From NCBI GenBank assembly GCA_003151615.1, contig PLXZ01000004.1, positions 1 to 46,117 of the forward strand: a stretch of DNA of 46,117 nucleotides. The letters run 5' to 3'. This document shows positions 1 to 46,117 of the stretch, in pieces (within the stretch, counting starts at the first letter, position 1; every line of letters begins with the position of its first letter). The stretch is from Candidatus Tayloriibacteriota bacterium (GTDB lineage: Bacteria; Patescibacteriota; Minisyncoccia; Phycocordibacterales; PALSA-1337). The notes under the pieces were generated by a model. The model ran no database searches and was not told the origin of the DNA. It was given only the letters and a program-made list of their open reading frames with translations. Both the position numbers and the translations under genes were made by a program.

Positions 1-135
1 CTCACCGCCCGTCAACTCAAGGGAGTTGGGAGTGCCCGAAGTCCGTCTTTATGGCGGCCTAAGGCAAGCTCAATGACAGGGAGTAAGTCGTAACAAGGCA
101 CGGGTAGCGGAAGCTGCTCGTGGATTATTTCAAAT
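1..135 (+). rRNA. rrs: 16S ribosomal RNA, 3' end (partial; helix 44/45 region)
   Basis: Contains CACCGCCCGTCA, AGTAAGTCGTAACAAGG and a helix-45 hairpin with GGAA loop (GGTAGCGGAAGCTGC), followed by GGAT. The CACCTCC tail is absent. The 3' boundary is approximate. Confidence 0.93.
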
Positions 136-370
136 TGATCAAACGATGTGCCCAGAATTTATTCTGAAGCCATCTTACCGAGTCGATTGTTTAGCATTCG
201 CAAGAGTGTTAAACCACAGTAATTGTTCTCAACTGCAAATGGAACACTCAGTCCGCGAGAGAAAGGACAAAGGAGGGTGCCACCTTAAGAGGCCCTCTCC
301 GGTGAACGGAACAAAATAAAGGATATTAAAGCAATAGCAAGCATAAGCAAAAACGGCGGAAATGCCGTCA

Positions 371-400
371 AAAAGTCATCCACAGGGGTGGCTTTTTGTT
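371..400 (+). terminator. Probable intrinsic terminator downstream of 16S
   Basis: Stem AGTCATCC-acag-GGGTGGCT followed by TTTTTGTTTT. Confidence 0.55.
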
Positions 401-429
401 TTATCGCGGTAAGGTGTTATAATTTTGTC

Positions 430-1239
430 ATGAAAACTAAAAACAATAGCGTATTGAATATGGTGAAAGTTTTATCCCTCTCCGTTCTCCTCGCCGCCGG
501 CGTCAGCTACATATTCGCCTGGACTGGTCCTTCGACCACGCCGCCGGGCGGGAATGTCGCGGCGCCTCTCAATGTCGCCACATCATCTCAGACCAAAATG
601 GGTCCTCTTATCGTCAATTACGCCAACCTCTTTTCACCGGCGTTGGAACTTCTTGGTCCGATCCAAATCGTTGATGGCACGCAGGCTTCCGGTTCGGTTC
701 TAACGTCCGACGCCAACGGTATAGGACATTGGGCTACGAGTACGTTGAGTGAAGGAAATTTACAATATGTAGCGACCACCCCAACAGAGATATTCGGGCG
801 AGGCTTTAAGATGGGAGATCAGGCAAACGACGGAAGTCCTTCAGTCTACGCTTTTCCCGCTGAATATTTTGACTCAAATTCTACCTACACCAATGAAGGA
901 AGCTACGTAACGGTAAATTATCCAACAGGCATACCCTCAAACGCAACTGCGCTAGAGGTTAAATTTTTTGCCTATAGTAACGGTGGTTCGTATAGTTCTA
1001 CATGGGACTCTCCCACAACTCAGTTGTGGGTCAAAGCAAGTAACATGCCAGAAACTGTGGTAGTCAGCGCACACGATGCCATACAAGACTCTAATGCTGA
1101 TTCAGAAACCAATACAATGCTTATCCCATACTCTTCTGACAGACAAGTTCAATTTAAATGGAACACTAGCGCTAGTGCGAGTGGCTCTGCAGATCCAGCG
1201 GCAGTTCGTGCTATAGTCGTTGGCTATATGGCTGGGTAG
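430..1239 (+). CDS. Secreted/surface protein with N-terminal TM or signal segment
   Basis: ORF 388..1239. ATG at 430 chosen because TATAAT (418-423) lies 6 nt upstream and the hydrophobic N-terminus starts MKTKNNSVLNMVKVLSLSVLLAAG. Confidence 0.7.
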   Translation: MKTKNNSVLNMVKVLSLSVLLAAGVSYIFAWTGPSTTPPGGNVAAPLNVATSSQTKMGPLIVNYANLFSPALELLGPIQIVDGTQASGSVLTSDANGIGHWATSTLSEGNLQYVATTPTEIFGRGFKMGDQANDGSPSVYAFPAEYFDSNSTYTNEGSYVTVNYPTGIPSNATALEVKFFAYSNGGSYSSTWDSPTTQLWVKASNMPETVVVSAHDAIQDSNADSETNTMLIPYSSDRQVQFKWNTSASASGSADPAAVRAIVVGYMAG

Positions 1240-1508
1240 TGGTGACGGGGGCAGTAACTAGTCAGACATGGACGAATGAAACAGCGTCAAGACGATTTTA
1301 TACCAATTATACCAACACTACAGGTCAACCTATTGAAGTGAATGTTGCGATTGGTAACACCCCTAATTATGTGACATCGTATATAGATATTGCTGGAACA
1401 TATGTATTTGGCACCCCAGCGGGTACTAGCCCGGGAGCTACCGCAGTGATAGCGACCGTTCCGAATAATACGACTTATAGCGCAGGACTCATGAATGGCA
1501 CGTCATAA
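1239..1508 (+). CDS. Hypothetical protein, possible frame-shifted or coupled continuation of the upstream surface protein
   Basis: GTG-initiated ORF overlapping the upstream stop (TAGTG). Tail-fibre/surface-like composition; no signal peptide of its own. Confidence 0.4.
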   Translation: MVTGAVTSQTWTNETASRRFYTNYTNTTGQPIEVNVAIGNTPNYVTSYIDIAGTYVFGTPAGTSPGATAVIATVPNNTTYSAGLMNGTS

Positions 1509-1732
1509 CAGGGGCAGGGGACATTGAACGGAGCCGTCTCTTCGTGGGCTGAATTGCGATAAACACCAAAAACCCTTCAAATAAGGCGTATAATAGCGTT
1601 TTTTTCTGTGCGATTGTTAGTCATTGACTTAGTCAAGACTCTATGATATAATGGAATCTGAAACAAAAGGTGGCTTGTGTCAACACAAGTTGACTGCCAC
1701 TTCAACAATTGAACAATTCCAATTAAAAAATT

Positions 1733-1954
1733 ATGAATGCAAACAACCTTAACGGTTATGGTGACGACCTTGCGGACACGACAGGCCTCATCAATCCGCC
1801 GCAACGGCGCGATGTGCACTATGTTCCTTTGATTGATTATCTCGGCCGATTCCTAGCCGGAATGACGCCGAGAAAGATCACCGTCGGAGCGATCGAGGTG
1901 CTTGGCGCGCTCGCCGCGCTGTGGTTGGCAATCAGCATCGGTTTCGCGGCGTAA
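1733..1954 (+). CDS. Small hypothetical membrane protein (73 aa)
   Basis: ORF with C-terminal hydrophobic helix, TATAAT upstream near 1646, terminator immediately downstream. Confidence 0.5.
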
Positions 1955-1970
1955 ATCGCCTGTGAAGCCA

Positions 1971-2002
1971 AAAGGCGCTTGGAAAACCGAGCGCCTTTTT
2001 TG
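1971..2002 (+). terminator. Intrinsic terminator
   Basis: AGGCGCTtggaaaaccgAGCGCCTTTTTTG hairpin plus U-tract. Confidence 0.7.
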
Positions 2003-2031
2003 TTTCATGGCGTTGTGTATAATGTCGAAAC

Positions 2032-2113
2032 GAGCATGTGGCGGAACTGGTATACGCGTACGCTTCAGGAGCGTATGGGGCAACCCTTGGAGGTTCGAGT
2101 CCTCTCATGCTCA
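2032..2113 (+). tRNA. tRNA-Leu (anticodon CAG)
   Basis: Acceptor GAGCATG/CATGCTC; anticodon arm TACGC-TTCAGGA-GCGTA; T-arm GGTTCGAGTCC; class II variable arm. Confidence 0.9.
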
Positions 2114-2203
2114 CTCGAATGTAATTTCGATGTAAATTGCAGTTTGAGCTTCTTTCTGCTATATTTTGGCATACGTTTCTTTCACGGTTTTCGCCTTTTT
2201 GAT

Positions 2204-2276
2204 GCGCGCGTAGCTCAGTTGGTAGAGCACGCCACTGATACTGGCGGGGTCCCAGGTTCGAATCCTGGCGCGCGCA
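2204..2276 (+). tRNA. tRNA-Ile (anticodon GAT)
   Basis: Acceptor GCGCGCG/CGCGCGC; anticodon arm CGCCA-CTGATAC-TGGCG; T-arm CCAGGTTCGAATCCTGG. CCA not encoded. Confidence 0.92.
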
Positions 2277-2409
2277 CCCTGTTCAATACTTAACCCAAAT
2301 TCCCGGATTAAAACCGGCGGTGGATAACCCGTTCCACACGGATTTCCGGCAAATGCTATAATTTAAGGCGTAGAAGTACATTCTTATTATTATTTAATTT
2401 TCTTATAGT

Positions 2410-2664
2410 ATGAAAGCAACACATGTTATCGCGTACATCCTCCTTATTATCGGAGGATTGAATTGGGGTATTCTTGGTATCGCGTATTTTTTCGGATCAA
2501 GTTTGAATGTGGTTCAATGGATTTTCGGTTCATGGCCGTGGCTTTTGAACGTCGTTTACATTCTCGTCGGTATTGCGGCGGTTATGTCATTCGGTTGTCA
2601 CAAGAAAAACTGCAAAATGTGCACAGGTTCGTCGTCCGCTTCCGCAGGAGGACAACAGATGTAA
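2410..2664 (+). CDS. DUF378-like small membrane protein
   Basis: MKATHVIAYILLIIGGLNWGILGIAYFFG resembles the DUF378 'GxLNWGlxG' motif. Confidence 0.75.
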   Translation: MKATHVIAYILLIIGGLNWGILGIAYFFGSSLNVVQWIFGSWPWLLNVVYILVGIAAVMSFGCHKKNCKMCTGSSSASAGGQQM

Positions 2665-2692
2665 TCGCGATTTGATTTTTTCTGTGGTTCGC

Positions 2693-2723
2693 ACAAAAAA
2701 AACCGTCTTGTGGCGGTTTTTTG
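2693..2723. terminator. Intrinsic terminator between convergent genes
   Basis: AAAAAACCGTCttgtGGCGGTTTTTTG. Confidence 0.6.
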
Positions 2724-2744
2724 TTGGGGCGCGTATGACTGTTT

Positions 2745-5078
2745 TTATTCAAAATGCGGAGTGTCGCTGTCTTTTTTGCGCGAAGCAAGATGTGCGGCGA
2801 TAATGGGGAAGTTGGCTGCGAGATTCGGCATGATTGCGTGGGCTTCATTCCGTGCGGCTTCCACCATTTTAATATTTTTGAGGGCTTCCATGGCGATGTC
2901 GGAAATGCCCCATTGTTTGCCGCCCGCGAGTACGCCGGCTCCGCGTTGCTGGAGATCGAATTCGGCGAGCTCGAAACCGTTTTTGGCGGCGGTCAGGGCT
3001 TTCAGCCGTTCGATCGTTTTCTCGCTCGGTTTATGGGTCGTCACGCCGTCGCCGGTGAAAACGTAGCAGTATGCCTGATGTGTTCCGCGGATGACGCGCC
3101 CGCGCAATTGATGCAATTGCGCAAGGCCGAAACGTTCGCTTCCTTCAATGACGATGATTGTCGCGTTCGGAACATTGACGCCGACTTCGACGACGGAGGT
3201 CGCGCAGAGAATGTCGATTGAGCCTGCTTTAAAATCGAGCATCACTTTTTCCTTTTCATCGGGCTTCATTTTGCTGTGAAGAATGCCGATTTCATATTCG
3301 GGGAATACGCGGTCTTTCAGGCGCTTTGCTTCTTCAACGACTGATTTTGCGTTGACGGCCATTTCCTTGGTTGGGTCCGGTTCATCGATGCGCGGACAGA
3401 TTATATATGCCTGGCGGCCGGCTGCCATTTCCGCGTGGATTTTTTCATATGTTGATTCACGTTTGTCCGGCGTGACAATTTCGGTGATGATCGGCTTGCG
3501 GCCCGACGGCATAACGTCGATTAACGTAAGGTCTAGGTCGCCGTATATGGTCAGCGCCAGCGTGCGGGGAATTGGCGTCGCTGTCATTGAGAGAAGATGG
3601 GGAACCGGCTGGATAGTTTTTTCCGGCTGAACCCCGAATGTTTTACCTGTTTGTACTGCGGCTTCCTTGCGGATGAGCTCGGCACGCTGATTGGTGCCGA
3701 AACGATGCTGTTCGTCGATGATTGCGAGTGCCAGATTTTTAAATTTGACTGATTTTTGGATGAGGGCGTGCGTGCCGATCAAAACGTGGATTTCGCCGTT
3801 CGCCACCCACTTCAATAATTGCGTGCGGGAAATGTCCGTCCAGCCTTTCGGATTTATTTTCGAAGGGAATTTTCGGCAGCCGTTTCCGGTGATGAGGCCG
3901 ATCTGAATGCCGAGGTATGCGAAATAGCCGATGAACGATTCGAAGTGTTGCGTCGCCAAAATTTCCGTCGGGCACATGTAGGCGACTTGCAGCTGTCTTT
4001 TGCGGTTGGCGACTACGGCATAGACCGCCGCCGCTGCGACGGCCGTTTTTCCGGAACCGACGTCGCCCTCGAGAAGTCGCGCCATCGCGTGGCCTTCATT
4101 GAAATCCCGCATGATTGCCTCGATGGCTTTCATCTGTGCCTCGGTCGGGGTGAACGGAAAGTGTTTTATAAAGTCGAGCACACTGCCGGCGTTTTGGATT
4201 TTTTCGTCGATTTTCGTTTCGATTTTCCACGCGGGATTTTGCTCGTATTCGCGCCGGGCCAATTGCTTCTCGAGCTGGATGAAGAAAATTTCCTCGAAGG
4301 CGAAGCGTTTTCGTGCGGATTCCGCGAGCGCCAGTTTCGTCGGCGTATGTACCCAGATGAGCGCGGTTTTCAATCCCGGCAAATTGTATTTTTTGAGCAT
4401 TTCCTCCGGAATCGGGTCGACGAGAGCGTCGAGCAATCCGCTTCGAAAAATACCGATGATTTTATGGTACATCCAGTTTGAGGTAATGCCGCGCGATTCG
4501 GGGTAGACGGGATATAGGTTGTGAGCCGCGGAATTCGCCGCATCATCGGCATTGCCGGAAGAAGCGAACAGCGAATCGCCGACGCCGGTCGGTATCGTGT
4601 TTACGACTTCCAGTTTTGGGTTGGAAAAATAGAGTTCCGGCGTTTTGTCCTTGTCCGCGAGATTTTTTTTGCGGCGTTGCGAAACCCTGCCTTCAATTCG
4701 AACGAGCGCGCCTTCCGGCGTCATTTTGGCGAGATACGGCTGGTTGAACCAGACGCATTGGATTTTGCCGCTCTCGTCGATGACAGTCGCGGTGGCCATG
4801 GTCATTCTGCTTTTGAAGCCTTTGCCGGCTTTCAGATTCGTGATTTTCCCGAAGATAACTGCGGCTTCACCCGCCTCGAGCAAACCGATATTTTTCATCT
4901 CCGAAATGTCGCCGTAACGCGCGGGGAAATGATAAAGGAGGTCGCCCACGGTGGTTAGCCCTAGTTTTTTCAGGGCTTTTATGTGCGACTCGTCCAGTCG
5001 TCCGGTTTTCGCGATCGGTGTGTCGAGTTGCAGACGTGGACGTTGTGAAGATTGCTGTGAAAATTGCGGCGAGGGCAT
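2745..5078 (-). CDS. recG: ATP-dependent DNA helicase RecG
   Basis: 777 aa; wedge/OB N-terminus, LEGDVGSGKTAVA (Walker A), IIDEQHRFG, SMTATPIPRTLALTIYGDLD, QLRGRVIRG motifs. Confidence 0.95.
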   Translation of the reverse strand: MPSPQFSQQSSQRPRLQLDTPIAKTGRLDESHIKALKKLGLTTVGDLLYHFPARYGDISEMKNIGLLEAGEAAVIFGKITNLKAGKGFKSRMTMATATVIDESGKIQCVWFNQPYLAKMTPEGALVRIEGRVSQRRKKNLADKDKTPELYFSNPKLEVVNTIPTGVGDSLFASSGNADDAANSAAHNLYPVYPESRGITSNWMYHKIIGIFRSGLLDALVDPIPEEMLKKYNLPGLKTALIWVHTPTKLALAESARKRFAFEEIFFIQLEKQLARREYEQNPAWKIETKIDEKIQNAGSVLDFIKHFPFTPTEAQMKAIEAIMRDFNEGHAMARLLEGDVGSGKTAVAAAAVYAVVANRKRQLQVAYMCPTEILATQHFESFIGYFAYLGIQIGLITGNGCRKFPSKINPKGWTDISRTQLLKWVANGEIHVLIGTHALIQKSVKFKNLALAIIDEQHRFGTNQRAELIRKEAAVQTGKTFGVQPEKTIQPVPHLLSMTATPIPRTLALTIYGDLDLTLIDVMPSGRKPIITEIVTPDKRESTYEKIHAEMAAGRQAYIICPRIDEPDPTKEMAVNAKSVVEEAKRLKDRVFPEYEIGILHSKMKPDEKEKVMLDFKAGSIDILCATSVVEVGVNVPNATIIVIEGSERFGLAQLHQLRGRVIRGTHQAYCYVFTGDGVTTHKPSEKTIERLKALTAAKNGFELAEFDLQQRGAGVLAGGKQWGISDIAMEALKNIKMVEAARNEAHAIMPNLAANFPIIAAHLASRKKDSDTPHFE

Positions 5079-5187
5079 GCGGGAATTGTACGATATATAC
5101 TGCGGATTTGCGACCTTTTTGGCGGTGTGGCGCGCGCGTATGTGCGCGGGAGGGGGAGTGGAAGTGCGTTTTTATTTCATTTTTTGC

Positions 5188-5261
5188 AAATGAGAATGAA
5201 GTTGTTCCTCTCCACGATTTTAAGCCATATTTTTTTGATCAGAACAGCTTCATTCTCATTT
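5188..5261. repeat. Inverted repeat, 20-nt arms (1 mismatch), 34-nt loop
   Basis: AAATGAGAATGAAGTTGTTC (5188-5207) and GAACAGCTTCATTCTCATTT (5242-5261). Confidence 0.85.
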
Positions 5262-5303
5262 AGAAAAACAGGAAGAAAAGAGATTATCCGCCGCCGCCAG
5301 CCA

Positions 5304-6164
5304 TTATCGAATCGAAATTTTTCGGCTGATTTTATCCTTCATCAAAAAGCCTTCTTTAGTCAAGTCGGCGATATTTTTATCAATTTGTTTTGTATTGTAG
5401 CGCGAACCGGCGGCTGTTCCCGAAAATTTTCGTCCGATTTCGGCGACACTTCGGCCTGACGGCTTTTCCATGACGAACCGCAGTATGTACGAACGCAATT
5501 GGCGATTGGACCCCTCGAATTTTTGTTGGCGTATATGGTGTACACTCCGTCGGGAAGGGTTCGGGAGCGTGCGTTTCAAATTCGAACCATAATCCATGAG
5601 GGCGTAGTACCATTCACGCGGATTTTTCAGGTCGAGTGACTTTTTAATGAACGGCGTCAGCTGATCGTCGCTGATTTTTTTGCAGGCTTTACGGCCGAAA
5701 GCGCGCTCGGTTTCGGGAAAGAAAAAGTGAATGTAGACGCTGCGGATGTTTGTTTCAATGAATGCCCGCGGGATATTGAAAGCGAAAGCCAAAATCGAGC
5801 CGGCCGTGTTCGGGCCGATACCCGGCAGTTCGGCCAATTCTTCATATGTTTTCGGCAGCTTGCCGCCGTATTTTTCGGTGACGATTTTAGCCAGTCTCTG
5901 TAAATTCAGTCCGCGGCGGTTGTAGCCGAGGCCTTGCCATTCGCGGAGGACTTCAATCGTGGGTGCTTTTGCGAGCGCAGCAAAATTCGGGAACTTTTTC
6001 AGGAACGGATTGAATTTATGCGCGACCCGCGTCACCTGCGTCTGCTGCAGCATCATTTCGGAGACAACGACTTCATAGGGAGTCGGCTTGTTGCGCCACG
6101 GGAGACTGCGCCCGTTGTGCGCATAATAGTCCCGTATTTTTTTGGATAAGGCGGCTATGGTCAT
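5304..6164 (-). CDS. MutY-like A/G-specific adenine DNA glycosylase, divergent, apparently lacking the [4Fe-4S] cluster
   Basis: HhH-GPD features: NGRSLPWRNKPTPYEVVVSEMMLQQTQVTRV, WQGLGYNRRGLNLQ, LPGIGPNTAGSILAFAF. Confidence 0.88.
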   Translation of the reverse strand: MTIAALSKKIRDYYAHNGRSLPWRNKPTPYEVVVSEMMLQQTQVTRVAHKFNPFLKKFPNFAALAKAPTIEVLREWQGLGYNRRGLNLQRLAKIVTEKYGGKLPKTYEELAELPGIGPNTAGSILAFAFNIPRAFIETNIRSVYIHFFFPETERAFGRKACKKISDDQLTPFIKKSLDLKNPREWYYALMDYGSNLKRTLPNPSRRSVHHIRQQKFEGSNRQLRSYILRFVMEKPSGRSVAEIGRKFSGTAAGSRYNTKQIDKNIADLTKEGFLMKDKISRKISIR

Positions 6165-6207
6165 TTGTGCATAATACTATTGTATGGCAAAATGCCAAAG
6201 CGAGTTT

Positions 6208-6298
6208 GGAGGGGTGTCAGAGCGGTCGAATGAGCTTCTTTGCTAAAGAAGTAAGCCCTTTAAAGGCTTCGCGGGTTCGAATCCCGCCCCTTCCGCCA
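6208..6298 (+). tRNA. tRNA-Ser (anticodon GCT), CCA encoded
   Basis: Anticodon arm CTTCT-TTGCTAA-AGAAG; long variable arm; T-arm GCGGGTTCGAATCCCGC; G discriminator plus CCA. Confidence 0.93.
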
Positions 6299-6351
6299 AC
6301 ACGAGTTAGCTCGAGTATTAAGAGGCAGTCGAGCGCTCGAGATTACAACAT

Positions 6352-6696
6352 ATGATTGCAAAAAATAATGATTTTGGAGTTCTATTTTGGATCCACCTTA
6401 TTTTAATAATTTTTGCGTATCTTTCTCCCATTTGGCTTGATTGGAAAATCATACTCGTAGTTGTAATAGGATTACAAATGTACTATTCAATAAGAGGTGG
6501 TTGCGATATTACTTTCTGGCAATTTGGTGACGATACTAATACGACGTTTGTTTGGTTCTATCTCAGAAAAATATTTCCCAAATTAGATCAAAGGAAGACT
6601 AAATTTTTTGTGAGGATAATTTTGCCCACATTATTGGTAGCTATTTCTTTTTTGACCCAATATTTTTATGGTTATAATCCATATGTGAGTTTCTAG
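6352..6696 (+). CDS. Hypothetical membrane protein (DUF2784-like appearance)
   Basis: 114 aa, several TM helices, 'RGGCDITFWQ' segment. Confidence 0.5.
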   Translation: MIAKNNDFGVLFWIHLILIIFAYLSPIWLDWKIILVVVIGLQMYYSIRGGCDITFWQFGDDTNTTFVWFYLRKIFPKLDQRKTKFFVRIILPTLLVAISFLTQYFYGYNPYVSF

Positions 6697-6808
6697 CCTG
6701 CTCTAGACGCGGCGATGTGATATCATAAAAAGTGTTCCAAAAGCCTTATGGCGCAATGAACCAAAAGGTTCTAACTCGAGACGGCCCGCCAGTTTTTATT
6801 AGATATAA

Positions 6809-7600
6809 ATGATCGAAGTAAAAGAGAAATATAAAAATTATCTGAACACTCGCGAAGGAGCTGATACGTATAATCGTTTCAAGGAGATTCTTTATGGCAC
6901 GCCAGATACATTGGTTTTACGTCTTGCCGATAGAATTATGTCTCATGTACACAGGAAGAAATTGAGTATTCTTGATGTGGGTGGTGGAGATGGTAAGCGC
7001 TTAATTTTACTCATTGACTTGCTCCATTCAAAAGGGATTGAATGCTCAGCGACACTTGTCGACCAGTCTGGAATTTTTATCAATGATTTTGATGCAACGG
7101 ATAATTTTACCGCAAATATCCAAGCGGTTCATTCTACTTTTGAAGCATTCGAGTCATCACAGAAATACGATTTGGTATTGCTTATCCATAGTATTTTTAC
7201 ATTCGAAGATTCATTCTATGTGGATAAGATTAAAAATCTCTTGAATCCTCAAGGGATTGCGATCATTGTCGCGGATACCTCTGATTCGTTTCTTGCAGGC
7301 CTCAAAGCAATTACCGACAGCTCATTTGGGACAGAAAGGAAAAATATTTTGTCCGTCGTCAAGGATTTTACCGATGTCGGCTTTATGGTTGAACAAGAGA
7401 TGTCAGACACATGTTATGGCGACTGTTTATCTGACGGAGCATTGAACGATAATGGCAAACTAATTCTTCGTTGGATAGCTCTCCGCGATTGGAGTGATAT
7501 TCCTCCTGCTATCGTAGATATGGCAACCAAGCTTTTTATCGATAAAAGTAATGGCGGCAAGATCTGCGACAAGGAATGTTTTGTTTATGCTAGTCTATAG
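6809..7600 (+). CDS. Class I SAM-dependent methyltransferase
   Basis: Motif I ILDVGGGDGKRL; Rossmann-like pattern. Confidence 0.7.
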   Translation: MIEVKEKYKNYLNTREGADTYNRFKEILYGTPDTLVLRLADRIMSHVHRKKLSILDVGGGDGKRLILLIDLLHSKGIECSATLVDQSGIFINDFDATDNFTANIQAVHSTFEAFESSQKYDLVLLIHSIFTFEDSFYVDKIKNLLNPQGIAIIVADTSDSFLAGLKAITDSSFGTERKNILSVVKDFTDVGFMVEQEMSDTCYGDCLSDGALNDNGKLILRWIALRDWSDIPPAIVDMATKLFIDKSNGGKICDKECFVYASL

Positions 7601-7617
7601 TCAGTGGGAATTGACCC

Positions 7618-7989
7618 CTATTTCTTTTCCTTCCTCCGGTGAATCATGATCTGATTTCCGTCGGGGTCTTCGATAAGAATCATATTGCAAGCGGGACCGT
7701 CATACGCGTCCATCAAAAATTTTACTTTTTTCGATTTCAGTTCCTTCACCGCACCGTCAAAGTCAACGACTTCCAACGCAACGGTTCCGCCCATTTTGCC
7801 GGGCTTGAAATTCGGAGCGCCTTTGCCGATGGCCAGGGTGTTCGGTCCAATTTCATATTCGATAAAAGCGGAATCCGCACCCTCCCATACGTTAATGGTT
7901 TTCAAACCTAAAACGCCCTCGTAAAAAGCACGGGCCCGAGGCACATCCGTGGTCGCATATGCGACGAAAGAAAATTCTTTGAATGTCAT
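7618..7989 (-). CDS. VOC/glyoxalase family protein
   Basis: ATTDVPRARAFYEGVLGLK ... LIEDPDGNQIMIHRRK. Confidence 0.88.
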   Translation of the reverse strand: MTFKEFSFVAYATTDVPRARAFYEGVLGLKTINVWEGADSAFIEYEIGPNTLAIGKGAPNFKPGKMGGTVALEVVDFDGAVKELKSKKVKFLMDAYDGPACNMILIEDPDGNQIMIHRRKEKK

Positions 7990-8025
7990 GGTAGTTCCAT
8001 TATATAACGTGCTAAACTAATTGTC

Positions 8026-9045
8026 ATGACACGTCAGGGAAAAATTTTCAGCATTCTCCGTATCGCCTTTGGAATTGTGTGGGCGATAGACGCGGCATTC
8101 AAATGGATGCCCGCGTTTTTGAACGGCTTGCCCGATATGATAGGCGGGTCAATTGCCGATCAGCCGGTTTTGATTGCTAACGTGCTTACTCTTTGTCTGA
8201 AAATTATCAGCATCGAACCCCATTTTTTTGCCGTCCTCATCGCGCTCACCGAATCGGCCCTTGCCATCGGACTCATTCTCAATGTGTTTCCAAAAACCAT
8301 TTATACGTTTGGTTTTATTTATTCGCTTTTTGTCTGGGGCATTCCCGAAAGTTTTGGCGGACCCTATGCGGCCGGTTCAACCGACGTCGGCACAGGAATC
8401 ATTTACGCTTTTGTTTTTGCCGCTTTTTACTTTGAAAGATTTGGCGGAAAGAATGCCGCTCAAAATACGGCAATTGACGCGGCCAAAAAAATTGAAGCGG
8501 ATAAAAGTCACAGAAAGGACATGGCAATCAAGATCCTCATTCTGGTTGCCGTCATTTTGTTCGCGCTTCTCGTTTCGCCGTACATTATTATTCGCAACAA
8601 CAGCGCGCCGGTTGCCGATATGAATATGGGCCTAGGAAACAGTTCAAGCACATCGTCGGAAATGTCTATGTCGGCCATGCAACAGACATTTGAATTGGCG
8701 AGCAGTACTGCACCGGGGGGAATCATTGCTCCGGTTCCGACTATTTCATTTACTCTGACTAAAGACACTCTCGACGGCTGGGATTTGCATATCGACACAA
8801 CCAACTTCACATGGACTCCGCAGAATATAAATCAGGCTCCTGTTGCCGATCAGGGCCATGCTCATTTATATATAGATGGAAATCTCATTGTGCTTCTTGC
8901 CCCGTGGTATCACATCGAAAGCGCACTTCTGCCGCCGGGCACTCACACAGTCACTGTTTCGCTCAATGCCAATGATCACAGCGTATTTTCGTATCATAAT
9001 AAATACATTGAAGTGTCGCAGACTCTGGTGGTAGGGCAGATTTAA
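8026..9045 (+). CDS. DoxX-like membrane protein with extracytoplasmic C-terminal domain
   Basis: N-terminal multi-TM region with LRIAFGIVWAIDAAFKW; C-terminal GHAHLYIDGNLIVLLAPWYHI. Confidence 0.6.
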   Translation: MTRQGKIFSILRIAFGIVWAIDAAFKWMPAFLNGLPDMIGGSIADQPVLIANVLTLCLKIISIEPHFFAVLIALTESALAIGLILNVFPKTIYTFGFIYSLFVWGIPESFGGPYAAGSTDVGTGIIYAFVFAAFYFERFGGKNAAQNTAIDAAKKIEADKSHRKDMAIKILILVAVILFALLVSPYIIIRNNSAPVADMNMGLGNSSSTSSEMSMSAMQQTFELASSTAPGGIIAPVPTISFTLTKDTLDGWDLHIDTTNFTWTPQNINQAPVADQGHAHLYIDGNLIVLLAPWYHIESALLPPGTHTVTVSLNANDHSVFSYHNKYIEVSQTLVVGQI

Positions 9046-9054
9046 TGCAAACAG

Positions 9055-9315
9055 ATGGATAAGAGAAAAATACAAAAATCACATAAAAACTTTATCTGCA
9101 TCGGCTGCGGCAAAGATACATGGAATGAATATTACATGCTCTATGGCAGAATATGGAGGAGAGCCAATCCCAGGGAAAAGGGGATGCTTTGCATCTCATG
9201 CGTTGAAGAAAAATTGGGAAGGAAACTTACAAAGAAGGACTTTACGAAAGCTCCGGTCAATATTGCGTCTGCGCTACGAACGGCCATTTTGAAAAATAGA
9301 CTGTCCCGTTCCTAA
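9055..9315 (+). CDS. Small zinc-ribbon-like protein (86 aa)
   Basis: CIGC ... CISC pairs; basic C-terminus. Confidence 0.5.
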   Translation: MDKRKIQKSHKNFICIGCGKDTWNEYYMLYGRIWRRANPREKGMLCISCVEEKLGRKLTKKDFTKAPVNIASALRTAILKNRLSRS

Positions 9316-9345
9316 TATTTTTCTACTGCAATTCTTTTTCCGTCC

Positions 9346-10473
9346 CTACAAAATCGGCTCGTACTTTTTCTTGCGGAAGAACCAGCCTTCGATTGAATAT
9401 TGATCGTAGCCGTACATGACCAGTGCGATTGGAATGCCGATCAAAATGATGTGCGGCCAGACGACTTCGCCGAAGAAAAAGAGCGAGAGCATAAGCCAGA
9501 ATTCAAAGAAAAGGGCGGCGAAGCGGATTTCCACGCCGAGAATGATGAAGGTACCGAGCAGGATTTCAATGATGGCGGCGCCAAGCACCAGGAAATGCGG
9601 TTCGAAGCCGAGAAGTTTGTCGAGGTGATATTGCATGACCGTGAAAAGGCCGAGATTGTTGTAGACGACTTTCGCGTACGCCGAGGCGAAGATGAGCGAG
9701 ATGCCGAAACAGACGCGAAGGATTGCAAAGCTTCGCGCGGCAATCCAACCGGAAATTTTTTGCCACGCGGTCAGTGATGAGTCGCCGGATTCTGTATTTA
9801 TTGTCGTCGGATTTGTCACGGATCCCGCCAGCGGCATTTTCGAGGTTTTCTTTTTCAGGAAAAAATTATCGAGACTTAAATTGTGCGCGCCGAGGGCGAG
9901 TAGGACGATGATTTCGCCCATGTAATTTATATAAGTGAGCATGTACCAACCGTGATACCAGACGGCAATTGAGTACATGACGAATGCCACAAACGCCGCA
10001 ATCCGGGCGTAAAAACCGATCATCGTGAGAATGCCGATGACGACCAAAACGACTGTGATAAAACCGGTCAGCGAGCCGTACGTATTGACCAGAGGCAATT
10101 CGGGTCCATAACTCGCCTGATAATATGCAGCCGCCAAAAATGACAGGCCGACGGTAACGCGGGCGACGAACGGGGCATAGGGACGCAACTTCGTAAAAAA
10201 CGGATCAATCCAACGCTCCAAAAAACGGATGATTGAAATAAAGAAGACGCAAAAAATCGCCAAAATTGTCACGAAAGCCCAGAAAATAAATTCATGAAGA
10301 TTGTTTTGGATGACCGCAATCATATTGAAGGGCGGTATTCCGATTGCTTGGGTAATCTGTGCCGGAGTCAGGACGTAGACTTCATGGGCGGATGCGATTG
10401 CCGGAGTGAAGAGTATTTGTGCTGAGATAAAAATGGCGATTGACGCGAAAAAAACTTTATTCATGTATTTCAT
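9346..10473 (-). CDS. DoxX family membrane protein
   Basis: Multi-TM; RVTVGLSFLAAAYYQASYGPELP and RVCFGISLIFASAYAKVVYN. Start at 10473 chosen from TATACT 6 nt upstream of ATG. Confidence 0.65.
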   Translation of the reverse strand: MKYMNKVFFASIAIFISAQILFTPAIASAHEVYVLTPAQITQAIGIPPFNMIAVIQNNLHEFIFWAFVTILAIFCVFFISIIRFLERWIDPFFTKLRPYAPFVARVTVGLSFLAAAYYQASYGPELPLVNTYGSLTGFITVVLVVIGILTMIGFYARIAAFVAFVMYSIAVWYHGWYMLTYINYMGEIIVLLALGAHNLSLDNFFLKKKTSKMPLAGSVTNPTTINTESGDSSLTAWQKISGWIAARSFAILRVCFGISLIFASAYAKVVYNNLGLFTVMQYHLDKLLGFEPHFLVLGAAIIEILLGTFIILGVEIRFAALFFEFWLMLSLFFFGEVVWPHIILIGIPIALVMYGYDQYSIEGWFFRKKKYEPIL

Positions 10474-10510
10474 GACATTAGTATAGCACCGCATTAAGTA
10501 TTGGTGTGAA

Positions 10511-11212
10511 TTAATGCGCCAGCGCCAATCCGGACACGTTTTTACATCCGGCTTTTTGCAAAGTCAAAATAGCTTCATTCATCGTGCTTCCGGTCGTGAG
10601 GACGTCGTCAATGATTATGAATTGCCGGCCGGAAAAGTTTTCGATTTTTCCGAGCACGGACTGATGCGCGGAAAAAACACCTTTCATTCCGGCAATGCGT
10701 TCAGCTCGTTTTTTGAAAGCCTGTTTTTTGGCATTTTCTTTTCGATAATTTCTGAACAAGATGTCGGTTCTTATTTCGATGCAGCAATTTTTACTGTCGC
10801 AGTGTTTTTTCATCTCACGAGCCAATAATTCGCACTGATTGTATCCGCGTTCGCGCCGTCTTTTTTGATGGATTGGCATGGGAATAATCACAGGCGCATG
10901 CGATGCAAGGGATGTGCCCGCCATTTTTTCAGCCAAAATATATCCGGCGCAGACGAATGCGTGGCGGTCGCGTTTTGTTTTTATATACCAGACGAGTGCG
11001 CGAACGGCGGGATTTTTATATGAAAGGCAGACGGCAATTTTTATGTTTTCGGGACCCAATTTTGGCGGCTGACGGGCCATTGGCAAAGTTCGGGCCAATT
11101 CGCGCGGTGATACCGTGGAAAAATCAAAAGTGCGGCGTTTTTCGGACCGCCGTTCGGGGAAGAGCAGATTGAGGATTGCGGAGCAGACAAGGCTGATTTT
11201 TAAATGTCGCAT
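10511..11212 (-). CDS. comFC: ComF family phosphoribosyltransferase
   Basis: RRRERGYNQCELLA and PRTase motif FIIIDDVLTTGSTMNEA. Confidence 0.85.
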   Translation of the reverse strand: MRHLKISLVCSAILNLLFPERRSEKRRTFDFSTVSPRELARTLPMARQPPKLGPENIKIAVCLSYKNPAVRALVWYIKTKRDRHAFVCAGYILAEKMAGTSLASHAPVIIPMPIHQKRRRERGYNQCELLAREMKKHCDSKNCCIEIRTDILFRNYRKENAKKQAFKKRAERIAGMKGVFSAHQSVLGKIENFSGRQFIIIDDVLTTGSTMNEAILTLQKAGCKNVSGLALAH

Positions 11213-11326
11213 GCCGAAATCATCGCATACTGCCGATAGAGAAACGCTGAAGTTTTGCTAAAATAACGATAAAATTTCGCAAAGAAAACAATCGATGCCG
11301 ACAAAGAGCTGTGGTATAATAATTTC

Positions 11327-12457
11327 ATGGCTTTTTCCTTTACTTCATTGTTCGGTTCGAAAGACCAAAGCGTTCTCGGCATTGACGTCGGCTCGTCGTC
11401 GGTCAAAGTCGTCGAGATAAAAAAGAAGCGCGGCCGCGCGGTCCTGAAAACGTACGGGGAGCTCGCTCTCGGTCCGTATGCTTCGACCGAAGTGGGTCGC
11501 GCGACCAATCTTCCGCCGGACAAAATCGCCGAGGCGATAAAGGACATTCTCCGCGAAGCGAAAACGACCTCGACGGCCTGCGGCATCGCTTTGCCGTTTT
11601 CATCGAGTCTCATTTCATTCATCACCATTCCGCCGGTTCCCGAAAAACAATTGGCCGAAGTCATTCAGCTGGAAGCCCGCAAATACATTCCCGTTCCGAT
11701 GAACGAGGTTCTCCTCGACTGGTCGCTCATTCCGCGCGAGGACAATTATGCAAACGAAGAGGAAGATGATGACGGAAAAAGCGGCGCGAAGGAAAATAAA
11801 GGGGGTAAAGCCCAGCAGGACGTTTTGGTTGTCGCGATCCACAACGAATTTATCGCTTCGTACCAGCAGATCATGGCAAACTCCGGGCTTCAGCCGACCT
11901 TTTATGAAATAGAAATATTCAGCGCGATCCGCGCGGTCGTCGAGCAGGGCGTTCAGGCCGTCATGATCCTCGACATGGGCGCGCGCGCCACGAAACTCTA
12001 CATAGTTGAGCGCGGCATACTGCGTACGGCGCACATCATAAACAGGGGAGGCCAGGACATCACCCTCGCCGTTTCAAAATCGCTTTCCGTCACCGTTGCC
12101 GAAGCGGAGAACATGAAACGGCTGTACGGCCTGTCCGGCGGACCGGAACATAAAGACCTCGCCAATATAATCATGACCAACCTCGACTACATTTTTTACG
12201 AATCGAATGCGGCTCTTCTCAATTACCAGAAAAAGTACGGTAAAAATGTGGCAAAGGTCATCCTGACGGGCGGCGGCGTCCTGCTCAAAGGCTTTGCGGA
12301 CATAGCGAAAGTCAGTTTTCAGACCGATATTTTCTATGCAAATCCCTTTGGAAAGATGGAAACGCCGGCATTTTTCGAGCAGCAGCTTCGTGAGGCGGGT
12401 CCGGAATTCGCGGTCGCCATCGGCATTGCCTTGCGTCGCTTGTCGGAGACGCAATAG
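11327..12457 (+). CDS. pilM: Type IV pilus assembly protein PilM
   Basis: LGIDVGSSSVKVVEIKKKRG; actin-like fold motifs; followed by pilN/O-like genes. Confidence 0.92.
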   Translation: MAFSFTSLFGSKDQSVLGIDVGSSSVKVVEIKKKRGRAVLKTYGELALGPYASTEVGRATNLPPDKIAEAIKDILREAKTTSTACGIALPFSSSLISFITIPPVPEKQLAEVIQLEARKYIPVPMNEVLLDWSLIPREDNYANEEEDDDGKSGAKENKGGKAQQDVLVVAIHNEFIASYQQIMANSGLQPTFYEIEIFSAIRAVVEQGVQAVMILDMGARATKLYIVERGILRTAHIINRGGQDITLAVSKSLSVTVAEAENMKRLYGLSGGPEHKDLANIIMTNLDYIFYESNAALLNYQKKYGKNVAKVILTGGGVLLKGFADIAKVSFQTDIFYANPFGKMETPAFFEQQLREAGPEFAVAIGIALRRLSETQ

Positions 12458-12489
12458 GGTTATATAATGAAAGGGAATATATAGAGAAT

Positions 12490-13101
12490 ATGGAAACTAA
12501 ATTTCAAACGTCGTTCATACCAAAAAAGCCCATTCTTGCGCAGACTTCCGTTGCGCACTCCGGTCCGGGCATAAACCTGTTCACGATGTTTTCCGTTCTC
12601 GTTTTCATTCTCTCCCTTGCCGGCGCGGGCTTTGTCCTCGTCTACCAGAACTACCTTAATAAAACCCAGGCCGAATATCAGCAGACCCTGCAGGCCAATG
12701 AAAATCAATTCAATCCGACCCTCATCGCCACGCTCCAGCGCGCAAGCGACAAGATAAATACCGCCAACACCCTTCTTTCGGATCATCTTGCCGTTTCGAA
12801 GGTGCTCAACATCATTGCGGCGCTTACCGCGCAAAATGTCACTTTCAGCAGCTTGTCATATACGGCTCCGGCGACCCCGGGCAGTCCCGCCTTGATTTCA
12901 ATGAGAGGCACCGCCAACAGTTTCAGCGACATTGCCTTCCAATCCGATGTTTTCGGTTCGGCCATAGATTACGGAACCAACGTGAAAATTGTCACTCCGA
13001 TATTGTCGAATCTCGGCCTTGCCCAGAACGGAGGCGTTACGTTCACCTTTACTGCCGGCATAAATCCATCCGATATCCTGTACAACAAATTCATACAATA
13101 A
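12490..13101 (+). CDS. PilN-like pilus assembly protein
   Basis: Single N-terminal TM plus coiled coil, between pilM and a pilO-like gene. Confidence 0.65.
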   Translation: METKFQTSFIPKKPILAQTSVAHSGPGINLFTMFSVLVFILSLAGAGFVLVYQNYLNKTQAEYQQTLQANENQFNPTLIATLQRASDKINTANTLLSDHLAVSKVLNIIAALTAQNVTFSSLSYTAPATPGSPALISMRGTANSFSDIAFQSDVFGSAIDYGTNVKIVTPILSNLGLAQNGGVTFTFTAGINPSDILYNKFIQ

Positions 13102-13107
13102 ATTTTT

Positions 13108-13677
13108 ATGAACAAAAATGTAATTCCAATTATTCTCATCGTCCTCGCCATCGGAATTTTCTATACGTTCACGGATTCGCGCATCGGCGCCATTCAGGCA
13201 ACGGCGGCATCCAACGGCGGTTATCTTTCCGCGATCAATAATTCCGTGGAGCTTATCAGCGAGCGTGATGCGGTTCTGAAACAATACAACGCCATCTCTC
13301 CTTCGGATCAGTCACGCCTCAATACGATGTTGCCCGATAATGTCGACAATGTCCGCCTCATAATTGACATTAACGGCATAGCGGCGCGCCACGGTTTCTC
13401 CCTGCAGGGTATCACGACAAGCGCAGATTCGACGACTGCGAACGGCAGCACCGGCGGCCTGTCGGAAAGTTCGGGCGGAACCGATTCCAATAATCATTAC
13501 GGAGTGGTCACTATTTCGTTCAGTTTCACCGCCTCCTACGACAATTTCCTGGCATTCATGCAGGATGTTCAGTCGAGTTTGCGCATTTTGGACATTTCAC
13601 AAATGACCGTTACCACCGGTTCGACTCCCGGCACCTATACGTATTCGATGCAGCTCCAGACATACTGGCTTAAATAA
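13108..13677 (+). CDS. PilO-like pilus assembly protein
   Basis: Single TM, LPDNVDNVRLIIDINGIAARHG and SFTASYDNFLAFMQDVQSSLRILDI, operon position. Confidence 0.72.
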   Translation: MNKNVIPIILIVLAIGIFYTFTDSRIGAIQATAASNGGYLSAINNSVELISERDAVLKQYNAISPSDQSRLNTMLPDNVDNVRLIIDINGIAARHGFSLQGITTSADSTTANGSTGGLSESSGGTDSNNHYGVVTISFSFTASYDNFLAFMQDVQSSLRILDISQMTVTTGSTPGTYTYSMQLQTYWLK

Positions 13678-13686
13678 AACCATTAT

Positions 13687-14049
13687 ATGAATCAATCAAT
13701 TAAAGCTCAAAAATCAAGACTTCCGGAAATAATAGCCATTCTCCTGGTTATTGGGGCAATCGGCTACTATTTTTACTCTTCGGGTTCAAACGGTTCGGCA
13801 TCCTCTTCCTTCACCATTTCCTCGGCAACGTCGAGCGTAGGGGCAAACGTCCTCGGTCTCCTCAACCAGATACATTCGCTGAAAATAGACGCGTCGCTTT
13901 TCCAGTCGCCGGTGTATCAATCCCTGAATGACTTCACCGTGCAGGTTCCTCCCGAGCCGATCGGCAAGAGCAATCCGTTCGTGGCCGGCGGCGCAGGCGT
14001 CAGTCCCGCTTTCACCGCGTCGACTTCTTCAACCACTGCGGGGCGTTAG
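13687..14049 (+). CDS. Hypothetical pilus-operon membrane protein (PilP-like position)
   Basis: 120 aa, single TM, operon context; ends with PPEPIGKSNPF. Confidence 0.5.
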   Translation: MNQSIKAQKSRLPEIIAILLVIGAIGYYFYSSGSNGSASSSFTISSATSSVGANVLGLLNQIHSLKIDASLFQSPVYQSLNDFTVQVPPEPIGKSNPFVAGGAGVSPAFTASTSSTTAGR

Positions 14050-14072
14050 TTTCGGCATGTAATATTTACATT

Positions 14073-15791
14073 ATGAGCGTCCTTGATACACTTCTCGAAA
14101 AAAAACTGATAACCAAAGACGACTACCGTGAGGTCAAGAAACAGACCACCACGGGAAAGATCTCCCTTGACCAGGTTTTGGTCGCCCGCGGCCTCAAGCC
14201 GGAGGATATTTTGGCCGCGAAAGGCGAATCCCTCAACATCCCGGTCCGGTCGCTCGGCGACGTCAGCATTCCTTTTGAAGTTCTCGAATATATTCCGCAG
14301 GAATCCGCCGTCCATTATAAATTCGCGCCGATTGCGGTGAAGGACGGCACGCTCGAAGTGGGTATCGTCGATCCGGACAATATCGAAGCCCGCGACGCCC
14401 TTAACTTCATAGCGGCGAAAAGCAACATTCCCTATAAGATTTTCCTCATAAGCGAAGATGATTTCAAAAAAGTCCTCGATACATACAAAGGCCTTTCGGG
14501 AGAAGTTTCGAATGCTCTGAAGGAACTCGAAACAGTTCTCTCCGTCGACGGGGATTCGGGAGTTGACCTGAAGCAGAGCAAAGCCGACGAAAAAACAAGC
14601 GCATTCATTATCGAGGACGCCCCGGTGGTCAAAATTGTGGCAACAATCGTCCGTTACGCGACGGAAGGGGACGCATCCGACGTGCATATAGAAGCAATGC
14701 GCGACAAAGTCCGCGTACGTTTCCGCGTCGACGGCATTTTGAACACCAGCCTCATTTTGCCTCCGCAAGTCCACGATGCCGTAGTTGCCCGCATCAAAGT
14801 GCTCTCCAACATGAAGCTCGACGAGCGCCGCAAGCCGCAGGACGGCCGCTTTTCCGCGCGCATTGACGGCCGAAAAATCGATTTCCGCGTTTCGACGTTT
14901 CCGGCGTACTACGGGGAAAAAGTTGAAATGCGTATCCTGGATCAGGAACGAGGCGTTAAAAAACTGGAGGAACTTGGTCTTTCCCAAAAAAATCTCGATT
15001 ATGTGAAAGACGCAATCAACCGCCCGTACGGCATGATTCTCATCACCGGTCCAACAGGTTCCGGAAAATCAACGACCCTCTATTCCATGCTCAATGCCGT
15101 CGACCGCGAGAGCTACAACGTGCTTTCCCTTGAAGACCCGATCGAATACAACATGGATGGCGTGACGCAGTCCCAGGTTCATCCTGAAATCGGATACACG
15201 TTTGCGTCCGGATTGCGCACGACATTGCGACAGGACCCCGACATCATCATGGTGGGCGAGATCCGCGACAAGGAAACCGCACAGCTCGCCGTGCAGGCGG
15301 CGTTGACCGGCCACCTCGTATTTTCAACGCTCCACACCAACAATTCCGCCGGCGTCATTCCGCGTCTCATCGACATGGGTGTCGACCCGTACCTAATCGC
15401 GCCTACTCTCATTTGCGCCATCGGCCAACGTCTCGTTCAGACTCTGTGTCCCGGTTCCGGCAAGCCGATTCCGGTTGAAGGCAGCATCAAGCTCATGATC
15501 GACAAGGAATTCGCGGATCTGCCCGCGCAATACCGCGCCGAAATCCCGTTTTCCAATACGGTGTACGAAGCGTCGCCGACTCCCGAATGTCCGAAAGGCG
15601 TCCGCGGCCGCATGGCCGTATGGGAAGTCTTCAAGATGGACAAGGACATCGAAGGAGCAATACTTAAAAATCCCACGGAACTTGAAATTTCACGCCTGCT
15701 CCGCACAAAGGGCATGCTCACCATGAAGGAAGACGCCCTCATCAAGGCCTTCCAGAAAATAATTCCGTTTGAGGAAGTCAATAAACTCTAG
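14073..15791 (+). CDS. pilB: Type II/IV secretion ATPase PilB/GspE
   Basis: GPTGSGKSTTLYSML, IEYNMDGVTQSQVHPEIGYTFASGLRTTLRQDPDIIMVGEIRD, LVFSTLHTNN. Confidence 0.95.
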   Translation: MSVLDTLLEKKLITKDDYREVKKQTTTGKISLDQVLVARGLKPEDILAAKGESLNIPVRSLGDVSIPFEVLEYIPQESAVHYKFAPIAVKDGTLEVGIVDPDNIEARDALNFIAAKSNIPYKIFLISEDDFKKVLDTYKGLSGEVSNALKELETVLSVDGDSGVDLKQSKADEKTSAFIIEDAPVVKIVATIVRYATEGDASDVHIEAMRDKVRVRFRVDGILNTSLILPPQVHDAVVARIKVLSNMKLDERRKPQDGRFSARIDGRKIDFRVSTFPAYYGEKVEMRILDQERGVKKLEELGLSQKNLDYVKDAINRPYGMILITGPTGSGKSTTLYSMLNAVDRESYNVLSLEDPIEYNMDGVTQSQVHPEIGYTFASGLRTTLRQDPDIIMVGEIRDKETAQLAVQAALTGHLVFSTLHTNNSAGVIPRLIDMGVDPYLIAPTLICAIGQRLVQTLCPGSGKPIPVEGSIKLMIDKEFADLPAQYRAEIPFSNTVYEASPTPECPKGVRGRMAVWEVFKMDKDIEGAILKNPTELEISRLLRTKGMLTMKEDALIKAFQKIIPFEEVNKL

Positions 15792-15803
15792 TATACTAAA
15801 GCC

Positions 15804-16211
15804 ATGAATCCAGAAAGCACCAAAGCAAAACTGACCATTTTCGTAGTCGATGACGACAAATTCCTTCTCGACATGTACGCCCTGAAGTTCTCGAAAAGCG
15901 GCTACGTGGTCGAAGCGGCCGACAACGGGGAAGACGCGCTGAAGAAATTCCGCGGCGGATTCGCTCCCGACATTCTCCTTCTCGACGACATCATGCCGGG
16001 TTTGACCGGACTGGAAACGCTCGAGGCCGTCCGCAAGGAAAATCTCATCCCCAACGCGACCGTCATCATGCTCACCAATCAGAATGCACCGGAAGACATC
16101 GCCCGGGCGAAAAGATGCAATGTCGACGGATATATCGTGAAGGCCATGGCCATCCCGTCCGAAGTCCTGAGCGAAGTCGAGAGGATCAACACGGCCAAGC
16201 AAAAAAAATAA
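15804..16211 (+). CDS. CheY-like response regulator receiver protein
   Basis: VVDDDKFLLDMY, DILLLDDIMPG, MLTNQ, VDGYIVKA. Confidence 0.92.
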   Translation: MNPESTKAKLTIFVVDDDKFLLDMYALKFSKSGYVVEAADNGEDALKKFRGGFAPDILLLDDIMPGLTGLETLEAVRKENLIPNATVIMLTNQNAPEDIARAKRCNVDGYIVKAMAIPSEVLSEVERINTAKQKK

Positions 16212-16215
16212 ATAT

Positions 16216-17274
16216 ATGGAACATAAAAAAGAATTGGAGGACATTGTCACGACGGTCATCAGGGAGGGAGCATCGGATCTCCATCTTACGGAAGGCCGCG
16301 TGCCGTTTATCCGTTCCGCCGGCGAACTTATTCCTCTTGTAAAAAAAGCCGCTCTGACAAACTCGGATTTGAAGGGTTTTCTCGATGAATTCCTGACTCC
16401 CGCGAACAAAATTCGCTTGGAAAAGGACAAGCAGGTTGACTTTTCATACAGCCTGACCGACGCGCGTTTCCGTGGCAACGCCTATTATCGCCAGGGACTC
16501 ATTGCCATTGCTTTGCGCCTCATTCCGAAAAAAATCATGAGCATTGCCGATCTCAACCTCCCGCCGATTTTGGAAACCTTCACCAGAAACCGCCAGGGAT
16601 TCTTTTTGGTGGTGGGGCCGATCGGCCAGGGCAAGACGACGACGCTCGCCGCCCTCATTGAAACAATAAATCAGACCCGTTCCGAGCACATTTTGACGAT
16701 TGAAGATCCGATTGAATATTTGTATGAATCGAAAAAATCCATCATCGACCAGCGCGAGGTTCTGATCGACACGCCTGATTTCAAGGACGCTCTCGTCGGC
16801 GCCTTGCGCGAGGATATTAACGTGATTCTCGTCGGGGAAATGCGCGACGCGGAGACGATGGCGACAGCCGTGACCGCCGCGGAAACGGGACATCTTGTTT
16901 TTTCGACGCTCCACACGAACAATGCCGCACAGACCATCAACCGCATCATCGACTCGTTTCCTCAGGGCCAGCAGGACCAAATTCGCGTTCAGTTGGCTAG
17001 CTCGCTCACCGGCATTTTCTCGCAACGCCTCATTCCGCGCGTTTCAGGAGGCCTCATTCCCGCCTACGAGCTTTTGATCAATAACGCCGCAGTATCCAAC
17101 CTCATCCGCGAAAAGCGCATTCACGAAGTCGGCACGGTCATCGAAACTTCCTCGACCGAAGGCATGATTGACATGAACCGATCTCTCGCCGACCTCGTCC
17201 GCCGCGGACAAATAACCGTGGAAAACGCCTATCTTCATTCCGTAAATCCGAAAAACCTCGAGAGGCTGATATAA
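16216..17274 (+). CDS. pilT: Pilus retraction ATPase PilT
   Basis: ASDLHLTEGRVPFIRSAGEL, GPIGQGKTTTLAALI, ALREDINVILVGEMRDAETM, FSTLHTNNAAQTINRIID. Confidence 0.95.
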   Translation: MEHKKELEDIVTTVIREGASDLHLTEGRVPFIRSAGELIPLVKKAALTNSDLKGFLDEFLTPANKIRLEKDKQVDFSYSLTDARFRGNAYYRQGLIAIALRLIPKKIMSIADLNLPPILETFTRNRQGFFLVVGPIGQGKTTTLAALIETINQTRSEHILTIEDPIEYLYESKKSIIDQREVLIDTPDFKDALVGALREDINVILVGEMRDAETMATAVTAAETGHLVFSTLHTNNAAQTINRIIDSFPQGQQDQIRVQLASSLTGIFSQRLIPRVSGGLIPAYELLINNAAVSNLIREKRIHEVGTVIETSSTEGMIDMNRSLADLVRRGQITVENAYLHSVNPKNLERLI

Positions 17275-17298
17275 TGGGGAAGTCACTTCAAAAAACAC

Positions 17299-18507
17299 AT
17301 GCTTTTTAATTACACAACCGTAGACGAAAAAGGCTCATCGACCAGCGGCTCCATTGACGCGGTCAATGCCGATATCGCAATTGCGTCCCTCCAGCGCCGC
17401 GGACTGACCATCACCTCGATCCACAGCGCCGACGAGAAAAAATCCCTGCTGACGATGAACATTAGCTTCTTCGACCGCGTATCAAACAAAGACGTGGTGA
17501 TTCTCTCGCGCCAGCTGTCCACGCTGTTTCAGGCGCAGGTCTCGGCGCTTCGCATTTTCCGCCTTCTCGGTTCCGAATCGGAAAACAAGATTCTCGGCGC
17601 GAAACTCACCACCATCGCCGACGATCTTCAGAGCGGCTCGTCCATATCGCAGGCCATTTCAAAACACCCGAAGGTCTTCTCCGAATTTTACGTTAATATG
17701 GTGAAGGCCGGAGAAGAGACGGGAAAATTGGACGAGACGTTTGCCTTCCTCGCCGATTATCTCGACCGAACCTACGAATTGGTGTCGAAGGCCAAGAGCG
17801 CCCTCATCTATCCGGCGTTCGTTATCGTGACGTTCGTGTCGGTCATGCTCCTCATGTTCACGGTCGTCATCCCGAAAATCGCCGCAACTCTGACGGATTC
17901 CGGCCAGGCCATTCCGGTGTACACGCAGGCGGTTTTGGATATCAGCCAGTTTCTCATCAATGACGGATTCTTTCTTTTGGCTGCGGTGGTCATTGCCGGC
18001 TATTTTTTCTGGCGTTACGTCCGAACGCCGACCGGCAGGCTCGCGTTCGACACCTTCAAACTGAAGATACCGTACATCGGCACATTGTATCGGAAACTGT
18101 ATTTGTCGCGCCTATCGGACAACATGAATACCATGCTCGTGTCCGGCATTCCAATGATACGCGCGCTGGAGCTGACGTCCTCGGTTATCAGCAATATGGT
18201 GTACCGAAACATCATTTCCGAAGCCGTTGAGTCGGTGAAGGGCGGCAAACCCGTTTCCGAAGCTCTCGGCAATAACCGCGAAATTCCCGGAATCATGATT
18301 CAGATGATAAAAGTGGGCGAAGAATCAGGGGAATTGGGCAATATTCTGAAAACACTGGCTAAATTCTATTCCCGCGAAGTTTTGACGGCCGTGGATAACC
18401 TGGTTGATTTGATTGAACCGGCCATGATCGTTCTTTTGGGCATTGGCGTGGGCATATTGCTCGCATCGGTTCTCATCCCTATTTACAACGTCGCCGCGGC
18501 CCAGTAG
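17299..18507 (+). CDS. pilC: Type II secretion F / PilC inner-membrane protein
   Basis: LSRQLSTLFQAQVSALRIFRLL, YVNMVKAGEETGKLDETFAFLADYL, MIQMIKVGEESGELGNILKTLAKFY. Confidence 0.94.
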   Translation: MLFNYTTVDEKGSSTSGSIDAVNADIAIASLQRRGLTITSIHSADEKKSLLTMNISFFDRVSNKDVVILSRQLSTLFQAQVSALRIFRLLGSESENKILGAKLTTIADDLQSGSSISQAISKHPKVFSEFYVNMVKAGEETGKLDETFAFLADYLDRTYELVSKAKSALIYPAFVIVTFVSVMLLMFTVVIPKIAATLTDSGQAIPVYTQAVLDISQFLINDGFFLLAAVVIAGYFFWRYVRTPTGRLAFDTFKLKIPYIGTLYRKLYLSRLSDNMNTMLVSGIPMIRALELTSSVISNMVYRNIISEAVESVKGGKPVSEALGNNREIPGIMIQMIKVGEESGELGNILKTLAKFYSREVLTAVDNLVDLIEPAMIVLLGIGVGILLASVLIPIYNVAAAQ

Positions 18508-18616
18508 AGCCATAAAACTTATCCACATAAGCGTCTTGCACCTTTATTGGCCGTTCTTGCTATAATTACCCGTATGAGATTAGGTTTATAGATTATTTAT
18601 TAATTTTATTTAAAGT

Positions 18617-19138
18617 ATGAAATTCAACATGTTCAGAAAAAACACATTGCGCGACACGAAAGTGGCCGGTTTCAAGGGCGGCTTCACCCTCATCGAACTT
18701 CTCGTCGTCATCGCAATTATCGGTATTTTGTCTTCAATCGTTTTGGCCAGCTTGAGTACGGCGCGATCGAAGGCCAACGACTCGAAGGTTCAAGAACAAC
18801 TTTCCGGTTTGAGAAGCGCGGGTGAGATTTACAATTCTACTAATGGAGGGTACGCGACTGATTCTTCAACACATACAGGAACTACCGTTGCTGCGTGTGA
18901 AGGTCTATCGACTACACTTTTCTCTGATCCAACTTCGGGTGCCCTTGGTATCTTGAATGGTATTGCAAGCACGACGGGTATCGGTACGGTTAGCTGTGTA
19001 GCAAGCAGCACAGCTTGGGCTTTCGAAGCAGTTCTTCCTTCCAACCCTAGCACGAACCCATCATGGTGTGTTGATAGCACAGGCAAGTCTGAGGGACAAC
19101 CTACTGTTACTGTGACAGCAAGTCAGCTTTGTCATTAA
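18617..19138 (+). CDS. Type IV prepilin
   Basis: GGFTLIELLVVIAIIGILSSIVLASLSTARSKANDSK; C-terminal cysteine pair. Confidence 0.92.
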   Translation: MKFNMFRKNTLRDTKVAGFKGGFTLIELLVVIAIIGILSSIVLASLSTARSKANDSKVQEQLSGLRSAGEIYNSTNGGYATDSSTHTGTTVAACEGLSTTLFSDPTSGALGILNGIASTTGIGTVSCVASSTAWAFEAVLPSNPSTNPSWCVDSTGKSEGQPTVTVTASQLCH

Positions 19139-19275
19139 TTCCCAAATTAGTTTATTTTTTGAATAAAAATCCCGGCATATGCCGTGATTTTTGTATGTGT
19201 GAGTTATCCCCAACTTTATCAAAATTTTATTCTTTCTTGAGCGTTTCTTCATTGTTGTATTGCTAAGCTGGTTAT

Positions 19276-19680
19276 GTGAAAACGGCAAAGAAAAATTATA
19301 AACAGTGGCACGTAGTCAAAGTAAAGGTAAACGACGCTGAACATGCACATGTTTACTTCAAAGAACGTGAAATTTGGTGGTGCTATTGCGGAGCAAATAT
19401 TGGTATGGAAGAGGATGGAAAAGGCGATCAGTTTAAGAGGCCGTTTCTCATCTTCAAAAAATTTAATAAACGACTCTGCTGGGCAATCCCGCTTTCGACC
19501 CAAGTCGCAAGAGGATCTTTTTTCTTTTATCTGTTGGCCGAGTCAAATATAATCCGTATGGCTATAATGCCCCAAATGCGCATGATTGATTCGAAACGAC
19601 TGATAAAAAAGACAGACATCATTTCTATGACGGAATACGGATTTATAAAAGAAAAAATCACCAAAGAATTTCTCCGGTGA
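19276..19680 (+). CDS. PemK/MazF-like toxin family protein
   Basis: REIWWCYCGANIGMEEDGKGDQFKRPFLIFKKFNKRLCWAIPLST. GTG start with TAAGCT 6 nt upstream. Confidence 0.7.
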   Translation: MKTAKKNYKQWHVVKVKVNDAEHAHVYFKEREIWWCYCGANIGMEEDGKGDQFKRPFLIFKKFNKRLCWAIPLSTQVARGSFFFYLLAESNIIRMAIMPQMRMIDSKRLIKKTDIISMTEYGFIKEKITKEFLR

Positions 19681-19829
19681 CTTTTTCTAATATCTGAAAC
19701 AATTTTCATTGTTCCGAGCCTTGCGGCCAATATATACATACTAGCAAAAACAAAAATATAGTCAAGTAATTTTTAGAAAATAAAATGAACATAGTTGACC
19801 GACAAAAATTTGTGACATATCATGAGGGT

Positions 19830-20072
19830 ATGAAATCGTATACGTATCGCATAATCATTAAAAAAGACGAGAAATCTTTTCACGCGTACGTTCCGGCGCT
19901 TCCCGGATGCCATAGTTTTGGCAAAACCGTGTCGGACGCGCGCAGACACATCCGTGACGCCATAAAGACGTATATTTTGAGTCTTATCGATGACAAGCAG
20001 AAAATTCCGCACGACGAAAATATGGAATCCGTTGAGACTATTTCTATTTCGCTGAAGCCGTCATATACCTAA
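19830..20072 (+). CDS. HicB-like antitoxin
   Basis: MKSYTYRIIIKKDEKSFHAYVPALPGCHSFGKTVSDARRHIRDAIKTYI. Confidence 0.8.
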   Translation: MKSYTYRIIIKKDEKSFHAYVPALPGCHSFGKTVSDARRHIRDAIKTYILSLIDDKQKIPHDENMESVETISISLKPSYT

Positions 20073-20292
20073 ATTAAAAAGCGTCAAACCGCGCGAACTT
20101 GTTCGCATGCTTCTAAAACTTGGCTGTATCGAGAACAGACGACACAGTGGCAGTCACTTGATTATGAAGCATTCAGATGGTCGCCGAACAACTGTACCCA
20201 TTCATTCGGGACGAGACATTCCAAGAGGGACTTTGTTGGCGATTTTGCGAGATATTCGAGTTTCAAAAGATGATTTTTTGGCGAATTTATAG
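20065..20292 (+). CDS. HicA-like toxin; start codon probably ATA (first ATG only at 20107)
   Basis: Reading from ATA: (I/M)PKLKSVKPRELVRMLLKLGCIENRRHSGSHLIMKHSDGRRTTVPIHSGRDIPRGTLLAILRDIRVSKDDFL; dsRBD-like HicA pattern. Confidence 0.72.
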   Translation: MPKLKSVKPRELVRMLLKLGCIENRRHSGSHLIMKHSDGRRTTVPIHSGRDIPRGTLLAILRDIRVSKDDFLANL

Positions 20293-20310
20293 GCACAAGA
20301 GACGGAGAAT

Positions 20311-20353
20311 ACACAGACAAAAAAACCGGCATGTGCCGGTTTTTTGTCTGTGT
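20311..20353. terminator. Bidirectional intrinsic terminator
   Basis: ACACAGACAAAAAAACCGGCATGTGCCGGTTTTTTGTCTGTGT, near-perfect palindrome between the HicA-like gene and the opposite-strand prepilin. Confidence 0.75.
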
Positions 20354-20372
20354 AGACTTTACAAAATTCTGA

Positions 20373-20828
20373 CTAAGGACAAATTGTTGCATTCGCTGCG
20401 AGAGCAGAGGGCTCTGACTTTGAAGAACCATTATTATCAACACACCAGTATGTACCCGATGTGCTTAATGGAGCCGCTGCAGTCCATGTATTTGCTGCGT
20501 CATTACAAGACACTACTGATCCTGATGATACTACATCATGCCCCACACTCGTAGCTCCAGAAGAAGACGCCACACCTAATAGAATTCCAGCGAGTCCTCC
20601 TGCTCCCGCGCTACCCTGACAAAGGCCTGCATAACTATTCGAGCTTGATGCGGCATAGATTTCACCCTGTGCTCGTGCGCCAGATAGACCTTCTTCCGTA
20701 GCCGCATCCTTGCCCTTCGATCGCGCCGTGCTCAAGCTCGCCAATACGATTGACGACAAAATACCGATGATTGCGATGACGACGAGAAGTTCGATAAGGG
20801 TGAAACCGGCCGCTTTCGTGTCGCGCAA
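20373..20828 (-). CDS. Second type IV prepilin copy, inverted; no ATG start, possible silent cassette
   Basis: (TTG)RDTKAAGFTLIELLVVIAIIGILSSIVLASLSTARSKGKDA; strong nucleotide similarity to 18637-18775. Confidence 0.8.
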   Translation of the reverse strand: MRDTKAAGFTLIELLVVIAIIGILSSIVLASLSTARSKGKDAATEEGLSGARAQGEIYAASSSNSYAGLCQGSAGAGGLAGILLGVASSSGATSVGHDVVSSGSVVSCNDAANTWTAAAPLSTSGTYWCVDNNGSSKSEPSALAANATICP

Positions 20829-20924
20829 TGTGTTTTTTAGGACGTGATTTGCGGTGTTATAAAAAATGGAAATACTTGTGTTTTTTGTAATAAAAATGCT
20901 ACTATTACTGTAATAAAAGGCGCC

Positions 20925-21284
20925 ATGTCAAAATCTGAAATTATCAAAAAATACGACAAAATTCTCCCGCAAAGAATAACAGTAAGAGTGGAAAAAAATC
21001 AAGACGAAAAAGGATACTGGGCAAAGATTTTGGAACTTCCTCATTGCTATACTCAAGCATCAACAATCAGCGAGTTGGCTGGTATGGTTACTGATGCAAT
21101 ACAAACTCATTTTGAAATCCCTCAATCTTACAGAAAAAATGTCGGGTATTATGTTCCCATATCTGAAAAACATTTTCAATTGGAAGAAATGTTCCGAAAA
21201 CTGGTTTCGATCGAACAAAAAGTTTCAGAAGGAAAAGAAGTTAGAGCCGTATTCCAAAGAGCTGGACAAGGAATGGCGTGTTAG
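20925..21284 (+). CDS. HicB-like protein
   Basis: ITVRVEKNQDEKGYWAKILELPHCYTQASTISELAGMVTDAIQTHF. Confidence 0.75.
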   Translation: MSKSEIIKKYDKILPQRITVRVEKNQDEKGYWAKILELPHCYTQASTISELAGMVTDAIQTHFEIPQSYRKNVGYYVPISEKHFQLEEMFRKLVSIEQKVSEGKEVRAVFQRAGQGMAC

Positions 21285-21305
21285 TTTAATTAATAAATCA
21301 GAAGT

Positions 21306-21566
21306 ATGGCAAGATATAGAGGAAAACCAAAGTTGGCATCTTGCTCTCCGAATGACGTCCTCCGCGCTCTTAAAAAGATAGGCGGATTCAACATTCTTGA
21401 GGGAAATAAACATATCAAAGTCGTCCATATAAAAACGGGCAAACCTTCGACGATTCCGAGGCACGAGAAAGTCAATAGACATCTTCTAAGAGATTTTGTC
21501 GATAATTATCTTATACGGGATTTGGGATATTCAGAAGAGACAGTATATGCGCACTTATGGTGTTAA
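21306..21566 (+). CDS. HicA/YcfA-like protein
   Basis: SPNDVLRALKKIGGFNILEGNKHIKVVHIKTGKPSTIPRHEKVNRHLLRDFV. Confidence 0.72.
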   Translation: MARYRGKPKLASCSPNDVLRALKKIGGFNILEGNKHIKVVHIKTGKPSTIPRHEKVNRHLLRDFVDNYLIRDLGYSEETVYAHLWC

Positions 21567-21740
21567 GCCTAAAAGATATCGTGATCTTACTTAATCTACA
21601 CAAGACGAAACCCCGCCGATAATGGCGGGGAATCTCGGTTGCCCTAAATGGGCGGCTGGAAGTGAATTAATAATAGCAGATCCAAAATAGCAGTCAAGAA
21701 AATTTGTGCATAAGTTTGCATAATTTGCTACAATCACCGC

Positions 21741-23219
21741 ATGAAAGAAACTGCGGTTGCACAGCCTGCTTCAAAATACATCCCGACCATCGGCTTGGAA
21801 ATTCACGCCGAACTGGCGACGAAGTCAAAGATGTTTTGCTCGTGCAAAAATGATCCGGACGAGGAGAAGCCGAATGTGAATATTTGCCCGGTCTGCATGG
21901 GGCACCCGGGAACTTTGCCGGTGCTCAACAGGGAAGCAATACGGCATGTATTGAAGATGGGGCATGCCGTCGGCGGAACGATTGCGGACTTCACCGAATG
22001 GGACCGCAAAAACTATTTCTATCCCGACATTCCGAAGGGTTATCAAATCAGCCAATACAAACATCCACTTGTTACCGGCGGTGCGGTCGCCGGCGTTTCG
22101 ACTACTCGAATTCATTTGGAAGAGGATACGGCGCAGTCTACACATGACATCAGTGAAAAAAGCCTTGTGAATTTCAATCGTGCCGGCGTGCCGCTCATGG
22201 AGCTTGTGACCGAGCCGGTCATTCACGATGCGTTGACTGCGGGAAATTTTGCGCGCGAATTGCAGTTATTATTACAGTATCTCGGCGCCGGCGAAGCCAA
22301 CATGGAAAAAGGCGAGATGCGCGTGGAAGCAAATATTTCAGTTGCATCGCCTGAAGATACCGCTGCCGGAAAATTCGGCACGAAAACCGAAGTAAAAAAT
22401 CTGAATTCGTTCCGTTCCGTCGAACGCGCAATCGCATATGAAATCGAGCGGCAGGTAAAGCTTATAGAGGCTGGCGAAAAAATTGTCCAGGAAACGCGTG
22501 GCTGGGACGAAGGGAAGCAAAAAACGTTTTCACAGCGTGCGAAGGAAAGCTCCCATGATTACCGCTATTTTCCCGACCCTGACATTCCAAAAATGAAGAT
22601 AAGCGAAGTTCCCGAATTTGCGCCTGCCGCGCTTCAAAAAGACATGCCCGAATTGCCAGCAGCCAAGCGCGCCCGGTACGCCGGGGATTTCGGCATGACG
22701 CCGAAGGAAGTCGCCATGTTTATCGATACGCCCGAACTTTCCGCATATTTTGAAGGCCTCGATTTTAATTCGTCTTCGGAAAAAAAATTGGTGCGTCTGG
22801 CAGTCAACTATCTTTTGACGGATTATGTCGGCCTTCTCAAAAAAGATTTCGGCGAGGCCGATTGGGTCAAAAAAATCGACCGCATCAAGTTGAATCATTT
22901 TGGCGCGCTCGTTCGTCTTGCCCAATCGGGCAAAATCAATTCCCGTGGTGCAAAGGACATCCTCGCGGAACTCTATAGAAATTTCGAAAATCCGGCTGAT
23001 CCCGAAAAAATTGCGGACGAAAAAGGGCTGATCCAAAAAGACATCGACCTGAAACCGATGGTGCAGAAAATTGTCGATGAAAATCCTGCGGTTGTCGCGG
23101 ATTATAAAGCCGGCAAGCAGGCGGCGCTCCAATTTTTCATCGGGCAGGGAATGAAGGTTTCGAAGGGGAGCGCCAATCCTGAGGCCTTAAAAGCCGCATT
23201 TATAGCCGTTTTGGGTTAG
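21741..23219 (+). CDS. gatB: Aspartyl/glutamyl-tRNA(Asn/Gln) amidotransferase subunit B
   Basis: TIGLEIHAELATKSKMFCSCKN, CPVCMGHPGTLPVLN, ETRGWDEGKQKTFSQRAKESSHDYRYFPDPDIP. Confidence 0.97.
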   Translation: MKETAVAQPASKYIPTIGLEIHAELATKSKMFCSCKNDPDEEKPNVNICPVCMGHPGTLPVLNREAIRHVLKMGHAVGGTIADFTEWDRKNYFYPDIPKGYQISQYKHPLVTGGAVAGVSTTRIHLEEDTAQSTHDISEKSLVNFNRAGVPLMELVTEPVIHDALTAGNFARELQLLLQYLGAGEANMEKGEMRVEANISVASPEDTAAGKFGTKTEVKNLNSFRSVERAIAYEIERQVKLIEAGEKIVQETRGWDEGKQKTFSQRAKESSHDYRYFPDPDIPKMKISEVPEFAPAALQKDMPELPAAKRARYAGDFGMTPKEVAMFIDTPELSAYFEGLDFNSSSEKKLVRLAVNYLLTDYVGLLKKDFGEADWVKKIDRIKLNHFGALVRLAQSGKINSRGAKDILAELYRNFENPADPEKIADEKGLIQKDIDLKPMVQKIVDENPAVVADYKAGKQAALQFFIGQGMKVSKGSANPEALKAAFIAVLG

Positions 23220-23341
23220 TCTGGTGCGATTTTTTGGCTCAAAACTTGACTTTTCGCCGCGAATCTGCTAGACTATTCAGTGAGTAAGTTTTCTCAGTCG
23301 CTTACGAATTAATTTTAAAAGACGGGAAGTAAATAGAAAAA

Positions 23342-23656
23342 ATGGCAAAGAAGCTATATGTAGGAGGTATTGCATACGGAACAAGCGAAGACACGTTGAA
23401 AAACCACTTCGCACAGGCCGGTGCAGTTGAATCAGCTAGCATTATCATGGACAAGATGACGGGCCGATCAAAAGGTTTCGGATTCGTCCAGTTTGCTAAC
23501 GATGCTGACGCTGACAAAGCGATCAACCAGTTCAACGGTCAGGAGCTCGAAGGACGAAAGCTTACGGTAAACGAAGCACGTCCTATGGAACCTCGTGCAC
23601 CACGCCGCGATTTCAATCGTGGAGCTGATGCAGGCGCAGGACGAAGCAACTGGTAA
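23342..23656 (+). CDS. RRM-domain RNA-binding protein
   Basis: KLYVGGIAYGTSEDTLKNHF (RNP2) and KGFGFVQFAN (RNP1). Confidence 0.93.
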   Translation: MAKKLYVGGIAYGTSEDTLKNHFAQAGAVESASIIMDKMTGRSKGFGFVQFANDADADKAINQFNGQELEGRKLTVNEARPMEPRAPRRDFNRGADAGAGRSNW

Positions 23657-23699
23657 TACCAACCGTCTTGTAAATCGGTTCTCTTGAATCGATTTGCGC

Positions 23700-23735
23700 A
23701 AAAAAGCCCCGGCAAAAGTCAGGGCTTTTTTGTTG
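23700..23735 (+). terminator. Intrinsic terminator of RRM gene
   Basis: AAAAAAGCCCcggcaaaagtcaGGGCTTTTTTG. Confidence 0.8.
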
Positions 23736-23760
23736 TGTAAATTGTGATACAATTTTCAGT

Positions 23761-24558
23761 ATGAGTAAAATAGCAATCCTAAAGGTTATGCAGATTATTT
23801 ATATTGTCTGTATAGCTTCGTATGTCCTGCTTGTTTTAGTTGTCAAATTTAAATTAGTTCACGATTCAGAAGGAATTGGTTTATTGTGGGGAATAACATT
23901 TGGTACTTTGTTTACTGCGTCTCTTGTCGCGTATATTGGATATTCTTTTTGGTATATAAAAAAGCTTGGGAAAATTGACTGGGTCTTTTTCATTTTTTCT
24001 CTGTTACTTGTTTTATTTTGGATTGTTTCCACTTTTTTAGGTTTTAGGGATGCTATTTATCAGGCACAAGAGATAAACAAGACATTTGGAACAAGTCAAC
24101 AACCTCTTATAGGAACTTTATACGCGGATAGTTTTGATTTGCCGGTGAGTTATTTCACTTTAAAGACCATAGCTCCGATGATGAAGGAAAATGCTAACAT
24201 TCAGATCGATCCAAATATATCTGACGGCAATTTTTCTTCGCCCGCGGGTCAAGGTCAGCAGGAGACAATGTATCTCATGTCGTTTAATATATTCGCATCG
24301 GGTGATAAGATTTCAAAAGAGATTGATCAACTCGGATATCGGCCGGCAAATATAGATGAGTTTTTGGCTTTTGTGTGGAATGAGTATGAAAGTCTTAAGA
24401 ATACCCAAGTAACCAGTGATCTTTCGTCTATTAATACAATCAATGGTTTGTACGAGATTCCTGTGTTTGTTTGGGTTAACGGTGTACCTACAGTAACTCT
24501 GAGAAATCAATCAATTGTTCAGGGAAGTAATGAATATTCGTTAGTAGTAAAAAAATAG
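23761..24558 (+). CDS. Hypothetical membrane protein
   Basis: Long ORF with 3-4 N-terminal TM segments; TACAAT 7 nt before ATG. Confidence 0.65.
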   Translation: MSKIAILKVMQIIYIVCIASYVLLVLVVKFKLVHDSEGIGLLWGITFGTLFTASLVAYIGYSFWYIKKLGKIDWVFFIFSLLLVLFWIVSTFLGFRDAIYQAQEINKTFGTSQQPLIGTLYADSFDLPVSYFTLKTIAPMMKENANIQIDPNISDGNFSSPAGQGQQETMYLMSFNIFASGDKISKEIDQLGYRPANIDEFLAFVWNEYESLKNTQVTSDLSSINTINGLYEIPVFVWVNGVPTVTLRNQSIVQGSNEYSLVVKK

Positions 24559-24620
24559 AGGATCGTTGATTTTTCGTTGTCCAATTTGCAGCCACCCAAA
24601 AATTTTGCTATTGTTAGCAC

Positions 24621-24944
24621 ATGAGCAAAATCCCTAATACACCCAATAGAGGTTCAGTGCGCTACATTGTCTTCAAGGAAGAAAATGAGTGGTACGCGGT
24701 CGGACTCGAATTCAACATTGTCATTGCCGCTGAAAATGCCCAGCTCGCACTTTTTGAATTGTTTGAAGCAATGAAGGGATATGTGGAATCGTTCCGGAAA
24801 CTGCGCGGGGTGCGGACACATGCGCTCAACCAGAAGGCTGATCCAGAATATGAATCATTGTGGAAATCCCTGCAGAAAAATAAACAGCCGGTTAAATCTC
24901 CCTACGAGGTTTACGCATTTGGGGAGAAAACTCTCGCGGCTTAG
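24621..24944 (+). CDS. HicB-like protein
   Basis: VRYIVFKEENEWYAVGLEFNIVIAAENAQLALFELFEAMKGYVE, followed by a HicA-like ORF. Confidence 0.6.
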   Translation: MSKIPNTPNRGSVRYIVFKEENEWYAVGLEFNIVIAAENAQLALFELFEAMKGYVESFRKLRGVRTHALNQKADPEYESLWKSLQKNKQPVKSPYEVYAFGEKTLAA

Positions 24945-24974
24945 TTTTGGCGTTTTTTAATTTCGTAACATATC

Positions 24975-25208
24975 ATGCCGAAAGGACTTCATAATTGGAA
25001 TTTTTATGCGGTTGAAAAGTTTCTTAAGAAGAATGGATTTTACCTTAATCACGTGCGCGGCAGTCATCATTATTTTGTCGCAGTCATCGGTGGAATCACG
25101 CGTCAGGTTTTAGTTGCTTTTCACGGTTCACAAAGCATTAAGCCAAAAACAATGAAAAGCATTATCGTCCAGTCCGGAATTTCGACGGAAGAATGGCTCA
25201 ACATATGA
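24975..25208 (+). CDS. HicA-like toxin
   Basis: EKFLKKNGFYLNHVRGSHHYFVAVIGGITRQVLVAFHGSQSIKPKTMKSIIVQSGIS. Confidence 0.8.
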   Translation: MPKGLHNWNFYAVEKFLKKNGFYLNHVRGSHHYFVAVIGGITRQVLVAFHGSQSIKPKTMKSIIVQSGISTEEWLNI

Positions 25209-26143
25209 ACACTATTATTTTATTCTACAACTATGTGCCGATTAAAGATCCAGAAGTTTTGATGCATCAACAAGGCATCTTATGCGAACAATTAAATTTG
25301 AAAGGCCGCGTCATTGTCGCGCATGAAGGCGTAAATGTTACGTTGGAAGGGAAGACTGAAGCGATTGAAAAATATTGTACTGCTCTGCTGTCCGATCCGC
25401 GTTTTGCCGATACGCACATAAAAAAGAGTGCGGGGACCGGAAAGGCTTTTCCAAAATTGTCTGTAAAAGTGCGCAAAGAAATTGTTTCTCTTGGTTTGTC
25501 GCCAAAAAATGACATTAATCCGCGCGAAGTTTCCGGAAAATATGTCAGCGCCGACGAATTCCACGAGCTTTTGAATAAGAAAGAAAAAGGCGAAGAGGAT
25601 TTTGTCATCATCGACATGCGCAATGATTATGAACATGCGTCAGGACATTTCAAAGGCTCGGTTTTACCGCCAATCCACAATTTCCGCGATTTGCCGAAAA
25701 TCTTGTCGACGCTTGAACATCTGAAGAATAAAAAAGTGGTGACGGTCTGCACTGGCGGCGTTCGATGCGAAAAAGCTTCGGGTTTTCTGGTCAAAAACGG
25801 CTTCAAGGACGTGTATCAATTGCACGGCGGCATTGTCACGTACATGGAAAAATATGAAAATATGCAGGCAGGAGTTGCACAAAGCTCCGCATCAACTTTA
25901 ACTCCTGCCAAAAATTTCCTCGGTTCGCTCTATGTTTTCGATGATCGCGTGACGATGGCTTTTGCCGAAGCAGGCGAAGGGAAACAACGCAGACCGCTCA
26001 TAGGAACATGCGAATTGTGCGCGACTTCTTCGGAAAAATACATGAATTGCGCGAATAACGACTGTCATCGTCACTTTATCGTATGCGAGAAATGCACCGC
26101 GGCCAAGTCGGCCGATAATTTATTGTGCAGTCTCTGTCGCTAG
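25205..26143 (+). CDS. trhO: tRNA uridine(34) hydroxylase / rhodanese-related protein TrhO (YceA family)
   Basis: FYNYVPIKDPEVL, GRVIVAHEGVNVTLEGK, rhodanese loop CTGGVRCEKASGFL. ATGA overlap with the HicA-like stop. Confidence 0.9.
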   Translation: MNTIILFYNYVPIKDPEVLMHQQGILCEQLNLKGRVIVAHEGVNVTLEGKTEAIEKYCTALLSDPRFADTHIKKSAGTGKAFPKLSVKVRKEIVSLGLSPKNDINPREVSGKYVSADEFHELLNKKEKGEEDFVIIDMRNDYEHASGHFKGSVLPPIHNFRDLPKILSTLEHLKNKKVVTVCTGGVRCEKASGFLVKNGFKDVYQLHGGIVTYMEKYENMQAGVAQSSASTLTPAKNFLGSLYVFDDRVTMAFAEAGEGKQRRPLIGTCELCATSSEKYMNCANNDCHRHFIVCEKCTAAKSADNLLCSLCR

Positions 26144-26155
26144 AAAATTCCGAAA

Positions 26156-26920
26156 TCAATCCGCATCATTCCACCATTCGGAATTCGGGCCTTTTTTGAT
26201 AATATCGATAATCTGGCTGACATCGTCGCTGACGGTATAAATGTGCATGTCGCCCTTGCTTATGGATGCGTGATTCTCAAACAAGTTCGTTCGGATGAAA
26301 TTAGTCAGTGGTTTCCAAAAATCCGATCCGACCAAAATGACCGGTACGCGCGGAATCTTGTGCGTTTGGATCATAGTGAGTATGCCGAAAAGTTCGTCAA
26401 ATGTTCCGAAGCCGCCGGGGAAGAAAACGTAGGCCTTGTCGGCGAACGCGAGCATGGCTTTGCGTGCGAAGAAATGATTGAAGCACATTGAATCGTCGAC
26501 ATATTTATTGACATGCTGTTCGCGGGGAAGACCGATCGAAAGGCCGATTGTTTTCGGGCTGTTTTTGACGCTTCCAATTGGGGCCGGGTTATCCCGTTCA
26601 ATGCGCACGCCTTTGTTCGCGGCTTCCATGATTCCGGGCCCGGCACCCGTCACTACGACGAGATTGAGTTCGGCTGAAATTTTTGCGGCCAGTTCCTCCG
26701 CGGCTTTATAATGAAGGCTTTCCGGCAAGGCACGGGCGGATCCGAAGATAGTCACGCGATGGGGATATTTTTCCAGGAACTCGAAACCTTCGCGGAACTC
26801 GCGCGCCGCGGCGTCCGATTGGGTTAGTATATTTTTTTCTATTTCTTCCTTCGTCGTTATCGGAACATGAAGGTTCGCTGTTTCTTCGACGGGAATCTTT
26901 TTGTCTGTCTTCTTGCTCAT
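26156..26920 (-). CDS. LOG family / TIGR00730-type Rossmann-fold protein
   Basis: VTGAGPGIMEAANKG and PGGFGTFDELFGILTMIQTHK. Confidence 0.92.
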   Translation of the reverse strand: MSKKTDKKIPVEETANLHVPITTKEEIEKNILTQSDAAAREFREGFEFLEKYPHRVTIFGSARALPESLHYKAAEELAAKISAELNLVVVTGAGPGIMEAANKGVRIERDNPAPIGSVKNSPKTIGLSIGLPREQHVNKYVDDSMCFNHFFARKAMLAFADKAYVFFPGGFGTFDELFGILTMIQTHKIPRVPVILVGSDFWKPLTNFIRTNLFENHASISKGDMHIYTVSDDVSQIIDIIKKGPNSEWWNDAD

Positions 26921-26971
26921 AATGAGCTAGTATATCATACTAGCGATATCACTTTAAAACGCCTTAAGCAT

Positions 26972-28216
26972 ATGCCATTTTCATTTAAAATAGAAAAGAA
27001 AGGCGGACGGATGCGCGCGGGAACTCTGGTTACGCCGCATGGCATCATTCAAACGCCGGCTTTTGTTACGGTCGGAACAAAGGCCACGGTCAAGGCTCTG
27101 ACTCCGGAACAGGTCGCGTCCCTCGGCGCGCAGGTGGTTTTGGCGAACACCTATCATTTATATCTGGAGCCGGGCGACGAGATTGTCCGAGACGGCGGCG
27201 GACTGGGAAAATTTATGAATTGGCCGGGACCGACGATGACCGATTCGGGCGGCTTTCAGGTTTTTTCATTGGGCGCGGCATTCGGAAAAAATGCCAGCAA
27301 AATTGCCGAGCGCGGGGCAGTGCCTGAAGCGGCTGCCGGTTTCCGTGGCGATTCTGACGAGAAATCTTCAGTCCACGAGGCGTTGGCGAAAATAGACGAG
27401 GATGGAGTTTCCTTCAAATCGGTTATTGACGGAAGCCCGCATCGATTCACCCCGGAACGTTCCATGGAAATTCAGCACAACATCGGCGCGGATATGTTTT
27501 TTGCTTTTGACGAGTGCACGTCGCCGCACGCTCCGTATGAATATCAGCACGAAGCAATGGATCGCACGCACCGTTGGGCAGAACGCTCGCTCGACTATCA
27601 TCAAAAAAATGTGAAAAGGGATGGAGATGGAATGCCGACTCAAGCCCTATTCGGAATCGTGCAAGGCGGCCGTCACGAAGACTTGCGAAAAGAAAGCGCG
27701 AAAATAATCGGAGGAATGAATTTCGATGGCTTCGGTATCGGTGGCTCGTTTGACAAGGAAGACATGTACACAGTCGTCGGCTGGGTCAATGATATTTTGC
27801 CGGAAGGGAAGCCGCGGCATTTGCTTGGCATCGGCGAGCCGGAGGATTTTTTCGGCGGGATTGAAAACGGTGCTGATTTGTTCGACTGCGTGGCGCCGAC
27901 ACGTTTGGCGCGAACCGGAAATTTGTACGGAGCGCATGGCCGCATCAATATCAATAATGCCAAATTCAAAAAAGATTTCGATTCGATCGCCACCGGTCCC
28001 GACGGAAAAAAATGCGTGTGCTACACCTGCGCCAATTACACCGCCGCATATCTCTCGCATTTGTTCCGCGCCAATGAAATGGAAGCGGCAACTCTCGCTT
28101 CAATCCACAATCTTCACTTCATCGTCAATCTGGTAAAAATGATTCGCCAGTCGATTTTGGACGAAAAATTCCAGGAATTCAAGAAAGAATTTCTGACGAA
28201 ATATCACGGAAAATAG
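26972..28216 (+). CDS. tgt: tRNA-guanine transglycosylase
   Basis: TPAFVTVGTKATVKALTPEQV, NTYHLYLEPG, TDSGGFQVFSL, GLFDCVAPTR-like ADLFDCVAPTRLARTG; Zn motif CVCYTC. Confidence 0.95.
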   Translation: MPFSFKIEKKGGRMRAGTLVTPHGIIQTPAFVTVGTKATVKALTPEQVASLGAQVVLANTYHLYLEPGDEIVRDGGGLGKFMNWPGPTMTDSGGFQVFSLGAAFGKNASKIAERGAVPEAAAGFRGDSDEKSSVHEALAKIDEDGVSFKSVIDGSPHRFTPERSMEIQHNIGADMFFAFDECTSPHAPYEYQHEAMDRTHRWAERSLDYHQKNVKRDGDGMPTQALFGIVQGGRHEDLRKESAKIIGGMNFDGFGIGGSFDKEDMYTVVGWVNDILPEGKPRHLLGIGEPEDFFGGIENGADLFDCVAPTRLARTGNLYGAHGRININNAKFKKDFDSIATGPDGKKCVCYTCANYTAAYLSHLFRANEMEAATLASIHNLHFIVNLVKMIRQSILDEKFQEFKKEFLTKYHGK

Positions 28217-28245
28217 TCGCAAAGTAAAACCAACCTTGCCGCCGC

Positions 28246-29328
28246 TTATTTCTTGTGCTGGCTTTCCAAAAATGCGTTATAGGGAACCGGTTTGTAATCC
28301 GCGGGAGCTTTTTTGAGAAAATCTTCGAGAGCCGGTCGCGTGAGCAATCCTTCCTGTGCGCCGACATATTCGACGACCGACATCGAATTTATTGGAGCCC
28401 ATAAGAGGGCTTCAAGGGGGCTTTTGCCCATGGCCAACGCCGCGATGAACGTCGAAGCGAACGCGTCGCCGCAGCCGGTGCGCTCGTAGGGAGGTTTCAT
28501 GTCGGGATAAATCGGCATGAAGTAGGAACGCTCGCCGTCGTGCATGTACGCGCCGTTTGGTCCGTCGGTAATGAGGACGATTTTCGGCCCGAGTTTGTAA
28601 ATGCCGTTCAAAAGCACGTCAAGCCCTTCTTCTTTTGTATTTAAAATCAACCGCGATTCCTCGACATTTACGATGAAAACGTCAGTTCTCCGGTACAGCT
28701 CCGCCAATTTTTCCGTTCCGAGCTTCATCTGAAACGTTCCGGGCTGAAATGCCAGTTTCATCGAAGGATTTTTTTTCAAATAGTCGATGATTTCAACATG
28801 ATAGTTGAAGGAGTTGCTTGCGAGCGAGCTCAAATACATCCATCGCGGCGCCTGCTTCAGATTTTTTAATTTTTCCGGCAATGAATAACTATATTCGTGA
28901 TGCTTTATCAAAATAGTGCGGTCGGTTTCAAACCAAAGGGCGTAATGATAGTTAGTCTCGCTTCCTTTTTCAACTGCGACAAAATCCGCAAAAACATTGT
29001 TTTTCTTGAGCTCATTTATGCAATCCTGACCGCGGCTGTCTCCACCAACATTGGTAATCAACGCCGATCGCAATCCCAGTCGTGCGGCTGAAACGGCTGC
29101 ATTCGCCGAATTGCCGACGCCTTTTACCTCGATCATTTTGTCGAAAGGAATTTTGTCCGGAAAAGGGAGGCACAGTTCGCAGTGTTCCTTGTCCGCGTCA
29201 GTACAGATGCTGTGAACCGCGCTGCCTTCCGCTCCCGTTGCCAAATGTATGAAGGCGTCTATGGTTATATCGCCGATTGCCAGGAAATCAAGCTGGCCAT
29301 TCCCGGCGCTTTTATTCAGTTTAAACAT
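28246..29328 (-). CDS. PfkB-family carbohydrate kinase
   Basis: GVGNSANAAVSAARLGLRSALITNVGGDSRG and ERTGCGDAFASTFIAALAMG. Start at 29328 from TACAAT 6 nt upstream. Confidence 0.88.
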   Translation of the reverse strand: MFKLNKSAGNGQLDFLAIGDITIDAFIHLATGAEGSAVHSICTDADKEHCELCLPFPDKIPFDKMIEVKGVGNSANAAVSAARLGLRSALITNVGGDSRGQDCINELKKNNVFADFVAVEKGSETNYHYALWFETDRTILIKHHEYSYSLPEKLKNLKQAPRWMYLSSLASNSFNYHVEIIDYLKKNPSMKLAFQPGTFQMKLGTEKLAELYRRTDVFIVNVEESRLILNTKEEGLDVLLNGIYKLGPKIVLITDGPNGAYMHDGERSYFMPIYPDMKPPYERTGCGDAFASTFIAALAMGKSPLEALLWAPINSMSVVEYVGAQEGLLTRPALEDFLKKAPADYKPVPYNAFLESQHKK

Positions 29329-29349
29329 GGTATAATTGTAGCACAACAT

Positions 29350-30252
29350 ATGCAGCCTAAAAAAACACTTCGCGAATATGTGGCAGACGCTATGGCGCGA
29401 AAAGTGGCCGTCGGGCATTTTAATATCTCAAATGTTGAAGGTTTTTGGGCTGTGGTGCGCGCGGCCCAGGAAGTTTCGAAAAAAGCCGAACGCGAAATTC
29501 CGGTCATCATCGGCGTGTCGGAAGGGGAACGCGATTTCATTGGAGTCGCCCAGGTTCGCGCTCTTGTCGATACCGTGAAAGACAAACAACCAGTTTTTCT
29601 CAATGCCGACCATACGTACTCATTTGACCGCGTGAAAGAAGTCATCGATGCCGGTTTTGATTCGGCCATTTTTGACGGAGCCGCAATTTCGTACGACGAA
29701 AATGTTAAAATTACAAAACAGTGCGTCGACTATGCACACGAGATTTCAAAAAAAACCGGGCGCGATATTATTTTGGAGGCTGAAATGGGTTTCATTGGAA
29801 AATCTTCGGAGGTGCATGACTCGCTTCCCGAGGGCGTCGGTTTCACCGAGGAATATCTGACGAAAGTCGACGTGGCGAAAGCTTTTATCGCCGCAACTGG
29901 CGCGGACATGTTTGCTCCTGCAATCGGCAATATGCACGGCTTGCTCAAAAGCGGCCCGAAGCCCGCTCTCAACATCCAGCGCATCGCCGACATATCGAAA
30001 GCCGTCGGCATTCCACTTGTTTTGCACGGCGGCTCCGGCGATTCGGAAAGCGATCTCATGAAGGCTATCGACAGCGGCATCGGCATCGTGCACATCAATA
30101 CCGAACTGCGCGTCGCGTACCGAAACGCCTTGAAGCTATTTCTCCAGGACAATCCAGACGAAGTCGCCCCTTATAAATTCTCCAAACCGGCCCTTCAGGC
30201 CATGCAGGCGGTTGTGGAAAAGAAGCTTTCTATTTTCAATAAATTGGTTTAA
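29350..30252 (+). CDS. fba: Class II fructose-bisphosphate aldolase
   Basis: VGHFNISNVEGFWAVVRAA, LNADHTYSFDRVKEVIDAGFDSAIFDGA, LVLHGGSGDSESDLMKAIDSGIGIVHINTELR. Confidence 0.9.
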   Translation: MQPKKTLREYVADAMARKVAVGHFNISNVEGFWAVVRAAQEVSKKAEREIPVIIGVSEGERDFIGVAQVRALVDTVKDKQPVFLNADHTYSFDRVKEVIDAGFDSAIFDGAAISYDENVKITKQCVDYAHEISKKTGRDIILEAEMGFIGKSSEVHDSLPEGVGFTEEYLTKVDVAKAFIAATGADMFAPAIGNMHGLLKSGPKPALNIQRIADISKAVGIPLVLHGGSGDSESDLMKAIDSGIGIVHINTELRVAYRNALKLFLQDNPDEVAPYKFSKPALQAMQAVVEKKLSIFNKLV

Positions 30253-30273
30253 ATTTCATGTTATAATAAGCCT

Positions 30274-30486
30274 ATGTCAGAAAACGTACAATTCGATATG
30301 GATCAGCAGGGCAAGTTCACTTCCCGGGCGGTTTTGGGCCAGTCTCAGGTTCCCGGCATGGCTGCGTGGCTCGTCAAGAAGGGCATCATAAAGGACGAAT
30401 CAAACGCGAAAGGCATTCTCGTCGCCATTGTCGTCGCCGATTTCGTCATCGCCGCGCTTGTCATTTATTTCTTCGTATTGAAATAG
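30274..30486 (+). CDS. Small hypothetical membrane protein (70 aa)
   Basis: C-terminal TM helix; TATAAT exactly 6 nt upstream of ATG. Confidence 0.7.
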   Translation: MSENVQFDMDQQGKFTSRAVLGQSQVPGMAAWLVKKGIIKDESNAKGILVAIVVADFVIAALVIYFFVLK

Positions 30487-30555
30487 TCGGCGTTTTTCAG
30501 GAAAACTTGCCTTTTTTGCCCGAATATATTACATTTAACGCTCAATAATATCCAT

Positions 30556-31272
30556 ATGGCAATGATTACACTCGCGGTTGAAAAGAGAACGAAGGACCAG
30601 AAAATGGAAGCTCTCCGAAACAAGGGTCTTCTTCCTGCCGTTTTTTACGGTCCAAAGGAAAAATCGACTCCGATTACCGTTTCCCGCGTTGATTTCGTAA
30701 AGGTCTGGAAAAAGGCCGGCGAATCGTCAGTCATCATTTTGAAGGACGGCGCGCATGAACACGAAGCATTGATTCACGAAATCGACGTTCATCCTGTAAC
30801 AGGCGTTCCTCGTCACGCCGATTTTTATGTAATTGAAAAGGGCAAGAAAGTGAAGGTTCACGTTCCGCTCACGTTCGACGGAGTTTCTCCGGCCGTGAAG
30901 GATCTCGCCGGCATTCTCGTCAAAGTCATGCGCGAACTTGAAATCGAAGCCGCTCCGAAAGATCTCCCGCACGATCTTTCCGTTGATATTTCGGCTCTCG
31001 TTGAATTTACCAGCGTCATCCGCGCGAAGGACATTAAAATTCCCGCAGGCGTCACATTGATCGCGAGTCCCGAAGAAATCGTCGCATCCGTTTCAGAAGC
31101 AGTCGAGGAAGTCGAAGAAGCTCCGACGGCAGTCGATATGTCGGCAATCGAAGTCGAAAAGAAGGGCAAGGAAGCAAAGGAAGGTGAAGAAGGCGCGGCA
31201 GACGCAAAACCTGCAGCCGATGCGAAGGGCGGCGACAAAGACGCGAAAGGCGGAAAAGAGGCCAAAAAATAA
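30556..31272 (+). CDS. rplY: 50S ribosomal protein L25/general stress protein Ctc
   Basis: LRNKGLLPAVFYGPKEKSTPITVSRVDFVKVWKKAGESSVI, HHDVDVHPVTG-like IDVHPVTGVPRHADFYVIEKGKKV. Confidence 0.92.
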   Translation: MAMITLAVEKRTKDQKMEALRNKGLLPAVFYGPKEKSTPITVSRVDFVKVWKKAGESSVIILKDGAHEHEALIHEIDVHPVTGVPRHADFYVIEKGKKVKVHVPLTFDGVSPAVKDLAGILVKVMRELEIEAAPKDLPHDLSVDISALVEFTSVIRAKDIKIPAGVTLIASPEEIVASVSEAVEEVEEAPTAVDMSAIEVEKKGKEAKEGEEGAADAKPAADAKGGDKDAKGGKEAKK

Positions 31273-31310
31273 TAAAAAATCCGATCACATTCATGTGATA
31301 TAATTGAAGC

Positions 31311-32717
31311 ATGAAGCGTTCCGCTTATGCTTTTTTTATTGCCTTTGTTTTCGTTCTCGCGCCTTTTCCTCTGCGTGCTGCGGTAATTACCGCTCCGACC
31401 GTTGATCCGTGCGCCGATACGACAAGCTATCTGCCAAATGAAACGACTGCCGCCCACCAGACTCGGCTCGAAACCGACTTGACCGGCTGTGAAGCGGAGG
31501 AAAGCCAGGCACAGAGCGCGTTGACTCAGGCTCAATCGCAATCTCAATCCCTGCAGAGCAATATCAATGTCCTGACCGCGCAGATAAAAGTCGCGCAATT
31601 GAATATTCAGGCCAAAAATCTTCTCATCGCGAGTCTCGGCAAGCAGATTTCGGACAAACAACAGACGGTACTCAGTCTGACTGCTCAGATCAATCAAGGG
31701 AAGGCGACTTTGGCCGAGTTGATTAGGAAAACGGACGAGCTCGACCAGGTGTCTTTGGCTGAAATACTTTTATCGGATGATACGCTGACGCAGGCATTGT
31801 CCGATTACGACAGTTTTTCCTCGCTGAATTCTGCGCTCCAGAGTACTGCGGCTGAATTGACTGACGAACAGACGCAGACCCAAAATGCAGAGGATGCTTT
31901 GACAGCCCAACAGAATCAGCAGGAGGATGCGCTCGCGACAATCCAGCAGGACGAGGCAACCGTCAAGCAGGCGCAGGCGGCGAAAACACAATTGCTGACT
32001 GTATCAAAAGGCAATGAGGCCGCGTATACAAAAATAGTCGCCCAGAAGGCCGCCAATGCCGCTTCGATCAAGGCCGCACTCTTCGCCCTCGCTGGAGGTT
32101 CGCAGGCAATTCAATTCGGACAGGCTTTGGCCTACGCGCAAATTGCATCGTCAAAAACGGGCGTAGCGCCGGCGTTTTTGCTGGCGATTCTGACCCAGGA
32201 AACGAATCTCGGCGCGAATGTCGGACAATGTTACGTGACAAATTTCAATACCGGTACGGGAATTTCGCTCAAAACAGGCTCGGCCGTTTCAAAAGTGATG
32301 AGCCCGACCCGAGACACCACTCCGTTTAGAACCATCACTGCGGCTCTTGGTCTCGACCCTCTCAAACAAGTCGTTTCGTGTCCGCAATCAGTCGGTTGGG
32401 GAGGGGCGATGGGACCGGCCCAGTTTATTCCTTCAACATGGACGCTTCTTGAAAATCGCATAGCCGGCGCACTCAGCGAACCGGTCGCCAATGTCAATCC
32501 ATGGAATCCGCAGGACGCATTTATGGCTTCTGCGCTGTATTTGAGCGATTTGGGAGCGGGGGCCGGCACCTACAGCAGTGAAAAAACGGCTGCTTGCAAA
32601 TATTATTCCGGCAAACCGTGCGGTTATGTGACCGGCTCAACGGCTTACGGAAACAGCGTATTGGCCTTAATGAACAGCATCCAGCTGAACAAGATTAACC
32701 CGCTGGAAGGTTTATAG
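31311..32717 (+). CDS. Secreted coiled-coil protein with lytic transglycosylase-like domain
   Basis: Signal peptide, CwlO-like coiled coil, then AFLLAILTQETNLGANVGQ...GAMGPAQFIPSTW...NPWNPQDAFMASALYLSDLGAG. Confidence 0.78.
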   Translation: MKRSAYAFFIAFVFVLAPFPLRAAVITAPTVDPCADTTSYLPNETTAAHQTRLETDLTGCEAEESQAQSALTQAQSQSQSLQSNINVLTAQIKVAQLNIQAKNLLIASLGKQISDKQQTVLSLTAQINQGKATLAELIRKTDELDQVSLAEILLSDDTLTQALSDYDSFSSLNSALQSTAAELTDEQTQTQNAEDALTAQQNQQEDALATIQQDEATVKQAQAAKTQLLTVSKGNEAAYTKIVAQKAANAASIKAALFALAGGSQAIQFGQALAYAQIASSKTGVAPAFLLAILTQETNLGANVGQCYVTNFNTGTGISLKTGSAVSKVMSPTRDTTPFRTITAALGLDPLKQVVSCPQSVGWGGAMGPAQFIPSTWTLLENRIAGALSEPVANVNPWNPQDAFMASALYLSDLGAGAGTYSSEKTAACKYYSGKPCGYVTGSTAYGNSVLALMNSIQLNKINPLEGL

Positions 32718-32791
32718 CCCTGAAATCGGCCAGGCCTGTTGCTTTTGGCCGCGGGCTTTGGTATAGTGCCTCCTACAAAAGAACCATATTT

Positions 32792-33055
32792 ATGAAGAAA
32801 GAAATCCATCCAAAAGAATACCGGCCGGTCATTTTCCTCGATAATTCCAACGGGACGATGTTTTTGATCAGTTCAACCATCGCCACGAAGGAAAAGGCGA
32901 AATTTACCGATGGCAAGGAGTATCCCGTCTATCATGTCGAAATTTCAAGCGCTTCGCATCCTTTCTATACGAACCAGGAGAAAACCATGGATGCCGCCGG
33001 TCGCGTTGAGAAGTTCAAGTCTCGTCAGTCGAAGGCTACCAAGAAATCGGCATAA
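32792..33055 (+). CDS. rpmE: 50S ribosomal protein L31
   Basis: [30 protein letters not shown]...[35 protein letters not shown]. Confidence 0.93.
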
Positions 33056-33201
33056 CGTAAAAGCGTATTTCTCTGTTTTTGGGAAACAGAAAATTTCTAC
33101 TGAAATTTTCTTCGTTACCAGGCCCGACCTTGCTACGTCGCCTCACGAATCCGCTTGCGGATGTTCCCTCAAACAGAGAAATACGCTTTTACGTTATGCC
33201 G
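33048..33201. repeat. Perfect 31-bp inverted repeat with 92-nt interior
   Basis: CGGCATAACGTAAAAGCGTATTTCTCTGTTT (33048-33078) and its exact reverse complement (33171-33201); interior has GAAAATTTC-TACT-GAAATTTTC. Confidence 0.95.
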
Positions 33202-33227
33202 TTCGCTTATATGTTAAACTGAACAAA

Positions 33228-34196
33228 ATGGAACACCTCGACGAATACAAAAAGAATCATAAGACCGCGTATTTGGCGGAAATGTATGAAAAACTTCTCA
33301 AGGACGAAGGGGAGCTTTTGATAATGGTCAAAGAGGCCGAGAAAACAGGCGATGCGTCGATGAAGGAATTGGCCGAGACGGACATTCTCGCGATGGCCGA
33401 ACAGAAAAAAACAATTGAAGGTCAGATTAAAACCATCATCGAATCCGAAAAGGAAGAGGAAGAAATGCCCGTCGAAATGATTTTGGAAGTGCGCGCGGCG
33501 GCAGGAGGTGATGAAGCGGCGATTTTCGCACGGGAACTTTTGGAAATGTATCAGCGGTACGCGGAAATGAAAGGCTGGGGAACTCGAGTTTTGGAGGAAG
33601 GTGCGGAAATGGAAGTAAAAGGCAAGGGCGCGTATGAGGCTCTTCGTTATGAAACAGGCGTTCATCGAATCCAGCGCGTTCCGGCGACGGAAAAAATGGG
33701 ACGCGTCCATACTTCGACCGCATCGGTCGCCATTTTGCCGATCCGCAAGAAATCAAAATTTGTAATAAATCCGGCTGATATTGATGTTGAATTTTCGCGA
33801 GCCGGTGGAAAGGGAGGTCAGAACGTGAACAAGGTTGAAACCGCGGTACGCGTCATTCACAAACCGACGGGACTCTGGGTTCGTGCTACCGCCGAACGCA
33901 GCCAGTCAAAAAACCGCGAAACCGCCATGAGCATTCTGCGTGCCAAGTTGGAGGTTTTGGAAGAGGAACGCGAGGCAAAAAAACACTCTGCAAACCGCAA
34001 GGGCCAGATCGGCACCGGCGACCGCTCCGAAAAGATCCGCACATACAATGTATTGCAGGACCGCATCACCGACCATCGCATAAAGGAATCATGGCACAAT
34101 ATCGAAAAGATTTTCGCGGGGGAATTGGACCCGATTGTTGATGCTTTGCAGAAATACAAGGAGACAGGGGTGGCGGGGAATGCTAAGGAGGAATAA
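33228..34196 (+). CDS. prfA: Peptide chain release factor 1
   Basis: [48 protein letters not shown] (GGQ). ATG at 33228 used (ORF track starts earlier). Confidence 0.94.
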
Positions 34197-34204
34197 GTCG
34201 GTGC

Positions 34205-34408
34205 GCTTTCCACAAAAGAAAATCACCCAGCTGTCGCCAGGCGATTTTCCCCCTTGATATTTGTCCGTTACCAGACAAACCCAGAATCGATACGCCATCA
34301 ATTTTAGCAAACTCCATTTTCTTGTCAACTGTCATTCGAAGCCGACGAAGAGACTCGAACCCTCGATAATCCAGAGTATCGATTCTGGTATCACACCATG
34401 TCATCGGC
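34205..34408 (-). ncRNA. Putative structured RNA with tRNA-like 5' domain (unresolved)
   Basis: Minus strand: GCCGATG...GGGTTCGAGTCTC...CGTCGGC tRNA-like arms, further hairpins, and a U-rich terminator-like hairpin GAAAATCGCC...GGGTGATTTTCTTTT. Confidence 0.35.
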
Positions 34409-34583
34409 ATCGAATCAATGTATCAAAGCGAAATGAATTTTTAATGAATATTTCCTAAAATTTCGATAAAGTTTTTGTTTTGCGTCATTTTATGGAAGAT
34501 GTGAATGCTCTGCGCGACAAATAGGCCAGCTTCTTGCCTTTTTAAGCCCTATTTGCTACACTCTAGTCCACCTATTTTTATTT

Positions 34584-35360
34584 ATGGCTGAAACAAAGAC
34601 CCACAATTCCGCGGCGATTGCAGGAAATATGACCGCAAACCAATCAATCGACAGCATGTTCAAGGCTGGCGCGCATTTTGCTTTCAGCAAATCACGCCGA
34701 CACCCGACTGTCGCACCTTACATTTTCGGGGCAAAAAACAAAGTTGAGATTTTCGATCTTGAAAAGACCGGACCGCTTCTCGCAGCTGCATCAGAATTCG
34801 TAAAAAGCATCGCAAAGGAAGGGAAGTCGATCCTCATCGTCGGCGGAAAATCTGAAGCGCGAGCAGCGGTAAAAAATGCCGGCGAAACTCTCGGCATGCC
34901 GTTTGTCGACGGACGATGGATCGGCGGAACCCTCACAAACTTCAAGGAAATCCGAAAGCGCGTCGAAAAAATGGAACGCCTCATGTCGGAACGCGAAAAA
35001 GGCGAGCTTGCGAAATACACAAAAAAGGAACGCCTTCTCATTGACCGCGAAATTGCGAACCTCGAACGATTCTTTACGGGCATCGTCGTCATGAAGGAAT
35101 TGCCAAAGGCGCTCTTTGTCATCGACCCGAAAAGAGAGTATACTGCAGTGAAGGAAGCGAAGGACATCGGCATACCGGTCATCTCGCTCGCGGGATCCGA
35201 TTGCGACATTTCAGAGGACGATTATCCGATTGTCGGAAACGACTCCTCAAAATCAAGCATTGAATTTTTTGTGCACGAAATCGCGCACGCATATAGCGAA
35301 GGAAAAAAACTATGGCAACCACCACAAACAACAGCAAAAACATCAGCACCGAGCAAGTAA
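34584..35360 (+). CDS. rpsB: 30S ribosomal protein S2
   Basis: SIDSMFKAGAHFAFSKSRRHPTVAPYIFGAKN, DGRWIGGTLTNFKEIRKRV, PIVGNDSSKSSIEFF. Confidence 0.96.
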   Translation: MAETKTHNSAAIAGNMTANQSIDSMFKAGAHFAFSKSRRHPTVAPYIFGAKNKVEIFDLEKTGPLLAAASEFVKSIAKEGKSILIVGGKSEARAAVKNAGETLGMPFVDGRWIGGTLTNFKEIRKRVEKMERLMSEREKGELAKYTKKERLLIDREIANLERFFTGIVVMKELPKALFVIDPKREYTAVKEAKDIGIPVISLAGSDCDISEDDYPIVGNDSSKSSIEFFVHEIAHAYSEGKKLWQPPQTTAKTSAPSK

Positions 35361-35935
35361 AGGAATTGCGCGACAAGACCGGCATTTCAATCATGCAGTG
35401 CCGAAAGGCACTCGATGAAGCGGGAGGCGACATGGAAAAAGCAATCATCATTCTCCGGAAAAAGAGCGGCGAATTGGCGGCAAGGCGCGCGGACAAAACC
35501 TTCGGCGCCGGAACAATCGCATCGTATGTTCATGCCACAGGCAATGTCGGTGCAATGGTCGTTCTCTCATGCGAAACGGACTTTGTCTCCGGAAACGACG
35601 AATTCAAGGCTCTTGCCCGCGATATTGCGATGCATATCACTGCGGCAAAGCCGAAATATGTGAAAGTAGACGACATTACCGCTGAAGAAAAGGCAAAGGC
35701 AAAGGAGGTCTTTGAAACTGAAGTTGCCGCGCAGACGAAAGACAAGCCGGAGGCGATGAAGGAAAAAATTCTCGAAGGCAAATTGAGCGCATACTTCGCG
35801 GAACAGGTTTTGCTCAATCAGGCTTTCATCAAAAATCCCGACATCACCATTCAGGGTCTCATCGAGGGCGGCGTCCAAAAATTTGGCGAAAAAATCGAAG
35901 TTTCGAAGTTTGTGCGACTGGGTGTTGGCGAATAG
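35312..35935 (+). CDS. tsf: Elongation factor Ts
   Basis: ISTEQVKELRDKTGISIMQCRKALDEAGGDMEKAI, FVSGNDEFKALARDIAMHI. Confidence 0.95.
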   Translation: MATTTNNSKNISTEQVKELRDKTGISIMQCRKALDEAGGDMEKAIIILRKKSGELAARRADKTFGAGTIASYVHATGNVGAMVVLSCETDFVSGNDEFKALARDIAMHITAAKPKYVKVDDITAEEKAKAKEVFETEVAAQTKDKPEAMKEKILEGKLSAYFAEQVLLNQAFIKNPDITIQGLIEGGVQKFGEKIEVSKFVRLGVGE

Positions 35936-35977
35936 CACCTTTAACTATTGCCCGCATGCGGGCGCATACATACTATA

Positions 35978-36361
35978 ATGACCGTAGAAATTATTTTTTT
36001 CATCTCGCTCCTCGGTATCATAGCCATGATCGTTCTCAAATCGGCAGAATTGAGAAGCGGCAAGAAATCGCTGTTCTCGCGCATGGGTTCCGGCACCGAC
36101 CATATCGTGTACGGCACGTACCGTAAAATCCGCGTCGGCTTTGCGCATATAAATAAAAATAATGCGGTGAATTTTCTTCAGTGGATCGCGTATCATGTCC
36201 TATCCGTCTTTCACAAAATATTTATCTGGATTCGCGACAAAGCGCACCGCCATCCTCATTCGAAAAAAGTCATCGACATGGTCAAAGGGAAGGTTGAGGT
36301 CAAGCCAAACGGCGGTTCGTCCTTCTTTCTGAAAAAGATTGCGGAGGAGACGAAAGAATAG
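35978..36361 (+). CDS. Hypothetical membrane protein
   Basis: ORF with N-terminal TM; ATG at 35978 preferred over upstream in-frame start. Confidence 0.55.
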   Translation: MTVEIIFFISLLGIIAMIVLKSAELRSGKKSLFSRMGSGTDHIVYGTYRKIRVGFAHINKNNAVNFLQWIAYHVLSVFHKIFIWIRDKAHRHPHSKKVIDMVKGKVEVKPNGGSSFFLKKIAEETKE

Positions 36362-36374
36362 TATCCTATTTCAG

Positions 36375-36408
36375 ACGCCATCTTAGCTGTTTTGGTAGGT
36401 ATACGCCA
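36375..36408 (+). pseudogene. Degenerate 5'-half copy of tRNA-Thr
   Basis: ACGCCATCTTAGCTgttTTGGTAGgtataCGCCAC versus ACGCCATCTTAGCTcagTTGGTAGagCGCCAC of the intact tRNA at 36451. Confidence 0.6.
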
Positions 36409-36450
36409 CAAGCCAGTGTTTATGGAGTGAATGTAATTGAAAAAACAAAC

Positions 36451-36526
36451 GCCATCTTAGCTCAGTTGGTAGAGCGCCACTTTTGTAAAGTGGATGTCCC
36501 CGGTTCGAGCCCGGGAGATGGCTCCA
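36451..36526 (+). tRNA. tRNA-Thr (anticodon TGT), CCA encoded
   Basis: Acceptor GCCATCT/AGATGGC; anticodon arm CCACT-TTTGTAA-AGTGG; T-arm CCCGGTTCGAGCCCGGG. Confidence 0.95.
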
Positions 36527-36557
36527 AAATTTTATTCGCTTGTGATAATATTGTTTC

Positions 36558-36989
36558 ATGTTGGAATCAAATTCTAATGTTAGAAAATGTAATAATTGTT
36601 CAACCGTTTTGAATGACCGCTTCAAAATAAAATTTTGTTCGAATACGTGTCAGCATGCGTATCAGTATAAAATTTTTGTCGACGATTGGAAAAATGGTTT
36701 TTTGAGTGGAACGATTGGTATCAACACGCGGGCGGTTTCCGCGCATCTTCGCCGCTATCTGCTCGAAAAATATAAAAACAAATGCTCGTCGTGCAGTTGG
36801 AACAAAAAACATCCGGTCACGGGACATGTGCCGCTTGAAATAGATCACATCGACGGCAATGCGGAAAACAACCGCGAAAATAATCTACGATTAATCTGTC
36901 CGAACTGCCATTCGCTCACGCCACATTTTCGAAATTTAAACAAAGGCAGCGGTCGGGCATGGCGACTAAAAAAGAAAAGTGCAGTATAA
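36558..36989 (+). CDS. HNH endonuclease-like protein with N-terminal zinc-finger-like segment
   Basis: CSSCSWNKKHPVTGHVPLEIDHIDGNAENNRENNLRLICPNCHSLTPHF. Confidence 0.88.
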   Translation: MLESNSNVRKCNNCSTVLNDRFKIKFCSNTCQHAYQYKIFVDDWKNGFLSGTIGINTRAVSAHLRRYLLEKYKNKCSSCSWNKKHPVTGHVPLEIDHIDGNAENNRENNLRLICPNCHSLTPHFRNLNKGSGRAWRLKKKSAV

Positions 36990-36998
36990 TTGGTGCAC

Positions 36999-37517
36999 AT
37001 GAATCCTCGCTCGTATGTCGTCTATATTCTTGGTGCAATCGTCTTCGGTTGCGCTGTCTTTTTCTATGAAATGCAGGTCGATAATGAGCCATTATTGACT
37101 GTAACACCGAATGTATCGCAGGCCACGACAACTTTTCTACAAAATGCGCAAAATCAGGCCATCCAACCCCTCTCGCTCATCTTCGCCACGACTTCGGACG
37201 AGCAGGAACTCGGTTTGGGACAGAGAAATTCACTTCCGTCGGACGAGGGAATGCTTTTTGTATTTCCGATTCCTGGAAATTATGCGTTCTGGATGAAGGA
37301 CATGCGTTTTTCGATCGACATGATTTGGATGGATTCGAATTTTACGATTACGCACATCGCGTCTGACGTCTCGCCCGACACCTATCCGAAAAGTTTCACT
37401 CCGAATACCGATAGTTCGTACGTTTTGGAGACAAATGCCGGATATTCGCAAAAAAATAATTTGTCGGTGGGAGAAACCCTCGATTTCGTCAGAAATTCCG
37501 TCGAGAAAACGCAGTAG
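36999..37517 (+). CDS. DUF192 family protein
   Basis: TSDEQELGLGQRNSLPSDEGMLFVFPIPGNYAFWMKDMRFSIDMIWMD. Confidence 0.9.
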   Translation: MNPRSYVVYILGAIVFGCAVFFYEMQVDNEPLLTVTPNVSQATTTFLQNAQNQAIQPLSLIFATTSDEQELGLGQRNSLPSDEGMLFVFPIPGNYAFWMKDMRFSIDMIWMDSNFTITHIASDVSPDTYPKSFTPNTDSSYVLETNAGYSQKNNLSVGETLDFVRNSVEKTQ

Positions 37518-37675
37518 AATTGGGGGATTTTGCGCGGTGGGATGCCGACATATTTACACGACCCCTTTTTTATATTGTAGCGATGAAAAAACACTTTTCT
37601 CCACACCTTTTTATTTTCTGCGGGTGTATAATTGCATGAACACTAAAAATTATCAGAAGAACATCGGAATAAAAA

Positions 37676-40444
37676 ATGAGCATATCAATAAAAAGACGGG
37701 ACGGCAGCACGGATCAGTTCAATGCTGACAAAATAAATCGCTCGATCGAACGCGCGTGCATCGGATTGACCGATCCCATTTCAAAAGTCACCCAAATCGC
37801 GACCGAAACCGCGCTGACCCTGTATGACGGCATGACAACCGATGAAATGGATCATGCAACCATCAATGCCGCCGTCCAAAACATCCGCGAAGACATAGAA
37901 TATGACAAAATCGCCACCCGTTTGCTCCTGAAAACCGTCTATCGACGCGTTGTGGGGGATTATGACAAGGACGACATTGACGATTTGAAGAAAAAACACG
38001 CCATTGCGTTCATTTCCTACATAGAAAAAAATGTCGCAGCCAACCGTTTGCACGCAAACATGAAATCGAAGTTCGATTTGAAAGTTTTGGCTGACATTTT
38101 GGACGTCGAACGCGACGAACTTTTCACCTACGCAGGACTCGACGGAATGATCAATAGATATTTTTTGAAGGATGACCATCAGCACGCGCTCGAAACTCCG
38201 CAATATTTTTTCATGCGTGCGGCCATGGGACTTTCCTACAACGAAAAAAATCCGACGGAGTATGCGAAAAAGTTTTACAAGAAAATGTCGCGCATGGAAT
38301 ACATTCCCGGCGGCTCCACGAACCTCGGCGCGGGCACGACACGTCCAGCTCTCTCCAATTGTTATCTTTTGGAAATTCATGACGACATGGAACATATCGC
38401 GAAATCAGTTTCCGACGTGATGCTTTTGTCAAAAGGCTCCGGCGGTATCGGAGCATCGATTACGAAACTGCGCGCGTCCGGTTCTCCGCTGAAATCCAAT
38501 TTCGGGGGAACGTCCAGCGGTCCGACTCCGTTTGCGAAAATTATCGACACATCCATTCGCGCTATTATGCGCGGAGGAAAGAAAAAAGGCGCGCTCTGTT
38601 TTTACATGGAAAATTGGCACCTCGATTTTCCTGAGTTCTTGGACTGGAAGCACAATGCCGGCGACGACTATATGCGCATGCGAACTGCTGACACTGCGGT
38701 GTTCCTCTCCGACGAATTCATGAAGCGCGTACAGGCCGGGGAAGATTGGTATATGTTTGATCCTGCCGACGTGCGCGGCCTCGATGAATTGTATGGCCAG
38801 GAATTCAGCAAGAAATACAACGAATATGTGGAAAAAGCAGAAAATGGCCTCATGCGCACCTTTAAAAAAGTGCCTGCAAGCGAGCAATTCCGCCAGATAA
38901 TCACGTCTTTGCAGTCCACGTCCCATCCATGGTGCGTTTGGAAGGATACCATCAATAACAGGGCTCTCAACAACAATACCGGCACCATTCACATGTCCAA
39001 TTTATGTACGGAAATCTGCCTTCCGCAGGACAAGGATAATGTGGCTGTATGTAACCTCGCATCTCTCAACCTCGCTGCTCATGTGAAGGACAAGGAAGTC
39101 AACTGGATTCGTTTGGAAGAATCCGTGCGCCTTGCCATTCGCCAGCTCGACAACCTCATTGATATAAATGTATTGCCGATCAAGGAAGCCGTGAAGTCAG
39201 ACAAGGAAAACCGCGCAATCGGTTTGGGTGTGATGGGATTTGCGGATACGATTGAACGTCTCGGCATGGCGTATGACAGCGAACATGCCTGGGATTTCGC
39301 CGACAGAATTTTTGAATTCGTCAGCTATATGGCGATCGACGAGAGTGCGAATCTTGCGCAGGAACGCGGACCGTATACCCACTTTGCCGGGTCGGAATGG
39401 TCAAAGGGTCACGTGCCAATCGACACGCTCCGAAAAACAGGGGAATCTCGCGGTCTGCCGGTTTCAGTCGACGAGCGCAGCAAACACAAGGGCCTCAACT
39501 GGGATCTTCTCCGCGCGAAGGTCGCGAAGGGAATGCGAAATGCAACGCTCATGGCCGTTGCTCCGAACGCGAACATCGGCTTGGTTGCGGGAACAACGCC
39601 GGGCATCGACCCTCGCTTCGCCCAGGTTTTCTCGCGAAATAAAATTTCCGGAAAATACATGGATCTCAACCACAATCTCGTGAAGGATCTCAAGAATATG
39701 AACATCTGGGAGAACGTGCGTGATCAGATCATCGAAAGTCAGGGTGACATCTCGAATATCAACGGCATTCCGGCGCACATAAAGGAAGTCTACAAAACAT
39801 CCTTCACCACTTCGCCGTTCGCTTTCATTGAAGTCGCGGCCCGCGCGCAGAAATGGGTTGACCAGGCATTGTCGCGAAACATGTATCTCGAAACGCGCGA
39901 CATTGATGAGACGATGAAAATTTACGCGACGGCATGGGAGAAGGGATTGAAGTCAACGTATTACTTGCACATGAAGCCCCGACACACGGCGGAGCAGTCG
40001 ACAACCCGCGTCAACAAAGCCGAGAAAATGGGTCAAAGAGGTTTTGCCTCAGTTGCGAAGGCCGCCGCATCCGCTCCGGTTGCCGCGTCAGTCTCGGAAT
40101 CCGTCAAATCTCCGGCGGAAATGCAGCCTGAACCTCAATTCCGGCCTCAATTGCAGACATTCGATAATCCGTTACGGCCTTTCAACAAGGTAGCGGTAGC
40201 CGCAACTATGGCCATGCCTTTGCCGGAACCGGCAAAACAGACAGCTTCGACCTCGGGAGCCAAAGAAAAACAGTCTCTTTCAGCCGCAACCCACGCTTTT
40301 GACCATATAAAAACGGCTCTTGCGGAAGGGAATCACGGTAAAAATCCCGCGGCAAGCCGCCCAAAGGTCCACATTTCAAAAGACGCGGCAAAAGTCTGCC
40401 CGACGGATCCGGCAGAGAAAGCCCTGTGCGATAGTTGTCAGTAA
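37676..40444 (+). CDS. nrdA: Ribonucleoside-diphosphate reductase, alpha (large) subunit
   Basis: ATP cone; SNCYLL, SNLCTEICLP (N/C/E active site), VCNLASLNL; C-terminal CDSCQ redox tail after a long P/A/S-rich linker. Confidence 0.95.
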   Translation: MSISIKRRDGSTDQFNADKINRSIERACIGLTDPISKVTQIATETALTLYDGMTTDEMDHATINAAVQNIREDIEYDKIATRLLLKTVYRRVVGDYDKDDIDDLKKKHAIAFISYIEKNVAANRLHANMKSKFDLKVLADILDVERDELFTYAGLDGMINRYFLKDDHQHALETPQYFFMRAAMGLSYNEKNPTEYAKKFYKKMSRMEYIPGGSTNLGAGTTRPALSNCYLLEIHDDMEHIAKSVSDVMLLSKGSGGIGASITKLRASGSPLKSNFGGTSSGPTPFAKIIDTSIRAIMRGGKKKGALCFYMENWHLDFPEFLDWKHNAGDDYMRMRTADTAVFLSDEFMKRVQAGEDWYMFDPADVRGLDELYGQEFSKKYNEYVEKAENGLMRTFKKVPASEQFRQIITSLQSTSHPWCVWKDTINNRALNNNTGTIHMSNLCTEICLPQDKDNVAVCNLASLNLAAHVKDKEVNWIRLEESVRLAIRQLDNLIDINVLPIKEAVKSDKENRAIGLGVMGFADTIERLGMAYDSEHAWDFADRIFEFVSYMAIDESANLAQERGPYTHFAGSEWSKGHVPIDTLRKTGESRGLPVSVDERSKHKGLNWDLLRAKVAKGMRNATLMAVAPNANIGLVAGTTPGIDPRFAQVFSRNKISGKYMDLNHNLVKDLKNMNIWENVRDQIIESQGDISNINGIPAHIKEVYKTSFTTSPFAFIEVAARAQKWVDQALSRNMYLETRDIDETMKIYATAWEKGLKSTYYLHMKPRHTAEQSTTRVNKAEKMGQRGFASVAKAAASAPVAASVSESVKSPAEMQPEPQFRPQLQTFDNPLRPFNKVAVAATMAMPLPEPAKQTASTSGAKEKQSLSAATHAFDHIKTALAEGNHGKNPAASRPKVHISKDAAKVCPTDPAEKALCDSCQ

Positions 40445-40493
40445 TGCGTCCAAGTAGTATTATAGTATTATCAAGACATATCATTTTTAAAAT

Positions 40494-40619
40494 ATGAACA
40501 CACCAGAACAAAATCAGGCATCAACACAGTCGGCTCCGGTTCAGTCCCAGCCGAAAGCCAAGCCGTTTGTCTGTCCGGTCGATCCGGCTGAACTCGAACA
40601 GTGCGACAGCTGTCAGTAG
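40494..40619 (+). CDS. 41-aa small protein homologous to the NrdA C-terminal redox tail
   Basis: MNTPEQNQASTQSAPVQSQPKAKPFVCPVDPAELEQCDSCQ* versus NrdA end VCPTDPAEKALCDSCQ*. Confidence 0.75.
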   Translation: MNTPEQNQASTQSAPVQSQPKAKPFVCPVDPAELEQCDSCQ

Positions 40620-40651
40620 GACTTCATTATCAACTTCATAATTATAATTTC

Positions 40652-41674
40652 ATGCTTATAGGAAAAGCCGCGCCTGAGGATACGACACTGCACCCCATCA
40701 AATACAAATGGGCTTACGACCTGTACAATCAGGCCGTCCGCAACACCTGGTTCCCCCATGAAATTACATTGAAGGAAGACCTCGACGACTGGCGAAAAAT
40801 GACCGAGGACGAGCGCCATGCGGTCGAATTTCTGATGGCCTTTTTCAATCCGGCCGAGCTCATCGTCAACCGTTCGATCGCGCTGGGCATATATCCGTAT
40901 TTGAAATCACCGGAATGCCATCTCTATCTGGCAAAGCAAATGTGGGAAGAAGCGAATCATTGCGTCGCCTTTGAATACGTTCTCGAGACATTCCCGTTTG
41001 ACCGCGAAAAAGTTTTCGGCTTGCATCTTACCGTTCCGTCAATGAAGGCGAAGGAAGATTACATCAATAAATACATGCGACGCATGACGGAGATGTCGCT
41101 CGACGTCGGCACGACGGATGGGAAGAAGGACTTCATCCGAAACCTTGTTGCGACGAACATCGTGATGGAAGGGATTTGGTTTTATTCAGGCTTCATGGTG
41201 GTTCTCTCGTTCCGCCAGCGAAAAGTTCTCCGCAATTTCGGCTCGATGATCAACTGGGTTCTGCGCGACGAGTCATTGCACTTGAAATTCGGCATGAATT
41301 TGATCCAGAATATTTTGGAAGAAAACAGCGACCTTTTGACGGAAGATTTTGCCGACGATATTCGCAACATTATTATTGAGGGCGTCGATTTGGAAGTCGA
41401 ATACAATAAAGGCCTTTTTCCGAACGGCATTTTGGGTCTCAACGCGGATTATGTTAACCAGTATGTAAAATATGTCGCTGACCGCCGTCTCGAAGAGCTC
41501 GGTTTCCCAAAACATTACAACGTTACCAACCCGGCAAAATGGATGTCGACAGCGACCGACGTGTACGAACTCGTGAATTTCTTCGAAGCGCAGAACACCA
41601 GCTATGAAGTGGATTCACACGCGCACGGAAAGGACACTAAAAAGGAAGTGAAGAAAGAGGCTGCGGCAGAGTAG
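40652..41674 (+). CDS. nrdB: Ribonucleoside-diphosphate reductase, beta (small) subunit, Tyr-radical site replaced by Phe
   Basis: Ferritin-like ligands: KEDLDDW, MWEEANHCVAFEYV, VMEGIWFYSGF, RDESLHLKFG. Confidence 0.93.
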   Translation: MLIGKAAPEDTTLHPIKYKWAYDLYNQAVRNTWFPHEITLKEDLDDWRKMTEDERHAVEFLMAFFNPAELIVNRSIALGIYPYLKSPECHLYLAKQMWEEANHCVAFEYVLETFPFDREKVFGLHLTVPSMKAKEDYINKYMRRMTEMSLDVGTTDGKKDFIRNLVATNIVMEGIWFYSGFMVVLSFRQRKVLRNFGSMINWVLRDESLHLKFGMNLIQNILEENSDLLTEDFADDIRNIIIEGVDLEVEYNKGLFPNGILGLNADYVNQYVKYVADRRLEELGFPKHYNVTNPAKWMSTATDVYELVNFFEAQNTSYEVDSHAHGKDTKKEVKKEAAAE

Positions 41675-41707
41675 CAAGAAATCATATATTGTGGTATAGT
41701 ATTCCCG

Positions 41708-42105
41708 CTGTACCAGACAACCGCTGTGGTTAACGGCGAAAGCCGCTGGCCATGGAGGAAAGTCCGAGCATCGGCTTTGCGGCCGCGCAAGCGGCCATAC
41801 AGCAGAAGGGTAGCGGGTAACGCCCGTCCGGCGCAAGCCGTGAGGTGCGAACAGAGACGCCCGAGTCACCGCAAGGTGCGTTTGAAAAAACAGGGCATCC
41901 ATGCGGAGCAATCCGCGCGGATGAGCCGCTTCGGCAACGAGGCGGGTGCAACGGCTAAATCCTTACTTCGATGCAAGGCCGTGTCCCGTGCAGCAATGCA
42001 AGGGAAGTGCCGCTCGAGGTATGCGGTAACGCATATCCCAGATAAATGGTTGTCGATTATGGTCCTCAAAAGCCAATAATTACAGAACTCGGCTTATAGG
42101 TACAA
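41708..42105 (+). ncRNA. rnpB: RNase P RNA
   Basis: GAGGAAAGTCCGAGC (CR I), AGATAAATGG...ACAGAACTCGGCTTATAGG 3' region; P1 TGTACC/GGTACA; TATAGT 7 nt upstream. Confidence 0.95.
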
Positions 42106-42111
42106 CAACAT

Positions 42112-42150
42112 CAAAGGGCGCTCCACACGGGGGCGCTTTTTGCTTTTTTC
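42112..42150 (+). terminator. Intrinsic terminator of rnpB
   Basis: GCGCTCCacacGGGGGCGC followed by TTTTTGCTTTTTTC. Confidence 0.75.
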
Positions 42151-42213
42151 TTTGGTATAATAACCGGTACCTGTCAGCGGCCCTTTATCCTTTATTAGTA
42201 TTATTTTTTAATT

Positions 42214-44400
42214 ATGGGAACAGATCAAAAATCACTTTTGCAGTCGGCGAGCCTCGAAAAGGCTTCGTTCGTCACATTACTCATAACAGTCGTGCTCGGT
42301 TTCCTTGCTTTTACTCCGGCGGCATTCCTCTCGTTGGCCGCGGTGAAGACATTCGTCATAGGAATCGGCACGCTCATTGCCGTTATCTTTTTCGTCCTTT
42401 CGAAGATAAAGGCGAAGTCCCTGACGCTCTCGTCGCATCCTCTCATTTGGACCGGTGCGGTTATGGCTCTCGTGGTCCTTCTTTCATCTCTTTTCAGCCC
42501 GAGCGTCGCCGCTTCGTTTTTCGGAAAAGATTTTGCGCCTGATACGGCTGTTTTTCTCCTCGTCTTGTTTGTCGCGTGTGCGCTGTCGTTTGGTCTGACA
42601 AAAGGACGCGAGAACCGGACGTTCTTCCTTTTTTCCGCGATACTCGGTTCGTTTTCGCTCCTGGCCCTGTTTCATATCGTACGTTTTTTTGCGGGCGCCA
42701 ATTTTCTCGCGCTCGGAACGTTTACCGGCATTGTCTATACGACCGTGGGTTCATGGCATGATTTGGGCGTATTTGCCGGACTGTCCCTCGTCATCTCGCT
42801 CATCACGCTTCAGCTTTTGCCGATCACTAACAAACTCATCCGCGCCCTCTTCGTTGCGGCTTTTGTTTTGGCCGTGGCGATTCTGATTGTTGTTGACCTG
42901 CAATCCGTGTGGATCATTGTCGCGATAACGACTCTCGCATTCAGCATTTACAAATATATCCTCAACAAAAGGGGAACCGGCGTAAAATGGACTTCGGCCC
43001 TTCCGGTGTTTCCGCTTATTATCACTGTCATAGCCCTTGTTCTCATCTGGAGCCCGGGTATTATCGGAACTTTCATCAGCACGAATATTGTGACAAAGTT
43101 CGGAGCATCCTATACGGAGGTCAACCTGCCGTGGGGGCTTACGATGGATATTGCCGAACCTACCATAAAGGCTTCTCCGCTTTTTGGAGCAGGTCCTGAC
43201 CGCTTCGTCGAACAGTATTTGCAGTACAAGCCGGAGGTCGTGAACGCGACGCCGTTCTGGTCCTCGACTTTTTCAAGTGGAACAGGCTTTATTCTGACGA
43301 GCCTCGTGACGGAGGGTATTCTCGGTTTTCTTTTGTGGATAGCCCTTGTTGTCATGTTTGTCTGGTTTGGAGCGAAGAGCCTTCTTCGCAGGAATGCGGT
43401 TTCGGATAATCCGTTTACACGCTATGGAACCGCTGCTTCCTATTTTGGCGGAGGTCTCCTGTGGCTTTCGTTGATAGATTATATGCCTCAGCACGCGATT
43501 CTGCTCGCCCTTTTTGTCCTGGCCGGTATTTTTGCGGCGCATATCGTCTCGGCGCCGGGAAAGATGATTAGTTTCTCAAACGGTCCAATGAAGATCCCTG
43601 TAATCGTATTGCTTTGGATTCTTATCGCGGGCTCAGCCGTCTTTATCGTATTCTATGCGAAGGGGACAATCGCCGCTGCATATTTCCAGAACGCGGTTCA
43701 GTCGCTTAATTCCGGAGGCAATATCAGCCAGACGGCGCAGAAAATACAGACAGCCCTCAAGCTCGACAAGAGCGACGTCTACTACCAGGCAATTTCGCAG
43801 ATTGACGTGTATGCCGTCGACCAGATCATCTCGGCCGCAACGAGCACTCCGAGCCAGGCAACGGTCCAGCTTATCGGCGGTCTCATCAATGACGGCATCA
43901 ATTCTTCATTGTTGGCGCAGAAATTCGATCCGACAAACCCCTACAACTATCTGACGGAAGCACAAGTCGCCGTAGTAGCCGCGGGAATTGGCATCCAGGG
44001 CGCCTATGGCACTGCGACGTCATCGTACCAGCAGGCTCTTGTCCGCGATCCATTTGATCCTTCAATATACCTTGGGGCGGCGAAGCTTGAATTCTTTGAG
44101 AAAAACGACGCGGCTGCAAAAAATGATCTCAATGCCGCGCTGGCGCTGAAACCTGATTATACCGATGCGTTATTCGAAGCCGGAGTGATATCGTACACCG
44201 ACAAGGATTACGCAACCGCAGTCCAGGCATTTACCCAGGTTCAGCAGATTAACAGTACGTATCCGAACATTCAGGCTGACATAAATCTGGCGAAAGCCGG
44301 CGGAACGGGAGCGCCAGTCGGATCAAGTCCGGTAGTCACGGTCCCATCGACAACGTCGACGGCTTCCACCACTCCTTCTAAAACCACCAAGGCAAAATAG
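42214..44400 (+). CDS. Large polytopic membrane protein with C-terminal TPR-like repeats (O-antigen ligase/Wzy-like architecture)
   Basis: About 12 hydrophobic helices then YQQALVRDPFDPSIYLGAAKLEFFEKNDAAAKNDLNAALALKPDYTDALFEAGVI. Confidence 0.65.
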   Translation: MGTDQKSLLQSASLEKASFVTLLITVVLGFLAFTPAAFLSLAAVKTFVIGIGTLIAVIFFVLSKIKAKSLTLSSHPLIWTGAVMALVVLLSSLFSPSVAASFFGKDFAPDTAVFLLVLFVACALSFGLTKGRENRTFFLFSAILGSFSLLALFHIVRFFAGANFLALGTFTGIVYTTVGSWHDLGVFAGLSLVISLITLQLLPITNKLIRALFVAAFVLAVAILIVVDLQSVWIIVAITTLAFSIYKYILNKRGTGVKWTSALPVFPLIITVIALVLIWSPGIIGTFISTNIVTKFGASYTEVNLPWGLTMDIAEPTIKASPLFGAGPDRFVEQYLQYKPEVVNATPFWSSTFSSGTGFILTSLVTEGILGFLLWIALVVMFVWFGAKSLLRRNAVSDNPFTRYGTAASYFGGGLLWLSLIDYMPQHAILLALFVLAGIFAAHIVSAPGKMISFSNGPMKIPVIVLLWILIAGSAVFIVFYAKGTIAAAYFQNAVQSLNSGGNISQTAQKIQTALKLDKSDVYYQAISQIDVYAVDQIISAATSTPSQATVQLIGGLINDGINSSLLAQKFDPTNPYNYLTEAQVAVVAAGIGIQGAYGTATSSYQQALVRDPFDPSIYLGAAKLEFFEKNDAAAKNDLNAALALKPDYTDALFEAGVISYTDKDYATAVQAFTQVQQINSTYPNIQADINLAKAGGTGAPVGSSPVVTVPSTTSTASTTPSKTTKAK

Positions 44401-44428
44401 CGCCGGGCGAGGAGAATAAAAGAACCAC

Positions 44429-46117
44429 ATGGTCAAAAAGTTTTTCAGCCTTTTCAACAGAGAGATAGACGGCCTTCACGAGGCCGCTTATCTTTTAGCT
44501 GCGGCGACGGTGGCGTCGCAGATACTGGCATTGGTTCGCGACAAATTGCTGGCATATTTTTTCGGCGCGGGACATACGCTCGATCTGTATTACGCGTCAT
44601 TCCGGATTTCCGACATGATATATGCGACGATTGCGTCGATGGTGGCGGCGTCGGTTCTGGTGCCGTTTCTCGTAAAGAAGTGCAATGTCAATGGGGAAGC
44701 GAGGGATCGCGCCGCGGGCATCGAGGTGACCGAATCAGGCCGCGCCGAAGCCCGTCACTTCATTGACCATACTTTCTCCGTGTTTTTTCTGGCAATCATT
44801 GCCGTATCCGCGGTGATTTTCATCTTCATGCCATGGATTATTCCGCATCTGTTGCCCGGGTACGCCAATGACCCGGCCAGCCTGCATCAAATCGTCATCG
44901 CTTCGCGCATCATGCTTTTGTCGCCGATATTTTTGGGAATTTCAAATTTCCTGGCGAGCATCACGCAGATGTACAACCGTTTTTTGATTTATGCAATCAG
45001 TCCTCTTCTCTATAATATCGGCATCATTTTCGGAACATTGTTTTTGTATCCGCTGTTTGGTTTGTACGGTCTGGTCGGCGGCGTTATTTTGGGAACGGCC
45101 ATGCACATGGGAATTCAGATTCCGTTCGTCGCCTCAAAACGGCTGTTTCCGCGTCTGCGCCTGAAAATTGATTGGAAGGAAGTGAAGCAAGTCGTTTTGG
45201 TTTCTTTTCCACGCACGTTGACGCTTTCTTCAACCGAAATTGCCGAGTTGTTTTTGATTGCTCTCGCAACATTTATGGGTACCGGCGCGATTTCGATTTT
45301 CAATTTCTCGTTTAATCTGCAGTCGGTGCCGCTGGCCGTCATCGGGGTTAGCTATGCCTCCGCCGCGTTTTCGACGCTCGCAAAATTTCACGAATCGGGC
45401 GATATGAAGCGCTATATCGAATATATGGCGACCTCGGTCAAGCACATCATTTTCTGGTCCATGCCGGTCACTGTTTTCTTCATCGTCCTGCGCGCGCAGA
45501 TTGTGCGAACGATTCTCGGTGCCGGACAATTCACGTGGGCCGACACCCGTCTGACCGCCGCCATGCTCGCCTTGTTCACGATTTCGGTCGTCGGACAGTC
45601 GCTCATTCTCCTCTTCGTTCGCGCATATTACGCCGAAGGCAAGACGAAGCGTCCGCTTATCGCCAATATGACTTCGGCCGCGGCGATCATTATTTTCGCT
45701 TTCGTTTTGAAATGGTTTTTCGAAGTTTCGCCGGCATTCGCGTATTTTATCGAATCTCTTTTCAAAGTCGCTGATTTGAACGGCACGACCACGAGTGCAA
45801 TCGTGCTGACCCTCGCCTTGGCATATTCGCTCGGCAATATTCTGAATGCATATCTGCATTGGCATATGTTTAAAACAGATCATCGCGCGCATGCCGATTT
45901 TAAAACGGTATTCACCCGGCCGATTTTCAAAACAACGTTCGACAGTCTCGGTGCGTCAATTATCGGCGGTTATGCCGCGTTCCTCGGTCTGCAGGTTTTC
46001 GCTCTCGTCGTCAATCAGCAAAAAATCATCGGAGTTTTCCTGCAGGGTTTTTGCGCGGGAATCATCGGCATCGTCGTCTGGCTTCTTGTTCTGTGGATTC
46101 TCCGGTCAAAAGAATTG
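44429..46117 (+). CDS. murJ: Lipid II flippase MurJ/MviN family (3' truncated by window end)
   Basis: MVKKFFSLFNREIDGLHEAAYLLAAATVASQILALVRDKLLAYFFGAGHTLDLYYASFRISDMIYATIASMVAASVLVPFL; read manually since it is absent from the ORF track. Confidence 0.85.
   Translation, partial: MVKKFFSLFNREIDGLHEAAYLLAAATVASQILALVRDKLLAYFFGAGHTLDLYYASFRISDMIYATIASMVAASVLVPFLVKKCNVNGEARDRAAGIEVTESGRAEARHFIDHTFSVFFLAIIAVSAVIFIFMPWIIPHLLPGYANDPASLHQIVIASRIMLLSPIFLGISNFLASITQMYNRFLIYAISPLLYNIGIIFGTLFLYPLFGLYGLVGGVILGTAMHMGIQIPFVASKRLFPRLRLKIDWKEVKQVVLVSFPRTLTLSSTEIAELFLIALATFMGTGAISIFNFSFNLQSVPLAVIGVSYASAAFSTLAKFHESGDMKRYIEYMATSVKHIIFWSMPVTVFFIVLRAQIVRTILGAGQFTWADTRLTAAMLALFTISVVGQSLILLFVRAYYAEGKTKRPLIANMTSAAAIIIFAFVLKWFFEVSPAFAYFIESLFKVADLNGTTTSAIVLTLALAYSLGNILNAYLHWHMFKTDHRAHADFKTVFTRPIFKTTFDSLGASIIGGYAAFLGLQVFALVVNQQKIIGVFLQGFCAGIIGIVVWLLVLWILRSKEL

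Follow-up and report, generated by a model that had tools for sequence, protein, structure and literature searches.

Joint loss of the anti-Shine-Dalgarno (anti-SD) sequence of 16S rRNA and of Shine-Dalgarno (SD) motifs was described, in the available text of two surveys, in 15 and then in 128 taxa (PMC3522020, PMC6107228). A 2024 survey reports, in its available text, single Campbellbacteria, Wolfebacteria, Peribacter and SR1 genomes that are without CCUCC and scarce in SD motifs (PMC10783764). The SSU rRNA of mammalian mitochondria is also without an anti-SD (PMC10582724). Here we analysed the 3′ end of a 16S rRNA gene in which the anti-SD is replaced by a different sequence, and compared it with the order, class and phylum to which it belongs.

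The 16S rRNA tail in the window and in its relatives

The window, i.e. the whole stretch of DNA analysed (46,117 nt), comprises the opening 46 kb of contig C2 from G000, a genome of 0.92 Mb in five contigs (92% complete). A 16S search of the genome revealed a single 16S gene, broken across the end of contig C1, which holds its 5′ part, and the start of C2, where window positions 1–135 align to the Rfam bacterial SSU model from position 1386 to the model 3′ end. Model positions 754–1385 are missing between the two contig ends. The 16S genes of relatives carry large insertions, several genes being 1.9–2.9 kb long, so an insertion may have interrupted the assembly of G000 between C1 and C2. Downstream of the 16S, no 23S or 5S rRNA is found in the 46-kb window (1–46117); with a terminator-like hairpin at 369–398, the 16S appears to form a transcription unit of its own. 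Coordinates of all features are collected in Table 1.

Table 1. Features of the window, with position, strand and supporting evidence
Feature	Position	Strand	Evidence or remark
16S rRNA gene, 3′ end	1..135	+	RF00177 positions 1386-1533, 93.3 bits; C2 begins inside the gene
Helix 45, CACGGGTAGC-GGAA-GCTGCTCGTG, intact	99..122	+	10-pair stem, GGAA loop
Replaced 16S tail, GGATTATTTCAAATTGATC, without CCUCC	122..140	+	Conserved in the order as GGA-N-N-A-N-UUC-(A/C)-A...(U/G)GAA
CCUCC core positions (tail positions 7-11), here UUUCA	128..132	+	Anchored on helix 45; class tally
Candidate mini-hairpin UCA-AAU-UGA, tail and first trailer bases	130..138	+	Covariation
Pre-16S leader-trailer helix, 3′ strand (TGAACGGAACAAAATAAA)	303..320	+	18 perfect pairs with the leader on C1
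Terminator-like hairpin followed by a T run, probable end of the 16S transcript	369..398	+	About 1 expected by chance in shuffles
TATAAT at −12 of the ATG at 430, example of a predicted leaderless start right after the 16S unit	418..423	+	
TATAAT at −12 of the ORF at 11327	11315..11320	+	
TGATATAAT (extended −10) at −12 of the ORF at 31311	31299..31304	+	

Directly 3′ of helix 45, the window reads GGAUUAUUUCAAAUUG where GGAUCACCUCCUUUC is expected; the sequence replacing GGAUCACCUCCUUUC can also be written GGAUUAUUUCAAAUUGAUC, and bases 122–137 are GGATTATTTCAAATTG. The Rfam SSU alignment and the tail sequence bear out the claim of a first-pass annotation that helix 45 is intact and that the anti-SD is missing after it. 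Its further claim, that no CACCTCC follows as a possible 3′ exon, also holds, the stretch from 122 to 303 containing none; CCTCC is likewise absent from the interval that separates the tail from the leader-trailer helix, and absent within 320 nt of the AAGTCGTAACAAGG motif. An SD-like AAAGGAGG at ~269–276 was judged unimportant on inspection, being a part of the trailer that reads as a local hairpin (GGAGGGTGCC...GGCCCTCTCC). The two observations named in advance as contrary were not made: G000 contains no second or spliced 16S with CCUCC, and no assembly error is indicated at the tail, independent genomes carrying the same kind of tail. The anti-SD is truly absent from the only 16S rRNA of G000, a Parcubacterium.

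Full-length 16S sequences from the family and order of the window were collected by a 16S search of 60 relatives. Their tails mostly read GGA(A/T/G)(T/C)A(T/A)TTC(A/C)A, not CACCUCC, and the ~95 distinct tails of the order (which takes in Kaiser-, Nomura-, Zambryski- and Taylorbacteria, among others), among the matches listed, follow the common pattern GGA-N-N-A-N-UUC-(A/C). None of the order's own 16S tails has an intact CCUCC. One CCTCC match in G249 (contig C6: 263–305) lies on a second contig, follows an unlike helix 45 and probably represents contamination. A scan of GTDB genomes with the tail pattern matched at least 120 contigs; among the matches listed are contigs named Kaiser-, Nomura-, Zambryski-, Taylor-, Yonath- and Adlerbacteria, others with general Parcubacteria/Patescibacteria or 'uncultured bacterium' names, and one filed under a Bacteroidetes MAG. 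The closed genome G038, of the same order, has one 16S only, with the tail GGAACAUUUCAA. That relatives, named contigs and this closed genome share the tail indicates that anti-SD loss is a lineage trait. The altered tail is a conserved element of ~18 nt (122–139) rather than a mere absence of sequence, and, given its conservation across family and order, neither chance nor assembly error accounts for it.

Across the class, tail positions 7–11 were scored against CCUCC in 138 readable 16S tails from 234 genomes. The core is intact in 49, has one change in 19, two in 13 and three or more in 57 (89/138 altered), counted as genomes and not as independent events, and the changes are mostly C to T. 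Among the 67 families, 18 are wholly intact, 47 are without any intact copy and 2 are mixed. The mixed families and the differing end states argue for repeated erosion, and intermediate tails such as CAUCUCC, UUUCUCC and CAUUUCC likewise point to repeated erosion of the anti-SD within the class. At the level of the phylum, a canonical tail is found in 175 of 389 genomes, the remainder including genomes without an assembled 16S. The view that CCUCC is nearly universal in bacteria, which the annotation had taken as its starting point, therefore stands outside this group and is weaker in Parcubacteria.

Initiation signals and initiation factors

ORFs were called mechanically, 434 reliable ATG starts were kept for G000, and the start-site analysis in the order is based on G000, G038 and the named contigs. 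SD 4-mers (GGAG, GAGG, AGGA) occur at −18 to −4 of 6.2% of the starts of G000, compared with 9.0% in an upstream control, i.e. without enrichment, while the E. coli positive control reaches 72% when annotated starts are used and 63% when the starts come from the same caller. The lack of enrichment before the 434 starts supports, as regards the general mode of initiation, the earlier proposal that SD-based initiation cannot operate here.

Class members that keep CCUCC also make little use of SD motifs: their pool has 5.0% versus 7.5% in the control, and G538 has 10.8% versus 7.2%. This suggests an order of events in which SD independence probably preceded anti-SD loss. Because the intact-CCUCC pools are almost SD-free and their leaderless signal is weak, anti-SD loss does not map one-to-one onto SD use. 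Near-SD-free genomes with an intact anti-SD also raise the question of what conserves CCUCC there. In the pool of genomes that have lost the anti-SD outside the order ('lost_other'), SD 5-mers precede 6.5% of starts versus 1.7% in the control; in the same pool, AAGGAG occurs before 10 of 200 starts and once in a larger control region. An A-rich motif of AAAUAA type is present at −20 to −2 in all pools regardless of the 16S tail, a possible S1 or low-structure signal.

A −10-type box about 12 nt before the start codon is a signature used for calling leaderless genes (PMC3160421). In G000, 52 of the 434 starts have a TATAAT-like hexamer whose first base is at exactly −12, against a background of 2.5 per position. 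Starts with this box carry TG at −15/−14 in 60% of cases (8% otherwise) and a pyrimidine at −1 in 90%; the same holds for closed G038 and for the named contigs taken as a pool. Window examples are the ORFs at 430, 11327, 15804 and 31311. A mixture fit assigns 54% of starts to a leaderless-consistent class versus 20% in a control window, values inflated by A+T richness, and a conservative estimate of the leaderless excess is ~18% of reliable starts. The peak at −12, together with the extended TG, predicts that many mRNAs are leaderless. Judged from these promoter positions, the expected transcription start coincides with the A of AUG for a large share of genes, and we infer that the corresponding mRNAs begin at AUG.

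G000 encodes IF3 and a protein with several S1 domains. Era (TIGR00436 above cut-off) was not found in G000 (92% complete). Across the class, the Era search returned almost only GTPase-domain matches below the cut-off and one two-domain ORF, in accordance with PMC10582724; since nearly all class matches are of this sub-cut-off kind, Era cannot be used to look for a correlation with the state of the tail. Era binds GAUCA and CCUCC (PMC10582724), so that, with Era not found, one more constraint on the tail is removed. No bS21 match was obtained in a search of G000, and the weak bS21 matches in many class members are too faint to correlate.

Predicted pairing of the tail with the 16S trailer

The conservation of the tail in the order spans ~18 nt and then ends sharply, the remaining trailer being random. 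Specifically, tail positions 8–11 pair with bases at the start of the trailer. In phylum-mates whose tails are intact the pairs are mostly CUCC...GGAG-like, in the order they are UUCC...GGAA and UUCA...UGAA, and further versions in the class are AUCCU/AGGAU, CUCUUU/AAAGAG, AAUCU/AGAUU and UCUCU/AGAGA. With the central GA as anchor, 98 of 111 distinct sequences have a Watson-Crick inner pair (shuffles: mean 63, maximum 77 in 2000), and native tail-trailer pairing in the class exceeds that of between-family swaps (z 6.6, with 0/1000 swaps reaching native; z 4.9 when all CUCC-bearing tails are excluded), in controls that ignore part of the phylogeny. In the window the pairing is weaker (UCA/UGA, or GAUUA/UGAUC), and the alternative fold GAUUA(123–127)/UGAUC(136–140) is the predicted minimum in G000. 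Families f37, f210, f218 and f224 have an intact CCUCC without a complementary trailer, the reverse of the window's state. Since some intact-CCUCC families thus have no trailer partner, the hairpin is not universal.

These covariations suggest that pairing, not sequence, is kept as the anti-SD erodes. On the simplest reading, the anti-SD region would also supply an arm to a short hairpin that the precursor forms next to helix 45, and this hairpin is probably used in maturation of the 16S 3′ end.

A second pairing closes the precursor further out. The leader just 5′ of the 16S on C1 contains TTTATTTTGTTCCGTTCA, of which window positions 303–320 are the exact complement, and a GTTCCGTTC-type leader-trailer helix is present in most relatives checked. 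It closes ~180 nt past helix 45. A published criterion for a pre-16S leader-trailer helix is at least 17 pairs between leader and trailer, a number exceeded by the 18 pairs found here (PMC10250234).

Alternative readings and comparison with known systems

One alternative is that an intron or spacer parts helix 45 from a distal CCUCC exon and that the mature 16S is normal. The insertion-rich 16S genes of CPR, including the 1.9–2.9 kb genes of several relatives, speak for it, but no CCTCC lies inside the leader-trailer helix in the window or in 56 of 58 motif-bearing loci, the tail is constant in position and conserved in sequence, and the class contains single-step intermediates; we regard a hidden exon as extremely unlikely. 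An assembly or binning error at the contig edge, suggested by the fact that the window begins within the 16S near a contig end, is scarcely credible, because the same kind of tail occurs in many independent assemblies including closed G038 and because the downstream strand of the leader-trailer helix matches the leader on C1. It is also improbable, although less so, that the tail is functionless, lying outside the mature rRNA or drifting freely with descent alone behind its similarity. No strong constraint would be expected after SD loss, and the sequences of other lineages that have lost the anti-SD vary widely; against this stand the sharp boundary of conservation at ~18 nt in an otherwise random trailer and the compensatory pairs that recur in separate families.

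Two further alternatives would retain a role for the tail, or for another RNA, in mRNA pairing. The new tail could be an anti-SD retargeted to a new motif upstream of genes, in accordance with the enrichment before G000 genes of 5-mers complementary to its own tail (0.41 versus 0.20). However, enrichment of the same A/U motif is seen in all pools irrespective of their own tails, and in G038 (tail ACAUUUC) own-tail complementarity is unenriched (0.095 versus 0.126 in the control); this cross-tail control rules retargeting out as a working explanation, and we give it very little credence. SD pairing might instead be retained by a small regulatory gene set and supplied by another RNA or a truncated tail, since AGGAG-like motifs are kept at a few percent of starts. 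Such motifs are near background in G000 (0.032 versus 0.018), where no 16S with CCUCC was found, and we hold this arrangement to be most unlikely.

We are rather confident in a joint reading, in which the anti-SD is absent from G000 and its whole order as the end stage of a class-wide stepwise erosion, starts are predicted to be leaderless, and the tail is kept as a hairpin arm. Leaderless mRNAs would be bound via the 5′-terminal AUG and initiator tRNA, while operon-internal and leadered genes would rely on S1, on A-rich leaders with little structure and on coupling to the gene upstream. SD pairing is little informative in the class even where CCUCC persists, so selection on the anti-SD would have been relaxed. 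The tail would also serve, separately, as the 5′ arm in the short pre-16S hairpin adjoining helix 45, probably for 3′-end maturation, and this second job would explain why the replaced sequence stays conserved. With somewhat greater reserve, we favour a broader model in which the anti-SD stretch of Parcubacteria has two separable roles, mRNA pairing and the trailer hairpin: the first would have been lost many times independently once genes were leaderless or SD-free, and the second would have selected compensatory changes, giving the new conserved order-wide tail GGA-N-N-A-N-UUC(A/C)...(U/G)GAA.

The locus shares with the described non-anti-SD genomes (insect symbionts, haemotropic mycoplasmas and Flavobacteriia; Lim et al. 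2012, PMC3522020; Amin et al. 2018, PMC6107228), as far as the available text of these papers goes, an intact helix 45, the absence of CCUCC from every 16S copy, the absence of SD motifs and close relatives that are alike. The same portions of text name no Parcubacteria, whereas here the whole order and most sampled families of the class are affected, with a graded series and a conserved replacement (PMC3522020, PMC6107228). The CPR genomes of the 2024 survey represent the same phenomenon in the same large group, but are single genomes, and the available text reports no order-wide pattern, leaderless promoter peak or precursor hairpin (PMC10783764). A literature search of limited coverage returned nothing that joins the anti-Shine-Dalgarno with Patescibacteria, and nothing on class-wide loss. 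Anti-SD loss itself is thus already known. What appears to be new is how far it extends, together with the graded series, the promoter signature of leaderless starts and the covarying hairpin.

The anti-SD passes for a near-universal feature of bacteria, and gene finding, annotation of 16S ends and models of initiation make use of it. An order that does without it altogether, in a class where the steps of the loss can be seen, offers a natural experiment on the reasons for CCUCC conservation, and the state of the order separates mRNA pairing from rRNA maturation. It predicts leaderless-heavy translation for a group that ranks among the most abundant uncultured ones. Gene callers that rely on SD may place starts wrongly in such genomes, and in reporter or expression designs for Parcubacteria the promoter should directly abut the AUG.

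Mammalian mitochondrial messages start at or near AUG. The mitochondrion is an organelle with few messages and with ERAL1, whereas G000 is a bacterium with ~850 ORFs in which Era was not found. Leaderless-rich Actinobacteria and Deinococcus-Thermus retain the anti-SD, with SD serving their other genes, whereas here the anti-SD is gone. The leaderless genes of these two groups share with the present ones a TANNNT/TATAAT box ~12 nt before the start, often with TG (PMC3160421; PMC12340547). Bacteroidia share the unused SD signals and the A-rich leaders, but their anti-SD is kept and hidden by bS21/bS18/bS6 (PMC9976891), whereas in the window it is replaced, with UUUCA at the core.
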